A stretch of 64,000 nt of DNA from Synechococcus sp. JA-3-3Ab (lineage in GTDB: Bacteria; Cyanobacteriota; Cyanobacteriia; Thermostichales; Thermostichaceae), in contig NC_007775.1 of NCBI RefSeq assembly GCF_000013205.1, positions 124,001 through 188,000 of the forward strand, in the 5' to 3' direction. Positions 1 through 64,000 of this stretch are shown here, in pieces. The notes under the pieces were generated by a model. The model had not been told where the DNA came from. It worked only from the letters and a program-made list of their open reading frames with translations, and searched no databases. The position numbers and the translations under genes are program-made. The stretch's first letter is position 1. Each line of letters starts with the position of its first letter.

Positions 1-1
1 G

Positions 2-1564
2 GAATTTGCCCCCGAAGAGATCTCGGCCATGGTGCTGCGCAAGCTGGTAGAAGACGCCAGCCGCTACCTAGGCCAACCGGTCACCCAAGCCGTCATTACT
101 GTCCCGGCCTACTTTAACGACTCGCAGCGGCAGGCCACCAAAGATGCCGGGAGGATCGCCGGCTTGGAAGTGCTGCGCATCATCAACGAGCCGACGGCGG
201 CTTCCTTGGCCTATGGCTTGGACAAGCGCAACAACGAGACCATCCTCGTCTTCGACTTGGGCGGTGGCACCTTCGACGTCTCCATTCTGGAGGTGGGGGA
301 TGGCGTCTTCGAGGTGAAGGCCACCAGCGGCGATACCCAGTTGGGTGGCGACGACTTCGACAAGAAGATCGTCGACTGGATGGCCGAAGAGTTCAAGCGA
401 ATGGAAGGGATCGACCTGCGGCAAGACCGGCAGGCCCTGCAGCGGCTGACGGAAGCCGCCGAGAAGGCCAAGATCGAGCTGTCCAGCGTCTCCGAGACTA
501 CCATCAACCTGCCCTTCATCACCGCCACGGCCGATGGTCCGAAGCACCTGGAGTTGAAGCTCTCCCGCGCCCAGTTTGAACACCTCTGCGCCGACTTGCT
601 GGAGCGCTGCAAAGGGCCGGTGGAGCAGGCCCTGCGGGATGCCAAGCTCACCAAGGCCGACATCAACGAAGTGGTGCTGGTGGGCGGCTCCACCCGCATC
701 CCGGCGGTGCAGCGGCTGGTGAAGGAGCTGCTGGGCAAAGAGCCCAACCAAACTGTCAACCCCGACGAGGTGGTGGCCGTGGGTGCTGCCATCCAAGCTG
801 GCGTGCTGGCGGGCGAGGTCAAAGACGTGCTGTTGCTGGATGTCACCCCCTTGTCTTTGGGGGTGGAAACCCTGGGCGGTATCGCCACCAAGCTGATCCC
901 GCGCAACACCACCATCCCCACCCGCAAGTCGGAGATTTTCTCCACCGCCGAAGATGGGCAGACCTCGGTGGAAATCCACGTGGTGCAAGGGGAGCGGGAG
1001 TTGGCTCGCGACAACAAGTCCCTGGGCCGCTTCAAGCTGGACGGGATCCCGCCGGCTCCCCGCGGTGTGCCGCAGATCGAGGTGACCTTCGACATCGACG
1101 CCAACGGCATCCTCAAAGTGACGGCCAGAGACAAGGGCAGCGGCAAGGAGCAGAGCATTTCCATTACCGGCGCCTCCACGCTGGATAGCAAAGAGGTGGA
1201 GCGGATGATCGCCGAGGCGGAAAAATACGCTGCCGAAGACCGCGCCCGCCGCGAGAAAATCGAGCGCCGCAACAAGGCCGACTCGCTGGCCTACCAGGCT
1301 GAGCGGCAGTTGAAGGAGCTGGGAGACAAGGTCTCCGCCAGCAAGCGCAGCCAAATCGAGACCCTGGTGCGAGAGCTGCGGGAGGCCATCCAGCGGGACG
1401 ACGACAGCGCCATCCAGAGCAAAGAGCGGGAGCTGCAAGAGGCCCTCTACGCCATGAGCAGCGAGCTCTATCAGCAGCCCGGCGCCGCTTCCAGCTCCAC
1501 CTCTGGGACAACCTCCGGCGGCAGCGACGACGTCATCGACGCCGACTTCACCGAGAGCAAGTAA
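2..1564 (+). CDS. dnaK: Molecular chaperone DnaK (Hsp70), 5'-truncated by the window edge
   Basis: ATP-dependent cytosolic Hsp70 chaperone working with DnaJ and GrpE. The frame is open to the first bases and begins inside the nucleotide-binding domain ([11 protein letters not shown]), so roughly the first 115 residues lie outside the window. Visible are the phosphate-2 motif [10 protein letters not shown], the adenosine motif [13 protein letters not shown], the linker [13 protein letters not shown], the substrate-binding beta domain and an alpha lid. The last residues ([12 protein letters not shown]) resemble the bacterial DnaK acidic tail. A DnaJ-family gene follows about 200 bp downstream on the same strand, a usual partner arrangement. 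Cyanobacteria carry several dnaK paralogs and I cannot say which one this is. Confidence 0.97.
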
Positions 1565-1593
1565 CGACAATGGGATCCCCCTGGGGCCCGCAG

Positions 1594-1607
1594 GGCGGAT
1601 CCCGCCT
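1594..1607 (+). terminator. Weak terminator-like hairpin after dnaK
   Basis: GGCGG at 1594-1598 pairs with CCGCC at 1602-1606 around a 3-base loop and is followed by TTTG. It lies inside a larger GGATCC-containing inverted repeat (1572-1603). The T run is poor, so termination is only a possibility. Confidence 0.3.
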
Positions 1608-1762
1608 TTGTCTGGAGCATCGATAATGGGGAGGGACGGGATGGGCGATAGCGTCTAGCCCGCCTCTTTCTCTTTTCGTCAACAGGTCAGAGGGAGGGAT
1701 CCCTTGATGCCTGGCCTCTTGGTTTTCTGACCCTTCTCAGTGACTTGCCTGCGGACGCCTCC

Positions 1763-2731
1763 ATGCAAAATTTCAAGGACTACTACAAGATTTTGGGGGT
1801 CAGCCAGACGGCCACCGCCGACGAGATCAAGCAGGCCTATCGGCGCCTGGCCCGAAAATATCACCCGGATGTTAACCCGAACAACAAAGCTGCCGAAGAG
1901 AAGTTTAAGGAGATCAACGAAGCCTACGAAGTTCTCTCGGATCCCGGCAAACGCAGGCAATACGACCAATTTGGCCAGTACCACCAGCAGGGCGGGTTCC
2001 GCTACCGGCGGGATACCTACAGCCAGCCTTACAGCAGCAGCCCTTTTGGCGACAGCTCCTTCAGCGAAGACTTTGGGGGAAGCGGTTTTGGCAGTGGCGT
2101 CGATTTCAGCCAATTTGAGGATTTTCAAGACTTCATCGATCAACTGCTGGGCCGGGTGCGCAACTCAGGTGCGGATCGCAGCAGTAGCTCCGCTGGCAAC
2201 GCCAACTACGATGCGGAGGCCACCATCCAGCTCACCATTCCCGAAGCTTTTGAAGGGGGCAGACGCCGCCTACGGGTGGGCGGGGATCGCGTGCTCGAGG
2301 TCAACATCCCAGCAGGGATGACGCCAGGGAAGCGGATTCGCCTGCGCGGCCAAGGCCACCCCAAACCCAACGGCGGCGCCGGCGACCTGTACCTCAAGAT
2401 CGAGCTGAAGGAGCACCCCTTCTACCGCCTTGAGGGGTTTGACGTCTACTGCGATTTGCCCATCAGCCCCAGCGAGGCCGTCTTGGGCGCCCAGGTGGAG
2501 GTGCCCACCTTGGATGGAGTGGTGAAGCTGCGGATCCCACCCGGCATGCAGCCGGGGCGAAAGTTGCGCTTGGCAGAGAGGGGTTTTCCCAAGGGCAATG
2601 GAGAGCGGGGCGATTTCTACGCGGTAGTTCAGATCTATTTGCCCACCCGTGTTTCGGAGGAGGAGCGGGAGCTCTACGAAAAGCTGCAGCGGGTTCAGTC
2701 CTATGATCCCCGTGCCGCCCTCAAGCTCTAG
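1763..2731 (+). CDS. DnaJ-family co-chaperone without zinc finger (CbpA-like)
   Basis: Hsp40 co-chaperone that stimulates DnaK ATPase and delivers substrates. An N-terminal J domain (residues about 5-70) has the HPD motif in KYHPDVN. A Gly/Phe/Ser-rich stretch follows (about 80-140), then the two C-terminal beta domains typical of DnaJ_C ([27 protein letters not shown]). The four CxxCxGxG zinc repeats of class I DnaJ are absent, so this is a class II/CbpA-type protein of 322 residues. I chose ATG 1763 because the J domain begins right there; an upstream TTG at 1745 would add six residues. Its stop codon overlaps that of convergent glcF in a shared CTAG. The position after dnaK supports a chaperone pair. 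Confidence 0.93.
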
Positions 2732-4053
2732 CTAGAAGGAGGAGTGGGCGGTCGGAGAGCGCGATCCAGGAGTTCCATCGGGTGATAAATGGGGATCCCG
2801 GCCTTGCCTTGCAGACGCAGGTGCTTCTGGAGCTGCAGGCGGCAGCCGATATTGGCGGAGACGATCCCCTGGGCGCCGGTGTTGAGCAGGTTGGCCACCT
2901 TCTGGGATCCCAGCTCGTCGGCCACCTCGGGCTGCAGCAGGTTGTAGACGCCGGAGCTGCCGCAGCAGAGGGCGGCATCGACAGGATCCCGCAGCTCCAG
3001 CCCGGGAATTTGCCGCAGCAGTTGTCGCGGCTCCTGGCTGAGGCGCTGCCCGTGCAGCATGTGGCAGGCATCCTGATAGGCCAGCACCAAGGGATCCGGC
3101 TGCAGGGGGTACAGGGGAGCGGTCAGCCCTACCTGCGCCAGAAACTCCTGGATATCCTTGACTTTGGCCGCAAACTGAGCCCCTTTCTCTTGGTAGTCGG
3201 GATCCCTGGCCAAAAGGTGGCCGTACTCCTTGAGGGTGTGGCCGCAGCCGGAGGCAGTCACCAAAATGGCATCCAACTCGTAGCCGGCAAAAGCATCCAC
3301 CATCTGGCGGGCCAGGGCTTCTGCCTGCTGCAGTTGCCCTTGGTGGTGGGGCAAGGCCGCACAACAGCCCTGGGCGGGCGGGATCACCACCTCACAGCCG
3401 TTGTGGGTCAAGACGCGAATGCTGGCCTCATTCACCTGCGGGGCAAACAGGCGCTGCACGCAGCCGAGGAGCAGCCCCACGCGAAAGCGGCGTTCGCCCA
3501 CCGCCGGGATCCGCTCCGGGTAGCGCTTGGGCAGCAGTTGCCCCACCTCAAGAGGGGGCAAGAGGGATTCCATGGCCGCCAGGCGCGGGGAGACCTTCGC
3601 CAGCCCTTGGCGAATCCAGGCGCCGACCCCCATTTTTTGGTAGAGCCAAAGGGACCAGAGCAGAGGCCGCAGCCGCGCCGGGTAGGGGAAGAGCCAGAAG
3701 ATGAACTGGCGGTACAGCCAATCCCAAAGGTTGCGGCGGTGGTTGCGCTCGATCTGCGGGCGGGTGGCGGCGATCAGCCGGTCGTAGCGCACCCCCGAAG
3801 GACAGGCGGTAACGCAGGCCAGACAGCCCAGGCAGGTATCGAAATGGGAAACCACTGCTGCCGAGAGAGAGATTTGGCCTTGATTGAGGGCGTCCATCTG
3901 GTAGATGCGCCCCCGCGGCGAGTCTGTCTCCTTGCCGAGGACGCGGTAGCTGGGGCAGGTGGTCAGACAAAACCCACAGTGCACACAGGCATCGATTAGC
4001 TTTGGATCCGGCGGATCCAGGCTGTCAAAACTCGGCCTTTTGGATGAGCTCAT
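2728..4053 (-). CDS. glcF: Glycolate oxidase/dehydrogenase iron-sulfur subunit GlcF
   Basis: Electron-transfer subunit of glycolate dehydrogenase (photorespiratory glycolate to glyoxylate), peripheral at the membrane in known systems. Two 4Fe-4S ferredoxin motifs are clear: C23-x2-C26-x2-C29-x3-C33-P and C74-x2-C77-x2-C80-x3-C84-P. The C-terminal half carries two CCG-domain motifs (GCCAALPHH and CCGSSGVYN). The length of 441 residues matches the family. No glcD or glcE lies next to it, so the enzyme would have to be assembled from dispersed genes, as is common in cyanobacteria. The gene starts with ATG and converges on the dnaJ-like gene with overlapping stops. Confidence 0.92.
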
Positions 4054-4273
4054 CGGCCTCGACCTATCGCGCTTTCAACACTTCATCACCCCCGTAAAGA
4101 GAGAATTGGCCGTTCGGGGATCCTGTCCCCTCCTTTTGCTTCCGGGGTTTTTTGCATCTTAATCTGGGAACAGAGCGTCTGAGACTTCTATCCAGATCCA
4201 AACGCTCTTTTCGTCCGTACTACCCTAGAGAAGGGACATACCCGGCCGATTTCTCCTCGTCGTTCATTTCCCA

Positions 4274-4594
4274 ATGAAAGTGCAACACCTCTTCACCCCA
4301 GCTCTTGTGGGGGCAGCTCTCTCCAGTTTGAGCCTATCTGGAGCGGCTTTTGCCCAGGCCAACCTGCGGGAGCTGCCCCCCGATCTGGCCGAACAGCTCA
4401 CTACAGAGCAGATCTTGCAAGCCTGCGCCGCCAACCAGGCAGACACCTTGCCCAGCCCCTTCCCAGACGTGGTGCCGACCGATTGGGCCTACAAGGCGGT
4501 GCTCACCCTCTACTACTGCGGCGCCTACCGGGGGGCCATTCCCCCGGAGACCTTCCGGCGCTACCTGGAGCAACAGCGGGGATCCCAAACTTAG
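4274..4594 (+). CDS. Small exported protein with SLH-like segment
   Basis: A 106-residue protein with a classic signal peptide (charged MKVQH start, hydrophobic core, probable cleavage after AFA-QA near residue 27). The mature part holds FPDVVPTDWAYKAVLTL followed by YCGAYRG, which resembles one S-layer-homology unit (F-x-D-x3-x-WA...A). Two Cys residues could form a periplasmic disulfide. I infer a cell-envelope role, since SLH units bind peptidoglycan or outer-membrane components, but a single unit is short for that. The stop overlaps the convergent ligase stop (TTAG). Confidence 0.75.
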   Translation: MKVQHLFTPALVGAALSSLSLSGAAFAQANLRELPPDLAEQLTTEQILQACAANQADTLPSPFPDVVPTDWAYKAVLTLYYCGAYRGAIPPETFRRYLEQQRGSQT

Positions 4595-6471
4595 CTCCCT
4601 GTCGGATACATCTCCTGGATGAGGTGGGCGTAGCGCTCGGCCACCGGGTTACGCTTAATTTTCAGCGTCTGGGTCATGAGGCCGTTTTCCACGCTCAGGG
4701 GCTCTGGCAAAAAGCGGAAGTCGGCAATTTGCTCGTGGGGCCGGTAGCCAGGACGCTCTTGGATGCGGGCCCGCACCTCCTGCAAAATCAACGTGCGCAC
4801 CTGCGGGTGGCCCAAGAGCTCGGCCTCCGCAGCCGGGATCCCTTGCTCAGCGGCCCAAGCCTTAAGGACATCGAGGTTGGGGTAGATGAGGGCGGCCAGT
4901 TTCTTTTGGTCTTGCCCGACGATCACGATCTGGCTGATGTAGGGGGATTGCAGGCAGGCATCTTCCAGCGGCTGCGGCTCGACATTTTCGCCGTTAAGCA
5001 GCACGATCACGTCCTTGGCCCTGCCGGTGATCACCAGTTGTCCGTCGGGGGTGAGCCAGCCCAGATCCCCTGTTTCAAACCAGCCGTCGGGGCTGAGCAC
5101 CTTGGCAGTCGCTTCCGGATTGTTGTAGTAGCCCATCATCACCTGCGGCCCCCGCGCCAGGATCAGCCCTTTTTCGCCAGGGGGCAACGGCTGCCGCGTC
5201 TCCGGATCCACGATGCGAAACTCCGTCCCTGGCAAGGGGGGGCCCGCCGTGCCGCGCACGTTGTTGTCAGGACGCCGCGCGCACAGCACCGGCGAGGTTT
5301 CCGTGAGGCCGTAGCCATTGAGGATGGAAATGCCCACCACCTCGTAAAACAGATCCAGGTAGGCGGGCAGGGATCCGCCGCCGCTGATGGCCTGTTGAAA
5401 ATTGGGGCCCAAAGCCTGCCGCACCTTGCGGTAGATCAGCGCATCGGCCAGGCGGTGGACAGGCCAGAGCAGCCCCTGTTGCAGGCGGGCCCCCAGGCGC
5501 ACCCACGGGCTGACGCCGTAGTGTAAAATCGACCGATTGCCGGCAATCCGCCCGGCGAGCACGTAGCCTTCGCTGGCCGCCATCAAGGTGCGGATCAGCC
5601 GCTGCATCAGGGGGCTTTTTTCCTTAAATTGCCGCTGGATCCCTTCGTAAACGGTCTCCCAGATGCGGGGCACCGCCACCAGATAGTGGGGCTGCTCCTG
5701 TTGAAAATCTTGCTTGATAAAGCGAGGGTTGGTGTAAACCAACGTGCAGGCCTGGCTGAGGAGAAAATACTCACAGGCCCGCTCGTAGGAGTGCCAGGTG
5801 GGCAGAATTGTCAGCACCTTATCCCCAGGCCGGGGCTGCACCACCACATGCAAGTTTTCCACCTGGTGCATCAGGTTGCCGTGGCTGAGCATCACCCCCT
5901 TGGGCCGACCGGAAGTGCCAGAAGTGTAGATGATGGTGGCCAACTGGGATCGCTCCAGCCGCGGCGGCTCGTAGCGGCGCTCCCGGCCTTTTTGCAGCCA
6001 CTGAGAAAAATTCAATACCCCCGGCTCTTCTTCATCGGAAAGCAACAGCAGCCGCTCCAGGCCCAGCTCCTGCACAACCGGCCGCACCCGGCTTAGGGTC
6101 TTCGCATCCTGGGCAATCAAAGCGGTGCTGCCGGAATGGCGCAAAATGTAGCCCAGCTCCGCCGGATCCGCCACGGCGCTGCGCGGCACATTGACCGCTC
6201 CCGTAAACAGCGTGGCCAGATCTGCCATCAGCCAGCGGGGGGAATTGTCGGCAAAAATGGCCACCCGATCCCCAGGCCGAATGCCCAAAGCCTGCAAACC
6301 GGCAGCCAAGATCTGAATGCGGCGAAAGAGCTGCCCGTAAGAAATCTCAAAGACCGGCTGGGCATGGGGATCCCTGAGGGCAGTGTAATCGGCAAACTTT
6401 TCGGCCAGGACTTGCCAGATGTCGAGCAGCGTCGTCCCAGCGGGGGTAGCAGCAGCGGAGACAGTAGTCAT
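4591..6471 (-). CDS. AMP-dependent long-chain acyl-CoA/acyl-ACP synthetase
   Basis: ANL-superfamily adenylating enzyme that activates fatty acids with ATP. The P-loop-like motif TIIYTSGTSGRPKGVMLSH, the mid motif NGYGLTETSP and the hinge motif GWFETGDLGW with TGRAKDVIVL are all present. An insertion typical of long-chain (FadD15/Aas-type) enzymes lies between them. Cyanobacteria normally keep one such enzyme (Aas) for recycling free fatty acids, and this is probably it, though substrate choice cannot be read from sequence. I chose ATG 6471 (MTTVSAAATPAG) with AGGG upstream; an upstream TTG at 6525 would add 18 unconserved residues. Length is 626 residues. Confidence 0.9.
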   Translation of the reverse strand: MTTVSAAATPAGTTLLDIWQVLAEKFADYTALRDPHAQPVFEISYGQLFRRIQILAAGLQALGIRPGDRVAIFADNSPRWLMADLATLFTGAVNVPRSAVADPAELGYILRHSGSTALIAQDAKTLSRVRPVVQELGLERLLLLSDEEEPGVLNFSQWLQKGRERRYEPPRLERSQLATIIYTSGTSGRPKGVMLSHGNLMHQVENLHVVVQPRPGDKVLTILPTWHSYERACEYFLLSQACTLVYTNPRFIKQDFQQEQPHYLVAVPRIWETVYEGIQRQFKEKSPLMQRLIRTLMAASEGYVLAGRIAGNRSILHYGVSPWVRLGARLQQGLLWPVHRLADALIYRKVRQALGPNFQQAISGGGSLPAYLDLFYEVVGISILNGYGLTETSPVLCARRPDNNVRGTAGPPLPGTEFRIVDPETRQPLPPGEKGLILARGPQVMMGYYNNPEATAKVLSPDGWFETGDLGWLTPDGQLVITGRAKDVIVLLNGENVEPQPLEDACLQSPYISQIVIVGQDQKKLAALIYPNLDVLKAWAAEQGIPAAEAELLGHPQVRTLILQEVRARIQERPGYRPHEQIADFRFLPEPLSVENGLMTQTLKIKRNPVAERYAHLIQEMYPTGS

Positions 6472-6864
6472 AAATCTGTACCCTAAATCACATTTACAGT
6501 CTAGTAAACTTGGGCTTTTTCCCAAGACACCCCCAGGACAGTTCTCAATCTGTCACCAAATCCAACCCCTTCCCCTTGCGGGGAAAAGGTAGGGATCAAC
6601 CCTACTCCCGGAAAAGCCTGAACTCATGAGGTTTTCAAGGTGCGCTCGCGAGGAAGTACCGAGACTTCCCGCCACAGATGTTAACCTCGCTTCCCCGAAT
6701 AAGCGCAACTCAGAAAATTCGCTCTTTTGGGGACGTCATGCTGCATTTTCCCGCCAATCCCGGCAAAAGCTACTAGATCTTATGGCACCCGCAAAAAAAG
6801 CTAGCAATGGCTCCCCCCGATGGATCGGCCCCAAAACTTTACAATCTCGGCTAAGCTGAGAACC
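6472..6864. other. Non-coding gap with CRISPR-repeat-like hairpin
   Basis: About 390 bp without a convincing gene, downstream of cas2 on the cas strand. The one structured item is the hairpin described separately at 6563-6600. I saw no second copy and no regularly spaced repeats here, so no array remains. Confidence 0.6.
6563..6600. repeat. Solitary CRISPR-repeat-like sequence
   Basis: A 38-base stretch with perfect stem TTCCCC (6570-6575) and GGGGAA (6580-6585) around TTGC, followed by AAGGTAGGGATCAAC. The CTTGCGGGGAAA core and the ATCAAC end resemble cyanobacterial CRISPR repeats that end in ATTGAAAC/ATCAAC. It lies 265 bp from cas2. Only one copy is present, so this is a degenerate array remnant at best. 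Confidence 0.3.
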
Positions 6865-7122
6865 TCACAAAATAAGGTAGTCCGGCGGCTCGTAGGGGAG
6901 AGGCCCGCCGAAGACCTTGGTACGTCGTTTGGCGGTGGCATCCAGAGGGTAGGCCTGCAGGCTATCTTCCTCGAGGTTGAGCAGAGGCAGCCACGACTTT
7001 TCCAGCTCGGCAGTGTCCAGGGGGCATTCAACAACGGAGTATTGCGCTCGCTGGCAGCACTGTTCCAGGCGCTTGGCCAACTGTTGTCGGCGCTTATCGT
7101 CCACCACGTCGTAGCAAACCAA
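6865..7122 (-). CDS. cas2: CRISPR-associated endoribonuclease/integration protein Cas2
   Basis: Small ferredoxin-fold subunit of the Cas1-Cas2 spacer integrase. The sequence LVCYDVVDDKRRQQLAKRL is the typical Cas2 beta1-alpha1 with the conserved Asp, followed by YSVVECPL, and the C-terminus GGPLPYEPPDYLIL is typical of Cas2. The start is uncertain: the frame stays open upstream to a TTG at 7179, through the cas1 tail, and no ATG lies at the expected place. TTG 7122 gives 85 residues. It follows the broken cas1 and no effector genes or array accompany it, so the protein probably has no working adaptation partner here. Confidence 0.8.
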   Translation of the reverse strand: MVCYDVVDDKRRQQLAKRLEQCCQRAQYSVVECPLDTAELEKSWLPLLNLEEDSLQAYPLDATAKRRTKVFGGPLPYEPPDYLIL

Positions 7123-7130
7123 CCATAGCC

Positions 7131-7403
7131 TCAGCGCAGCTCCATTGCTTCGTACTCTAGGTTGCCGCTCACCAGGCAACGGCCCAGCCAGCGGGCTTGC
7201 TCCAGCACGATTTGGCTCAGGGCTAGGCGACGCGATTGCGGAGGGTAAAGCAAAGGCTCGCAGAAGCGGCGCTCCAGCTCACCCAAAAACAGCTTTTTGG
7301 CCAGGGATCCCATGCTCCATCCGGCGACGGCTCGCAGTCTTCCGGGGTGAGCAAGCCGGCCTTGATGAGTTGGCTTACCCAGCATTTCGCTCATCCCTCT
7401 CAC
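7131..7403 (-). pseudogene. cas1: cas1 3'-end remnant (frameshifted)
   Basis: The last ~60 codons (LAKKLFLGELERRF through QARWLGRCLVSGNLEYEAMELR) match the C-terminal helical end of Cas1 and run directly into cas2, the usual order. Just upstream the good match continues in another frame (VSQLIKAGLLTPEDCEPSPDG, around 7314-7375) and then returns to the first frame, so at least two frameshifts are needed. The N-terminal catalytic part of Cas1 is missing altogether. No Cas1 activity is expected. Confidence 0.7.
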
Positions 7404-7557
7404 AAAGGCCTCGGCCTAGATGCCCTTAGATTCGTCGTCAAAGTACCAGTATGCTTTCCTAGAGATCCAACCGAATAATCTTGCTGCCCAAAATTTGCCT
7501 AATGCTCTCCAGACTGTCTTTTCTTGCGTTGAACCCAAAGGTATCTCGCTGTGGCTG

Positions 7558-9147
7558 CTAGCGCAAGCGGGAGTAGGGACGGGGATAGGGTTGGCGCATC
7601 TGCCGAGCCAGGTACACCTGAAAGGTTTGCGCCACCGCGCCCGCCCGCCGCAGGGGAACCTCTGCCACTGGCTCAATTTGTTCAAAGTAGGTGCCGTAGA
7701 CAGCCTGGATCCCTGCTCTTGGCCAAAACAGCTGGGAGGTGACCAGCAGCCCATCTTTGCCCAGCCAGTCTTCAGGTTGGGACCAAAAGGCAAAGCCGCG
7801 CAGATCTTCATCCAGGCAGGTGAGGGGCTTCTCCGTCAGCGGCGCCAAGGCCATGCCGATCTGCCCGCCCAAAAAGTAAACGTTGGTGAAGATAAAATCC
7901 GCCTCTGCAAGAGCCTGGGCCAAGCGGGGATCCGTCTGAAACTGCCGCCGCAACTGTTCGATGTCAATCAGCTGAGTCGAGGGATCCCGTTCCACCGGCC
8001 ACAGGCCCAGCCCGCCGGGATCCTGGAGGAGGCCGTAGCGCACATGGGCCAGCCCCACTGCCACCAACAGGCCCACTGCCACCGCCGTCCCCGCCAAGAG
8101 CTGCCTTGCTCCTGGCCACCGTTCCCAGCGGGATCCCAACAGCAAGCTCAGCACCCAAAACCCCGGCATGGGCCAGGTGGGGAGGATGGGCCGGTAGCCT
8201 CCCATGAAGGTAAAAGCCAACACCAGCGGCAGCCCACAGGCCAAGATTAAAAGCTGTTTCAGCTCCTGATCCGTGAGGCGTCTTCCCTGAACCAGCGCCA
8301 GCCCCACCCGCCCACCCTCGGCCAAGCTCAGCCCCAGCAGAGGGATCCCCAAGGTCGGGAAAAGGTACCCCATCTCCTGCAGCACCGTCAGCCCCAGCTC
8401 CTGCAGTTGATACCCTGCCTCCGGCACTGCTCGCCCCCCCTGGAAGCGGAAGGAGACCCAATCCTGTTGGGTGTTCCAGATTAAAACGGGGCTGAAGGCC
8501 GCCAAAAACCCCACCACCGCCAAGAGCGCCCATCCCGACCGAAGAGCGCAGCGGTGGGCCGGGCTGAGCAGACAAAAGAGCACCAGGCCAAACCCCAGCG
8601 CCAGGCCGTGGTATTTGCCCAGGCAGGCCAGACCCACCAAGAGCCCAATCAGCGCCAGCCGCGGCCCCGGTCGGTAGCGCGCTGCCCCATAGACCCCCAA
8701 TTTCCCCTCCGCCAAGGGAGCCGGAAAAAACTCCTGGGCAGCCACCCACAGGGTTGCCGCCGTAAACACCATCAGCGGGCTATCCGGCAGGGTCAGCACC
8801 CCAAACCCAATCCAGAAAATGGGGGCGATGCTGATGGTTGCCAGGGTGATCAGCCCCGCCTGTGGCGAAAAAAGCCGCGTCGCCGTCAGGTAAAGCAACA
8901 GGGAAGAGCCGGTGTAGGCCAGCAGGGATCCCAGTCGAATCGAAAAAGCCGACACCTGCCCCGTCAAAACAGGCCCCAAGCCCGTTGTCCAGGCCACCAG
9001 CGGCGGATGGTCAAAATAGCTCCAGTCCAGATGGCGGGTGTAGAGGTAGTAGTAGGCTTCGTCAAAGCCCGGTGGCAACAGAGCAGCCACCAAGCAGCGC
9101 AGAAGCAGGCCCAGGCCCAAAATCCACAGAGCAGCTTTCGGCAGCAC
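7558..9147 (-). CDS. Glycosyltransferase family 39-like (ArnT/PMT) membrane protein
   Basis: Integral membrane glycosyltransferase of the GT-C fold that would use a lipid-linked sugar donor. Near the N-terminus, after the first membrane helix, comes the signature GFDEAYYYLYTRHLDWSYFDHPP (residues about 27-49), with the acidic DE pair expected on the first periplasmic loop. About ten hydrophobic segments follow, then a soluble C-terminal domain. Length is 529 residues, normal for the family. The start is GTG at 9147. The acceptor is unknown; the neighbours give no hint. Confidence 0.82.
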   Translation of the reverse strand: MLPKAALWILGLGLLLRCLVAALLPPGFDEAYYYLYTRHLDWSYFDHPPLVAWTTGLGPVLTGQVSAFSIRLGSLLAYTGSSLLLYLTATRLFSPQAGLITLATISIAPIFWIGFGVLTLPDSPLMVFTAATLWVAAQEFFPAPLAEGKLGVYGAARYRPGPRLALIGLLVGLACLGKYHGLALGFGLVLFCLLSPAHRCALRSGWALLAVVGFLAAFSPVLIWNTQQDWVSFRFQGGRAVPEAGYQLQELGLTVLQEMGYLFPTLGIPLLGLSLAEGGRVGLALVQGRRLTDQELKQLLILACGLPLVLAFTFMGGYRPILPTWPMPGFWVLSLLLGSRWERWPGARQLLAGTAVAVGLLVAVGLAHVRYGLLQDPGGLGLWPVERDPSTQLIDIEQLRRQFQTDPRLAQALAEADFIFTNVYFLGGQIGMALAPLTEKPLTCLDEDLRGFAFWSQPEDWLGKDGLLVTSQLFWPRAGIQAVYGTYFEQIEPVAEVPLRRAGAVAQTFQVYLARQMRQPYPRPYSRLR

Positions 9148-9243
9148 AGGGGATCCCCTTGAGCGTGTGGACAGGTGTTATTGTCTCAGCTTTGGCCAGA
9201 CTTGTCCCCAAAAAACCAAGTGGGGGCTCAGAATAAACTGAGC

Positions 9244-10057
9244 CTAAGACGTTGCCTCCGGCAGCTTTACCGGACACCCCAAAAGCTGGCCCAATTGCTC
9301 TGCTTCCGCCCTTGCCTTGCTATCATCAGAACCAAAGCCTAGGTACAATAAAGGCTCTCCCAATGCCAAATTCACCTTCACCGAAAAATAACTATCGCCA
9401 TCGGAATCTGTTGACCTCTCAACTACAACTTGCTGAACATCTCTGAAGGAATAAGCTTTCCGCCCCCTTATTCCAAAGGGAGTGAGGTGCTCCTCCAAGA
9501 TCTGGTAGAAGGAGCGGTCAAAGGTCAGCCGACGGCTTCCTAGCTTAGGTATTAGCGATAGACCTACCATTCCTGCTGGGAGAGAAAGTAGAAGTGCAGC
9601 AAACAAGTCTCCTGAGTTAAAACTATCGCTGGCCACCAAGAGCTGACTCTCTGCACTCATCCGAAACGATTGGATCTTGGTTGCCAGTTGTCGAGCGTCG
9701 CTCTCGCTGGCGGCTGACCAAGCTTTTGTTTCTCCTGCAGGAGTTATGAGAGTAACGTAGTAATAGGTTGTCTCGTCTCCTTCGGAGTCTGTTCGAGTTT
9801 CAGTTTTGACTCGGGCTCCTCTTACATCATAATAAAACTCGATCTGTTTTGGTAAAGGCAGCAGTGGTTGAAAGACCACTTCAGAGGTGACTGTATCCTG
9901 ATCAAGCCGATGGCAAGTGAAACGGCGATCCCCCCTGAAAAAGCCAAATCAGGGAACACAAAGCCAGCGCCACAAAGAAAATAACGCCAGCAGCCACCAG
10001 CGGAACCCCAGGCTCTAGACAAACGCGCTTGCTGGGGGTTTGCTCTACACATCTCAT
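9244..10057 (-). pseudogene. Frameshifted one-helix membrane protein of unknown function
   Basis: Two frames together make one plausible protein. From ATG 10057 the first frame gives MRCVEQTPSK..., a membrane helix (PLVAAGVIFFVALALCSLIWLF) and then stops at 9902. From a run of six G near 9931 the other frame continues as GDRRFTCHRLDQDTVTSEVVFQP and runs about 230 residues to 9244, with a second hydrophobic stretch (LFAALLLSLPAGMVGLSLI). The junction text resembles the 'xxTCxRxxxxxxxC' start of cyanobacterial hypotheticals. A one-base slip in the G run would explain it; a sequencing error is equally possible. I do not recognise a function. Confidence 0.55.
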
Positions 10058-10067
10058 CCCTATAGGC

Positions 10068-10433
10068 TTACCTCCGTCGGGATCCCTGGGCCTTGCCCTC
10101 ATTATTGCTTGCTGGTGTGATACTTGACCGTTTTCCGGAATACAGAGCTTTGCTCATTTTGAGAGCAGAGTTGGGTTGCGAGATCCAGGGCAAAGCCAGA
10201 GAATCCTCTTGCAGATAAGCTGGGCGCTCCAGGACTTGTACTGGCTGGCCGGGACGATAGATGTAGATTCTTCGGCTTTCCGGGTCAATTAGCCAGCCCA
10301 GTTGGGCGCCGTTGTCGAGGTACTTCTGCAGCGTGGCTTGCAAAGCAACCAGATCGTCCACAGAGGAGCGTAATCCGAGCCTAGGAAGGCAAAGCGATGG
10401 CGCTCCTCGGAGGTAAGCTGTTCCGCTACGCAA
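10068..10433 (-). pseudogene. Uma2-family nuclease remnant (third copy)
   Basis: Central residues (LQATLQKYLDNGAQLGWLIDPESRRIYIYRPGQPVQVLERPAYL) match the C-terminal third of the two Uma2 genes downstream. The N-terminal half is missing and replaced by sequence that runs into an IS605-type right-end repeat at 10457-10610. The last ~45 codons also differ from the intact copies. It looks like an older copy destroyed by element insertion and decay. Confidence 0.65.
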
Positions 10434-10456
10434 CGCTAAACAAAAACAAACTTTTG

Positions 10457-10610
10457 TAAGGACTTCGTCCCGCTTACGCGATCATAGATAGTAAGCAAGA
10501 CCTTGAGGCTTTGCCTCAAGGAACTATCTAGAGGCATCTTGACAGCGCCTTTGCGAGTTCGTTTTTGAACTGCGTCAAAATCCCCCGCCTTTAGGCGGTG
10601 GGAGTGTCAA
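10457..10610 (+). repeat. IS200/IS605-type right end, copy 1 (possible omega-RNA scaffold)
   Basis: This shares a long stretch with 11941-12065 (inverted) and 63700-63803: a GAGGCTTTGCCTC-like hairpin, AACTATCTAGAGGC, GCGCCTTTGCGAG, CTGCGT, then the stem CCGCCT (10585-10590)/AGGCGG (10593-10598) and the end GTGTCAA at 10604-10610. Right ends of this family carry the TnpB guide-RNA scaffold and the cleavage site. Its 5' part also holds a copy of the dispersed GGACTTCGTCCCGC repeat (10458-10483). No matching left end or transposase is adjacent. Confidence 0.6.
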
Positions 10611-10673
10611 GTTCGTGGTTGCTGATAGCCATCGGTTAAGGGCTGGTGGAAAAAGAGGGCAGCTCGGGGCAGA

Positions 10674-11246
10674 TTATTCCCAAACTAAGCTGAGATCGGC
10701 AACAAAGCCAGGGAGGGCGGGATCCCCTTCTAGGTAAGCTGGGCGCTCCAGAACTTGGACGAGCTGGCCGGGGCGATAGACGTAAACTCGCTGGCTTTCC
10801 GGGTCGATCAGCCAGCCCAGTTGGGATCCGTTCTCGAGGTACTCCTGCAGCTTGGCCTGCAAAGCAGCCAGGTCGTCGGAAGGGGATCGCAATTCCAGGA
10901 CAAAATCCGGACACAGGGGGGCAAAGCGGCGGCGCTGCTCTGGAGTAAGCTGCTGCCAGCGCTCCTTGGCAATCCAGGCGGCATCGGGAGAGCGAATAGC
11001 CCCGTTGGGCAGGGCAAAACCCGTGGAGGAGTCGAAGACAAGTCCTAAGCTCGTGCGGCGGTTCCACTGCCAGAGCTGGCCTAGCAGGTCGGCATTGCGA
11101 AGTCCGCTCTCACTGCTGACAGGGGCCATGGCCACTAGCTCCCCTTTGGCGGTGCGCTCCAGGCGCAGCTCAGGGTTCTGCCGGCAGAGCTGTTCAAAGA
11201 TTTCATCGGTCAACTCCAGGCTGGGCCGTAGGTTAAGCGCGATCAT
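10674..11246 (-). CDS. Uma2 family (DUF820) PD-(D/E)XK nuclease, copy A
   Basis: Putative restriction-like endonuclease of the Uma2 family, which is expanded in cyanobacteria; the physiological role is unknown. The fold signatures are PDAAWIAKERW (catalytic Asp) and PDFVLELRSPSDDLAALQAKL (D-x-ExR core), followed by GWLIDPESQRVYVYRPG. I chose ATG 11246 (MIALNLRPSLELTDEIFEQ); a TTG two codons upstream is possible. Length 190 residues is standard. It is nearly identical in its first ~60 and last ~110 residues to copy B, 18 bp upstream on the same strand, while residues about 60-80 differ, so duplication was followed by gene conversion or local divergence. Confidence 0.88.
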   Translation of the reverse strand: MIALNLRPSLELTDEIFEQLCRQNPELRLERTAKGELVAMAPVSSESGLRNADLLGQLWQWNRRTSLGLVFDSSTGFALPNGAIRSPDAAWIAKERWQQLTPEQRRRFAPLCPDFVLELRSPSDDLAALQAKLQEYLENGSQLGWLIDPESQRVYVYRPGQLVQVLERPAYLEGDPALPGFVADLSLVWE

Positions 11247-11264
11247 AGGCAAGTTCCCTGGGAA

Positions 11265-11837
11265 CTATTCCCAGACTAGGGTGAGATCGGCAACAAAGCC
11301 AGGGAGGGCGGGATCCCCTTCTAGGTAAGCTGGGCGCTCCAGAACTTGGACGGGCTGGCCGGGGCGATAGACGTAAACTCGCTGGCTTTCCGGGTCGATC
11401 AGCCAGCCCAGTTGGGATCCGTTCTCGAGGTACTCCTGCAGCTTGGCCTGCAAAGCAGCCAGGTCGTCGGAAGGGGATCGCAATTCCAGGACAAAATCCG
11501 GACACAGGGGGGCAAAGCGGCGGCGCTGCTCTGGAGTAAGCTGCTGCCAGCGCTCCTTGGCAATCCAGGCGGCATCGGGAGAGCGAATAGCCCCGTTGGG
11601 CAGGGCAAAGCCGGCAGAAGCATCAAAGGCCACGCCAAGCTGGGTTTGGCGGTTCCATTGCCAGAGTTGGGCGCTGAGGCTCAAGTTTTGGCGGCTGCTT
11701 TCGCTGCCGACAGGGGCCATGGCCACTAGCTCCCCTTTGGCGGTGCGCTCCAGGCGCAGCTCAGGGTTCTGCCGGCAGAGCTGTTCAAAGATTTCATCGG
11801 TCAACTCCAGGCTGGGCCGTAAGTTGAGGGAGATCAC
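11265..11837 (-). CDS. Uma2 family (DUF820) PD-(D/E)XK nuclease, copy B
   Basis: Tandem paralog of copy A with the same catalytic PDAAWIAK and PDFVLELRS motifs. The segment RQNLSLSAQLWQWNRQTQLG replaces the RNADLLGQLWQWNRRTSLG of copy A. I chose GTG 11837 (MISLNLRPSLELTDE), which aligns exactly with the ATG of copy A; longer starts run into repeat-like sequence (CCCTAGCCCCTCTCCC at 11907-11922). The pair is probably co-transcribed, B before A. Confidence 0.85.
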   Translation of the reverse strand: MISLNLRPSLELTDEIFEQLCRQNPELRLERTAKGELVAMAPVGSESSRQNLSLSAQLWQWNRQTQLGVAFDASAGFALPNGAIRSPDAAWIAKERWQQLTPEQRRRFAPLCPDFVLELRSPSDDLAALQAKLQEYLENGSQLGWLIDPESQRVYVYRPGQPVQVLERPAYLEGDPALPGFVADLTLVWE

Positions 11838-11940
11838 GGCCTTAGGGATCCCGTTTAGAGGATTTGAGGATGGGCTGGCGCTATTGTAGTCTTTTGGATC
11901 CCTCACCCCTAGCCCCTCTCCCACAGCCAGAGGGGAGGAA

Positions 11941-12842
11941 GTTGACACTCCCACCGCCTAAAGGCGGGGGATTCTTACGCAGTCCACAAAAGAACCCGTA
12001 ACGGCGTTGTCAAAGCGCCTCTGGACAGTTCCTGAAGGCAAAGCCCCAAGGTTCTGCTGACTTTCTTAATCCGCCGGTTTCCGTAGTTCGGTCAAGCTTT
12101 TGCAACCAAAACCCCTGCGGCTTGTGAGTCTTGAGCCTAGCCAGCTCCTTGTTGTACCCCTGGTTAAAGGACTTGACTTTGCGGCCATCAATGATGAAGC
12201 TATGTCCTAAGTTGCTAACGCACGTGAGCCAGTTGTTGACTCCGTGGTCAATTGCTAGAGCTTTTCTCGGATCCAGCGATTTGGGCTGGGCAGGCTTGGC
12301 ATAGACCCACTCCAGCTACAGACTTACAGGTCTGTTGCGCGGCGGAGACATACATTGCGATGAAGTGCTTGTTTTGGGTTCTCACCATCTCAGCGCAAAG
12401 CGCACCATAGCTTGCCCATCGCTTCGTTTTGAAATAGACTTGTCTCGCATAGTACAAAGCACAGTTGTACACCTTATTAGACTGTTGACACAAGTACTCT
12501 AATAGGGGGACTAGCTCCCTGTTCCTGACTCGAACCTGCTGACAGCCGCACTCCATCATTGTTGGCAAGCGGCATGACAACCGCAGTCTGACATGGGCAA
12601 GCGATAATGCGAGAGGAAAGTCAACGGTACAATCACTACAACCATGCTGTGGGGCTAGCGGTTGTTTATCTTATTTTTTGGCCAAAGAGTAAGGAGAGAG
12701 GTCTTGGTGGGAGAAGTCAGGAAGAGGTTGTTTGAGCTATGAAACTATATCAACGACCCCCATCATGGGTAAGCGACTAAAGTGACTAGCGGGCTTTTCC
12801 GCCCCGCACTCAAGTGCGGGGCTACCAAGCTATCCTTTTGTG
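11941..12842 (-). mobile_element. Decayed IS200/IS605-type element (tnpB only)
   Basis: The left end is at 12842-12790: hairpin CCCCGCACT (12802-12810)/AGTGCGGGG (12813-12821) flanked by GGCTACCAAGCTATCC. The right end is at 11941: GTTGACACTCCCA with hairpin CCGCCT (11954-11959)/AGGCGG (11962-11967). The same ends recur at 63529-63803. Between them lies a tnpB with internal deletions and no tnpA. The element could move only if a transposase were supplied in trans. Confidence 0.7.
12062..12559 (-). pseudogene. tnpB: tnpB (IS1341-type OrfB) remnant
   Basis: From ATG 12559 the N-terminal TnpB region is readable (LLEYLCQQSNKVYNCALYYARQVYFKTKRW ... NKHFIAMYVSAAQQTCKSV). A frame change and deletion around 12290-12330 follow. 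The RuvC-I part is then legible: ALAIDHGVNNWLTCVSNLG, SFIIDGRKVKSFNQGYNKELARLK (12140-12265). The expected RuvC-II, zinc-ribbon and RuvC-III parts are absent before the right-end repeat begins near 12065. The protein is inactive as a nuclease. Confidence 0.7.
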
Positions 12843-12942
12843 TGCAAAGTCAGCCAAGGAAGGGCTTGTTCAGGCAAAGATCGCCTGTACTCCCAGGTTG
12901 ACCGCCTCGGATTTCACAAGCCACGGCTTGCTTTCCCCTCTT

Positions 12943-13185
<243 letters not shown>

Positions 13186-13265
13186 CTACTAGCGTAGCGC
13201 GCTCTACATAGGACTGTAAAGTTTTGTTTACAACTTTGTTCACCCCCGCAACAAGCCGACACTGA

Positions 13266-14777
<1,512 letters not shown>

Positions 14778-14936
14778 CGGGATGTATCGACGTCGATAGG
14801 GTTGAAAAATGTCGAAAAACGTTGCTCCCGGTGGTGCGGGCTGCTCAAACGGGCAATGGATATTATCCCAGGGATCCAACCCTTCTCAAACGAGGGGGGC
14901 TTGGGGATAATAGCAGGGGCAATGGGAGAAAAAGCG

Positions 14937-15419
14937 ATGTCGGCGCAGGAAAAGTTGAAGGCGCTGCTGGAGGGCCAGCCGGTGGCCAGCTTGGCGGTGC
15001 TGGATCACGGATCCCCGGCGGTATCGTTGGTGCCCTTCGTGGTGCAGTGGGATCCCTTGCGCTTTGCCATTGTCATCAGCGACCTTTCTTCCCACACCCA
15101 GGCTTTGCGGGCGGATCCGCGAGCCAGCCTGCTCATCCACGAGCCGCCCACGCCGGGGGATCCCCGCAGCAACCACGCTTTGCCGCGGGTGATGGTGAGC
15201 GGAAAAGCCCAGTTCCTCAGCCGCAAGGAAGCGCAAGCCCAGGGGTTCGAGGCTCTTTATCGCGCCAAGTACGAGATTGCCGAGATGATCCTGGGCCTAG
15301 CGGACTTCCACTTCTGCCAGATCACCCCCACCGGCGGCAGCTTCATTCAGGGGTTTGGCCAGGCCTTCCGGCTGAGCGGCCCCAACCTGGATCAACTGGA
15401 GCACCTCGGTCGCTCTTAG
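14937..15419 (+). CDS. HugZ-like / pyridoxamine-phosphate-oxidase-fold protein
   Basis: Split-barrel flavin/heme-binding family. Characteristic runs are ASLAVLDHGSPAVSLVPFVVQWDPLRFAIVISDLSSHTQAL, SLLIHEPPTPGDPRSNHALPRVMVSGKAQ and, near the end, FHFCQITPTGGSFIQGFGQAFRL, which match the HugZ heme-utilisation subgroup. ATG 14937 has GGGAG upstream; ATG 14922 in the same frame would add five residues. It is divergent from ilvA and convergent with the hydrolase 36 bp away. The heme-degrading role is an inference from family. Confidence 0.8.
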   Translation: MSAQEKLKALLEGQPVASLAVLDHGSPAVSLVPFVVQWDPLRFAIVISDLSSHTQALRADPRASLLIHEPPTPGDPRSNHALPRVMVSGKAQFLSRKEAQAQGFEALYRAKYEIAEMILGLADFHFCQITPTGGSFIQGFGQAFRLSGPNLDQLEHLGRS

Positions 15420-15455
15420 GCGGGAGAACCCAGACCTTCCTCCTCGCGGGAGTTG

Positions 15456-16382
15456 CTAGGGGATCCCGAGCTCAGGTTTTCGGGTGGGATCCCGGATCCA
15501 AGCCAGCAGCAGCGGGTTGACCAGCTCCGGGGCCTCGTCTTGGGGGCAGTGGCCAACTCCCGGCAGGGGGATGAACCCCACCACGCAGGGGAACTCGGCC
15601 AAGGCCCGCCCCAAAGCAATGGGCTCCCAGGGATCCACCTCTCCCCAGAGGATGAGGACGGGGCAGGTGACCTGGGGCAGGAGATCCTCGGCCAAGGGCC
15701 CCTGGGAGTAGCGCACAAAGGCCAAGAACACCTCTGCCGCTCCCGGATCGAGGGCCGGTCGCAGCAAAAGCTGCACCAGGTCTTCCGTAACCGCTTCCTT
15801 GCGCCCATACGCTTGGAGGAGGATGTTGCGAATGGCCCAGGGCTGGGCTATCTGGGCAAAGAAAAACCGGCCGAAGGGGGGCCACCCCAGCAAGGACTGG
15901 ATGAGGGGGGTGGTTCGGCGGCGCAGCCAAGAGATCTGGCGACGCTTGCGCTCGTGCAACAGCCGCAGTGAGGGATCCAACATCGCCACCCCCAAGGCCT
16001 GGCCTGGCTCGAAAACAGCCGCCTGCAAGGCCACAATGCAACCAATGGAGTTGCCCACCAGATAAGCTGGCTCCCCCACCACCTCCCGCCCAAAATCGGC
16101 CACCTGGGCGCCCCAGGTTTCAAAGGTGTAGGGGAAAGGGGATCCCGGCAAGGGCTTGGCGGATCCCCCAAATCCCAGGAGGTCAAGGGCGTACACGCGG
16201 CAGTGCCGCCCCAGCTCCGGCAAATTTTTCCGCCAGTGGTCGCTGCTGGCCCCAAAACCGTGGATAAGCACCACCGCCGGGCCGGCGGATCCCGCCTGTT
16301 GGTAGCGGATGGACTGGCCCTGCCAGAACCAGCGCCCCTCGCGGGGGGCCAAGACGCTTGTAGAAGGCTGTTCAGAGAGCAT
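15456..16382 (-). CDS. Alpha/beta hydrolase
   Basis: Serine hydrolase fold with oxyanion-hole motif LIHGFGASSDHWRKNLPEL, nucleophile elbow GNSIGC, the acid near WGEVDPWEP and the catalytic His in PGVGHCPQDE. Length is 308 residues. Cyanobacterial proteins of this type are often annotated as chlorophyll- or haloalkane-like hydrolases, but nothing visible fixes the substrate. It starts with ATG and is divergent from the WecG-like gene. Confidence 0.9.
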   Translation of the reverse strand: MLSEQPSTSVLAPREGRWFWQGQSIRYQQAGSAGPAVVLIHGFGASSDHWRKNLPELGRHCRVYALDLLGFGGSAKPLPGSPFPYTFETWGAQVADFGREVVGEPAYLVGNSIGCIVALQAAVFEPGQALGVAMLDPSLRLLHERKRRQISWLRRRTTPLIQSLLGWPPFGRFFFAQIAQPWAIRNILLQAYGRKEAVTEDLVQLLLRPALDPGAAEVFLAFVRYSQGPLAEDLLPQVTCPVLILWGEVDPWEPIALGRALAEFPCVVGFIPLPGVGHCPQDEAPELVNPLLLAWIRDPTRKPELGIP

Positions 16383-16471
16383 GGAATCCCTATCTCACCC
16401 CGAAGGATAGCGCTCTTTTTTGTTGGCACAATCTGGATTGGGAAGCAAGTTCTCTCCCTAGGCCCGTGGCA

Positions 16472-17203
16472 ATGTCGTTGGTAACCTACTCCCTTTTGGG
16501 CGTCAACCTGCACCTTACCCTGCCGGAAACCCATCTGCAGAGCTATACCGCCTGGATTGAAGCCCGCATCAGCCAGGGCCTGGGTGCTCAGGTAGTCACC
16601 TGCAATCCGGAGATGATCATGCAGGCGCAGCGGGATCCGGCCTTTGCCCAAGTGCTGCAGGAGGCTGAGCTGGTGATCCCAGATGGGGCGGGGGTGGTGT
16701 GGGCTTTGCGGCGGCAGGGGATCCGTGTCCAGCGGGTGCCGGGGATCGAGCTGGCCGAAGCTTTGATCTCGCGGGCAGCAGAACGGGGGTGGCGCTTGGC
16801 CTTGGTGGGAGGAAGGCCGGCAGTCAACCGGGCAGCGGTTCAGCAGTGGCAAGCTCACTTTCCCTCTCTGTCCATTTGGGGCCATCACGGCTACTTCTCT
16901 GGCGCCGAAGAGGAAAAACTTCTGCAAGCTCTCCAGAAAATCCAACCCCAACTGGTGTGGGTGGGGCTGGGATCCCCGCGCCAGGAGCTGTGGATCCAGA
17001 GATGGCGCAGCCTCTTGCCCCAGGCCATCTGGATGGGGGTGGGGGGCAGCTTCGACATTTGGGCCGGCCAAAAACGGCGAGCCCCGCGCTGGTGGCGTGA
17101 CCATCACCTGGAATGGTTGTATCGTCTCTATCAGGAACCTTGGCGCTGGCGACGCATGTTGGCTTTGCCCAGGTTTGCCTGGCGGGTGCTGTGGGATCGC
17201 TGA
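16472..17203 (+). CDS. WecG/TagA/CpsF family glycosyltransferase
   Basis: GT26 enzyme transferring an N-acetylaminosugar to a lipid-linked acceptor in envelope polysaccharide synthesis. Typical blocks are VVTCNPEMIMQAQRDPAFAQ, IPDGAGVVWALRRQG, VPGIELAEALIS, GGRPAV and VWVGLGSPRQELWIQRW, then GVGGSFDIWAGQKRRAPRWW. Length 243 residues is standard. ATG 16472 (MSLVTYSLLG) is preferred over the GTG two codons upstream. Confidence 0.92.
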   Translation: MSLVTYSLLGVNLHLTLPETHLQSYTAWIEARISQGLGAQVVTCNPEMIMQAQRDPAFAQVLQEAELVIPDGAGVVWALRRQGIRVQRVPGIELAEALISRAAERGWRLALVGGRPAVNRAAVQQWQAHFPSLSIWGHHGYFSGAEEEKLLQALQKIQPQLVWVGLGSPRQELWIQRWRSLLPQAIWMGVGGSFDIWAGQKRRAPRWWRDHHLEWLYRLYQEPWRWRRMLALPRFAWRVLWDR

Positions 17204-17728
17204 TACATTTACGCTGAACACTGCTGAACATCACTGTTCAACTATGCAGCGATAGCATTCTGCTTGTTTCCATTCGCGTTAGCGGGACGGAGTCCAAACA
17301 GAATGGCGGTATCCCGCAAAGCTTTGAGTAGAATACCCAAAGCGCAGTTTCCGTGTCGTCTTACTACCAATTTTCTGCTTTGCTTTGGCTACCATGTTGG
17401 CAGACTCGAAAGTAAACAGAAAGATCAACTGGTAGTAATCCGTACTGAACATATTATACATTATTTTCAGTATAGTTGAGCTTATTATTGACTAGAGTCA
17501 TGCTCTTCTCCCTCGCGCTCCTAGCCTGGCAGCTCCACTCGTTCCCTTCTCTCTAGGCGCTTTACCACGATGCTTGGTCAGCACATCGGCTACGCTCCCC
17601 GCCTTCACCCTTGGGCTGGTACAGCCCCAAACCCCTCCCTCCTCGTCCCAACCGACCCAGAAACCACCTTGGGCCTCTACCGCAAGCCCCAGACCGGATC
17701 CCTGCCAGCCCTAGGTAGCGCTGAGAGC
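17204..17728. other. AT-rich intergenic region with dispersed repeat
   Basis: About 525 bp with no gene I can support. It is visibly AT-richer than its surroundings. It contains an inverted repeat TTACTACCA (17361-17369)/TGGTAGTAA (17430-17438) 60 bp apart, and a copy of the dispersed GGACTCCGTCCCGC repeat in reverse (17276-17295). The ftsE promoter should lie in its right part. Confidence 0.6.
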
Positions 17729-18415
17729 ATGGTGTCGCTGCGGGGGGTGAGCAAGGTCTTTCCCAACGGCAACTGGGTTTTCCGAGATGTGAACTTGGAG
17801 GTGCGCCGCGGCGAGTTTGTGTTCGTAACCGGGGTGTCGGGGGCGGGCAAGTCCACCCTGCTACGGCTGCTCTACGGGGCCGAACAGGCCACCGAGGGCA
17901 CGGTGATAGTGGATGGGGTGTGTCTGTTTTCTTCGGAAGGTCGGCGACGGCCCTACCGCATCCCGCCCCGCCCCCTAGCAATGTTGCGGCGGCGCTTGGG
18001 GGTGGTTTTTCAAGACTATCGCCTCTTGGCCAATCGCACCCTGGCGGAAAATGTGGCCTTTGTGCTGCGCGCCCAGGGACTTTCCCCAGCAGAGATTCGC
18101 CGCCGCCTGGGGCCGACCTTGAAGATGGTGGGGCTGACCGAGAAGCGGGATTGCTTCCCGGACGAGCTTTCGGGAGGGGAGCAACAGCGCCTCAGCTTGG
18201 CCCGCGCCATTGTCAACATGCCCGTCTTGTTGCTGGCCGACGAGCCGACGGGAAATCTGGATCGGGAAAACTCCCTATTGGTGCTCCAAATCCTGGAGCG
18301 GCTCAATTCTTTTGGCGTGACGATCCTCATGACTAGCCACGACCCCTATCTGGTGGAGCGGGCCGGCCACCGGGTGGTGCGCATGGAGGGAGGGCGCCTG
18401 TATGATCTGCGCTGA
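17729..18415 (+). CDS. ftsE: Cell-division ABC ATPase FtsE
   Basis: ATPase of the FtsEX complex that controls septal peptidoglycan hydrolases. Walker A GVSGAGKST, Q-loop VFQDYRLL, signature LSGGEQQRLSLARA, Walker B LLLADEPTGNLD and switch TSHDPYLVERAGHRVV are all present. FtsE-specific features are the short 228-residue length and DEPTGNLD. ATG 17729 begins the conserved MVSLRGVSKVFPNG; the frame stays open a further 53 codons upstream. The usual partner ftsX is not next door but 8.5 kb downstream at 26950, after an inserted cassette. The last ~90 bp of the gene are repeated just before ftsX. Confidence 0.93.
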   Translation: MVSLRGVSKVFPNGNWVFRDVNLEVRRGEFVFVTGVSGAGKSTLLRLLYGAEQATEGTVIVDGVCLFSSEGRRRPYRIPPRPLAMLRRRLGVVFQDYRLLANRTLAENVAFVLRAQGLSPAEIRRRLGPTLKMVGLTEKRDCFPDELSGGEQQRLSLARAIVNMPVLLLADEPTGNLDRENSLLVLQILERLNSFGVTILMTSHDPYLVERAGHRVVRMEGGRLYDLR

Positions 18416-18416
18416 G
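18327..18416 (+). repeat. Direct repeat: ftsE 3' end, left copy
   Basis: About 90 bp encoding MTSHDPYLVERAGHRVVR...LYDxR-stop, matched by 26768-26858 with roughly ten mismatches by eye. The two copies bound the metE/ABC-transporter cassette. Confidence 0.85.
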
Positions 18417-18591
18417 GGCTGCCGGGATCCCTACTTTGCTCTTCACAAGCTTTTTGAGATCCCGGAGAGCAGCTTTGCCGGTTGCATCAGCAGACCGTAG
18501 GCCCTAAGCCAGCCGCATCAGCACAACAGCGGCACCGCCCGCGGCGACTTGTCAAGCCAGCCCGACCAGTTACATCAGCGGGTCGTGGGCC

Positions 18592-20856
18592 TTACTCGCG
18601 CAGACCCTCAGGTTGGGTTTCCAGAAGCTCCTCCCTTAGCTGATGAGCGGCAGCCACCATATTTTTCAGTGCGGGGATCACCTCCTCCCAGCGGCGGGTC
18701 TTGAGGCCACAATCGGGATTAACCCAAGTTTGCTCCACAGGCAAGTGGGCCAGTCCTGTGCGCAGCTGCTGCAGGATTTGCTCAACGCTCGGCACCGCAG
18801 GGCTGTGGACATCGTAAACGCCGTTGCCCACCTGGTGACGATACCCAGCCTGGGCAATTTGCAGCAGGGTTTTGTTGTTGCTGCGGCTGTTTTCAATGGA
18901 AAGCACGTCGGCATCCAGCCGCTCAATGTGCTCGATGATGTCCCCAAACTCTGAGTAGCACATGTGGGTGTGAATCTGGGTTTCCGGCTTGGCCCCGCCG
19001 GTAGCTAGGCGAAAGGCATCCACTGCCCAGCTGAGGTATTCTGGCCAGCGTTCTTTTTTCAGAGGTAGCCCCTCCCGCAGTGCCGGCTCATCCACTTGCA
19101 CCATCACCGCTCCAGCCGCTTCCAGATCTGCCACTTCGGCTCTCAAGGCCAGGGCAATCTGCAAAGCCTGCTCCCGCCGGGGAATATCAACACGGGGAAA
19201 GGACCAGTTGAGCATAGTCACTGGCCCCGTGAGCATGCCTTTCACCGGCTTTTGGGTGTGGGACTGGGCTACTTGGAATTCCCGCACTGTCATGGGTTGG
19301 GGGCGAACCACGTCGCCGTAGAGAATGGGAGGGCGCACGCAGCGGCTGCCGTAACTCTGCACCCAGCCGTGTTCAGTGAAGGCAAAGCCTTCCAGCTTCT
19401 GGGCAAAGTACTCCACCATGTCGGTGCGCTCAAATTCTCCATGCACCAACACATCCAGGCCAATCTCTTCTTGAATGCGGATGCACTTGGCAATCTCAGC
19501 GTCAATGGCTGCTTCGTACTCCGCCTGCGAAACCTCCCCTCTTTTGTACTTAGCTCGCCACTGCCGCACCTCTGGAGTTTGGGGGAAGGAGCCAATGGTG
19601 GTGGTGGGCAAAGGTGGTAGCTGAACCTGCCGACTTAGGCGCTGCTCGTAGGGCAGGAATCGCTCGAAGTCCTGGAGCTTGAGGTTGGCCAAAGCCTGGC
19701 GCACTTGGGGGTTGGGGGGGCTAAACTGCGCAAAGCTCTGCCACTGCTGCTGGATTTCCGCCTGCTGGGCAGCAGTGTCTTCGCCGTTGAGGGCTCGCGC
19801 CAGGAGAGCTACTTCGGCCAGCTTCTGTTCGGCAAAGCTGAGGACATTTCTGAGGGGTTCCGGCAACTGGGCTTCCAGAGCAGCGTCGTGGGGCACAAAT
19901 TGCAACGAAGCGGAAGGCTGCACCCGTAGGTTGGGAGCTACCCCCTGCAGCTCCCGCAGGCTGGCCAAGACGGTCTCAGGCTGAACCTTCCAGACATTCC
20001 GAGCGTCCACTACGCCAGCACCTAGGATCTGGTCAGCCGGAAAGCCATAGGTTCTTACCAGATCCAGGGTGTGGCCACGGGTAAAGTCAAGGCTAATGCC
20101 GGCCACCGGCAGTTGCACCACCCAGGGGTAAGTCTCCCCCAGGTCATCGAAGTAGGTGACCAAGTGGACACGGATCCCGGCGGTTGCCAACTGGCGGTAG
20201 CTCATTTCCACAGCTTCCCGCAGGCCACTTCCCTGGCTGGTAACCAAAATGGGATCGTGAATCTGGACTTCTGGGATCCCCAGCTGTTTTAACTCCTGGA
20301 GGAGATCCCGGTACAGAGGAAGGAGCTTTTCCAAGTCCGCCCGCAGATCCCCAGATCGCTGGCTAAGGCAGAGCAAAGTCACTGGACTGAGGACAACGGG
20401 GCTGGTGCGCTCCCCTAGGATCCCTTGGGCCCGCCGAACTCTTTCCAAAAAATCCCCAAAGTTAGGACTGGGATCGGCTTCCGGCTCAATTTCGGGTACC
20501 AAGTAGTGGTAGTTGGTGTCAAACCACTTGGTCATTTCCAAAGCCGGCAGGCCCTCCCGCCCCCGCGCCATGGCAAAGTAGCGGTCTAAACCCGACAGAC
20601 CTCGGAACCGAGAGGGGATCAGCCCCAGCCAGGTGGCCCAGTCCAGTACATGGTCGTAGAGAGTCTGATCCCCTACCGCAATGTGATCAATCCCAGCTTG
20701 TAGCTGAGTCTGCCAGGCTTGAGTCTCCAAATCCCAAAAGGTAGCCAGCAGAGCCTCTGACCCTAGGGCACCACTCCAAAAGCCTTCCAAAGCTTTTTTG
20801 AGCTCGCGGCGCTTGCCCATGCGGGCATACCCCAATGTCATGGTTTGTGCAGTCAT
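18592..20856 (-). CDS. metE: Cobalamin-independent methionine synthase MetE, copy 1
   Basis: Zinc enzyme that methylates homocysteine from 5-methyltetrahydropteroyl-glutamate without B12. The N-terminal domain starts TLGYARMGKRRELKK. The C-terminal barrel begins at LPTTTIGSFPQTPEVRQWR, with LVHGEFERTDMVEYFAQ, MVQVDEPALREGLPLKK, the zinc ligands in THMCYSEFGDI and WVNPDCGLKTR. Length 754 residues is typical. ATG 20856 aligns exactly with the start of copy 2. A cobalamin riboswitch lies about 430 bp upstream, so B12 should switch it off. It is divergent from an ABC importer and closely similar to copy 2 at 40140. Confidence 0.95.
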   Translation of the reverse strand: MTAQTMTLGYARMGKRRELKKALEGFWSGALGSEALLATFWDLETQAWQTQLQAGIDHIAVGDQTLYDHVLDWATWLGLIPSRFRGLSGLDRYFAMARGREGLPALEMTKWFDTNYHYLVPEIEPEADPSPNFGDFLERVRRAQGILGERTSPVVLSPVTLLCLSQRSGDLRADLEKLLPLYRDLLQELKQLGIPEVQIHDPILVTSQGSGLREAVEMSYRQLATAGIRVHLVTYFDDLGETYPWVVQLPVAGISLDFTRGHTLDLVRTYGFPADQILGAGVVDARNVWKVQPETVLASLRELQGVAPNLRVQPSASLQFVPHDAALEAQLPEPLRNVLSFAEQKLAEVALLARALNGEDTAAQQAEIQQQWQSFAQFSPPNPQVRQALANLKLQDFERFLPYEQRLSRQVQLPPLPTTTIGSFPQTPEVRQWRAKYKRGEVSQAEYEAAIDAEIAKCIRIQEEIGLDVLVHGEFERTDMVEYFAQKLEGFAFTEHGWVQSYGSRCVRPPILYGDVVRPQPMTVREFQVAQSHTQKPVKGMLTGPVTMLNWSFPRVDIPRREQALQIALALRAEVADLEAAGAVMVQVDEPALREGLPLKKERWPEYLSWAVDAFRLATGGAKPETQIHTHMCYSEFGDIIEHIERLDADVLSIENSRSNNKTLLQIAQAGYRHQVGNGVYDVHSPAVPSVEQILQQLRTGLAHLPVEQTWVNPDCGLKTRRWEEVIPALKNMVAAAHQLREELLETQPEGLRE

Positions 20857-21285
20857 GTTGTGTGCCATCCCAAATACTGAGTTTTCTAATTTTCCTGCGT
20901 TCAATTCGCCCTCAACTGGGATCCCGCCCGCCAAGGAAGAAACCGGCTGTTCCTCTCTTGCCTCTGGAACCCCAACAAAACACTGCCTTTTGCGCAAAAA
21001 AGATACTCAACGCAGCCAGCGATCGCAGTGGCTACTTGCCAGCCACCAATTGAAGTCAGGAAGCCTGACATCTCACTCTTTCCTTCGCGTAGGCGGGCTG
21101 TAGATCTTGATAGATCTTGGTGCAACAGCACCCAAAATTTACTCTCTCCCGGCCAACTGGCTCAGAGTCTTGCTTGGGTTCTTGGACTTATTTCTACTGC
21201 TGAGGAGTACCGAAAGCTTGTGGGAGCAACGCCGGGAAAATGCTCAGGATAACGAAAGCAGAAACGAGCTAAAGCCAAGACAGTT
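20857..21285 (-). other. Long metE-1 leader between riboswitch and start
   Basis: About 430 bp of transcribed leader if transcription starts above the riboswitch. I see no open frame I would defend and no clear terminator; TAGATCT occurs twice in tandem near 21101-21117. The expression platform should lie at its upstream end. Confidence 0.5.
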
Positions 21286-21505
21286 ACCATCTGTACCTCG
21301 CAGATGTTGTGAAGTTTAGAAAAACCATCGGCGGGCATTCTGACTGACACGGTTTTGGGGGACAAGATCTGGATCGGCAGCGAATGACTCTAGAGATTTG
21401 CTGCAGAACTTCTCCTAAACCGGATCACAGCTGCGGGACAGCGGCAGATTCTCACTGCTCTTTCCCCGTTTCCTCTGGCGGCTGATCCCCGTCAGAACCG
21501 ATAGC
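21286..21505 (-). promoter_or_regulatory. Cobalamin (AdoCbl) riboswitch upstream of metE-1
   Basis: On the minus strand one reads CTGACGGGGATCAGC, GGGGAAAGAGCAGTGAGAA, then CTGCCGCTGTCCCGCAGCTG with TGATCCGG, a variable arm, and the B12-box-like GTCAGAATGCCCGCCGAT (21327-21344). This is the expected order of cobalamin riboswitch core elements. A hairpin with loop CGAGGTA (21288-21306) follows and is conserved in copy 2. A riboswitch before B12-independent methionine synthase makes biological sense: B12 represses it when MetH can work. Confidence 0.85.
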
Positions 21506-21760
21506 TGAGCTACATCGTATCACGGAGTTCAGAGACGGGAGTAGAGTGCTTCAATCATCACCAAGCCAGCAGCCTTTGGAGCTACCAGACCTCACCTTTC
21601 ACCCAGCGGTCTTGCAGGAAGTCATCGGAATCCTCTAAACATCCTCCCCCCCTGCATTGCTCTCAAGATAAGGCAGTGATAGCTTAGCTGCCATAAGTCT
21701 TGTCCAGGAGGCAAGGGGGTTTGCTCCTTTTTGCTGAAAAAGCGACAGATCGGGGTTTCT

Positions 21761-23386
21761 ATGGCATCAAGCTTAAAAGTAACTGTGTGGTCTGTGGGCC
21801 TCTTCTTGCTGAGCCAGATGTGGGCTGGATGCGCTCAGAATGCTGCTAAGCGGACAGCTTTCGATCCAAAGCTAGCAGGATCCAGCGATCAAATCGTGCT
21901 GGCCATTGGAGGGGAAAGGGAAGAAGGATTTGATCCCACCCTGGGCTGGGGACGTTACGGTTCGCCTTTGTTCCAAAGCACTCTGCTGCGGCGGGACGAG
22001 AACCTTGAGATTGTAAACGACCTGGCGACTGGCTACACTGTCAGCCAAGATGGCCTAACCTGGACGGTAACCCTACGAAAGGATGCAGTCTTCTCCGATG
22101 GAAAACCTGTCACAGCAGCGGACGTGGCTTACACCTTTAACCAAGCAGCTCGGAGTGGTGGTCTGGTCGACCTAACCGCCCTAAAGGAAGCAGTAGCTAT
22201 CGACACTCATACGGTGGAGCTGCGGCTGCAAAAACCCCAAAGTACTTTTGTCAACCGCCTCATCACCTTGGGTATCGTGCCTCAACATGCCCACGGGCCT
22301 GATTATGCTCGCAAACCCATTGGCTCTGGCCCCTACCGACTGGTGCAGTGGGATGAGGGGCAACAACTGATTGTGGAGGCAAATCCCTTATATTACGGCC
22401 AGACTCCTGGCATTCGGCGGCTGGTTTTCCTTTTCCTGGAGGAGGATGCAGCCTTTGCAGCAGCCCGAGCCGGACAGGTACACGTGGTTAGCGTGCCTCA
22501 GTCTTTGGCTAAGCAAACTGTTAAGGGCATGAAGCTTCACGCCATTCCCAGTGTGGATAACCGAGGGCTGATGTTCCCCTTTCCCCCTAGAACCGGTGCG
22601 ACAACCCCAAAGGGATACCCCATCGGCAACGATGTGACTTCTGACTTGGCGATTCGCAAGGCGGTCAACTTCGCCATTGACCGACAGGCGCTGGTGGATG
22701 GAGTCCTAGAAGGCTACGGATCCCCTGCCTATGGCCCAGTCAGCGGTTTGCCCTGGGAAGAGCCGACCGCCAAGATTGAGGACAACAATCCAGACCTGGC
22801 CCGTCAGATTCTAGCTGAGGGAGGCTGGAGCGATAAAGATGGGGATGGGGTAGTGGAAAAAAACGGGCTGCGGGCTGAGTTCACCGTGCTCTACCCGGCC
22901 AACGACAGTATTCGCCAAGCCCTGGCCCTAGCTGTTGCAGAAATGCTGCGGCCTGTGGGCATCCGAGTCAATGTCGAGGGCAAAAGTTGGGATGACATCA
23001 TTCCGCTCATGCACAGCAACGTGGTGCTGTTTGGCTGGGGCAGCCATGACCCAACTGAGATGTACAACCTCTACCACAGCAAAGCGGCCCAGGGGGGATT
23101 TTTCAATGCCGGCTACTATGCCAACCCGTTTGTGGATCGAATGCTGGATCTGGCTATGGAGGCCCCCTCTGAAGCTGAAGCTATCCCCTTCTGGCGGGCA
23201 GCCCAGTGGGATGGAAAGCAAGGCTTTACTGCCAAAGGAGATGCAGCCTGGGCTTGGTTGGTAAACCTGGATCATACCTACTTTGTCCACGAGTGCTTGG
23301 ATATAGGCCAGCCGCAGGTACAGCCTCATGGCCATGGTTGGCCAATCACAGCCAACATCACCCGTTGGAAATGGACGTGCAACTGA
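21761..23386 (+). CDS. ABC transporter substrate-binding lipoprotein (nickel/peptide type, SBP family 5)
   Basis: Extracellular binding protein. The N-terminal signal ends in a lipobox-like MWAGC (Cys lipidation near residue 25 from ATG 21761). The family-5 hallmark is LTWTVTLRKDAVFSDGKPVTAADVAYTF, with IGSGPYRLV and AIRKAVNFAIDRQALVDGV later. The C-terminal His cluster in PQVQPHGHGWPITANITRW resembles nickel/metallophore-type binding proteins more than plain oligopeptide ones, so metal-complex uptake is my preferred but unproven reading. A TTG at 21731 is an alternative start. First gene of a five-gene transporter operon. Confidence 0.85.
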   Translation: MASSLKVTVWSVGLFLLSQMWAGCAQNAAKRTAFDPKLAGSSDQIVLAIGGEREEGFDPTLGWGRYGSPLFQSTLLRRDENLEIVNDLATGYTVSQDGLTWTVTLRKDAVFSDGKPVTAADVAYTFNQAARSGGLVDLTALKEAVAIDTHTVELRLQKPQSTFVNRLITLGIVPQHAHGPDYARKPIGSGPYRLVQWDEGQQLIVEANPLYYGQTPGIRRLVFLFLEEDAAFAAARAGQVHVVSVPQSLAKQTVKGMKLHAIPSVDNRGLMFPFPPRTGATTPKGYPIGNDVTSDLAIRKAVNFAIDRQALVDGVLEGYGSPAYGPVSGLPWEEPTAKIEDNNPDLARQILAEGGWSDKDGDGVVEKNGLRAEFTVLYPANDSIRQALALAVAEMLRPVGIRVNVEGKSWDDIIPLMHSNVVLFGWGSHDPTEMYNLYHSKAAQGGFFNAGYYANPFVDRMLDLAMEAPSEAEAIPFWRAAQWDGKQGFTAKGDAAWAWLVNLDHTYFVHECLDIGQPQVQPHGHGWPITANITRWKWTCN

Positions 23387-24372
23387 GGTCAGTTCTGCTG
23401 TTTCTGGCTTATAAGCTGACTCGGCTGGGGTTGCTGCTGGCGGCTGTGGCAGTCCTGACGTTTGCCCTGCTCAGCTTCTCCCCTGTTGATCCCGTACAAG
23501 CCTATGTAGGGGCCGACATGCTGCAGATCAGCCCAGCCCAACGAGACCTGATTGCCCAGCGTTGGGGGCTGGATCAGCCCATGCTGCTTCGCTTTGGGAA
23601 CTGGCTTGGGCAGATGGTTCAAGGCAACTGGGGCACCTCAATGGTGTTCAATCAGCCAGTGGTGCAGGTCATTCAACAGCGGTTTGAGCTATCGCTGCCC
23701 TTACTGGCAATTGCCTGGCTGCTTTCCGGTTTCCTGGGAGTGGGGTTGGGGGTTTTGGCCGCAGCGTTTCAGGGCACTTGGGTTGACCGCGGTATTCGTC
23801 TTTACGCCTACACCCTCGCCTCTTCTCCCCCTTTCTGGGTGGCGCTGCTACTCTTGATCGCGTTTTCGGTAGAGCTGGGTCTAACACCTATCTGTTGCGC
23901 CGCGCCACCTGGCGCGTTGGCGGAGGAGGTGACTTTTTGGCAGCGCTTACACCACTTGCTCTTGCCTGCTTTCACCCTAACTTTCATCGGCGTTGCCAAC
24001 ATCACCTTGCACACTCGTCAGAAGCTCATTGACGTGTTGCACAGCAACTATGTGCTGTTTGCTCGTGCCCAGGGGGAAAGCCTGGCTGGGATCCTGTGGT
24101 ACCACGGCTTGCGGAATATCTTGCTGCCTGCGCTGACGCTGCAATTTGCCTCCTTTGGGGAACTGTTTGGTGGCTCAGTGTTAGTGGAACAGGTGTTTGC
24201 TTATCCAGGACTGGGACAAGCAACGGTACAGGCAGCTTTGCGCAGTGATGTGCCTCTGTTGGTGGGCATTGTGTTTTTCAGCGCCTTGTTTGTCTATGCC
24301 GGCAATACCCTAGCTGACCTGTCCTACCAGATTGTCGATCCACGCATTCGCCTTGGCGGGAGGATAGGATGA
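23371..24372 (+). CDS. ABC transporter permease 1 (NikB/DppB-like)
   Basis: Inner-membrane permease, 333 residues. The N-terminal signature is typical of DppB/NikB permeases (RLGLLLAAVAVLTFALLSFSPVDPVQAYVGAD), followed by several membrane helices. The EAA-like coupling loop includes FARAQGESLAGILWYHGLRNILLPALTL. The start ATG lies 16 bp inside the end of the binding-protein gene, implying translational coupling. Confidence 0.88.
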   Translation: MDVQLRSVLLFLAYKLTRLGLLLAAVAVLTFALLSFSPVDPVQAYVGADMLQISPAQRDLIAQRWGLDQPMLLRFGNWLGQMVQGNWGTSMVFNQPVVQVIQQRFELSLPLLAIAWLLSGFLGVGLGVLAAAFQGTWVDRGIRLYAYTLASSPPFWVALLLLIAFSVELGLTPICCAAPPGALAEEVTFWQRLHHLLLPAFTLTFIGVANITLHTRQKLIDVLHSNYVLFARAQGESLAGILWYHGLRNILLPALTLQFASFGELFGGSVLVEQVFAYPGLGQATVQAALRSDVPLLVGIVFFSALFVYAGNTLADLSYQIVDPRIRLGGRIG

Positions 24373-25262
24373 TCCCTTTTGCATCGCCTCGTGTTGCTGC
24401 TGCTGATGCCGATGGGGGGATGAAATTCTCAGAGTCCTCTGTCAAAGGAGAGCGCAGGCGGCAGACTCTGTGGGCAATTGGACTGTGTGCTTTTTTTTTG
24501 GTGTCTATCCTCTGCAGCGCTGGGCTTATCGGCGATACCGGACTGAGCCCGAACCTAACTCAGCGGAATCAGCCTCCTTCCCTGGCCCATCCCTTCGGCA
24601 CCGACTGGCTGGGGCGGGATATGCTGGCCCGATCCTTGCACGGGATGTCCCTTAGTCTGTGGGTAGGCATGCTGGCTGCCGCCGTCAGCGTGGTGATCGC
24701 CGCTGTTTTGGGTTTGGTGGGTGGCACGGTGGGAGGCTGGGTGGATGCCTCGATCTGCTGGATGATTGACCTATGTTTCAGCCTGCCTCACCTGGTGGTG
24801 CAGATCCTTATAGCTTTTGCTGTCGGCGGCGGAGTTCGGGGAGTCATTGTTGCCGTTGCCCTCACCCACTGGCCCAGCCTAGCGCGCCTGGTGCGGGCCG
24901 AGGTGTTACAGGTCAGCAGTTCTGACTATGTCCAGAGTTCTTACCGACTGGGCCGCTCTTCCCTCTGGGTTGCCCGCTACCATATGATGCCTCACATTTT
25001 GCCCCAGCTCCTAGTGGGACTTATTCTGCTGTTTCCCCACGCCATTTTGCACGAAGCAGCCCTCTCATTCATTGGGGTAGGTATTTCGCCGCACCTACCG
25101 GCCATCGGCATTATTCTGGCCGAATCCATGCGCCACCTCTCCACCGGCTACTGGTGGCTGGGGGTTATGCCTGGACTGCTGCTGCTGCTGTCGGTCAAGG
25201 CTTTTGACTGGCTGGGAGAAAACCTGCAGGCCCTTCTCAATCCGCGTACGGCTCAGGAGTAG
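24369..25262 (+). CDS. ABC transporter permease 2 (NikC/DppC-like)
   Basis: Second membrane subunit, 297 residues, beginning at an ATG that overlaps the previous stop (ATGA). DppC-type features are HPFGTDWLGRDMLARSLHGMSLSLWVG and the EAA-like region RLVRAEVLQVSSSDYVQSSYRLG, followed by HMMPHILPQLL. It should pair with permease 1 to form the channel. Confidence 0.88.
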   Translation: MIPFASPRVAAADADGGMKFSESSVKGERRRQTLWAIGLCAFFLVSILCSAGLIGDTGLSPNLTQRNQPPSLAHPFGTDWLGRDMLARSLHGMSLSLWVGMLAAAVSVVIAAVLGLVGGTVGGWVDASICWMIDLCFSLPHLVVQILIAFAVGGGVRGVIVAVALTHWPSLARLVRAEVLQVSSSDYVQSSYRLGRSSLWVARYHMMPHILPQLLVGLILLFPHAILHEAALSFIGVGISPHLPAIGIILAESMRHLSTGYWWLGVMPGLLLLLSVKAFDWLGENLQALLNPRTAQE

Positions 25263-25266
25263 GGAC

Positions 25267-26196
25267 ATGTTGGTGGTCTCCGGCCTAAACATTAGGTTCA
25301 GCCGATACGAGCGGGGGCTGCGCCGCCGCTACCTTCAGGTGATTACAGATCTGGATCTGGAGGTTAAGGCAGGGGAGGTGGTGGCAGTGGTGGGGGCCAG
25401 CGGATCGGGCAAAAGTTTGCTGGCCCATGCCCTCTTGGGTCTTTTGCCAGAGAACGCTACCCTGCGCGGTACTCTCCTATTTCAGGGGCAGCCCTTGACC
25501 CCTGAGCGGTGTAGGCAACTGCGCGGCAAGGCCATTGCTCTCATCCCCCAGTCTGTGGACTACCTGGATCCCCTCATGCAAGTAGGATCCCAGGTACAGC
25601 GGGTAGCTCGGCTCAGCGGTGCCTCCCAAGGCGAGGCCCGTAGAGCAGTGAGCCGCATCTTTGCCCGCTATAGCTTGCCGCCGGGAACAGAGGGCCTCTA
25701 CCCTTTCCAGCTCTCCGGAGGCATGGCACGGCGGGTGCTGTTATCGACGGCGGCAGTTAGCAGAGCCAAGCTGGTGATAGCCGACGAGCCCACGCCAGGC
25801 TTGGACGCGGAGGTGGTGGCTGAGACCCTTGCCCATCTGCGGGAGCTGGCCCAGGAGGGCCGAGGCGTTATGTTGATTACACACGATATTCAGGCGGCGT
25901 TGTCGGTGGCAGATCGAGTGGCAGTCTTCTATGCGGGCACTACAGTCGAGTTGGCCTCGGCTCAGGATTTCGAAAGGGGAAACTTGCGCCACCCCTACAC
26001 TCAAGCTCTGTGGCGATCCCTGCCCCAAAATGAGTTTGCTCCCCTGCCGGGCAACCAGCCTGACCCTGAGGCACTGCCTGCGGGTTGTTTGTTTGGGGAT
26101 CGCTGCCCCTGGGCAAGTGAAATCTGTCGAGCTGAGCGTCCGCCTCTGCGGGCGGTTGGAGGAGGGTGGGTGAGGTGTATCCATGCTCAAGGGTGA
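25267..26196 (+). CDS. ABC transporter ATP-binding protein (NikD/DppD-like)
   Basis: Nucleotide-binding subunit, 309 residues. Walker A GASGSGKS, Q-loop IPQSVDYLDP, signature LSGGMARRVLLS, Walker B LVIADEPTPGLD and H-loop ITHDIQAAL are present. The C-terminal oligopeptide-type extension with GCLFGDRCPWASEICRAERP (Cys-containing) is intact, unlike its partner. ATG 25267 follows permease 2 by 4 bp. Confidence 0.9.
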   Translation: MLVVSGLNIRFSRYERGLRRRYLQVITDLDLEVKAGEVVAVVGASGSGKSLLAHALLGLLPENATLRGTLLFQGQPLTPERCRQLRGKAIALIPQSVDYLDPLMQVGSQVQRVARLSGASQGEARRAVSRIFARYSLPPGTEGLYPFQLSGGMARRVLLSTAAVSRAKLVIADEPTPGLDAEVVAETLAHLRELAQEGRGVMLITHDIQAALSVADRVAVFYAGTTVELASAQDFERGNLRHPYTQALWRSLPQNEFAPLPGNQPDPEALPAGCLFGDRCPWASEICRAERPPLRAVGGGWVRCIHAQG

Positions 26197-26857
26197 GCAT
26201 CTCTGGTTTCGCTATGGACGGCATCTGCCTTGGGTGGTGCAAGATCAGACCCTTCAAGTAGAACTTGGGGAAGTCGTAGGGCTGATGGCTCCCTCTGGTT
26301 TTGGCAAAACTACTCTGGCCAAGTTGCTGGCGGGCTACCTTACCCCCAGCCAAGGTCGGGTGAGTGTGGCAGGGCAGCCTTTGCCTCGGCGAGGGTACTG
26401 CCCAGTGCAGCTTGTCTTTCAACATCCAGAGCAGGCCGTTAACCCCCACTGGCGCATAGCTCAGGTCTTGCGGGAAGGGCCTCCTCCCCAGCCAGAGGTT
26501 CTCCACACCTTAGGCATTTCCCCCAGTTGGCTCAACCGCTATCCCCATGAGCTAAGCGGGGGAGAATTGCAGCGGGTTGTCATCGCCCGGGTTCTCAACC
26601 CACAAACTCGCTATTTGATTGCAGATGAGATGACAGCCATGCTCGACGCCAATACCCAAGCCCTGATCTGGCAAGCTGTCTTGGCCTATGGGCGGGCACA
26701 TCAGATGGGGCTTTTGGTCATCAGTCATGATCGCTTTCTCCTGGAACGGCTCTGCAGCCGCTACGTCATCATGACCAGCCACGACCCCTATCTGGTGGAG
26801 CGGGCGGGTCACCGGGTGGTGCGCCTGGAGGGAGGACATCTGTACGATATGCGCTGA
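26183..26857 (+). CDS. ABC ATP-binding protein (NikE/DppF-like) with a fused FtsE C-terminus
   Basis: Second ATPase of the importer, 224 residues. It has Walker A APSGFGKTT, signature LSGGELQRVVIARV, Walker B LIADEMTAMLD and H-loop ISHDRFLLERL. After CSRYVI the protein continues as MTSHDPYLVERAGHRVVRLEGGHLYDMR, a near copy of the FtsE end, so a second H-loop-like TSHD follows the first. The native C-terminal extension of DppF-type ATPases is missing. The gene starts 14 bp inside the previous one. Activity is plausible because the lost part lies outside the ATPase core. Confidence 0.88.
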   Translation: MLKGEHLWFRYGRHLPWVVQDQTLQVELGEVVGLMAPSGFGKTTLAKLLAGYLTPSQGRVSVAGQPLPRRGYCPVQLVFQHPEQAVNPHWRIAQVLREGPPPQPEVLHTLGISPSWLNRYPHELSGGELQRVVIARVLNPQTRYLIADEMTAMLDANTQALIWQAVLAYGRAHQMGLLVISHDRFLLERLCSRYVIMTSHDPYLVERAGHRVVRLEGGHLYDMR

Positions 26858-26858
26858 G
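26768..26858 (+). repeat. Direct repeat: ftsE 3' end, right copy
   Basis: Matches 18327-18416 at about 90 % by eye, in the same orientation. It lies 91 bp before ftsX, the place where a native ftsE end would be expected. Confidence 0.85.
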
Positions 26859-26949
26859 GGGCTCCCGCCAGAGCGGCGCAGCCCCATCTTCCTCTCCACA
26901 ACTGCGACGCTAAAGCTTAGAGCGGGCAAACTCTTGGACGGTAGGCAGC

Positions 26950-27867
26950 ATGCACTCTCTCTCCCGATTTCTCAACAAAATCCGCTACCTCCTGCAGGAA
27001 ACTTTTTTGGGGTTGCGGCGGGGGGGCTGGCTGAACTGGGCTGCTATCAGCACCCTGTTGGTGTTGCTGTTTTTGGTCGGGATCGGCGTGGAGCTGTCTC
27101 GGGGGGTGGATGCAACGGTCCAGTCGCTGGGGGGGCAACTGGAGATCTCCGTCTATCTGGAGCCGGAACGCCGGGGGGTGGATTTGCAGCCCCAAGTGGC
27201 CCAACTGCCTCATGTGGCGGAGGTGAGGGTGATCACCAAAGAGCAAGCTTGGCGCGACCTTTTGCTGGAGATGGGGATCCAGGATGAGGCGGCCCTGGAG
27301 ACCCAGTTGGGGGATAACCCTTTGGTGGATGCCCTGCGAGTCAAGGCCGATTCTGCCGAGATCCTAGGTCAAGTGGCCGAGCAGATCCGCCAACTGGAGG
27401 GGGTAGACGAGGTGTACTACGGCGACCGCATTGTGGAGCAACTGGCCCAAATCCAGGAGGTGCTACGTCTGGGATCCCTGAGCATCACCGGGGTGTTGGC
27501 CCTGACGGCAGTGGCGGTGATCACTACCACCATTCGCCTGGTTGTCATGGCGCGGCGGCGGGAGATTGAGGTGATGCAACTGGTGGGTGCGACGGCGACC
27601 TGGATTTACTTGCCCTTTATTTTGCAGGGCTGCCTGTTCGGGGTAGTCAGTGCGCTGGGGGCTTGGGGCTTGGTTCTGGGATCCCAACAGTTACTGCAGG
27701 AGGCGCTGGAGCAGTTGATTGCGCTGCCCTTCCTCAAGGTGATGCAGGCCGATCCCGGCCAGGCGGAGTTTTGGTTTCTGCCGCTGCTGTTGCTGGGGAT
27801 GGGGGTTTTTCTGGGCACCAGCAGCAGCTTGATTGCAGTGCGCAAGTCGGCGGGGCGTTGGTTTTGA
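26950..27867 (+). CDS. ftsX: Cell-division protein FtsX
   Basis: Membrane partner of FtsE, 305 residues. The pattern is a cytoplasmic N-terminus, one helix (AISTLLVLLFLVGIGVE), a periplasmic domain (LEISVYLEPERRGVDL, VRVITKEQAWRDLL) and three C-terminal helices with VVMARRREIEVMQLVGATATWIYLPFILQG, the FtsX/MacB permease block. It would recruit periplasmic amidase activators. It is separated from ftsE by the metE/ABC cassette, but the ftsE tail copy just upstream marks the ancestral junction. Confidence 0.93.
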   Translation: MHSLSRFLNKIRYLLQETFLGLRRGGWLNWAAISTLLVLLFLVGIGVELSRGVDATVQSLGGQLEISVYLEPERRGVDLQPQVAQLPHVAEVRVITKEQAWRDLLLEMGIQDEAALETQLGDNPLVDALRVKADSAEILGQVAEQIRQLEGVDEVYYGDRIVEQLAQIQEVLRLGSLSITGVLALTAVAVITTTIRLVVMARRREIEVMQLVGATATWIYLPFILQGCLFGVVSALGAWGLVLGSQQLLQEALEQLIALPFLKVMQADPGQAEFWFLPLLLLGMGVFLGTSSSLIAVRKSAGRWF

Positions 27868-27960
27868 TCGGGGATCCCTCGCCCTGGGCCGGGCTGACGC
27901 CCTTATGAGCTGCGAGAGGTTTGCTAAGATAAAAGGCTACCTGGTAACAAGACGCCGACC

Positions 27961-28200
27961 ATGACCTTGCGTAACCCTCACTTGGGCATCGACAACGACG
28001 AGCTGATGCGTCGGGTAGAGGCGTTAATTAACGCTTCCAAAAACCGCTATCGCATCACAGTGCAGGTGGCCAATCGGGCCAAGCGTCGCCGCTACGATGA
28101 CCCCAACGATGTGGAAGAGGGCTGGATGAAGCCCATTCGCCGCGCCATCATCGAAATGTCCGATGAGCTGACCGAGCCGGAAATCATCGGCGACGAGTAG
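27961..28200 (+). CDS. rpoZ: RNA polymerase omega subunit
   Basis: A 79-residue cyanobacterial-type omega subunit ([39 protein letters not shown]), which assists assembly of the beta' subunit. It starts with ATG about 90 bp after ftsX, on the same strand, and may be transcribed with it. Confidence 0.92.
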
Positions 28201-28387
28201 CCGCCTGGCCCCCTTGGAGCTGCGATGGCCAGCTAGGGAGGAAGTTGGCCGGCTCGCTCCTCAGAAATGGGATCGGGGTTGCTCAGCCGTGACTCCATCA
28301 GAACCTCCGGGGTACTCCCGCCACAGCGCAGCTTGGCGGGTGGGGGATAGGCGGTGAGACGAAGGGGTTCAATGCCCCTGAGTCTCA

Positions 28388-28792
28388 CTATCTGGGCGAT
28401 GCCTGCTGCTCAACATACTTCTTCAACTCCTCAACGGTGACCCCACCACAAGAGGCAACAAAATAGGCCCCTGTCCAAAATACAGGCTTGCTGTAGAACC
28501 GTGCCACCTCTGTGGCGAACTCTTTGCGAATCAACCGGCTGGAGACTGTTTTCAGGTTGTTCACCAGCTTCGAGACCTGAACATCCGGCGGAAAACTCAC
28601 CAACAGATGCACATGGTCCGCCTCACCGTCGAACTCCACCAAGGAACAGCGCCACTTTTGGCAGGTCGCTCGAAATATATCTTCCAGCCTCTGCAACATT
28701 GGAGCAGTTATCACCCGACGACGGTACTTTGTCACCAGCACCAAGTGGATTTGTAGGCTGTAAACAGAACGATGGCCTATGTTGTAGCTCAT
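28388..28792 (-). CDS. tnpA: IS200/IS605 transposase TnpA (Y1, HUH)
   Basis: A 134-residue single-strand transposase. The HUH motif is H60-V-H62 in EADHVHLLVSFPP, and the catalytic tyrosine is Y126 in ELKKYVEQQ. N-terminal IHLVLVTKYRR is typical. ATG 28792 is chosen; an upstream TTG-led frame would run into the tnpB start region. It is intact and should be active. Confidence 0.92.
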   Translation of the reverse strand: MSYNIGHRSVYSLQIHLVLVTKYRRRVITAPMLQRLEDIFRATCQKWRCSLVEFDGEADHVHLLVSFPPDVQVSKLVNNLKTVSSRLIRKEFATEVARFYSKPVFWTGAYFVASCGGVTVEELKKYVEQQASPR

Positions 28793-28816
28793 TGCGCTAA
28801 ATGCTAGAACCGTCTC

Positions 28817-30088
28817 ATGATTATCACCCACGAGTACCGGATCCTGCCCAGCGACGACCAAGCCGCTCTGATGACCGAGTGGCTGGAATTGTTGCGGCGG
28901 CAGTGGAACGACGCTCTGGGGCAGAGACTGGACTGGCTGACCGCAACCCGTTGCCCAATTGACCGCTGCAGTCTTGTCTCTTGTCCGTTGCCTGTGTCAG
29001 AACCCCCGCTGGAGCCGAATTATTATCGGCAGGCGGGATCCCTCAAACAAATCAAGCAACTGTTCCCGGCCTACCGGGGCATTTACGCCGAGGTGCTGCA
29101 GCAAAACTTGATGCGGCTGGACAAGGCGTGGAAAGCGTGGCGGGAGCCGGATAGCACAGGCAAGCGGCGGGGGCGGCCTCGCTTCAAAAAAGCGGGGGAG
29201 TTGAGATCCTTCACATTCCCCCGCATCAATTGCCCCAAGGCGGGAGCGCATCTGGAAGGGGAGACTCTGCGGCTGAGCAAGATTGGCTCGATGCCTGTGG
29301 TGCTGCACCGCCCCTTACCAGAGGGGTTTGTGCCCAAAACCTGCACAGTGGTGCGCAAGGCCGATGGGTGGTATGTCTGCATTACTTTGGAGGACAAAAG
29401 CGTCCCTTCCCCAGAGCCTGTGCCGATCAAAAAGGCGGTGGGCATTGATGTGGGATTGGATAGGTTTCTCACCACCAGCGATGGGGAGGTGGTGCCTATC
29501 CCGCGGCACTACCGCCGAGCTCAAAAGCACTTGGCCCGACAGCAGCGGCAACTGAGCCGCAAAGTGAAGGGGTCCGCCAACTGGAAGAGACAAGCCACGA
29601 AAGTTGCTTGTTTGCAGTTGCACGTTGCCCGACAACGCAAAGCGTTCCACTACCAAGTGGCGCACTGGCTGGTGGAGCAATACGACCTGTTGGTGGTGGA
29701 GGATCTCAACGTCCGAGGGCTGGCACGGACTCGGTTGGCTAAATCGATTTTGGATGCGGCTTGGGGACGATTTCTTGACATTCTGACAGCAGTGGCGGTC
29801 AAACGCGGCAAACAGGTGTTGAGAGTGGATCCCCGTGGTACGTCCCAAAATTGTTGTGTTTGTGAGGAGCGTGTTCCCAAGACCTTGTCGGAACGGGTGC
29901 ATGATTGCCCCCGTTGCGGGTCGTGGGACAGAGACTTGAACGCTGCTATCGAGATTTTGAAGCGAGGACTCAGGGCGGTGGGACTGCCGCTCTCTGGCTG
30001 TGGAGGATCCTGGTTTACCAGTCCGTTGAAGCAGCAACTCCGGGAAGTGATTCTCGGAAGCTCCCGTCTACAGCCCGTCAGGGCCTAG
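28817..30088 (+). CDS. tnpB: IS605 OrfB / TnpB RNA-guided nuclease
   Basis: A 423-residue TnpB. RuvC catalytic residues are visible: D in GIDVGLDRF (about 210), E in VVEDLNVRGL (about 293) and D in SWDRDLNAAIEI (about 371). A zinc ribbon CxxC...CPRC lies between the last two. Family knowledge: TnpB cleaves DNA guided by an RNA from the element's right end. All parts needed are present. The last codons run into the right-end hairpin and overlap the convergent MscS-like gene by 11 bp. Confidence 0.92.
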   Translation: MIITHEYRILPSDDQAALMTEWLELLRRQWNDALGQRLDWLTATRCPIDRCSLVSCPLPVSEPPLEPNYYRQAGSLKQIKQLFPAYRGIYAEVLQQNLMRLDKAWKAWREPDSTGKRRGRPRFKKAGELRSFTFPRINCPKAGAHLEGETLRLSKIGSMPVVLHRPLPEGFVPKTCTVVRKADGWYVCITLEDKSVPSPEPVPIKKAVGIDVGLDRFLTTSDGEVVPIPRHYRRAQKHLARQQRQLSRKVKGSANWKRQATKVACLQLHVARQRKAFHYQVAHWLVEQYDLLVVEDLNVRGLARTRLAKSILDAAWGRFLDILTAVAVKRGKQVLRVDPRGTSQNCCVCEERVPKTLSERVHDCPRCGSWDRDLNAAIEILKRGLRAVGLPLSGCGGSWFTSPLKQQLREVILGSSRLQPVRA

Positions 30089-30842
30089 CGGGAGAGGATG
30101 TCACTGGGTGCAAAAGGCGGTGGGTTTCTTCCGGGCTGAGGCCCTGGATGCGCATCTCCAGTGGGCTGCGGAACCAGAGGGCTTGTTGCGGAAACGGGAT
30201 CTGGATCCCGGCTTGGTCGAAGGCATGCTTGAGGCGACGGCGGTATTCCCGCGTCACCCGCCACTGCTGCAGCGGTTGCACCTTGATCCAGATGCGCAAT
30301 GTAATCCCCCGCTCCCCCAGGTCATCGACGCCGTGCATCTCGGGGGGCTCGCGGATCTTGTCCCGCCAGGCCGGCTCCCGATACATCTGTAGAGCCACCT
30401 GCTCGGTAATGCGGATGGCCTGTTCCAGGTCGTTTTCGTAGGCGATCACGATCCCCAGATCCACCCGCGACCAGCCGTTGGAGAGGTTCTCCACCACCCG
30501 AATGGCGCTGTTGGGAATGGAGCGGGCCCGCTGCGACACCGGCGGCAGGCTGCCGGGATCCCCCTGTGGCGCGGCGACCAAGAACAGCCGCCGCCCATCC
30601 AGTGTCACGGCCTCCGTTTGGATGGAAGCGGTGGGCAGGCTGAGCGCTTGCCGCAGCTCTTCCAGAGCATCCAAGCGGCTGAGCAAAGGCACGTTGGAGG
30701 CGGTGCCGTGGTTTTGAGAAGTTTCCTGCCCCCAGGCAGGCTCGATGGCCGGAGATAGGGCGAGGGACGCGCCGAAAAGGAGCGGCCACAGCAGGGATCC
30801 CATTTTCCCCGACTTATCTACCGGTCGCAGCTGGCGCAACAT
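30078..30842 (-). CDS. MscS-like protein lacking the membrane pore
   Basis: The N-terminus is a signal peptide (SLLWPLLFGASLALSPAIEPAWGQ) and an extracytoplasmic start seen in cyanobacterial MscS paralogs (LRQALSLPTASIQTEAVTLDGRRLFLVAAP). At about residue 100 it jumps directly to the C-terminal MscS domain: IPNSAIRVVENLSNGWSRVDLGIVIAYEND ... GERGITLRIWIKVQPLQQWRVTREYRRRLKHAFDQAGI. The membrane helices and pore-lining TM3 are missing, an apparent in-frame internal deletion. The last ~10 residues derive from the IS605 right end. Whether the 254-residue product is made or useful is unknown. ATG 30803 is an alternative start. Confidence 0.7.
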   Translation of the reverse strand: MLRQLRPVDKSGKMGSLLWPLLFGASLALSPAIEPAWGQETSQNHGTASNVPLLSRLDALEELRQALSLPTASIQTEAVTLDGRRLFLVAAPQGDPGSLPPVSQRARSIPNSAIRVVENLSNGWSRVDLGIVIAYENDLEQAIRITEQVALQMYREPAWRDKIREPPEMHGVDDLGERGITLRIWIKVQPLQQWRVTREYRRRLKHAFDQAGIQIPFPQQALWFRSPLEMRIQGLSPEETHRLLHPVTSSPARP

Positions 30843-30881
30843 GAATCGTTTGCGTCCGCGGTGTGGAGTACTTGAACAACC

Positions 30882-32078
30882 TCACTCCAAAAAGAAAAAA
30901 GCAATGCCGAGAATGGCATAGGTGGCCAAGAGCAACAGCCCCTCCAGCCAGTTGGAGCGACCGTCGCTGCTGACGGAGTTGACCAGCAACACCGAGACGG
31001 CAATGGCCACCAGCTCCACTGTGCCGAAGTTAAAGTTCATCGGCTGGCCCAGCACGTTCCCGGCCAGCACCAACAGAGGCGCCACGAACAGGGCAATTTG
31101 CATCGTCGAGCCCAGAGATACTGAGAAGGAGAGATCCATCTTGTCTTTCATGGCCACCGTGATTGCCGTCGCATGTTCGGCCGCATTGCCGATGATCGGC
31201 AGCAAAATCACCCCCATGAACAGCGAGGTAATGTGCAAGTGCTCCAGAGTATGCTCCAGGGTGCTCACCAACAGTTCCGACTCCAGCGCCACCAACACCG
31301 TCAACCCCAAGAGGGCCAACAGCCAAAACCCCAAACCGGCCCGCTCGGGCGGGGCCGTCAACACTTGGGGAATGGATCCCTCTGCCTGCAAAACCGGATT
31401 GGGGGCGAGACGGGCAGCGGCTTCATGTTCTGCCGCCTCTGCCTCGTGAATGGTGTAAAGGTAGCTGTGGGTTTTGAGGGAAAACAGCAAGGTAAGGCCA
31501 TAAACCCCGATCAGCACCAAAGCCACCGCTGTAGAGAGCTCTTGGATGGAGAGCGCGCCCAAGTTGGCGTCGGCATAGGTGACCACGCTGGGCAAGATCA
31601 GGGCCACCACCGCCAGGTTCATTACCGAGGCGTTCATACGCGCCACTTCGGGCCGAAAGCTCTGCTCGCGAAACTTAATGCCGCCCAAAAACATGGCCAG
31701 CCCGGCCACCAGCAGCAGGTTGCTGATGATCGAGCCGGTGATGGAGGCTTTCACCACCTCCACCAGTCCCGCCTGCAGCGCCACCAGGCCAATGATTAGC
31801 TCGGTGGCGTTGCCAAAGGTGGCGTTGATCAGTCCCCCGATCGTCGGCCCGGTCAAGGCAGCGATCTCCTCGGTGGCTTGACCCATAAACTTCGCCAAGG
31901 CCACCACCGCCAAGGCCGCACAAAGGAAGACCAGATTGGGATCCCAGCCCTGCAAGTGGCCTGTCCACGAGAGGGGAACCCCCAGCAGCAGCAGGAACAT
32001 CAAGCCGTTCAGCGCTCTCTGCCAGCCTGCTGCAGGGCGAACTGAGGAAACCAGAGAATTTGCATCGGCCAGAGTCAT
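30882..32078 (-). CDS. Ca2+/H+ antiporter (CAX/ChaA family)
   Basis: Integral membrane antiporter of the CaCA superfamily, 398 residues with about 11 helices. The two alpha-repeat motifs are [20 protein letters not shown] and [33 protein letters not shown], whose acidic residues bind Ca2+. A hydrophilic, acidic loop ([14 protein letters not shown]) separates the halves. It would export Ca2+ and help salt or alkaline tolerance. ATG 32078 ([11 protein letters not shown]) is chosen over a non-conserved upstream extension. Confidence 0.93.
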
Positions 32079-32187
32079 AGTTCCGGGGAATAGAGGCTGA
32101 TAGATAGTTTCAGAAGTGTGGCGGCGGCAGCAGCGGCCTTCCAAAGCAGTCTAGCTGCTGCCAGGGAGGCTTGAGTAGGTACTGCCA

Positions 32188-32946
32188 TTAGAGGGAGATG
32201 ACTCGATGGCGCTGCAGCAGGCGGAGGAGCTCGGCTCCCAGTTGATCCACCAGGTGCTGCGGATCGCCGATTTTCAAAAAGCTGCTGCCTTCCACCTCAA
32301 AGGGAAAGGATCCCTCGATGCCGTGGCGGGGCAGTTGCACCAGCAGCAGTTGCTCGGGGCGCTTCGATTGCAGGGCATAGCCCAGCTCCAGACAGACCTG
32401 TGGGCTGGGCAGAGGCCGCCCCCGGCCATTGACCTGCACAGGGGTGACATCGGCCACCACCAGCAACGCCTGCTTGAGCTTGCGAATCAGCGCTGCGTCG
32501 ATGAGGGGTGTCTCTGGGGATCCCTGCAGTTGTAGCGGAAGAACCGGCTGATGATGGCGGTTAATGGCCTCCACCACCGTCTGCAACGCCTGGTGCAGCG
32601 TGGCGCTGGAGTCGGGGTAATCTGATTGGCCACAGAAGTAGATGGCCGGCTCCGTGATGCTTAGGGCAGCCCGCTTATTGAAGTAGATCTCGCGGCTGAT
32701 TAAATCGAGGTTGGAGATGCTGTAGGCGCCGCTGCCCTCGATGTAAAACTCCACCAGCTCCCCTTCCAAGTAGCGCTGCCACCAGACAGAGGCCTTCACC
32801 TGCTCCACATCGTCGAGGAAATCGGCTCGCATCGCCGTTTTCAGGAGGCCGGTACGGCTTAGGCGCAAGTCAGGGGCTCGCTGTTGCACTTGGGAGGCAG
32901 ACAACACCGAATCCAAATACCAGGCTCTCAAGACAATGATCGCCAT
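32188..32946 (-). CDS. Hypothetical protein with TIR-like/nucleotide-binding C-terminal half
   Basis: A 252-residue protein I cannot name. The C-terminal half contains ALLVVADVTPVQVNGRGRPLPSPQVCLELGYAL, which fits the pattern 'hhhADxTx...PxxxVxxELGYA' of TIR-like and related predicted nucleotide-binding domains. The N-terminal half (SNLDLISREIYFNKRAALSITEPAIYFCGQSDYPDS) is unfamiliar. No effector-like gene accompanies it, so a defence role is not supported by context. The start is ATG 32946. Confidence 0.75.
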   Translation of the reverse strand: MAIIVLRAWYLDSVLSASQVQQRAPDLRLSRTGLLKTAMRADFLDDVEQVKASVWWQRYLEGELVEFYIEGSGAYSISNLDLISREIYFNKRAALSITEPAIYFCGQSDYPDSSATLHQALQTVVEAINRHHQPVLPLQLQGSPETPLIDAALIRKLKQALLVVADVTPVQVNGRGRPLPSPQVCLELGYALQSKRPEQLLLVQLPRHGIEGSFPFEVEGSSFLKIGDPQHLVDQLGAELLRLLQRHRVISL

Positions 32947-33000
32947 CGGATCCCTCTGCGCTTAGCCTCAAAGGTACCTGATTTTGGCCGGCTATCCAAG

Positions 33001-34224
33001 TCAGCCTAGGCGCAGGGCCAGATCCAGCAGCCGGTGAGCCAGGGTCGATTTGGTGGCCAACGGGAGCAGTTCCGGGTTGCCCTGCCGCGGGATCCAGTAG
33101 CCTTGGTTGTGGCTGCTGCCAAAGCCGCTCTCCGGCTGGTCGATGGGGTTGGCCACAATGGCGTCCAGCCCTTTCTGCTGCAGCTTCTCCTTGGCCGGGG
33201 GGAGAGGATCCCCGCTCTGGGCAGCAAAGCCGATAAGAAGCTGGCCGGGACGTCGGTGACGGGCTAGGGCTGCCACCAAATCGGGGACAGGCTCCAAGGG
33301 CAGCAGCAGGGGCAGCTCGGCCTTGGCCAGCTTGCCCGCATAGGTCTGCGTGGGCCGCACATCCCCCACTGCCGTTGCCATCCAGAGCACGTCCACCTGG
33401 GGAAACTCCGCCCGCAAAACCTGCTCCAGTTGGGCTGCTGTCTCCACCGGGATGGCCCGAATGGCGAAGGGTGCTGGATCAAAGGGGATCCCCAGCGGCC
33501 CATGCACCAGCGTGACTTCGGCCCCCCGACAGGCGGCGGCCACCGCCAGCGCCACCCCCATCCGCCCACTGGCCGGGTTGCCGATAAAGCGCACCGCGTC
33601 GATGGGCTCGCGGGTGCCTCCTGCCGTCACCAACACCCGCTTCCCTTGCCAGTCTTTTTGCCCCCCTGTCCAGAGCAGAGCCCGCACATACTCCTGCAGC
33701 GCCTCTGGCTCCAGCAGGCGCCCTTCCCCCACCGCATCGCAGGCCAGGCGGCCCCTGGCCGTGGGCAAGGCCCAGAAGCGGGGATCCCGTTGCAGCCGCT
33801 GCCAATTCTCGGCCACTGCTTCAGCCTTCCACATGTGGGTATTCATGGCCGGCGCCAAGGCCACCGGACAGTGGGAGGCCAAAACCACGTTGGTGAGCAA
33901 ATTGTCCGCCAGCCCCTGGGCCAGCTTGCCCAAGGTGTTGGCCGAAAGCGGCGCAATCAGGAGAGCCTCGGCCCATTCCCCCAGCTCGATGTGCAGCGGC
34001 CGTCCCCGCGCAGCTTGCCAGAACTCGGCATCTGTAAAAGCCGGCTGACGGGACACAGTGGCAAACGTCAGCGGGGAGATAAACTGTTGTGCAGCTTGCG
34101 TCAAAACCACCCTCACCTCTGCCCCCTGCTGGGCCAGAGCAGACACCAAAACCGCAGTTTTGTAGGCAGCAATTCCCCCGCTCACCCCAACCAGCAGACG
34201 CCGCCCCGACCAAAAGGGATCCAT
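33001..34224 (-). CDS. coaBC: Bifunctional phosphopantothenoylcysteine decarboxylase/synthase
   Basis: Coenzyme A biosynthesis, steps 2 and 3. The CoaC flavoprotein half opens with RRLLVGVSGGIAAYKTAVLVSAL and has the active-site PAMNTHMW. The CoaB half follows from about residue 195 (KRVLVTAGGTREPIDAVRFIGNPASGRMGVALA), with ADVRPTQTYAGKLAK-like text near GDVRPTQ. Length 407 residues is standard. ATG 34224. Confidence 0.95.
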   Translation of the reverse strand: MDPFWSGRRLLVGVSGGIAAYKTAVLVSALAQQGAEVRVVLTQAAQQFISPLTFATVSRQPAFTDAEFWQAARGRPLHIELGEWAEALLIAPLSANTLGKLAQGLADNLLTNVVLASHCPVALAPAMNTHMWKAEAVAENWQRLQRDPRFWALPTARGRLACDAVGEGRLLEPEALQEYVRALLWTGGQKDWQGKRVLVTAGGTREPIDAVRFIGNPASGRMGVALAVAAACRGAEVTLVHGPLGIPFDPAPFAIRAIPVETAAQLEQVLRAEFPQVDVLWMATAVGDVRPTQTYAGKLAKAELPLLLPLEPVPDLVAALARHRRPGQLLIGFAAQSGDPLPPAKEKLQQKGLDAIVANPIDQPESGFGSSHNQGYWIPRQGNPELLPLATKSTLAHRLLDLALRLG

Positions 34225-34573
34225 ATCAGCGAATACTCAAACAGCCCTGTTTCCAGTTTCCCTGCCTTTGCCAGCAACACAACAGGAATCCCTCGCCCAA
34301 AGTGCTAGGGCTCAGGCCGCCGATCCCGCCGAGAACAGCACTTGCGAGCCTAGGGCTTGCCTGGGGAGAACCCCTCTTTCGCAAGTCCGACCTCGACTCT
34401 ACAGGTTCTGTCCCGCAGGGGGAATTCGCTACTGCTGTTTTGCGCACTCGCCTCTTCAGATCCCATTCCGCTTGCCGAACTTGTCTCCTCTAATAAGAAA
34501 GAGTTGAAGGCAACTTATTGCAATCGCTATTTGTTTTTGGCTACACTAACTGTTGTCCTTGAGCCATCTTGAT
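34225..34573. other. Intergenic region containing the abrB promoter
   Basis: About 350 bp between coaBC and the AbrB-like gene, which are divergent. I see no gene. The promoter described at 34518-34547 lies at its right end; the rest is featureless to me. Confidence 0.6.
34518..34547 (+). promoter_or_regulatory. Candidate sigma-70 promoter for the AbrB-like gene
   Basis: TTGCAA (34518-34523), an 18-base AT-rich spacer and TACACT (34542-34547), 27 bp before ATG 34574. Both hexamers are close to consensus. Confidence 0.5.
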
Positions 34574-34942
34574 ATGACTACGACCGGTAAACCAAAACCA
34601 CTCACTGGCCAAGAGCTCCTCGACAAGGTAACTTCGATGGGAAATGCGGATCGCAAGGAAAAAGCTCGCGCCTGTGGCTACGTCACCTATACCAAGAATG
34701 GTCAGGAGCGAGTGAATCTGATGCAGTTCAACAATGCCTTGCTGAAGGCAGTCGGTGTGGATCTCGATGCTAGTGATGAGAACGGTTCCCGCGGTCGGGC
34801 TCCGACTTACCGGGTTTCGGTTCACAAGAATGGCAACCTCCTCATCGGAGCTGCCTACACCAAGAAGATGGGCCTCAAGCCGGGGGATCAGTTCGAGATC
34901 AAGTTGGGCCACCACAACATCAAGCTAGAGCGCATCGACTGA
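34574..34942 (+). CDS. Cyanobacterial AbrB-like transcriptional regulator (cyAbrB)
   Basis: A 122-residue DNA-binding regulator of the cyAbrB type, known to modulate nitrogen, carbon and redox genes in cyanobacteria. The conserved N-terminal part is TGQELLDKVTSMGNADRKEKARACGYVTYTKNG, and the C-terminal AbrB-like part is PTYRVSVHKNGNLLIGAAYTKKMGLKPGDQFEIKLG. ATG 34574 is chosen; seven extra residues from an upstream start lack conservation. An inverted repeat follows it (terminator). Confidence 0.92.
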   Translation: MTTTGKPKPLTGQELLDKVTSMGNADRKEKARACGYVTYTKNGQERVNLMQFNNALLKAVGVDLDASDENGSRGRAPTYRVSVHKNGNLLIGAAYTKKMGLKPGDQFEIKLGHHNIKLERID

Positions 34943-35073
34943 TTTCCTGTCGCCTGCCTTGTCGAGGTTCTCTCTGCTGATAACAGCGTTTCAGCTTGGG
35001 TAAAGCCCTCGATGGTTAGGGAAGAGCGAGATGCTTCTTTCCCTCCATCGTCACCCTGTTTTTAGGCGGACAA

Positions 35074-35100
35074 GGGATCCTCGTATTCGTTGAGGATCCC
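35074..35100 (+). terminator. Terminator-like inverted repeat after the AbrB-like gene
   Basis: GGGATCCTC (35074-35082) pairs perfectly with GAGGATCCC (35092-35100) around a 9-base loop, followed by TATCTGTCTGT. Both arms contain the genome's GGATCC palindrome. Confidence 0.5.
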
Positions 35101-35201
35101 TATCTGTCTGTATCATCTGTATCAATAGGTATCAATTGATGGCTGAAGCGCAGAGGGCTTCGTTATTCTGACAAAAGTTAAAGTTCATGAGGGCGGCGGC
35201 A

Positions 35202-35990
35202 ATGTACACTCCAACTGCACAGAACCTGGCCCGTCGGTGGCGACGCTGGCGAATTTGGGTGGGGCTGGTGGTGTTGGCAGTGGTGTTCTGGGCCGTTCAG
35301 CCTCATCTGCAGGTTGAGTCGCAATCGAATGCGCCGCTGCAGTGGGTCTCCTCTCAGCCAGCCCCCGAGCAGCAGGATGTTTTTGTGGACGGGGTTCTAC
35401 GGCTGCAATTCGATCGGCCGCTGGATCCCAATCTACAACGGCTGGCGGTTCAGTTGGAGCCGCCGGCAGCGGTCATTTTCGACGTGCAGGGAGACGAGTT
35501 GTTGCTTAAACCTCGGGATCCCTTGCGCTTTAGCACCGACTACACCCTCACGATCGCGCCGCAGGAGGGGCTGCCGCTGGAGCAGACCATCCAACTGCGC
35601 TTTCGCACCGAGCCGCAGTTTACCTACGAGCGGGACATCAAGCCGTTGCTGGAGGCCAGTTGTGTCGGCTGCCACCAGCCGGCAGGGCGACAGCGCACCC
35701 AGTTGCTGGACAGCTACGAAGCGGTTCTGGCCTACGTCAAGCCAGGGGATCCCAACAGCGAGTTGATCGATCCCCGCTGGACGCGCCGCCACGCCACCAT
35801 CCTCAACGCCAACAACCCCAACCGCCCTCAGGCCCGCGGCGGATCCCCGGAGATCGCCTACCTCCAGGCCCGCGGGCTGCCCCTCTCTCGTCTGGGCTTT
35901 TGGACGCCGGAGGAGGTGGAGATCGTCCGCACTTGGATCGTCCAAGATGGGGCCCCCCGCAGCAGCGCCCGCGCTCAGGCGGGCAACTAG
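35202..35990 (+). CDS. Membrane-anchored protein with Ig-like (Big_5) domain and CxxCH haem motif
   Basis: A 262-residue protein with one N-terminal membrane helix (IWVGLVVLAVVFWAVQP). An Ig-like domain similar to bacterial Big_5 follows (VDGVLRLQFDRPLDPNLQR ... STDYTLTIAPQ). The C-terminal part has a single c-type haem motif C153-VG-C-H157 (SCVGCHQPAG) and resembles the planctomycete-type cytochrome C domain. I infer a periplasm- or lumen-facing redox protein. ATG 35202 has GAGGG upstream; ATG 35187 is an alternative. A HerA-like ATPase gene starts 10 bp after its stop, so they look co-transcribed. Confidence 0.72.
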   Translation: MYTPTAQNLARRWRRWRIWVGLVVLAVVFWAVQPHLQVESQSNAPLQWVSSQPAPEQQDVFVDGVLRLQFDRPLDPNLQRLAVQLEPPAAVIFDVQGDELLLKPRDPLRFSTDYTLTIAPQEGLPLEQTIQLRFRTEPQFTYERDIKPLLEASCVGCHQPAGRQRTQLLDSYEAVLAYVKPGDPNSELIDPRWTRRHATILNANNPNRPQARGGSPEIAYLQARGLPLSRLGFWTPEEVEIVRTWIVQDGAPRSSARAQAGN

Positions 35991-36000
35991 TCTCACCGCC

Positions 36001-37716
36001 ATGACCGCTCCCCAACCGCTAGCCACCGTCATCCAGGGATCCCTGAGTCGGGGCTTGGAAGCTCGCCTCAACCCCGGTGTCTCGGTAGAAGACCTGCGGG
36101 TGGGCAAGTTTGTGGTGATCCAGGGGGAGCGCCACCGCTTCTTCGGCCTGCTCACCGACGTTACCTTAGCAACCAGCAACCCGCAGATCTTGGTCAATCC
36201 CCCCCGCCCGGAAGAGACCCTGCTGCAGGAGGTGCTGGCGGGTACCGGCACCTACGGGGTTATCGCCCTCACGCCCATGCTGATGCTGGTGCCGCGGCAG
36301 ACGGAAGCAGAGAGGCTGTATCCCCTCATCGATCCCAAGCGGCCAGACGACTGCGGCTCAGCCCCTCCTGCTGCCGAGGCGATGGAGCTGTTGCCGGTGA
36401 AAACGGTGCCGGCCCACTTTTCCCAGGTGTACGAGGCGCGGGAGCTGGACTTTCGCACCGTCTTCGGCTGGGAAGACGACCCCACTCGGCGCAACTTCGC
36501 CATCGGCCAACCCTTGGACATGGCGGTGCCCATTTGTCTGGATCTGGATCGCTGGGTGGAGCGCAGCAACGGCATCTTCGGCAAGTCCGGTACCGGCAAA
36601 TCCTTTTTGGCCCGCCTGATCCTGGCGGGCATCATCCGCAAACGGGCGGCGGTAAACCTGGTTTTTGATATGCACTCTGAGTATGGCTGGGAGGCGGCCA
36701 GCGAGGATAGGCAGGCCACCACCGTCAAGGGGCTGCGGCAGCTCTTCCCCGGCCAGGTGCAAATCTATACCTTGGATCCCGATTCCACGCGGCGGCGAGG
36801 GGTGCGGGATGCCCGCGAGCTGTTTATTGCCTACAACCAGATCGAGGTGGAGGATCTGGCGCTGTTGGCAGAGGAGCTCAACCTCTCCGAGGCCAGTCTG
36901 GAAAACGCCATTATCCTGCGCAACGAGTTTGGCCGCGACTGGATCAGCCGTCTTTTGAGCCTTTCCAACGCCGAGATTCAGGAGTTTTGCGAGCAAAAAA
37001 TGGGCAACAAGGCCTCGATCCTGGCCCTGCAGCGCAAGCTCACCCGTCTCGACGACCTCAAGTACATCCGCAACAGCCTGCCCCACAACTACATCGGCGA
37101 GATCCTGGAGGCCCTCAGCCGCGGCATTCACGTGGTCATCGAGTTCGGATCCCAGTCCAACCTGCTCTCCTACATGTTGGCGGCCAACGTCATCACCCGC
37201 CGCATTCACCAGGCCTATGTGCAGCAGACGGAGCGGTACTTGCAGTCCAAAAATCCCCTCGACCGGCCCCGGCAACTGTGCATCACCATCGAGGAAGCGC
37301 ACCGCTTTCTGGATCCGCGGGCGGCCAAGCAGACCATTTTCGGCACCATCGCCCGCGAGATGCGCAAGTACTTTGTGACGCTGCTGGTGGTGGATCAGCG
37401 CCCTTCCAGTCTCGACCGCGAGGTGATGTCGCAGTTGGGCACCCGCATCACGGCCCTTCTCAACGATGACCAAGATATCGAGGCTGTGTTCACGGGTGTA
37501 GCCGGCAGCCAGAACTTGAAAACGGTGCTGGCCAAGCTGGATTCCAAACAGCAGGCCCTGGTTCTCGGCCATGCCGTGCCCATGCCGGTGGTGGTGCAAA
37601 CCCGCTCCTACGACCAGAGGTTCTACGCCGAGATCGCCGATCCCGATTGGTCAGAGGCCGCCGATGCGGAGGTGCTTTGGGCAGCTCAGAAGGCCAAGGA
37701 GGAACTGGGGCTGTAG
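36001..37716 (+). CDS. HerA-like (DUF87) ATPase
   Basis: Hexameric FtsK/HerA-class ATPase of 571 residues. The N-terminal part resembles a HAS barrel (residues 1-150). Walker A is GIFGKSGTGKSFLAR (about 191), and Walker B is LCITIEEAHRFLD (about 427) with the sensor-like VDQRPSSLDREVMSQLGTRI. HerA enzymes translocate DNA, classically with NurA nuclease. No NurA is seen here, only the CxxCH protein gene upstream. The 3' end overlaps the convergent hydroxylase gene by 31 bp. Confidence 0.85.
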   Translation: MTAPQPLATVIQGSLSRGLEARLNPGVSVEDLRVGKFVVIQGERHRFFGLLTDVTLATSNPQILVNPPRPEETLLQEVLAGTGTYGVIALTPMLMLVPRQTEAERLYPLIDPKRPDDCGSAPPAAEAMELLPVKTVPAHFSQVYEARELDFRTVFGWEDDPTRRNFAIGQPLDMAVPICLDLDRWVERSNGIFGKSGTGKSFLARLILAGIIRKRAAVNLVFDMHSEYGWEAASEDRQATTVKGLRQLFPGQVQIYTLDPDSTRRRGVRDARELFIAYNQIEVEDLALLAEELNLSEASLENAIILRNEFGRDWISRLLSLSNAEIQEFCEQKMGNKASILALQRKLTRLDDLKYIRNSLPHNYIGEILEALSRGIHVVIEFGSQSNLLSYMLAANVITRRIHQAYVQQTERYLQSKNPLDRPRQLCITIEEAHRFLDPRAAKQTIFGTIAREMRKYFVTLLVVDQRPSSLDREVMSQLGTRITALLNDDQDIEAVFTGVAGSQNLKTVLAKLDSKQQALVLGHAVPMPVVVQTRSYDQRFYAEIADPDWSEAADAEVLWAAQKAKEELGL

Positions 37717-38930
37717 GGAGGGCTGCCCCACAGCCCGGTCATCAGGCGCAGCAAAAAGCGCCGCAGCGGCGGAAAGCGTATCATCCCTATCAAAACCAAG
37801 CGCCGCAAGACCACCAGGGGCCAGTAGGAGTTGGAGAAAGTGCGGGTGAGGAGATCCGTAAAGAGCAACACCACCCAGTTTTCCCAGCGGCGACGGCGAC
37901 CGTAGCGCCGCAGGACTTGGACCTCTCCCAAATCCTCCTGTCGTCTCCAGGCGTCCAGCAACACTTGGGCCAAGGCAGCGGCATCGCGGATGCCGAGGTT
38001 CAGCCCTTGGCCAGCTACGGGATGACAGTGGTGAGCGGCGTCCCCCACCAAAGCCAGGCGGTGCTGATAGTAGCGGCGGCTCTGGCGCAGGCGGGCCGGG
38101 AAGACTTGGGGCGGGTTCAGCAAGGTAAGGTAGCCGCCCTGGTCGCCGTAGTAGCGCTGCATCTCGGCCAAGAAGTCGGCCTGGGAAAGGGCCAGCGTGG
38201 CCTTGGCCTGCTCGTGGGGCAGGATCCAGACCACCTGGCAGCGGTTGCCGGGCAGGGGCAGGATGGCGAAGGGGCCGGCAGGCCAAAAGCGCTCGTAGGC
38301 GACGTTTTGGTGGTCTTGGGCAGGGGCCACCAGGGCGGTGATACACGACTGCCAGTAGTCCCAGCCGTCGCTCGGGATCCCTGCCCGCTGGCGCACTTGG
38401 GAGCGCAGGCCATCGGCGGCTACCACCAGGGAGGCGGCCAGCCGGCGGCGGCCTTGGGTCGTTTCCAGCTCTACCTCAGCCGCAGCCTCCCCGTAGGTTA
38501 CGCTCTCCACCCTGGCTTCGTAGTGGCAGGTGATCTGGGGATCGGCAGCCACCCGCTCCTGGAGCACCTGCTGCAGCCGAGCATGTTCGCCGCAGTAGAA
38601 AACTGCCGTTTCCCCCACATCCTCCGGCCTAAACGTCACCCGCTGGGGAGCGTCGGCGTCGGTCAGAATCACCTGGGCAAAGGGTGTGATGTGGGGAGCC
38701 AGCGCCTCCCACACCCCGATGGCCCGAAAGATGCGGATCGACAACGGCGAAAGGGCATAGGCCAAGGGGCGCTGCCTGACTGCCTCAGCCGACTGGGCCT
38801 CAATGAGGGCCAAGCGCAGGCCGGATCCCTGCAGGGCACAAGCTAGGGTCAAGCCCGCAATGCCGCCGCCGACGATGATCACGTCGTAAACGGCTGCCAA
38901 GGTAGTCGGAGTGGGAGCAAGGGTTGTCAT
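37686..38930 (-). CDS. FAD-dependent hydroxylase (UbiH/VisC/COQ6 type)
   Basis: Flavin monooxygenase, 414 residues. The FAD dinucleotide fold is YDVIIVGGGIAGLTLACALQGSG; the second motif is VVAADGLRSQVRQRAG; the third is RLALVGDAAHHCHPVAGQGLNLGIRDA. UbiH-like proteins hydroxylate quinone rings, and the gene follows the quinone methyltransferase by 2 bp on the same strand. I therefore infer a role in plastoquinone or a related prenylquinone. ATG 38930. Confidence 0.88.
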   Translation of the reverse strand: MTTLAPTPTTLAAVYDVIIVGGGIAGLTLACALQGSGLRLALIEAQSAEAVRQRPLAYALSPLSIRIFRAIGVWEALAPHITPFAQVILTDADAPQRVTFRPEDVGETAVFYCGEHARLQQVLQERVAADPQITCHYEARVESVTYGEAAAEVELETTQGRRRLAASLVVAADGLRSQVRQRAGIPSDGWDYWQSCITALVAPAQDHQNVAYERFWPAGPFAILPLPGNRCQVVWILPHEQAKATLALSQADFLAEMQRYYGDQGGYLTLLNPPQVFPARLRQSRRYYQHRLALVGDAAHHCHPVAGQGLNLGIRDAAALAQVLLDAWRRQEDLGEVQVLRRYGRRRRWENWVVLLFTDLLTRTFSNSYWPLVVLRRLVLIGMIRFPPLRRFLLRLMTGLWGSPPYSPSSSLAF

Positions 38931-38932
38931 TT

Positions 38933-39925
38933 CTAGTGCTGAGTGCTGTGGGCAACTACTTCTGGGCGGGCGGAGTTTGCCGGCGTGGCGGCCCGCACCG
39001 CTCGGAACATGCCAAAGCGGCAGAGGCCAGTGCCGAAGGCCAGGCGCATGAGCAAGAAAGTGGGCACCTCCCGCAGCGACTTGATCAAGCCCACCAAGCC
39101 AAACTTCAGCAACCCTTCGGGACGGACAACCCCCTGCCAGATGGAATCCAGCCAAGAAGGAAGAGTTTCTTGCGTCCAGTCGGCAGTTTGCACCTGTCCT
39201 TCCACCAGGCCCGTGGCTTGCAACTGTTCGGCAAACCCCTCGATGCTGGAAAAGGCGGGGTGCGACCACTGATCCAACAACTGCCGCATCACCAGCCGCT
39301 CCCAGAAGTTGAGGGGCTTTTGACGGTCGTCGCGCTGGTTCCAGTCCGCCACCACCAAGATGCCGCCTGGCTTGAGCACCCGCAGCATCTCGCTGGCGTA
39401 GCGAGCCTTGTCCGGCATGTGGGGCCCCGCCTCGATGGACCAGACCACATCAAAGCTGGCGTCGGGGAAGGGCAGGTTGAGGGCGTCGGCCACCTGAAAC
39501 CGGACGGGCAGATCGGGGGGGGTGAGCTCCTGGGCCCGCTGCACCTGCTGCGGGCTGATGGTGATGCCGGTCACCACAAAGCCATAGTCGCGGGCCAAGA
39601 TGCGACAACTACCGCCAATGCCGCAGCCCACATCCAACACCGTCGTCCCCGGGGGCAGCCGATCCAGCCCGCCCCAGCGCACCATCTCGTGGACAAAGTC
39701 GTGCTTGGCCTGGATGAAGTTCTTCCGCCGCGGCGGGGATCCGTAGTGGCCCAGGTGAATATGCTCGCCCCAGTAGAACTCCAGGATCCCGTCTCGCGTC
39801 CATTCGTCGTAGGCGCGGGCTACCGATTCAGGAGAGCGGTACTTGCGGGCGGTCAACAGGTAGGCTCCCAATCCTATAGCTAGGAGCAGGACTAGGCCCC
39901 AAAAAACCCAGAGTGTTGGATTCAT
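38933..39925 (-). CDS. MPBQ/MSBQ methyltransferase (Synechocystis sll0418-like)
   Basis: SAM-dependent methyltransferase of plastoquinone/tocopherol synthesis (2-methyl-6-phytyl- and solanesyl-benzoquinone). From memory the protein matches Synechocystis Sll0418 closely along its length: LLTARKYRSPESVARAYDEWT, LEFYWGEHIHLGHYG, SAM motif VLDVGCGIGGSCRILARDYG, ITISPQQVQRAQELTPPD, VWSIEAGPHMPDK and VVADWNQRDDRQ. An N-terminal membrane helix anchors it. ATG 39925 gives 330 residues. It is first in a two-gene operon with the UbiH-like hydroxylase. Confidence 0.9.
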   Translation of the reverse strand: MNPTLWVFWGLVLLLAIGLGAYLLTARKYRSPESVARAYDEWTRDGILEFYWGEHIHLGHYGSPPRRKNFIQAKHDFVHEMVRWGGLDRLPPGTTVLDVGCGIGGSCRILARDYGFVVTGITISPQQVQRAQELTPPDLPVRFQVADALNLPFPDASFDVVWSIEAGPHMPDKARYASEMLRVLKPGGILVVADWNQRDDRQKPLNFWERLVMRQLLDQWSHPAFSSIEGFAEQLQATGLVEGQVQTADWTQETLPSWLDSIWQGVVRPEGLLKFGLVGLIKSLREVPTFLLMRLAFGTGLCRFGMFRAVRAATPANSARPEVVAHSTQH

Positions 39926-40139
39926 TAGAACTACCTTGAGATGGCTAGAGATGGCAATTGATGATTGTTGCTGCGGTGGCAACAGACACAGCGGGGATCC
40001 CTTCTGGCCTCCGTTGATCCAGCGGAGCAAAGCCCCACTCTCATCTTGCCCTATTTGCCAGCTGCAAGGCGGCCTAGGAGTGTCGTAGCCGCACGGTTGC
40101 CCGCGGAGGAGACGCTGGCCTGAGCAACCTTGCCGGGGG

Positions 40140-42383
40140 CTAGGTGGCCTGGAGCTCCTCCCTTAGACGCTGAGTGGCTGCCACCATGTTTTTCAGGGCA
40201 GGGATCACTTCCTCCCAGCGGCGGGTTTTTAGGCCGCAGTCGGGGTTGACCCAGGTTTGCTCTAGCGGCAAGTGGGCCACTCCCAGGCGCAGTTGCCGGA
40301 GAATCTGCTCGGTGTCGGGCACCGCCGGGCTGTGAACGTCGTAAACGCCGTTGCCTACCTGGTGGCGATAGCCGGCTTGGGCAATCTGCAGCAAGGTTTT
40401 GTTGCTGCTGCGGCTGTTTTCGATGGAGAGGACGTCGGCATCCAGACGCTCGATGTGCTCGATGATGTCCCCGAACTCCGAGTAGCACATGTGGGTGTGG
40501 ATCTGGGTTTCGGGCTTGGCGCCAGCGGTAGTCAGGCGGAAGGCCTCCACCGCCCAACTTAAGTATTCTGGCCAGCGCTCTTTTTTCAAGGGCAGCCCCT
40601 CTCGCAGCGCTGGCTCGTCCACCTGCACCATCGCGGCTCCGGCAGCTTCCAAGTCGGCCACCTCTGCCCGCAGGGCCAGGGCAATTTGCAGGGCCTGCTC
40701 GCGACGGGAAACGTCAACGCGGGGGAAGGACCAGTTGAGCATGGTTACCGGCCCTGTCAGCATCCCCTTGACCGGCTTTTGAGTCAGAGATTGGGCCACC
40801 TTGAACTCCCGCACCGTCATGGGGCGAGGGCGAGACACGTCGCCGTAGAGAATGGGGGGACGCACGCAGCGGCTGCCATAGCTCTGCACCCAGCCGTGCT
40901 CGGTAAAAGCAAAGCCCTGCAGTTGTTGGGCGAAGTATTCCACCATGTCGGTGCGCTCGAACTCACCATGCACCAGCACATCCAGGCCAATTTCTTCTTG
41001 GATGCGGATGCACTTGGCAATTTCGGCGTCGATGGCAGCTTCGTATTCGGCCTGGGAGATCTCGCCCTTTTTGTACTTGACCCGCCACTGCCGGACTTCG
41101 GGGGTTTGGGGAAAAGAGCCGATGGTGGTGGTCGGCAGCGGTGGCAGCTTGACCTGCCGGCCTATACGCTGCTCGTAGGGAAGGGAGCGCTGGAAGTCCT
41201 GCGCCGTCAGGTTAGCCAAGGCCTGGCGCACTGTAGAGTTGGGGGGATTGAAGTCCTGGAAGGCCTGCCACTGCTGCTCCAGCTCCTGCTGCTGGGCGGC
41301 GGTGTCTTCGCCGTTGAGGGTGCGGGCCAGCAGAACCACCTCGGCCAGCTTCTGCTCGGCAAAGCTGAGAACATTGCGCAAAGGCTCTGGCAGGTGGGTT
41401 TCCAGAGCAGCGTCGTGGGGCACAAATTGGAGCGAGCAAGAAGGCTGCACCCGCAGGTTGGGGGCTAGGGCTTGCAGCTCTTGCAGAGTGGCCAGAACGG
41501 CTTTGGGCTGGATCTGCCAGATGTTGCGCCCGTCCACTACCCCCGCCCCCAGGATCTTGTCGGCGGGGAAGCCGTGGGCTCTGACCAGTTCCAGGTTGTG
41601 GCCGCGGGTGAAGTCGAGGCTGAGGCCAGCTACCGGAAGCTCCACCGCCCAGGGGTAAGTCTCCCCCAAGTCGTCAAAGTAGGTAACCAGGTGGAGAGGG
41701 ATCCCCACGCTTGCAAGCCAGCGGTAGGTCTGCTCCACCGCTTCCTGAAGACTTTTGCCTTCGCTGGTCACCAAGATGGGCTCATGGACTTGCACTTCCC
41801 GGATCCCCAGGCGCTGCAGCTCCTGCAAGAGTTCTCTGTAGAGAGGAAGCAGCTTCTCCAGATCCCCCCGCAACTCGCCAGAGCGCTGGCTTAGAGCAAG
41901 AAGGGTAACCGGACTGAGGAGGACGGGGCTGGTGCGGTTTCCTAGGATCCCTTGCGCCCGTCGCACCGTGGCCAGGAAGTCGTCGAAATGGGCCTGAGGG
42001 ATCGCGTCGGCCTCAATTTCCGGCACCAGGTAGTGGTAGTTGGTGTCAAACCACTTGGTCATTTCCAAGGCCGGCAGCCCCTCCTGCCCCCGCGCCATGG
42101 CAAAGTAGCGCTCCAGGCCTGATAAGCTCTGAAACCGGGAGGGAATCAGCCCCAGCCAGGTGGCCCAGTCCAAAACGTGGTCGTAGAGGGTTTGATCTCC
42201 TACGGCAATGTGGTCGAGGTTGGCCTGTCGCTGGGTTCGCCAGGCCTGACTCTCCAGATCCTGCAGCGTCGCCAACAAGGCTTCCGCCTCCAGGGTGCCG
42301 CCCCAAAAGGCCTCCAGGGCTTTCTTCAGCTCGCGGCGCTTGCCCATGCGGGCATAGCCTAGGGTTTGAGTTTCAATGGCCAT
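40140..42383 (-). CDS. metE: Cobalamin-independent methionine synthase MetE, copy 2
   Basis: Second full-length MetE, 747 residues, with the same landmarks as copy 1: TLGYARMGKRRELKKALEAFW, LPTTTIGSFPQTPEVRQWR, LVHGEFERTDMVEYFA, MVQVDEPALREGLPLKK, THMCYSEFGDI and WVNPDCGLKTR. The two proteins are similar over their entire length and both look active. ATG 42383 is chosen. Its own cobalamin riboswitch lies about 380 bp upstream, with tRNA-Arg directly beyond. Having two B12-repressed metE copies suggests a dosage benefit or adaptation to fluctuating B12 or temperature. Confidence 0.95.
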   Translation of the reverse strand: MAIETQTLGYARMGKRRELKKALEAFWGGTLEAEALLATLQDLESQAWRTQRQANLDHIAVGDQTLYDHVLDWATWLGLIPSRFQSLSGLERYFAMARGQEGLPALEMTKWFDTNYHYLVPEIEADAIPQAHFDDFLATVRRAQGILGNRTSPVLLSPVTLLALSQRSGELRGDLEKLLPLYRELLQELQRLGIREVQVHEPILVTSEGKSLQEAVEQTYRWLASVGIPLHLVTYFDDLGETYPWAVELPVAGLSLDFTRGHNLELVRAHGFPADKILGAGVVDGRNIWQIQPKAVLATLQELQALAPNLRVQPSCSLQFVPHDAALETHLPEPLRNVLSFAEQKLAEVVLLARTLNGEDTAAQQQELEQQWQAFQDFNPPNSTVRQALANLTAQDFQRSLPYEQRIGRQVKLPPLPTTTIGSFPQTPEVRQWRVKYKKGEISQAEYEAAIDAEIAKCIRIQEEIGLDVLVHGEFERTDMVEYFAQQLQGFAFTEHGWVQSYGSRCVRPPILYGDVSRPRPMTVREFKVAQSLTQKPVKGMLTGPVTMLNWSFPRVDVSRREQALQIALALRAEVADLEAAGAAMVQVDEPALREGLPLKKERWPEYLSWAVEAFRLTTAGAKPETQIHTHMCYSEFGDIIEHIERLDADVLSIENSRSSNKTLLQIAQAGYRHQVGNGVYDVHSPAVPDTEQILRQLRLGVAHLPLEQTWVNPDCGLKTRRWEEVIPALKNMVAATQRLREELQAT

Positions 42384-42760
42384 AAGGTACCTTGTCCTGA
42401 ATCGAATTCGGTAATTGAGGTTGCCGCCAGTTGTCATCCAACCTAGGCAGCAAGAGATGGCCGCCGACATGCCTATCGGTGGCATCCCGGCAGAAGGTTT
42501 TCCCTAGGCCAGGAAACCTGCCGGAGCTGTCAAGGCGTTCCTTCACCCTGGCGGCTTGCCCACTCTGCACAGGGGGATGCCCAGAGGACTCTTTTGTGCA
42601 ACCAAAGCGAGCAACCGTCCTCCTAGCTGCCCCTGAGCTATCTGCTCAGCTCTCTTGTCCGCGCTTTTGACTGAGTGCCTACGATCCGAGAGCGTCGAAA
42701 ATCCGTAAGCAGGCCGATGAAAAAACTTCGAGACGGGAACGGGCTAACGTCAAAATGGGG
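42384..42760 (-). other. Long metE-2 leader
   Basis: About 375 bp between the riboswitch and the metE-2 start. I see no gene; there are GC-rich inverted segments around 42480-42530 but no T-rich terminator. Leaders of similar length in both copies suggest a shared control layout. Confidence 0.5.
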
Positions 42761-42982
42761 AGCATATCTGTACCTCGCAGATATGGTGAACTGTGGAAAA
42801 ACCGCCGGCGGGCATTCTGACTTGCTCAGTTTTGGAGGGGCTGGCTTGCGTTTCAAGGCCTCTTGCAACAACGAACTAGGGATCCCAAGTCCAAAACCGG
42901 CTCACAGCTGCGGGACAGCGGCAGATTCTCACTGCACTTTCCCCGTTGCCTCTGACGGCTGATCCCCGTCAGAACCGACAGT
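42761..42982 (-). promoter_or_regulatory. Cobalamin (AdoCbl) riboswitch upstream of metE-2
   Basis: Same ordered elements as copy 1 on the minus strand: hairpin CTGACG...CGTCAG, GGGGAAAGTGCAGTGAGAA, CTGCCGCTGTCCCGCAGCTG with TGAGCCGG, a variable arm containing GGGATCC, and the B12-box-like GTCAGAATGCCCGCCGG (42803-42819). The following hairpin CATATCTG/CAGATATG with loop CGAGGTA (42763-42785) is longer than in copy 1 but keeps the loop, so loop and pairing are conserved while the stem changes. Confidence 0.85.
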
Positions 42983-43008
42983 AGACTTTATCCTATCACT
43001 GGTTTTAG

Positions 43009-43083
43009 CGGGACTGGGCGGATTTGAACCGCCGACCTAGCGCTTAGGAGGCGCTTGCTCTATCCAGGCTGAGCTACAGCCCC
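43009..43083 (-). tRNA. tRNA-Arg (anticodon CCT)
   Basis: A cloverleaf is readable on the minus strand: acceptor GGGGCTG/CAGTCCC, D arm GCTCAGCCTGGATAGAGC, anticodon stem AGCGC/GCGCT with loop CTCCTAA (anticodon CCT), and T arm GGCGG-TTCGAAT-CCGCC. CCA is not encoded. It reads AGG codons. It lies between moaE and the metE-2 riboswitch. Confidence 0.95.
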
Positions 43084-43116
43084 AGGTCAGGTACCTCACT
43101 GATACTAGCAGAGAGG

Positions 43117-43602
43117 CTAGGGGGTATCGCCGCAAGGCTGCCGAGCAATAGCGTTCTTATGGAATTGCTGGAACAAAGGCTTTGCTTTCTGACACAAAAC
43201 CCAACGCGGCGGCTCACCCCAGTAGTACTCTTTTTTCCAAATGGGCAAGCGCTCCTTGATTGCATCAATGATGTAACGTGCTCCAGCAAAAGCGGCGCCG
43301 CGATGTTCAGCTGTAGCACCAACCCAAACCGCAATATCACCAATTGCAAGATGACCCTGGCGGTGACAGGCAACAGCACCGCAGAGGCCAAACTTGGCGT
43401 GGGCTTCTCGGAGGATCTTCTCGCCCTCCTTCTGGGCAAGGATCTCGTAGACTTCGTACTCCAAGCTGAGAACAGGTTTGCCCTGGCTGTGGTTGCGTAC
43501 CCAGCCCTCGAAGGTTACTAAGGCACCCGCTGTGTTATTGACGAGCAAACGACTGAGTTCAGCTGGCTGGATGGTGCTATCCACAATTAGAAAACGCAGC
43601 AT
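43117..43602 (-). CDS. moaE: Molybdopterin synthase catalytic subunit MoaE
   Basis: With MoaD it inserts sulfur into precursor Z (cPMP) to form molybdopterin. Motifs are GALVTFEGWVRNHSQGKPVLSLEYE, VACHRQGHLAIGDIAVWVGATAEHR and the active-site lysine region ERLPIWKKEYYWGEPPRW. Length is 161 residues. ATG 43602 directly abuts the moaD stop (TAAATG). Last gene of the nar/moa operon. Confidence 0.95.
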   Translation of the reverse strand: MLRFLIVDSTIQPAELSRLLVNNTAGALVTFEGWVRNHSQGKPVLSLEYEVYEILAQKEGEKILREAHAKFGLCGAVACHRQGHLAIGDIAVWVGATAEHRGAAFAGARYIIDAIKERLPIWKKEYYWGEPPRWVLCQKAKPLFQQFHKNAIARQPCGDTP

Positions 43603-43866
43603 TTAGCCCCCACAAACTGGTGGAATGAAAACTACCAAGGCACCTTCATCTATCGGCCTAGTCAAGTCACAGAACTCATGATTGACAGCAACCTTAACGT
43701 CCTCCGCTGCTAGCGAAAATCCATACTTTGCTTGCAGCTGCTGATAGAGCTCTAGGTAGTTTGCTGCACTGGTTTGCAGCACTTCGCTGCTCCGCTGAGC
43801 CTGTTCCCGCAGCACTGCTACATATTGAATTGTTACGGTCTTACTTAGGACAGATTGAGTTACCAT
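43603..43866 (-). CDS. moaD: Molybdopterin synthase sulfur carrier MoaD
   Basis: Ubiquitin-like sulfur carrier, 87 residues from ATG 43866, ending in the required Gly-Gly (PPVCGG) that is thiocarboxylated. Core IQYVAVLREQAQRSSEVLQT fits the family. ATG 43902 would add 12 residues. Its start overlaps the moaC/mobA end, consistent with coupling. Confidence 0.92.
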   Translation of the reverse strand: MVTQSVLSKTVTIQYVAVLREQAQRSSEVLQTSAANYLELYQQLQAKYGFSLAAEDVKVAVNHEFCDLTRPIDEGALVVFIPPVCGG

Positions 43867-44935
43867 GGCTGCAACTACCCCAAACGGATTGGAAAGTGGC
43901 ATACTCCTCGGCGGTATTGACGTTCATGAGCTCGACCTCATGGTTGGGGGTAACTAGGGTGCAGGGCTGCCTGCTGAGGATTTCCACAGGGCAGTACACC
44001 CCTTCCGCGTAAGCCCTTTCTAGTACCGCTGCAGCTTGAGGAGTATAGATGGCGCAAAGAGCTTCCGGGAAGCCGCGCTCGGGGTTAACATAGCAAGTTG
44101 CGATTGTTTCGGCTTGGTAGTGATCCAGCAGCTTTTGGATTGTTTCTGACCGAAGGTTCAGTAGATCACAGGCAACAACCAACCAGTTAGCTTCAGGATG
44201 AGTATTCAAGGCAGTCAATAGGCCACTGATCGGGCCAACGCTTTCTACTAGATCTGGTAGTGTGGGCAAGAGCTCTAGAGCTGTGCCCGACCACTGACCG
44301 GCACGCGCTGACAAGTAAACCTGCTGGCAGTAGGGCTGCAGCAGTTCATAGAGATAGGCGGCGTGGGGTTTGCCAAAAGGGTTCAGCAGCGCTTTATCGC
44401 GACCCATGCGCTTGCTACGTCCCCCTGTGAGCACCAAGCCATAGAGGGGACGTTCCAGGAGGGCGTTTTTGCCGCCGGACTTAGTTACTAGGCGGGTCTC
44501 CTGGATGCAGATATGGGGCGACACCGACTTGCACATGTCATAGATTGTCAGCGCTGCTGTTGCCGCACCACAGAGAGCTTCCATTTCAACCCCTGTCTTA
44601 GCGCTGGTCTTGACAGTGCAGTGGATGGTTACAAGCAAGTGATCATCAATTGTGATATCAAAGGTGCAGTCTTCAACAGGGATCTGATGACAAAAGGGGA
44701 TCAGTTGGTCAGTTCTTTTAACAGCCATTGTACCGGCAATGGTTGCTGTCTGAAATACCGGTCCTTTTTTCAGGTGGATATCTTGGCCAACAACATAGGA
44801 TCTGAGAGCAGGTGGCAGTTGAACTCTTGCCCGTGCTGTGGCCGTTCGCAAAGACACCGATTTGTGGCTAATATCTACCATATGCGGATGGCCTTGAGCA
44901 TTAAGATGGGCCCATGTACGATCAGCTTTGTCCAT
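43841..44935 (-). CDS. MoaC-MobA fusion (cPMP synthase subunit + Mo-cofactor guanylyltransferase)
   Basis: A 364-residue two-domain protein. Residues about 1-158 are MoaC: MVDISHKSVSLRTATARA, FQTATIAGTMAVKRTDQLIPFCHQIPVEDCTFDI, GVEMEALCGAATAALTIYDMCKS. Residues about 165-350 are MobA: GLVLTGGRSKRMGRDKALL (GGxSxRMGxDK nucleotide-binding loop), DLVESVGPISGLLTAL, WLVVACDLLNL and NVNTAEEY. One chain therefore carries an early and a late step: cPMP formation with MoaA, and GMP attachment to make bis-MGD. The linker is short (KSGGKNALLERP). It starts at ATG 44935, 4 bp after moaA. Confidence 0.93.
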   Translation of the reverse strand: MDKADRTWAHLNAQGHPHMVDISHKSVSLRTATARARVQLPPALRSYVVGQDIHLKKGPVFQTATIAGTMAVKRTDQLIPFCHQIPVEDCTFDITIDDHLLVTIHCTVKTSAKTGVEMEALCGAATAALTIYDMCKSVSPHICIQETRLVTKSGGKNALLERPLYGLVLTGGRSKRMGRDKALLNPFGKPHAAYLYELLQPYCQQVYLSARAGQWSGTALELLPTLPDLVESVGPISGLLTALNTHPEANWLVVACDLLNLRSETIQKLLDHYQAETIATCYVNPERGFPEALCAIYTPQAAAVLERAYAEGVYCPVEILSRQPCTLVTPNHEVELMNVNTAEEYATFQSVWGSCSHGNSICPK

Positions 44936-44939
44936 AGAG

Positions 44940-45878
44940 CTAGCCCCCTAAGCCGTACATTGGGTGTGAGACCTGCTCAACCCGGCGCAGTGGTTTCATC
45001 CCCAAAAGCTGCTGGTAAATTTGCTGACGTTGGCCTGGTGTTTTGTCTCGAACCGAGAGACCCTCCTCACTAAATAGGCAGGCAAAGAGACGACCATCAG
45101 CTGTCAAGCGCCACCGGGAACAGCTGCTGCAGAAGGGCTGAGACTCAGAGGCAATAAATCCAACTTTAACATTCTCGTCGATTGTAAAGTAAAACGCTGT
45201 CGAATCAGGTGCCGCTGGAAGGGGGGTTAGAGTATAGCGTTCTTGCAGACGGGCAATGCACTCTTGTGCTGAAACGTAGTGTTCTTCATAGAGAGAGTTG
45301 GCATAGCCGACCCGCATCAGCTCCAGAAAGCGAACTGTCACGCCTGTCTTGCGGGCAAACTCAACGAAATCAAATAGCTCGCAATCGTTGATCCCCCGCA
45401 TTACAACCGTATTGACTTTGAGGCTAAATCCCCGGGCAATACCCTCCTGGATATTACGGAGAATATCCGCCAGGCAGTCGCGACGGGCAATTGCAGCTTG
45501 GGTGGAGGGCTGTAGGCTATCGAGGCTAACATTAAGGTTGAGAACGTTGGCAGCCTTGAGAACGTCCCAGTAGCGGTGGAGCAGCAGGCCATTGGTTGTT
45601 AGGCTGAGGGACGGGATCTTCAGCTTGGCAAGTTCCTGAATGACTTCATCAAAGTCTTGCCGAACCAGAGGCTCACCACCTGTAATGCGAACTTCTTCAA
45701 TGCCATAGTCCAGCAACTCGCCAATAATTTCTTTGTATTGCTGCGGAGTTAAGTAGCTACTTTTGTCCAGAAATTCTGGATGCAAAGGCATGCAGTAGCG
45801 GCAGCGAAGGTTGCATTGATCGGTTAGAGAAACCCTTAGCTTGCGAATGCGACGATTCCATTGATCCACTAGCTGCAT
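44940..45878 (-). CDS. moaA: GTP 3',8-cyclase MoaA (radical SAM)
   Basis: First enzyme of molybdenum-cofactor synthesis. The radical-SAM cluster is C22-x3-C26-x2-C29 in DQCNLRCRYCMP. The second 4Fe-4S cluster that binds GTP uses CSSCSRWRLTADGRLFACL. The C-terminal GLGG double-glycine tail is present. Length 312 residues. ATG 45878 begins 2 bp after the moeA stop. Confidence 0.95.
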   Translation of the reverse strand: MQLVDQWNRRIRKLRVSLTDQCNLRCRYCMPLHPEFLDKSSYLTPQQYKEIIGELLDYGIEEVRITGGEPLVRQDFDEVIQELAKLKIPSLSLTTNGLLLHRYWDVLKAANVLNLNVSLDSLQPSTQAAIARRDCLADILRNIQEGIARGFSLKVNTVVMRGINDCELFDFVEFARKTGVTVRFLELMRVGYANSLYEEHYVSAQECIARLQERYTLTPLPAAPDSTAFYFTIDENVKVGFIASESQPFCSSCSRWRLTADGRLFACLFSEEGLSVRDKTPGQRQQIYQQLLGMKPLRRVEQVSHPMYGLGG

Positions 45879-45879
45879 C

Positions 45880-47043
45880 TTAGTACCACGGATAGAATTG
45901 GATGCTTTGCTCGGGGCTGAGGATAGTTTGAGCCGGGGGTAACTCTACAAAGCCATCGCTGTCTGTTAGAGCGATGAAGTCTCCGGAGTTGTTAGGCATA
46001 ATCGGTGTAAAGACTCGGTTGGCGCTCATCTTAACGGGCACAAAAAGAGTGAGATTGGGTTTGAAGGTAATGACTTCACTTAGGTGCCCAGAGTCAGTGT
46101 TACGGTTGAGGAGATAACGATGCAAACATACAAGAGCTGAGATGGGGTTGCCTGGGAGGCCCCAAACTATAGTATTGGCCTGATGGTCGATGCCAAACCA
46201 CATTGGCTTGCCTGGCTTTTGCGCCACGCCGTGGATGTAGGCAGTAACACCACAGCTTTGCCAGATGGCCGGCAAGTAGTCACACTTTCCCCTTGAAACA
46301 CCCCCAGAGTAAATCAAGAGGTCGTAGTTTGGGGTATTGGCTTGGTAGTGGGTGGCAATGGCAGCAGGATCGTCCGGAAGGTGATCGGTCTCAACCTCGG
46401 TATACCCGTAGGCAAGAAGAGCCGCTCGGAGGGCCTCAGCGTTGGAGCGCCGCAGTTGGTAGGGTGCAGGGGTCTGCTCAATGGGAATCAATTCGCTGCC
46501 AGTTGCCACAACTTTGATGCGAGGAGTCCTCTCAACTTGGATGCGGCTGTAGCCAAAGGAGGCCAAGATCCCGACGTGGATGCTCTTGAGGGTAATGCCG
46601 GGGCGGAGAACCAGCGCTCCTGCAGAACAATCGCTACCTTGGGGATGAACAAAATCACCCCTGTTGCGTTCGACTTCCTGGGTGATGGTGGCAATTCCTC
46701 CCTCGATACGAATTTGCTCGTAGGGAATGACGAGATCACTACCCAGCGGCAGGGCACAGCCAGTCATCACTTCCAAGCACTGCTGCGGATCGGGCAGGGT
46801 GGCAGGGCTTGTCCCCGCAGGGGCTATGCCTGCAACAGCAAAGCTTCGCTGCCCAGCAGCATAAGCGGCATAGTTGATGGCGATACCGTCCATCAGGACC
46901 CGGTTAATTGGCGGGTAGTCCCGATCGGCGTAGATCGGCTCTGCCAAAACCCGGCCCACACAGCTTGCAATCGGGATCGACTCGGTTTTGGCTGGCAGCC
47001 AGTGGTCTTTAATAATGGCTTCAGCTTCCTGGACAGTGACCAT
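45880..47043 (-). CDS. moeA: Molybdopterin molybdotransferase MoeA
   Basis: Inserts molybdenum into adenylated molybdopterin. Blocks are GRVLAEPIYADRDYPPINRVLMDGIAI, TGCALPLGSDLVIPYEQI, IKVVATGSELIP, LLIYSGGVSRGKCDYLP and VWGLPGNPISALV. Length 387 residues from ATG 47043, slightly short for the family. It starts 23 bp inside narM. Confidence 0.93.
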   Translation of the reverse strand: MVTVQEAEAIIKDHWLPAKTESIPIASCVGRVLAEPIYADRDYPPINRVLMDGIAINYAAYAAGQRSFAVAGIAPAGTSPATLPDPQQCLEVMTGCALPLGSDLVIPYEQIRIEGGIATITQEVERNRGDFVHPQGSDCSAGALVLRPGITLKSIHVGILASFGYSRIQVERTPRIKVVATGSELIPIEQTPAPYQLRRSNAEALRAALLAYGYTEVETDHLPDDPAAIATHYQANTPNYDLLIYSGGVSRGKCDYLPAIWQSCGVTAYIHGVAQKPGKPMWFGIDHQANTIVWGLPGNPISALVCLHRYLLNRNTDSGHLSEVITFKPNLTLFVPVKMSANRVFTPIMPNNSGDFIALTDSDGFVELPPAQTILSPEQSIQFYPWY

Positions 47044-47494
47044 AGGTGTGGGGTGCGGAAAATTCCTGAAAGGCGGGTAGGAAATTGCGGTTTTCGTGGC
47101 CAGGGCGACTGAGCTTAATGAGGGCAAAGCGCTGCAACGGGGTCAGCTTTTGCCATAGCTCAAGAGTCAGCACGACCCCCTTGGCTGCCGCCTGCTCAAG
47201 AACGCAGTCAGGGATGGTGGTAGCGTCTTCCCAGGCAGGGTTTGGATCAACAGTTACCTCAGCGGCCTGCTCTTGGCAGACACTTTCGATAAGGTGAATT
47301 AGGTAGGCGCGGTAGGCAGCTCGGTTGTCAGCGGTATCCGTTGGCAGGTCAACCAAACTTTGGCGCTGCTGGTAACTAAAACGCAGCCACTGATGTAACT
47401 TGAGCTTGATGCCGCACTGATCGAGCTTTAAGCGCACGATCATGGGAATGCAGCGAAGGCTGTCGGCAAAGTCTTGCTCAAACTTAAAGATCAT
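47021..47494 (-). CDS. narM: Nitrate-reductase-associated protein NarM
   Basis: Small cyanobacterial protein (Nitr_red_assoc family) needed for maturation of ferredoxin-nitrate reductase. The family start [34 protein letters not shown] is clear. Length 157 residues. ATG 47494 overlaps the narB stop (ATGA), and its own end overlaps moeA. Confidence 0.9.
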
Positions 47495-49593
47495 TTTGGT
47501 GGCCGCTCGATGCGACTAAGCTTGACGGCACAGGCTTTGAGTTCAGGTTGCTTTGAGCTGGGGCAGGCAACCGGGTGGGTGAGAGCGTTACAGCTTGTAT
47601 CATTGCCCCACAATGCCCCCCAGTGCATGGGCATGAACACTGTGCCAGGGCTGATGGCGCAGGTAATTTTAACCGGCAGGGTAGCCTTGCCGCGCCGTGA
47701 TTCAATCCTCACCCAGTCACCCTCAGTTAGCCCTACCTTGCTGGCATCGCGGGGATGGATTTCGAGAAAGGGTTGGGGGTGCATTGCTCGGATTTTGGCG
47801 ACATGTCCAGTGCGGGTTTGGGTGTGCCAATGGCCATAGAGACGTCCTGTGGTGAGGATGTAGGGATATTCAGGGTCGGGCGGCTCGGCAAGGCCGCGGG
47901 AATGGCTGGGGATAAAGCGGGCACGACCTGTGGGCGTTGGGAAACGGTGAAAGGACTCCGTCCCGCTGGCGCGATCGGTATAGAGGTTGCGGGTCTCCAC
48001 TGAACCTGTGCGCGGATATGGCCATTGCTGAGGCCCCTGGCGCAGGAGCTCATGGCTGAGGCCAGACTGATCGCAGAGACGCCCGGCAGTTAGACCCACA
48101 TATTCGGCAAAGACCTCAGCGCTATCGGCAAAGTCAAATGCCTTGGCAAAGCCCAGGCGGCGGCCTACTTCCGCCCAAATTTCCCAATCAGCCCGCGCTT
48201 CACCAGGAGGGTTACGCCAAGCTGGACAGAGGGTAACGCGGCGCTCCGAATTGGTCATGGTGCCTGTCTTTTCGCCTCACTGGGCAGCAGGGAGTACCAG
48301 ATGGGCATAGGCAGTGCTTTCGGTGGGGAAGTAGGCGTCTTGGACAATCGTAAAGGGCGACCGCGCCAGAGCTGCTTCTACCCGACGTAGATCAGGCAGG
48401 CTCACCAGGGGATTGGTGGCGGCAATCCACAAAATATCGAGGGCATCGGCTTCGAGGGCACGGATCATCCCCAGCGCATCAAGGCCAGGTTCAGGGTTAA
48501 TTGGGCCAAGCTGCCAGTGCTGCTCCACTGCTGCCCGATCCTCTGGATTCGTAACCTTGCGGTAGCCGGGCAATAGATGTGCCAAGCCGCCCGCTTCTCG
48601 ACCGCCCATAGCATTGGGCTGACCTGTTAGCGAAAAGGGCCCTGCCCCTGCAAACCCTATCTGGCCGGTGAGCAAATGGAGATTGATGAGGCTGGTCACC
48701 TTGGCCGTGCCTTCGCTGGACTGGTTAAGCCCCATCGACCACATGGAAAGCGTTTTCTGCGACTGCTGCCACAGTCGCGCAACAGCAAGTACCTCCTCAA
48801 CTTCTAGGCCACAGCGGCTGGCTACTTGCTCAGGGGTGTAGTCGGCAACCAGGGCAGCATAGGCTTCAAAGCCTTCGGTGTGCTGGGCAATGAAGTCATG
48901 GTTGATGGCGCCCCACTGAATGAGTAGGTGAGCAATGCCATTGAGCAAGTCAATATCGCTACCTGGAGTAATCCTCAGATACAAATCGGCCTCCTCAGCC
49001 GTCTGCGTACGACGGGGATCCACCACAACAATCTTTAGGCTTGGGTCGCTTTTGTGGCGCTTGCGCAAGCGATTGAACAGAATTGGGTGGCATTCAGCGG
49101 TATTGGTGCCGATCAAAAAAGCCAGCTCGCAGCTATCGAGATCCGTGTAGCTACAGGGGGGGCCGTCCGAGCCGAGACTCTGGCTGTAGCCCTCTACGGC
49201 AGAAGACATGCAGAGGCGGGAATTGCTGTCGAAGTTATTGCTTCCTAGACACCCCTTAAGTAGCTTTTGGGCAATGTAGTAATCTTCGGTTAGCAACTGC
49301 CCTGAGCCGTAGATGGCAATCCTTTCGGGAGAGGTCTGGCGAATGCGCTCGACAATTAAATCCAGCGCTTGATCCCAGCTCACCGGCTGGAAATCCTCGC
49401 TGAGGCTAGGGCGATAGAGAGGCACCGTAGCCCGATTGCAATCGAGGGTTTCCAGGAGAGTCGCACCCTTAACGCAAACCATGCCCTGGCTGGACGGATG
49501 AGCTCGATCGCCGCGAATTTTTGTGCCGTCGGCCAGAATTTCTAGGCCACAACCAACCCCACAGTAGGGACAAAGGCTGCGTACGTTATCCAT
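47491..49593 (-). pseudogene. narB: narB, ferredoxin-nitrate reductase, interrupted by one in-frame TGA
   Basis: Molybdenum bis-MGD enzyme reducing nitrate with ferredoxin. The 4Fe-4S ligands C8, C11, C15 and C40 and the Mo-domain are intact through ...HLVLPAAQ. Codon 439 is TGA at 48277-48279, where the family has Trp (LPAAQ-W-GEKTGT). The frame then continues unchanged as [31 protein letters not shown] to the true end. The total of 701 codons fits NarB. A single TGG-to-TGA change explains it; there are no other lesions except a ~10-residue repeat-derived insertion near residue 540. Without readthrough a 438-residue fragment is made, lacking the C-terminal cofactor-binding domain. Confidence 0.85.
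47951..47976. repeat. Dispersed 26-bp repeat inserted in frame in narB
   Basis: AAGGACTCCGTCCCGCTGGC-GCGATC. Related copies lie at 10458-10483 and, inverted, at 17276-17295. Here it encodes [10 protein letters not shown] between LYTD and [10 protein letters not shown], a place where I expect LYTD to be followed almost directly by FPT. Confidence 0.6.
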
Positions 49594-50065
49594 GTTCCCC
49601 CTCTGTTGTTACTTGGCTTGGTGTGGGCAAGGCGGCCGTAGGGAAAGAAGCTAGGGGTGTTGGGCCTAAGGCCTGCTTATCTAGCTGTCCTTGCCGCGGT
49701 TCTCACAAGTTCCAACGCCCCAGCCTAGAGACATTGACCTGGAACTTTTGTAGCTTGCGTTACTTTTTGCTCCTCACTATGCGGAAACATCATAGGAGGA
49801 ATGCTTGAGCAGCATAGCCACCTCCTGCCAACTGCGGTTAGGTCTCTAGGCAAAGCAAGAGAGAAACAGGCAAGGAGTGCTCCTAAAGGCTCCGTCCTGC
49901 TAGACGAGGCGAGGAAAGTTTTAGGTCTGTAAAGGGCAACCTGAGATCTGAGATCAAGCTGCATAGGGGAGAAAGGCCCCCGAGTCGTTTGCACTTGGAT
50001 ACTGACGCTCCAAAGGGGAAGCAGACGCTGCTATGAGCTGACTTTCTCTTCATAAAGCCTATCTA
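49594..50065. other. Intergenic region with the nar/moa promoter
   Basis: About 470 bp. The NtcA promoter at 49722-49763 drives leftward transcription with a leader of ~120 nt to narB. I see no gene in the remaining part. Confidence 0.6.
49722..49763 (-). promoter_or_regulatory. NtcA-activated promoter of the nar/moa operon
   Basis: On the minus strand GTA-ACGCAAGC-TAC (49763-49750) is a perfect GTA-N8-TAC NtcA box. Exactly 22 bases downstream comes TAGGCT (49727-49722), matching the TA-N3-T -10 element. This is the canonical layout of nitrogen-controlled cyanobacterial promoters: activation when ammonium is scarce. Confidence 0.85.
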
Positions 50066-50531
50066 ATGCTCTGCCGTCGAGCAACTAAAGCTCCGCACGT
50101 CATGACCTTGATCAAGCTGCTGGCGGTAATCGTAATTGTCGGCATTCTCTCTGCTATTAGCATTCCCAATTTTCTTAACCACATTCGCCGTTCCAGAGTT
50201 GCAGAAGCCCAGACAGCTCTAGCAGCTATCGGCGGTGCTTCAGAAGTTTTCCGAATGGACTTCATGGTTTATCCTCCTGCCTACGCCGATATTGAATTTG
50301 GCGGGATCCACAGGGATCGCTATTTGCAAGATCCTTGGCAAGCCCCCAACTATTCCTGGAGTTGTTCCTCCCACTGCCAGCTCAAGCGGCGTTCGTTGGA
50401 TGACTGAGTCTCACACACATACAACTGTTAGTGGGGATCTCCTGCGCTGCGACCTTGGCTTAGGGGATCGCCAGCAAGAGGTTTTGGCCTCTGGCTACGA
50501 CCTGCGCAGCTCTTGCAACCTCTATCGCTAG
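50066..50531 (+). pseudogene. Type IV pilin-like gene, frameshifted and lacking Glu5
   Basis: The N-terminus reads MTLIKLLAVIVIVGILSAISIPNFLNH, the pilin/pseudopilin helix, but the canonical GF-TLIE is changed: no Gly-Phe precedes it and position 5 is Lys instead of Glu. A pilin-like domain follows (SRVAEAQTALAAIGGASEVFRMD, RYLQDPWQAPNY). After about 50355 that frame ends as KRRSLDD, while another frame gives VRWMTESHTHTTVSGDLLRCDLGLGDRQQEVLASGYDL, a more pilin-like tail to 50531. It is probably a decayed minor pilin. Confidence 0.65.
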
Positions 50532-50652
50532 GAAGACAAGACTCGGGCAACTTGAGCTTGAGCTGCCGACTAGCTGTTCCATCGATTGGCCGGTTCTTAA
50601 CCTGCTCGACAGGTGTTATCTTGAAAGCGCCTGTGAAAGGGGAAGCGGAGCT

Positions 50653-51975
50653 TTGGCCAGTAGCCTGCTGATCCGCAATGCCGAGCTGGTGGTACCGGAA
50701 GGGGATCCCTGGGTGGGAGATGTGCTGGTGCAGGAGGGGCGGATTGCCCAGATTGGCCAACATCTCTCCACAGAAGGGGTGGCTAGGGTCATCGATGCCA
50801 AGGGCCATACCCTGATGCCGGGGGTGATCGATCCCCAGGTTCACTTCCGCGAGCCGGGCCGGGAGCACAAAGAAGACCTACAAACGGGATCCTGGGCCTG
50901 TGCCCGCGGCGGGGTAACCAGCTTTTTGGAGATGCCCAACACTGACCCGCTGACGATCGACCAGGCAACGCTGGATGACAAGTTGGCCCGGGCCGCCAGC
51001 AAGTGTGTGGTCAATTACGGCTTTTTCATCGGCGCTACCGCCGATAACTTGAAGGAGCTGCAGACGGTGCAGGGGGCTTGCGGCATCAAGATCTTCATGG
51101 GATCCATGCATGGTCCCTTGCTGGTGGACGACCAGGCGGTGCTGGAGCAGATCTTTGCCGAGACGGATCCCCATTTTGTTATCGCTGTCCACGCTGAAGA
51201 TCACTCGCGGATTCAAGCTCGGCGGGCCCTCTTTGCCGGACGCACGGACGTAGCCGTTCACTCGCAAATCCAGGACGAGGAAGCGGCGCTCATCGCCTCG
51301 CGGCGGGCTTTGGACCTGGCCACCCGCTATCGCCATCGCCTGCACATTTTGCACCTTTCCACCGGCTTGGAAGTGGAGCTGCTGCGCCGGCACAAGCCCG
51401 CCTGGGTCAGCGCCGAGGTCACCCCCCAACACCTGCTGCTCAGCACTGCCGACTACGCCCGCCTGGGATCCCTGGCCCAAATGAACCCGCCGCTGCGGGA
51501 TCCGGCTACCCTCCCCCAGCTTTGGCAGGGGCTGCACGAGGGCATCCTGGATTGCATCGCCACCGACCATGCCCCCCACACCCTGGCCGAAAAAGCCCAG
51601 CCCTACCCCCACTCCCCCTCCGGCATGCCGGGGGTGGAGACGGCCCTGCCCCTGATGCTGACTGCCGCCCAGCAGGGCCGCTGTACCCTGCGCCAGGTGG
51701 TGCAGTGGATGTGCGAGGCGCCCGCCCGCCTCTACGGGATCCCCAACAAAGGACGGCTGCAGGTGGGCTACGACGCCGACCTGGTGCTGGTGGATCGCCA
51801 CACGCCCAAGCCGGTGCGGCGGGAAGAGCTGCTCACCAAATGCGGCTGGAGCCCGTTTGAGGGCTGGGAGCTGGTGGGCTGGCCGCTGCTCACCATCGTG
51901 GGCGGGCAGATCGCCTTCCAAAATGGCCAGGTGGATCCCTCAGTGCGCGGCAGGGCCCTGACCTTTCGGCGCTAG
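50653..51975 (+). CDS. pyrC: Dihydroorotase
   Basis: Pyrimidine synthesis: carbamoyl-aspartate to dihydroorotate. Zinc-binding motifs are DPQVHFREPGREHKEDL, IAVHAEDHSR, LHILHLSTG and DCIATDHAPHTLAEK, typical of class I (multicomplex-type) enzymes. 440 residues. The start is TTG at 50653 (MASSLLIRNAELVVPEG) with GGGGAAGCGGAG upstream; no ATG is available at the conserved N-terminus. Confidence 0.93.
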   Translation: MASSLLIRNAELVVPEGDPWVGDVLVQEGRIAQIGQHLSTEGVARVIDAKGHTLMPGVIDPQVHFREPGREHKEDLQTGSWACARGGVTSFLEMPNTDPLTIDQATLDDKLARAASKCVVNYGFFIGATADNLKELQTVQGACGIKIFMGSMHGPLLVDDQAVLEQIFAETDPHFVIAVHAEDHSRIQARRALFAGRTDVAVHSQIQDEEAALIASRRALDLATRYRHRLHILHLSTGLEVELLRRHKPAWVSAEVTPQHLLLSTADYARLGSLAQMNPPLRDPATLPQLWQGLHEGILDCIATDHAPHTLAEKAQPYPHSPSGMPGVETALPLMLTAAQQGRCTLRQVVQWMCEAPARLYGIPNKGRLQVGYDADLVLVDRHTPKPVRREELLTKCGWSPFEGWELVGWPLLTIVGGQIAFQNGQVDPSVRGRALTFRR

Positions 51976-52346
51976 GGGGATCCCCTTCGAGGTTGCACCT
52001 GTTCAAACCTTTCAAGATAGCGGTTGAACACTGGGCTGCTTTGGCTTCTCCCTACTTAAGCAAGAGGAGCAGAGCGCCGGATCCCATCTCAGTTTATACA
52101 AATAGCAGTGAAACGGTTCGTTACGTCGTTATTGCCACGCAACACTGTCGCGAACGCGCCGCTCTAACTCCCCTCTCCCTCTGGGAGAGGGGCTGGGGGT
52201 GAGGGCTGTCCCTCTGGGAGAGGGGCTGGGGGTGAGGATAGTGACGAGGAACGCTTGGGGAGTGTCTTACGCCCTTTCAGTAAGCCGTGCTACTTTGAAG
52301 GCGATAATCGATGATAATCAAGTTGGAAAACACCTAAGGAGCGACT
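51976..52346. other. Intergenic region with tandem palindromic repeat
   Basis: About 370 bp with no gene. It holds the two-copy repeat at 52176-52237, and an RBS AAGGAG at 52335-52340 for the next gene. Confidence 0.6.
52176..52237. repeat. Tandem copies of the TCCCTCTGGGAGAGGGGC repeat
   Basis: Two identical 29-base units (52176-52204 and 52209-52237) spaced 33 bp. The first sits in a palindrome CCCTCTCCC/GGGAGAGGG (52171-52191). A related sequence is at 11900-11935. This is a dispersed non-coding repeat type common in bacteria, not a CRISPR. Confidence 0.8.
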
Positions 52347-52748
52347 ATGAAAGTTGCCTACGTCTTCATCACCCCCCGCGGCGGCACCTACAAGCTGGGC
52401 CAGATGATCCTGCCCCAGCTAGAAGCAGGGGTACACGGCGCGGAAGTGGTGGGCATGTTCTTTTTCGACGACAACTGCTTTGTCTTGCGGCAGGGGGATC
52501 CCATCGGCGAGCGCCTGGCCAAGATTGCCGAAGCGCAGAACATTTTGCTGATGATGTGCGACATGTGCGCCCTGGAGCGCAACCTGGCGGAAGGGGAACC
52601 CAAGTGGTGCGACTCAAAAGGCCAGGGGCGCAAGGAGCCGGGCCATTGTGTTCCCAAAAACGTGGTCAAAGGGGTGCAGGTGGGCTGCTTCCCCGACCTC
52701 TACGCGGCCTTGCAAGACAACCCACCTGACCAGGTGATCAGCCTCTAG
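52347..52748 (+). CDS. DsrE-family protein
   Basis: A 133-residue protein of the DsrE/F fold used in sulfur-relay and redox proteins (MKVAYVFITPRGGTYKLGQMILPQLEAG, VVGMFFFDDNCFVLRQGD). Cysteines in MMCDMC and GHCVPK could be redox-active. ATG 52347 has AAGGAG 7 bases upstream. Convergent with clpB, 9 bp between stops. The sulfur partner is unknown. Confidence 0.82.
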   Translation: MKVAYVFITPRGGTYKLGQMILPQLEAGVHGAEVVGMFFFDDNCFVLRQGDPIGERLAKIAEAQNILLMMCDMCALERNLAEGEPKWCDSKGQGRKEPGHCVPKNVVKGVQVGCFPDLYAALQDNPPDQVISL

Positions 52749-52757
52749 CCAACTGGC

Positions 52758-55400
52758 CTAGCTGACGGCTACAGCAGCAGGCGGCTCTTGGCGGGGCTGA
52801 GAGCCGATCTTGCGGAAGATCAGCCGCTCGTTGGCCACCTCCACCAGGATGCGGTCGCCGGGCAGGAACTCGTTTTCCAGCAGCTTGGTGGCGAGGGGGT
52901 TTTCGATCTCCCGCTGGATTACCCGCTTCAGCGGGCGGGCGCCAAACACGGGGTCGTAGCCCAGCTCGGCCAGGTAGTCCTTGGCCTCTTCGGTGAGGAC
53001 AATTTCAATTTGCTGATCCGCCAGCAACTGCTCCACCCGCCGCATCTGCAGGCTGACGATCTGGCGGATTTGCTCTTTGGTTAGAGCGTGGAAGATGATC
53101 AGTTCATCCACCCGGTTGAGGAACTCCGGCCGGAAGTGGTGCCGCAGCATGGCCAGCACCTGGCTTTTCATCTCCTCGTAGCGGCTCTCGTCGCCGCCAA
53201 TTTCCAGGATGAGCTCGCTGCCAATGTTGCTGGTCATGATGATGATGGTGTTTTTGAAGTCCACCGTCCTGCCTTGGGAGTCGGTGATGCGGCCGTCGTC
53301 CAGCACCTGCAGCAGGATGTTGAAGACATCAGGGTGGGCTTTTTCCACCTCGTCAAAGAGCACCACCGAGTAGGGGCGCCGCCGCACCGCTTCCGAGAGC
53401 TGCCCGCCTTCTTCGTAGCCCACATAGCCCGGCGGAGCCCCAATCAAGCGGGAGACGGAGTGCTTCTCCATGTACTCCGACATGTCGATGCGCACCATGG
53501 CCTCGGAGGTGTCGAAGAGGAACTCCGCCAGGGCGCGGGCCAGCTCGGTCTTCCCGACGCCGGTGGGCCCCATGAACAGGAACGAGCCGATGGGCCGATT
53601 GGGATCCTTGAGGCCGGCCCGGGCCCGCCGGATGGCGGCTGCCACCGCCGCTACCGCCTCGTCCTGGCCCACCACCCGCTGGTGCAAGTGGGCTTCCAGG
53701 CGCAGCAGCTTCTGCTTTTCCGACTCCATCAGGCTGGTGACCGGGATCCCGGTCCAGCGGGAGACGATCTCGGCAATGTCTTCGGGCGTCACCTGCTCCC
53801 GCAACAAGGGCTCGCCGTTGGCCTGCAGCTTGGCCAGGTGGGCCTCCTGCTCTTGGATCTGGCGCTCCAGCTCCATGAGCTTGCCGTATTTGAGCTCGGC
53901 AGCGCGGTTGAGGTCATATTTTTGTTCTGCCTGTTCAATCTGCAGCTTGACGGCATCCCGCTCGGCCTTGAGGTTTTGCAGCCGCTCGATGGCCTCTTTT
54001 TCCATTTGCCAACGGGCGCTCAGCTCCCGCTGCCGCTCCATCAAGTTGGCTAGCTCCTGCTCAATTTTGCCCAGGCGCTCTTTGGAGGCGGGGTCGTCTT
54101 CTTTCTTGAGGGAGAGCTCCTCCATCTGCAGTTGCATGATGCGCCGGTCGATTTCATCCAATTCGACGGGCTTGGAGGTGATCTCCATCTTCAGCTTGGC
54201 CGCCGCTTCGTCCACCAGGTCGATGGCCTTGTCGGGCAGGAAGCGCTCGGAGATGTAGCGGTTGGAGAGGACTGCCGCTGCCACCAGGGCCGAGTCGCTG
54301 ATTTTGACCCCGTGGTGCAGCTCGTAGCGCTCTTTGAGGCCGCGCAGGATGGAGATGGTGTCTTCCACGGAGGGCTGATCCACATACACCGGCTGGAAGC
54401 GGCGCTCCAGGGCGGCGTCTTTTTCGATGTGCTTGCGGTATTCATCCAGGGTGGTGGCGCCAATGCAGCGCAATTCGCCGCGGGCCAGCATGGGCTTGAG
54501 CAGGTTGCCGGCATCCATCGCCCCTTCGGCCGCCCCTGCCCCCACCACGGTGTGCAGCTCGTCGATGAAGAGGATGATCTGCCCTTCCGATTCGGTGACC
54601 TCCTTGAGCACGGCTTTGAGGCGGTCTTCAAACTCGCCGCGGTACTTGGCGCCGGCAATCAGGGATCCCATATCCAGGGCGATCACCCGCCGGTTTTTCA
54701 GCGACTCCGGCACGTCTCCCCGGTTGATGCGCTGGGCCAGGCCCTCGACGATGGCGGTTTTCCCCACACCCGGCTCGCCGATGAGGACGGGGTTGTTTTT
54801 GGTGCGGCGGGAGAGCACCTGAATGACGCGGCGGATCTCGTCGTCCCGCCCAATCACCGGATCCAGCTTCCCTTCGCGGGCGGCCTTGGTCAAGTCGCGG
54901 CCATAGCGCTCCAGGGCCTCGTAGCGGGACTCGGGATTTTTGTCGGTAACCCGCTGTTTGCCTCGCACCTGTTGGATAACGGGCTTGAGGCGCTCGACCG
55001 TCAAGCCCAGGGGTGCTAGAACGCGCTTGCCCACCCGCTCGTCGTCCAGGGATCCCAAAAGCAAGTGCTCTACCGAGATAAAATCATCGCCATACTCTTT
55101 GCGAAACTCCTCGGCTCGATCCAGCGTGGTCTCCAGGCCGCGGCCTAGGTAGAGCTGATCCACCCGCGCCAGCTTGGGCTGCTGGTTGATAAAGCTTTCC
55201 ACTCTATCCCGCACCAGCCTCGGATCGAGGCCGGCCCGCTGCAAAATGGTCTGGGTGAGACCCCCCTCTTGATCCAGAAGGGAGATCAGCAAATGCTCGG
55301 TTTCCAACTGTTGCTGCTGGTGCCGCCGGGCTACATCTTGGGATTGGACAATGGCGCTCCAGGCTTTCTCGGTAAATTGGTTGGGATTGGTGGGCTGCAT
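52758..55400 (-). CDS. clpB: Disaggregase ATPase ClpB (Hsp100)
   Basis: 880 residues: N domain ([30 protein letters not shown]), first AAA+ module (Walker [10 protein letters not shown], Walker B ILFIDELH), the long coiled-coil middle domain (about residues 400-530) specific to ClpB, second AAA+ module (Walker [10 protein letters not shown], Walker [14 protein letters not shown]) and C-terminal domain. It works with DnaK to rescue aggregated proteins after heat stress, fitting a thermophile. ATG 55400. I did not find a CIRCE element. Confidence 0.97.
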
Positions 55401-55592
55401 AGGGGTTTGGCAGGAGTTTTTTTACAGTGTATAGGAAGACAATGCAGGGGGCAGCCAAGGGGCTCTCAGCCCTTGCTGCCGACTTGGGGAAGCGCTGCTG
55501 GCATCCTACGATCCAGGTATCGCCTATTTTGCCAAAGCCGGAGTTCGCAACAACCGTCCCCTCCTACCGCGATTGATGGACGGATCCCCGCC

Positions 55593-57878
55593 TTATTCCT
55601 CTTCTTCGTAGGGCCGTCCCTCGCCGATCACCGCCAGGTCAATTTGTTGGCGGTAGTAGTCTACGTTTTTAATCTGCACCTCCACCCGATCCCCCAGGCG
55701 GAACTGGCGCCGGCTTTTGCGCCCTACCAGGGCCTGCTGGCGGCTGCGGTATTCGTACCAGTCGTTTTTCAGGGTGCTGACCCGCACCAAGCCTTCCGCC
55801 AAGATGGGATCCACCTGCACAAAAAAGCCGTAGTTCTGGACGCTGACGATCAGGCCGGGGAACGTCTCCCCCAGGTGTTTTTGCATGAACTCGCACCGCT
55901 TCAAGCCCATCAGCTCCCGCTCTGCCTGTTGATGGAGCTGATATCCCGCCTGGATTTTGGGCAGTTGCGCTTGGAGAAAGGCCTGCCACTCCTCATGCAC
56001 TTTTGGCGGCAGCACCTGCCAATCAATTTGGTCGTAGCTGCCGGGGCCATGCAGATCCACCACGGTTTTGGAGCGCGGGCTGCGGCGATCCCGTCCTTTG
56101 CTCAAGGCTAGGTGCAGAGCCCGCAAATTCAGCAAATCGGCATAGCGGCGCAAAGGGGCAGTAAAAGAGGCGTAGGGCTCTTTGAGGCCAAGGCCAAAAT
56201 GGCCGAGCGGCTCCTGCAGCGGCTGCAGGCAATACTCGACGGGGGGCAGAGTAGCCAACAACTGGGCCACCAAGGCTGGGCTAGTCCCTGCGGCCAAGAC
56301 ATCGGGGGCGGTGATGCGGGCACAGATCCGCTGCCAATCGGCTAACGTCACAGCTTCTGGATCCTGCAAGTTCAGATCCAGCTTCATGGCGTTGGCCAGA
56401 CGCAAAAAGTTCTGCAGGGCCTCAGCGGTGGGGGGCTTCTGCACGCGGGCCAACGAAGGGATCCCCAGCCGGCGCAAATGGTGGCCCAGGATTTGGTTGG
56501 CCAGCAGCAGAATTTCGGTCATCAGGGCGTGGGCGCCGAGGCGATCGCTGACCAGCAGGGGCCCATAGCCGCTTTCATCGGCAGAGTAGGGGGTGAGCAA
56601 ATCCAACAGGGGCAGATCGAACCCGCCTGCCTGGTGGCGCTTGACTCGCAGGACTTGGCTGAGACGGAGCAGGTTTTGCAGCAGGGCCATCAACTCCGGC
56701 ACCTCCTCATCGGGGCCCAGATCCGCGGCGGTGGCCAAGAGAGCCTGCACCTGACCATAGGACAGGTGAGCCCGCGATTGCACCAGGCTGGGGTGGATCT
56801 CGAAGTTGCGCACCACCCCTTCGGGGTCAATGGTCAGCAGCAGCGAGTAGGCCAGACGCTCCTGCTGCGGCAACAGAGCCAGGCGGCTGTGCACTTCCGG
56901 CGGGAAAAGGGGCAGCACCACGCTATCCAGGTAAACCGTGGCGGTGCGCCGCTGCGCCTCCCGCTCCAGGGGGTGATCCGGATCCAGCCAGTGGGCTACA
57001 TCGGCAATGTGCACCCCCAGCAGCCAGTGGCCCTCTTCTTGCCGCTGCAGGGAGACGGCCACGTTGGGCTCGAGGCCGTGGGGGTGCTGCAAGTCCAGCG
57101 GCTCCAGCGTGACGCAAAACCAGTCCCGCAGATCGCGACGGTTCTTTTGGTCGGAGCGGCTCAGCTTTTTGGGCAGAGTTGCCGCAGCCTCCAGCACCGC
57201 CGGGGGAAACTCCTGGGGCAGGTCGTACTTGCAGCAGACCAGATCCGCATCGATGGACGCCTCCGGGCCATTGCCCAAGATCTTGCGAATCGTGCCCACG
57301 GGGGGCAAGTTGCCCAGCGGGTAGCGCTCCACTTCCACATAGGCCACCCGACCTTCCGCCAGCTCGGCAGGGGATCCCTCGGTCAAGGCCAGCTCGAACA
57401 GCAGCCGGTCATCCAGAGGCACCACCCGGAAACCCTCTTCCGTCTGTTTGAGGCGGCCCACGAGAGTGGGATTGGCCCGTTCCACAACAGCTACCACCTC
57501 TCCCTCTGGGCTGCGGCGGCGATTGCCTTCTTTGGTAATCCGGGCTATCACTTGGTCGCCGTTCCAAGCGCCGCTAAGGTTGCTGCCGTGGATATACACA
57601 TCCTCTGCCCCCGGTTCATCCCGCACGGCAAAGCAAAAACCCTTGCTGGAACAGCGCAAACGCCCCACCACCAAGGATTCATCCGGCTTACGCCGATAGC
57701 GGGGCGGATCCCCTGTCCGTTCGAGAAACCCCGCCCGTACCAGACCATCGAGGGCAATCTCGAGCATTTCCGGCGCTTCTGGGTCTGAGGCTGGCAGGAG
57801 GGCAAGCAGCGCGTCTTTATCGGTCCATTGCTCGGCAGGTTGAGAGAAAAAGTGATGAAAAATCCGAGAGAAATCCAT
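55593..57878 (-). CDS. rnr: Exoribonuclease of the RNase II/RNase R family
   Basis: 3'-5' exoribonuclease, 761 residues. An N-terminal cold-shock/OB region precedes the RNB catalytic domain with VAVSLQRQEEGHWLLGVHIADVAHWLDPDHPLEREA (catalytic aspartates) and EILLLANQILGHHL, then APLRRYADLLNLR. The C-terminal S1 domain is KHLGETFPGLIVSVQNYGFFVQVDPIL and RQFRLGDRVEVQIKNVD. Whether it acts as RNase R or RNase II cannot be decided by eye. ATG 57878. Confidence 0.93.
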   Translation of the reverse strand: MDFSRIFHHFFSQPAEQWTDKDALLALLPASDPEAPEMLEIALDGLVRAGFLERTGDPPRYRRKPDESLVVGRLRCSSKGFCFAVRDEPGAEDVYIHGSNLSGAWNGDQVIARITKEGNRRRSPEGEVVAVVERANPTLVGRLKQTEEGFRVVPLDDRLLFELALTEGSPAELAEGRVAYVEVERYPLGNLPPVGTIRKILGNGPEASIDADLVCCKYDLPQEFPPAVLEAAATLPKKLSRSDQKNRRDLRDWFCVTLEPLDLQHPHGLEPNVAVSLQRQEEGHWLLGVHIADVAHWLDPDHPLEREAQRRTATVYLDSVVLPLFPPEVHSRLALLPQQERLAYSLLLTIDPEGVVRNFEIHPSLVQSRAHLSYGQVQALLATAADLGPDEEVPELMALLQNLLRLSQVLRVKRHQAGGFDLPLLDLLTPYSADESGYGPLLVSDRLGAHALMTEILLLANQILGHHLRRLGIPSLARVQKPPTAEALQNFLRLANAMKLDLNLQDPEAVTLADWQRICARITAPDVLAAGTSPALVAQLLATLPPVEYCLQPLQEPLGHFGLGLKEPYASFTAPLRRYADLLNLRALHLALSKGRDRRSPRSKTVVDLHGPGSYDQIDWQVLPPKVHEEWQAFLQAQLPKIQAGYQLHQQAERELMGLKRCEFMQKHLGETFPGLIVSVQNYGFFVQVDPILAEGLVRVSTLKNDWYEYRSRQQALVGRKSRRQFRLGDRVEVQIKNVDYYRQQIDLAVIGEGRPYEEEE

Positions 57879-57935
57879 TGCGGGTATCCAGGGGGAATGA
57901 GAGCCGCGATTAAGGGACAGGCGCAGCCACTTGGA

Positions 57936-58577
57936 TTAGTCGCGGTGGCCGGTGACGATAAAGGCTACTCGCTGACCGATGTTGGTGCAGTGGTCGGCCA
58001 GACGCTCTAGGTAGCGGATCGCCAGCAACATCAACAGGATAGGCTCGATCGATCCCTTGATGTCAGACTGCTGCGCCAACGTATTGTAAAGGTTGGTGTA
58101 GTCTTCATCAACGGCGTCGTCTTCCCGCTTCAGTTGTCGGCCCAGCTCGGCATCCAACTCCGTCAGGGCGGCCAGGCTGTGGCTGAGCATTTTCTGGCAG
58201 CGCTGCATCGTCAGGCGAATGCGGCCCAGCTCCGGGGGCGGCGGGTACATGACCAAGCGCAGGGCCACTTCGGCCAAATCTTTGGCGTAGTCGCCAATCC
58301 GCTCCAGATCGCGTACCAGTTGCATCAGGGTACTGATCCAGCGCAGATCCCGCGCCACCGGGGAGCGCAAGGCAATCAAATTAATACAGTCTTTCTCGAT
58401 TTGGCGATAAAAGCGGTCAATTTGCTTGTCTTGGGCGATCACCTGTTCGGCGGCGGCCAAGTTCTGTTCAAACAGGGCCTGCTGGGCCAAGACCACCGAC
58501 TTTTCCACCAGCGCCCCCATGCGCAGCACGTCCTGCTGTACCCGTTTGATGTGAAGTTGTAGCTCGGCTTGCCCCAT
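57936..58577 (-). CDS. phoU: Phosphate-signalling protein PhoU
   Basis: 213 residues with two repeated three-helix PhoU bundles (VEKSVVLAQQALFEQNLAAAEQVIAQDKQIDRFYRQIEKDC and LSHSLAALTELDAELGRQL...DDAVDEDY). It represses the Pho regulon when phosphate is ample, through PstB and the sensor kinase. ATG 58577 (MGQAELQLHIKRVQQD). No pst genes are in the window. Confidence 0.92.
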   Translation of the reverse strand: MGQAELQLHIKRVQQDVLRMGALVEKSVVLAQQALFEQNLAAAEQVIAQDKQIDRFYRQIEKDCINLIALRSPVARDLRWISTLMQLVRDLERIGDYAKDLAEVALRLVMYPPPPELGRIRLTMQRCQKMLSHSLAALTELDAELGRQLKREDDAVDEDYTNLYNTLAQQSDIKGSIEPILLMLLAIRYLERLADHCTNIGQRVAFIVTGHRD

Positions 58578-58784
58578 GGCTTTCTCCCATGAATGTGGGC
58601 AGGGGGGAAATGTCTGCAGTCGTTTTGGATCACCAGAGCCAGTTGATCTCAATCATGGCAAACTTCGCCTGGAATAGAGGCAGGGAAGATGGCCAACTTG
58701 GGGGAAGATGAAAATAGCGGTTGCCCTTTGAGGGGGATTCGTCTGTCTGGAGTTCTCGGGTTGCTTTGTCATTGAGACGGTCTC

Positions 58785-60113
58785 ATGGCTCTCCCCCCTA
58801 TCGTTGTGTTGGACGATGATCCCACCGGATCCCAAACCGTTCACAGTTGCTTGCTCCTCACCCGCTGGGATCCGCAAACACTCAAGCTAGGGCTGCAGGA
58901 TAGCTCGCCGATTCGCTTTATCCTCACCAACACCCGATCCCTGCCAGCGGCGGAGGCTGCCGAGGTGACGCGGTCGGTCTGCCGGGCCCTGAAGCAGGCC
59001 ATGGGAGAGCTGGGGTGGGAGCGGGCCCTTTTTATCAGCCGCTCCGACTCGACGCTGCGCGGGCACTATCCCTTGGAGACGGATGTGATGGCGGCGGAGC
59101 TGGGGCCCTTTGATGCCCACTTCCTGGTGCCAGCCTTTTTTGAAGGGGGGCGCATCACCCGCAACAGTGTCCACTACCTACGGGTGGGGGAGCGCTGGGT
59201 GCCGGTGCATGAGACGGAGTTTGCCCGCGATGGGGTGTTTGGCTACCACCACAGCTATTTGCCTGAGTATGTGCAGGAGAAAACCCAAGGGCGGATCCGG
59301 GCCGAGCAGGTGGTGCGACTGACCCTGGAGCAGATCCGCGCCGGCTGTCTGGAGCGGCTTTTGAGGCTGGAGGGGAATGTCTGCTGTGTGGTGGATGGAG
59401 AAACCCAGGCGGATCTGGATCGTTTTGCCCAGGATGTCTGGGCGGCTCTGGAGCAGGGGAAGCGCTTTTTGTTTCGCAGCGCCGCCAGCCTCTTGACGGC
59501 TTTGGCCCAGTTGCCGCCACAGCCGGTTCTGCCAGAGCAGATGGGGCGGTTTGTCCGCTCCGACCGGCCAGGGGTGGTGATTGTGGGATCCCATGTGCAA
59601 AAGTCCAGCCAGCAGTTGGCTCGGCTGTTGCAGGAGCCAGGGATCCAGGGCATCGAGGTGGAGGTAAAGCGCCTGTTGGAAGCGGGGAGGGAAGCGGAGC
59701 TGCTGCCGGCCCTCTTGAGCCAAGTCCAGCGCGCCTACGAGCAGGGCCTGACGCCGGTGGTCTACACCAGCCGAGAAGAAGTGCGCTTTGAGGGCGCTGC
59801 CCCAGAGGCACGCCTGGCCTTTGGGCAGAGAGTTTCCCGCCTGTTGATGGCCATTGTGCAGGGGCTGCCGGAAGGGATCGGCTATCTCGTTAGCAAGGGC
59901 GGCATTACCTCCAACAACATCCTCAGCGTTGGCCTCAACCTGCCAGCGGTGCGGCTGCTGGGGCAGATCTACCCAGGGATCTCCATGGTGCTCACGCCGG
60001 CGGATCACCCCCGCTTTCCCAACCTGCCGGTGGTGCTGTTTCCGGGCAACGTGGGCGAGGCGGATACGTTGGTTTTAATCCACCGTCGCCTCCACAGCCG
60101 CGGGCTAGTCTAG
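58785..60113 (+). CDS. Four-carbon acid sugar kinase-like (DUF1537/OtnK family)
   Basis: 442 residues. The N-terminal motif is VVLDDDPTGSQTVHSC, followed by FISRSDSTLRGHYPLETDVM and VPAFFEGGRITRNSVHYL. The C-terminal nucleotide-binding part includes VVIVGSHVQKSS and GYLVSKGGITSNNIL. Known members phosphorylate four-carbon sugar acids such as threonate. No matching dehydrogenase or aldolase is adjacent, so the substrate is open. ATG 58785. Confidence 0.85.
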   Translation: MALPPIVVLDDDPTGSQTVHSCLLLTRWDPQTLKLGLQDSSPIRFILTNTRSLPAAEAAEVTRSVCRALKQAMGELGWERALFISRSDSTLRGHYPLETDVMAAELGPFDAHFLVPAFFEGGRITRNSVHYLRVGERWVPVHETEFARDGVFGYHHSYLPEYVQEKTQGRIRAEQVVRLTLEQIRAGCLERLLRLEGNVCCVVDGETQADLDRFAQDVWAALEQGKRFLFRSAASLLTALAQLPPQPVLPEQMGRFVRSDRPGVVIVGSHVQKSSQQLARLLQEPGIQGIEVEVKRLLEAGREAELLPALLSQVQRAYEQGLTPVVYTSREEVRFEGAAPEARLAFGQRVSRLLMAIVQGLPEGIGYLVSKGGITSNNILSVGLNLPAVRLLGQIYPGISMVLTPADHPRFPNLPVVLFPGNVGEADTLVLIHRRLHSRGLV

Positions 60114-60129
60114 CCTGGAGGAAATCACC

Positions 60130-61644
60130 ATGGCTGAACTCATCTCCCCCCCTGAAGCTCTGCCTGCCTTGGAGGCCTGGTGGGGATCCCTGCGGCAGGG
60201 GCCAACGGTGTTGCCTCCGGCGGTGGTGCACCGCTGTTCTGAGCGCCTGGGCAGCCGGGATGCCGATGTGGTGATTGCCGGCGGCACCCTGGGGATTCTC
60301 TTGGGGGCGGCTTTGGCCCGGCGAGGCTGGCGGGTGATCCTGATCGAGCGCGGCATCTTGCGGGGGCGGGAGCAGGAGTGGAACACCTCGCGGCAGGAGC
60401 TGCAGGTGTTGTTAGAACTGGAGCTGCTCACCCCGACAGAGTGGGAGGCAATCCAGGTGACCCACTACCCCAGTGGGCGCATTGGCTTTGGGGAGGGTCC
60501 CACCTGGTGGGTGGAAGGGGTGCTGAATGTGGGCGTGGATCCGGTCGGCTTGCTGGAGTTCCTCAAGCAGCATTTCCTAGACTGGGGGGGCCAGGTGCGG
60601 GAGCAGACCGGGTTTCTCAGCGCCACGGTCCACCCCGATGGGATCCGCATCCAGACCACCGCCGGCCAGCTCAGCGCCCAACTCCTGGTGGATGCCATGG
60701 GGCACCGCTCCCCCATCGTGGCCCAGGCCCGCCAAGGGCAGCCGCCGGACAGCGTCTGTCTGGTGGTGGGATCCTGTGCCCAGGGGCTGCCCGACCAACC
60801 CACTGGGGATCTGTTCTACAGCTTTACCCCCGCCCAGAACGGCTACCAGCCCTTTTGGGAAGCTTTCCCCGCCCGCGATGGGCGCACCACCTACTTGTTT
60901 ACCTACTGCGACCGGGATCCCCGCCGACCCAGTCTGGAGAGGCTGTGGCAGGACTACTGCCGGCTGCTCCCTGCCTACCAGGGGGCCGAGCTGGCGCAGA
61001 TCCGCTGGGTGCGCAAGCTGGGTGGCGTTTTCCCCGCCTACCGCCGCAGCCCGCTGCAACTGCCCGGGGATCGCCTCTTGGCAGTGGGAGACAGCAGCGG
61101 CAGCCAGTCGCCCTTGAGCTTTGGCGGCTTTGGGGCGATGTTGCGCCACCTGGATCGCCTGCAACAGGGGATCCACGAGGCCCTGGCGCAGCGGCAGCTC
61201 GACCGGGCGGCCCTGGCCCTGCTGCAGCCCTACCAGCCCAATTTGGCGGTGACCTGGCTGTTTCAGAAGGCGATGATCCCCCCTTTGGCGGAGAAAAACT
61301 GGGATCCCAACAGCATTAACCGCTTGTTGAGCAGAGTGTTTGAGGCCATGATGGCCGCCGGCCCCCAGGTGGTGCAGCCCTTTTTGCAGGATGTGGTGCA
61401 GTTGGGCGGCTTGGCCCAAGCGCTGTGGGGCGTGATGAGGCGGGATCCGGCACTGGTGGCCGCGCTCCTGCCTCGGCTGGGGCTGCCGGAGCTGCTGGCA
61501 TGGGCGGGCCACTTCGGCGCCCTCGGCCTCTACGAGCTTTTGCAAAGGCTAGCTGACCGCCCAGAAGCAACCCCGCAAGACTACTTTTGGAAGCGGCGGC
61601 GCGAGGCCTGGCGCTACGGCTGCGGCCGGGATCACCTCTCCTAG
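60130..61644 (+). CDS. cruP: Lycopene cyclase-family FAD protein CruP
   Basis: 504 residues, typical of the CruA/CruP family. Landmarks I recognise: FAD fold DVVIAGGTLGILLGAALARRGWRVILIERG, EQEWNTSRQELQVLLEL, VCLVVGSCAQG, YQPFWEAFPARDGRTTYLFTY, GDSSGSQSPLSFGGFGAMLRHLDRL, LQPYQPNLAVTWLFQKAM and PFLQDVVQLGGL. The family acts on carotenoids; CruP in other species is linked to oxidative-stress protection and its cyclase activity is debated. GGAGG precedes ATG 60130. The stop overlaps that of treZ (CTAG). Confidence 0.88.
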   Translation: MAELISPPEALPALEAWWGSLRQGPTVLPPAVVHRCSERLGSRDADVVIAGGTLGILLGAALARRGWRVILIERGILRGREQEWNTSRQELQVLLELELLTPTEWEAIQVTHYPSGRIGFGEGPTWWVEGVLNVGVDPVGLLEFLKQHFLDWGGQVREQTGFLSATVHPDGIRIQTTAGQLSAQLLVDAMGHRSPIVAQARQGQPPDSVCLVVGSCAQGLPDQPTGDLFYSFTPAQNGYQPFWEAFPARDGRTTYLFTYCDRDPRRPSLERLWQDYCRLLPAYQGAELAQIRWVRKLGGVFPAYRRSPLQLPGDRLLAVGDSSGSQSPLSFGGFGAMLRHLDRLQQGIHEALAQRQLDRAALALLQPYQPNLAVTWLFQKAMIPPLAEKNWDPNSINRLLSRVFEAMMAAGPQVVQPFLQDVVQLGGLAQALWGVMRRDPALVAALLPRLGLPELLAWAGHFGALGLYELLQRLADRPEATPQDYFWKRRREAWRYGCGRDHLS

Positions 61645-63449
61645 GTGTTCTGGCCGTACACCACCACCCCATAGGGCGGTATCTCAACGGGCTCCCCTTG
61701 GTTTTTTGCCGGCAGGGAGGATCCCTGGTCGCCGCTATCTAGAAGCTTCTGCCAACTGCCGCCGGGCCATTGGGCGTAGGTGACCACCTGGTCGGGGCTG
61801 AAGTTCAACAGGGCCAGGACAGCTTGGGATCCCTGGTGGCGGTGCAGGGCCAGGCCAGTTTGGGCAAACAGCTCCACCTCCACCGAGTTCCGCTCCAGGT
61901 TTTGCAGCGGCGCCAGGGTCTTGCGCAAGTGAATGAGGGTTTGGTACCACCGCCGCAAGACCTGGTGATGGCCGGCGTGGCCCAGTTCCCAGTTGAGCTT
62001 CGAGTGCAAGAAAGTCTCTTCCGCTTGGGGATCCGGCACCTCCCCTTGCCAGGCAAAGGCGCTGAACTCGCGGCGGCGTCCTTGGCGCACCGCTTCCACC
62101 AGGTCGGGATCCCCGTGGCTGACGAAGTAGAGAAAGGGGGCCACCTCCCCATACTCTTCCCCCATAAACAGCAGCGGCAACATAGGAGCTAGCAGCAGGG
62201 CAGCGGCGGCCAACTTGAGACCTTCAAAAGAAGTCAGCTGGCTGAGGCGCTCTCCCAGCCTGCGGTTGCCCACCTGGTCGTGGTTTTGGATGCAGATTAC
62301 AAACTGGGATCCCGGCCTGCCGATGGCGGAATTGCCGTGGCGCCTGCCGCGGTAGGGGGAGTACTGGCCGGAATAGACGTAGCTTTCGCGGTAGGCCTTG
62401 GCCAGGTGCTCCAATTGGCCAAAGTCTTGGTAGTAGCCTGTCTTTTCCCCGGTCAGCAGGGTGTGAACCGAGTGATGGAAGTCGTCGCACCACTGGGCGT
62501 CTAGCCCGTAGCCCCCTTGCCTGCGGGGGGTGATGAGGCGGACGTCGTTGAGGTCGCTTTCAGCTACAAGCACCCTGGGCCAGCCCGTGCGCGCTTCTAG
62601 GGCATCTACCCGCTCCGCCAATTCTTGCAAAAAAGGGTGGGCGCTGAAGTCGTAGATGGCGTGCACCGCGTCCAGCCGCAGGCCGTCCAGGTGAAACTCC
62701 TCTAGCCAGTACTCGGCATTTTGCAGGAAAAACTCCCGCACGCCGTCGGAGGAGCGGTCGTCGAAGTTGAGGGCCTCTCCCCAAGGAGTGCGGTACTTGT
62801 CGGTGAAGTAGGGGCCAAAGTCCCGCAGGTAGTTCCCCTCCGGCCCCAGGTGGTTGTAGACCACATCCAAGACGACAGCCAGGCCCTGCTGATGGCAGGC
62901 GTTCACCAACGCTTTCAGGCCCGCTGCTCCCCCATAGCTAGTCTGCACGGCATAGGGATAGACGCCGTCATAGCCCCAGTTGCGCTCCCCCGGAAACTGG
63001 GCCACCGGCATCAGCTCCAGCACGTTGACCCCCAGCTCCACCAGGTGCGGCAGGCGAGGGATCAGGGCGGCAAAGGTGCCCTCTGGGGTAAAGGTGCCTA
63101 CATGGAGCTCGTAGAGGATCCACTGGGAGAGCGGGATCCCCCGCCAGCCCTGATCCTGCCAGTCGAAGTGGGGATCCACCACCCGCGATGGGCCGTGGAC
63201 GCCGTAGGGCTGGCAGCGGGAAGCGGGATCTGGCCGCTCCACCACCCCCGCTGCGGTGTGCAGACGGTAGAGGTAGTCCACCGGCCCCGGCGGGATCCCC
63301 TCCACCTCCGCCTGCCAATAGCCCTGCTCCTCCTGCTTGAGAGGGATAACCTGTTGGACAGGGCTGATTATCTTCAGCTCCACTTGTTCGACTAAGGGCG
63401 CCCATACCGAGAAGCGATAGCGGCCCTGCCCCAAGGGATAGGCGCCCAT
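61641..63449 (-). CDS. treZ: Malto-oligosyltrehalose trehalohydrolase TreZ
   Basis: Releases trehalose from maltooligosyl-trehalose. An N-terminal CBM48-like domain (YRFSVWAPLVEQVELKI) precedes the GH13 barrel: ELHVGTFTPEGTF, VLDVVYNHLGPEGNYL, nucleophile region DGLRLDAVHAI, acid/base VAESDLND and CIQNHDQVGNRRLG. Length 602 residues from ATG 63449. Its partner treY is not in the window. Trehalose would act as a compatible solute. Confidence 0.93.
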   Translation of the reverse strand: MGAYPLGQGRYRFSVWAPLVEQVELKIISPVQQVIPLKQEEQGYWQAEVEGIPPGPVDYLYRLHTAAGVVERPDPASRCQPYGVHGPSRVVDPHFDWQDQGWRGIPLSQWILYELHVGTFTPEGTFAALIPRLPHLVELGVNVLELMPVAQFPGERNWGYDGVYPYAVQTSYGGAAGLKALVNACHQQGLAVVLDVVYNHLGPEGNYLRDFGPYFTDKYRTPWGEALNFDDRSSDGVREFFLQNAEYWLEEFHLDGLRLDAVHAIYDFSAHPFLQELAERVDALEARTGWPRVLVAESDLNDVRLITPRRQGGYGLDAQWCDDFHHSVHTLLTGEKTGYYQDFGQLEHLAKAYRESYVYSGQYSPYRGRRHGNSAIGRPGSQFVICIQNHDQVGNRRLGERLSQLTSFEGLKLAAAALLLAPMLPLLFMGEEYGEVAPFLYFVSHGDPDLVEAVRQGRRREFSAFAWQGEVPDPQAEETFLHSKLNWELGHAGHHQVLRRWYQTLIHLRKTLAPLQNLERNSVEVELFAQTGLALHRHQGSQAVLALLNFSPDQVVTYAQWPGGSWQKLLDSGDQGSSLPAKNQGEPVEIPPYGVVVYGQNT

Positions 63450-63528
63450 CCGTCCGAGCGGAGGAGAAGTCTGAAGCACGAAACCTGTCTGCACAACTTG
63501 GCTTCTACTATAGCGCCTTGCTCCCCTA

Positions 63529-63803
63529 CACAAAAGGATAGCTTGGTAGCCCCGTACTTTAGTACGGGGCGGAAAAGCCCTTGAGCAACTTTAGTTGCTT
63601 CTTTTAGCTAGTACAGAGCTTCTCCAGGAAAACGACCTACTGCGGTGCAAAACCCGCGCGGCAATAACTAACCTGGAGGAACTTAAGTCCGAAGTAAGCA
63701 GAACTTTGAGGTTATGCCTCAAAGAACTGTCTAGGGGTGTGTTGAAAGCGCCTTCGCGAGTCCATTTTGAGCTGCGTAAGAATCCCCTGGGTGGGAGTGT
63801 CAA
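63529..63803 (+). mobile_element. MITE-like IS605 derivative (ends only)
   Basis: The left end has GGATAGCTTGGTAGCCCC with hairpin CCCCGTACT (63550-63558)/AGTACGGGG (63561-63569), and the right end runs to GTGTCAA at 63797-63803. Both match the decayed element at 11941-12842, with about 130 bp of non-coding interior. No transposase is encoded; it would depend on a TnpA in trans. The right-end terminal hairpin is damaged (CCCCTGGGTGGGAG). Confidence 0.7.
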
Positions 63804-64000
63804 AGAACCTAAACTCTCCTGCTTCCCCTGCTGAGAAGGAGCCAGCCAGGCAAGAGGGCACCTGGCTCAAAAGAACCCTAGGGGAAGTTGCACCTGCAAA
63901 CCCCCTCGGCGGATTCCCTTCTGGATGCAGGCGTGCTCAGCGCTATTCGGCGCTCCGCCCCCTTTCCTCCCTTGCCGAAGAGGTTTGCCGGCGAGAAACT
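63804..64000. other. Featureless window end
   Basis: About 200 bp after the MITE. I see no gene or repeat that I can support. Confidence 0.5.

Follow-up and report, generated by a model that had tools for sequence, protein, structure and literature searches.

A short open reading frame as the probable immediate target of cobalamin riboswitches upstream of cyanobacterial metE genes

Introduction

In the usual depiction, a cobalamin riboswitch acts directly on the gene that lies behind it. At the ppe2 locus of Mycobacterium tuberculosis, the riboswitch governs translation of an upstream open reading frame (uORF), uPPE2, on which the downstream gene depends, and the stop codon of the uORF overlaps the start codon of the gene (AUGA), so that the two are linked by termination-reinitiation (PMC11260477). 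The metE gene of the same organism is likewise preceded by a B12 riboswitch and a uORF, uMetE2, which is located inside the aptamer, in a P9-P10 extension, and suppresses MetE (PMC11260477). Among cyanobacteria, the riboswitch of Picosynechococcus PCC 73109 is described as B12-responsive in vivo in the section of PMC9964548 that cites Perez et al. 2016, with 6-fold regulation of a reporter in PCC 7002; a uORF is not mentioned in that section. According to two further reports, on iraD (PMC5574718) and on a Salmonella Mg2+ transporter (PMC8092293), whether a short ORF is translated influences how accessible a ribosome-binding site further downstream is; as presented there, the sensor is not a riboswitch, unlike in the cyanobacterial metE leaders.

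Here we describe two cobalamin riboswitch-metE arrangements in a 64,000-nucleotide stretch of the genome of Synechococcus sp. JA-3-3Ab (hereafter, the window) and compare them with metE leaders of other cyanobacteria. Both share with the Rfam family RF00174 the B12-box aptamer, the full-length covariance-model match, and the position ahead of a B12-alternative gene in the same orientation. They differ in that the loop of the P13 hairpin holds the Shine-Dalgarno sequence of a short uORF, the enzyme gene following about 300 nt further downstream. A uORF start placed under riboswitch control as at ppe2 is found, at the level of sequence only, at 30 of 30 cyanobacterial metE loci. In contrast to ppe2, the uORF stop and metE are separated by 89-671 nt at the 29 loci where this was measured (305 nt for metE-1 and 295 nt for metE-2 of the window), and the candidate link is long-range RNA pairing. 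In contrast to the mycobacterial metE leader, the uORF lies downstream of the aptamer, has its Shine-Dalgarno in P13, and is expected to promote metE. Among the papers found in a library-limited literature search, none describes uORFs in cyanobacterial metE leaders.

Results and discussion

Two cobalamin aptamers precede two metE genes

An Rfam cmscan search with the Cobalamin model (RF00174, clan CL00101; gathering score 31.5 bits) detected two aptamers in the window (Table 1), both located on the same strand as, and upstream of, a B12-related gene (metE-1 and metE-2, assigned by NF003556). Their B12 boxes read GTCAGTCAGAATGCCCGCC for metE-1, on the minus strand, and AAGTCAGAATGCCCGCC for metE-2. 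Judged by these matches, both aptamers are ordinary members of the known riboswitch family, and the metE-1 element is, as certainly as a sequence can tell, a genuine cobalamin riboswitch. The initial annotation, made from the letters alone, had proposed a cobalamin riboswitch with a B12-box-like segment upstream of metE, and both proposals hold. The interval that it gave, 21286-21505, overlaps the aptamer, but omits its first 12 nt and extends into the P13-like hairpin. The second aptamer-metE arrangement and the small ORF between aptamer and metE go beyond that annotation.

The start of metE-1 was placed at ATG 20856 by alignment of orthologues, an alternative ATG being present at 20868, and the proteins encoded by metE-1 and metE-2 are 84% identical. 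Four cobalamin riboswitches are present in the genome as a whole, a single contig of 2,932,766 bp; of the remaining two, one precedes a gene for a TonB-dependent receptor and the other a CbiX-like gene, both labelled by inspection of translated ORFs. An intact metH, encoding a MetH of 1219 amino acids, is present elsewhere in the genome. A B12 OFF switch on metE makes sense because the genome keeps this gene, and the B12-sparing logic of the initial annotation is supported by both the intact MetH and the genes behind the other two riboswitches. Were MetH lost, a B12-off switch on metE would be a paradox; such a loss was considered and rejected, as the full 1219-codon frame is present; the TGA noted inside metH is most likely its own stop. 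The predicted riboswitches of the window would bind a cobamide and repress metE; when a cobamide is available, MetE would be turned off and MetH used instead.

On the strand of the metE-2 aptamer, the end of a tRNA-Arg (CCU) gene (43008-43083) lies 13 nt ahead of the aptamer, which leaves no room for a promoter between them. Transcription of the metE-2 leader may start at the tRNA promoter, with tRNA processing freeing the leader.

Table 1. Positions in the window of the features discussed in the text.
Feature	Position	Strand	Evidence or detail
Cobalamin riboswitch aptamer of metE-1	21313..21517	-	RF00174, 53.0 bits, E 2.3e-10, full model 1-189
P13-like hairpin of metE-1, CATCTG-CGAGGTA-CAGATG	21288..21306	-	loop Shine-Dalgarno GAGGT 21295-21299
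uORF of metE-1, 42 codons, MVTVLALARFCFRYPEHFPGVAPTSFRYSSAVEISPRTQARL	21162..21290	-	ATG 5 nt after GAGGT
Stretch between uORF stop and metE-1 start, 305 nt	20857..21161	-	sequence
metE-1, cobalamin-independent methionine synthase	18592..20856	-	PF01717/PF08267; NF003556 1001.9 bits; full-length
Cobalamin riboswitch aptamer of metE-2	42790..42994	-	RF00174, 57.3 bits, E 1.4e-11, model 1-189
P13-like hairpin of metE-2, ATCTG-CGAGGTA-CAGAT	42766..42782	-	GAGGT at 42772-42776
uORF of metE-2, 28 codons, MLPILTLARSRLEVFSSACLRIFDALGS	42679..42765	-	ATG 7 nt after GAGGT
metE-2, metE-1 paralogue, full-length, start ATG 42383	40140..42383	-	above NCBIfam cut-off
Divergent intergenic stretch, aptamer to importer	21518..21760	.	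sequence
Importer substrate-binding lipoprotein (SBP_bac_5, opp/nik type)	21761..23386	+	PF00496 266.8 bits
Importer: two permease and two ATPase genes	23371..26857	+	profile matches

The riboswitch-linked ribosome-binding site belongs to a uORF

Directly 3' of the metE-1 aptamer lies the hairpin TCTGCGAGGTACAGA, whose loop contains a Shine-Dalgarno sequence that is followed by an ATG. The claim that the riboswitch controls metE was therefore borne out only in part: the riboswitch is indeed located upstream of metE, but the ribosome-binding site linked to it is that of the uORF and not that of metE. The complementarity between L5 (GUG-N..AUC) and L13 (GAGGYAC) is limited to 3-4 nt, and P13 is present in all 30 metE leaders examined.

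Our proposal is that the switch acts elsewhere than at the metE ribosome-binding site. The aptamer could dock the loop of the P13 hairpin by L5-L13 kissing, and this loop holds the Shine-Dalgarno of the uORF, with the ATG directly after. Without B12, the uORF would be translated, permitting expression of metE about 300 nt further on; with B12, the uORF would be shut and metE off. We mildly favor this chain, from riboswitch through uORF translation to metE, as the whole explanation of the locus. Its first link, the uORF as the immediate target of the riboswitch, is well supported by the sequence comparisons below; that the uORF is translated, that its translation has a positive effect on metE, and that a relay connects the two is what we infer. 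Should the uORF prove to be the first target, reporter designs, the engineering of B12-independent strains, and the annotation of riboswitches would all have to include it, and cyanobacteria would join mycobacteria as a second bacterial group with a B12 riboswitch working through a uORF.

The arrangement is present in all cyanobacterial metE leaders examined

Among 390 genomes of the class that were searched, metE was found in 38, and 30 metE loci were fetched, these being the best-scoring ones and not mutually independent. Aptamer, hairpin, Shine-Dalgarno and ATG, and a short frame are present in all 30: the P13 with its Shine-Dalgarno loop is followed by an ATG at 5-8 nt, the uORFs have 13-42 codons, and the hairpin is located 160-800 nt upstream of metE where this was measured. 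Five plasmid-borne metE loci (Picosynechococcus, Nostoc, Calothrix) have the riboswitch and the hairpin. The metE leader of PCC 73109 contains the same hairpin and a uORF whose N-terminus is like those in the window; three Picosynechococcus uORFs, of 38 amino acids, begin with MITVLVLARSR, compared with MVTVLALARF and MLPILTLARSR in the window. Additional order and family searches gave only three more metE loci and did not extend the pattern: the first (50% identity) lacks the hairpin, the second is a partial gene, and at the third a hairpin is present at a different spacing. A scan of genome contigs with metE returned no cyanobacteria.

The hairpin TCTGCGAGGTACRGA, whose loop contains the Shine-Dalgarno, is present in 208 of the 390 cyanobacterial genomes. 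Outside metE, it fits most of the fetched HupE/UreJ, CbiM and DUF1636 gene starts (L160-L189). At the non-metE loci with the same hairpin, the hairpin-proximal ATG (GTG in two) starts a structural gene in 22 of 27 cases; by inspection of translations, these genes encode HupE/UreJ, CbiM, DUF1636 and TonB receptors. A uORF is also found at a minority of the non-metE loci, namely those of TonB receptors, one CbiM and one DUF1636-CobW.

This distribution bears on a simpler account, in which the locus is a plain cobalamin OFF riboswitch whose aptamer and P13 act through mRNA decay or a general lack of leader translation, the Shine-Dalgarno-ATG frame being a functionless relic of the use of the module at DUF1636 and hupE. 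The P13 stem often includes the ATG, which could persist for pairing. Moreover, on plasmids of Nostoc and Calothrix, riboswitch/uORF and metE are separated by a DUF1636 gene (L193 1638-2048, L194 1638-2048), which makes loss of a first gene plausible. Nor do the uORF peptides show codon-level conservation. In four groups of uORFs the differences at codon positions 1, 2 and 3 number 150/126/150, 21/21/14, 12/12/8 and 7/6/6, and one small group alone gives 2/6/10; selection of the uORF peptide for its amino acid sequence is not supported, as there is no excess of differences at the third position. As far as these alignments indicate, there is no conservation of the peptide as such, and the frame is not proven to be coding; if the uORF matters, it would be the act of translation and not the product that matters. 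Against a relic, the Shine-Dalgarno and ATG are kept at the proper spacing in 30 of 30 leaders, including those with the ATG outside the stem. As the ATG is outside the stem or not needed by it at about 9 of the 30 metE loci, stem pairing alone is insufficient to explain it. Together with the two observations that follow, the PCC 11901 mutation and the complementarity between uORF ends and metE ribosome-binding sites in several families, this leads us to regard the plain OFF switch as a rather unlikely account.

A spontaneous mutation of PCC 11901, from TT to AA at 320 bp upstream of metE, results in B12-independence; it lies in neither the predicted aptamer nor the predicted terminator and can be transferred with a cloned 1-kb fragment (PMC9313322). 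In the sister strains PCC 73109 and PCC 7117, the TT nearest to -320 falls in codons 9-10 of the uORF, which extends from about -349 to -233. By alignment, with the position transferred from the sister strains, this suppressor mutation would map inside the uORF. If the uORF is the target of the switch, the mutation would gain a simple candidate explanation.

In two further loci (L198, L202), riboswitch-uORF leaders stand ahead of internally deleted metE remnants; here metE decays and the leader persists.

In several lineages the end of the uORF can pair with the metE ribosome-binding site

A likely link between the uORF and metE in several cyanobacterial lineages would be pairing of the distal end of the uORF with the metE ribosome-binding site; a ribosome moving along the uORF would disrupt this pairing. 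In several families of the main clade, the uORF end and the ribosome-binding region of metE carry complementary sequences, GGUUGUAGCGUUCU and AGGACGCUACAAC, respectively. Against dinucleotide shuffles, the duplexes between uORF end and metE ribosome-binding site reach z-scores of -5.3 (L145), -5.1 (L137), -3.3 (L138), -2.7 (L142) and -2.4 (L141) in the main clade, and -3.6 (L152) in a separate family. In this separate family (L152 and L157), the same type of pairing is made with other letters, CCUCAACUCU with AGAGUUGAGG and CUCAACUCAA with UUGAGUUGAG. The helices between uORF end and ribosome-binding site comprise 18, 18 and 17 bp in L137, L142 and L141, respectively. When uORFs were swapped among leaders, the permuted pairings gave p = 0.0004, or p = 0.035 without the main clade. 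Holding the uORF open raised the predicted unpaired fraction of the metE site from 0.02 to 0.50 in L137 and from 0.12 to 0.58 in L138.

The two leaders of the window itself do not form a significant duplex between uORF and ribosome-binding site (z +1.2 to +1.4); metE-1 has an 11-bp match covering the ribosome-binding site, with p about 0.1. Clear pairing is also absent in about 20 of 29 leaders. The pairing relay is thus supported in several lineages by complementarity, is not visible in the leaders of this genome, and is unproven. We put forward only tentatively, as one possibility, a two-step relay in which the riboswitch would gate a variable uORF whose ribosome would open a long-range helix and thereby unlock the ribosome-binding site of the distant metE. 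Rho is absent from cyanobacteria (PMC13289151), which removes the usual polarity route. Because of this absence, the relay could be a lineage-wide, Rho-free way for a translational riboswitch to govern a gene several hundred nucleotides downstream.

The same stretch of the leader could instead work by transcription attenuation, in which an untranslated uORF would let a terminator hairpin form just before metE, and a ribosome on the uORF would refold the leader and allow read-through. In L137, L141 and L145, hairpins such as GGCTGTTTCCC..GGGAAACGGCT followed by T5 are found a few tens of nucleotides upstream of metE, and a predicted terminator is mentioned by the authors of the PCC 11901 study (PMC9313322). 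In the window, however, a consensus scan of the stretch between the metE-1 uORF and its gene detected no terminator-like site, a looser scan giving one weak candidate in the near-identical leader of the relative G004; the metE-2 leader has few terminator-like sites, close to the level of shuffles, and 21 of 29 leaders have none in the looser scan. We therefore judge attenuation improbable.

A divergent importer shares a recently transferred island with metE-1

The initial annotation placed a divergent importer about 255 bp away, which agrees with the first importer gene starting at ATG 21761, 243 nt from the 5' end of the aptamer, and suggested that one intergenic region might coordinate metE with uptake of a metal or peptide. 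The divergent layout, found also in G004, would favor such coordination, but the riboswitch is encoded on the opposite strand, and its RNA lies outside the importer transcript. The relative G003 carries a riboswitch-metE unit without a neighbouring importer. No sigma-70-type promoter match was found in the divergent stretch. The importer is an ABC system of the opp/nik type that resembles nickel and oligopeptide systems, with all its scores under curated cut-offs. Its best profile matches, Opp2B with 236.8 of 350 bits and NikA with 104.6 of 393 bits, fall short of the equivalog cut-offs, so that it does not qualify as a nickel or cobalt importer (NikABCDE).

In the relatives G000 and G004, metE-1 and the importer share one 8.4-kb island between ftsE and ftsX, two genes that are adjacent in three other relatives. 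The window at about 18496-26745 is about 100% identical to the corresponding region of G004 (3,046,682 bp), whereas the flanks are only 74-93% identical, which indicates one recent transfer between two lineages and not independent conservation of the arrangement. As the importer is confined to one island, the back-to-back layout is not evidence for shared control, and we consider coordination through the importer very improbable.

In G003, the riboswitch-metE unit is likewise located between ftsE and ftsX, and the importer is absent. The 3' end of ftsE is duplicated in the window, with a 95-nt copy (89% identical) before ftsX (18324-18418 and 26766-26860), and the last importer ATPase ends in an in-frame fusion with this copy. 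In G003, ftsX is still preceded by a decayed copy of the ftsE 3' end (L013 8952-9058), without the importer, which indicates that such an island was once repeat-flanked there too, or that the importer was lost. An IS200/IS605-like pair, consisting of a small transposase and a TnpB-like protein, adjoins ftsX, and a close copy of this pair is located downstream of metH (window 28388-30088; L014 8713-10386). Elsewhere in the window, at 6564-6600, a CRISPR direct repeat of the Rfam family CRISPR-DR57 is matched with 53.7 bits, as a single copy above the gathering threshold.
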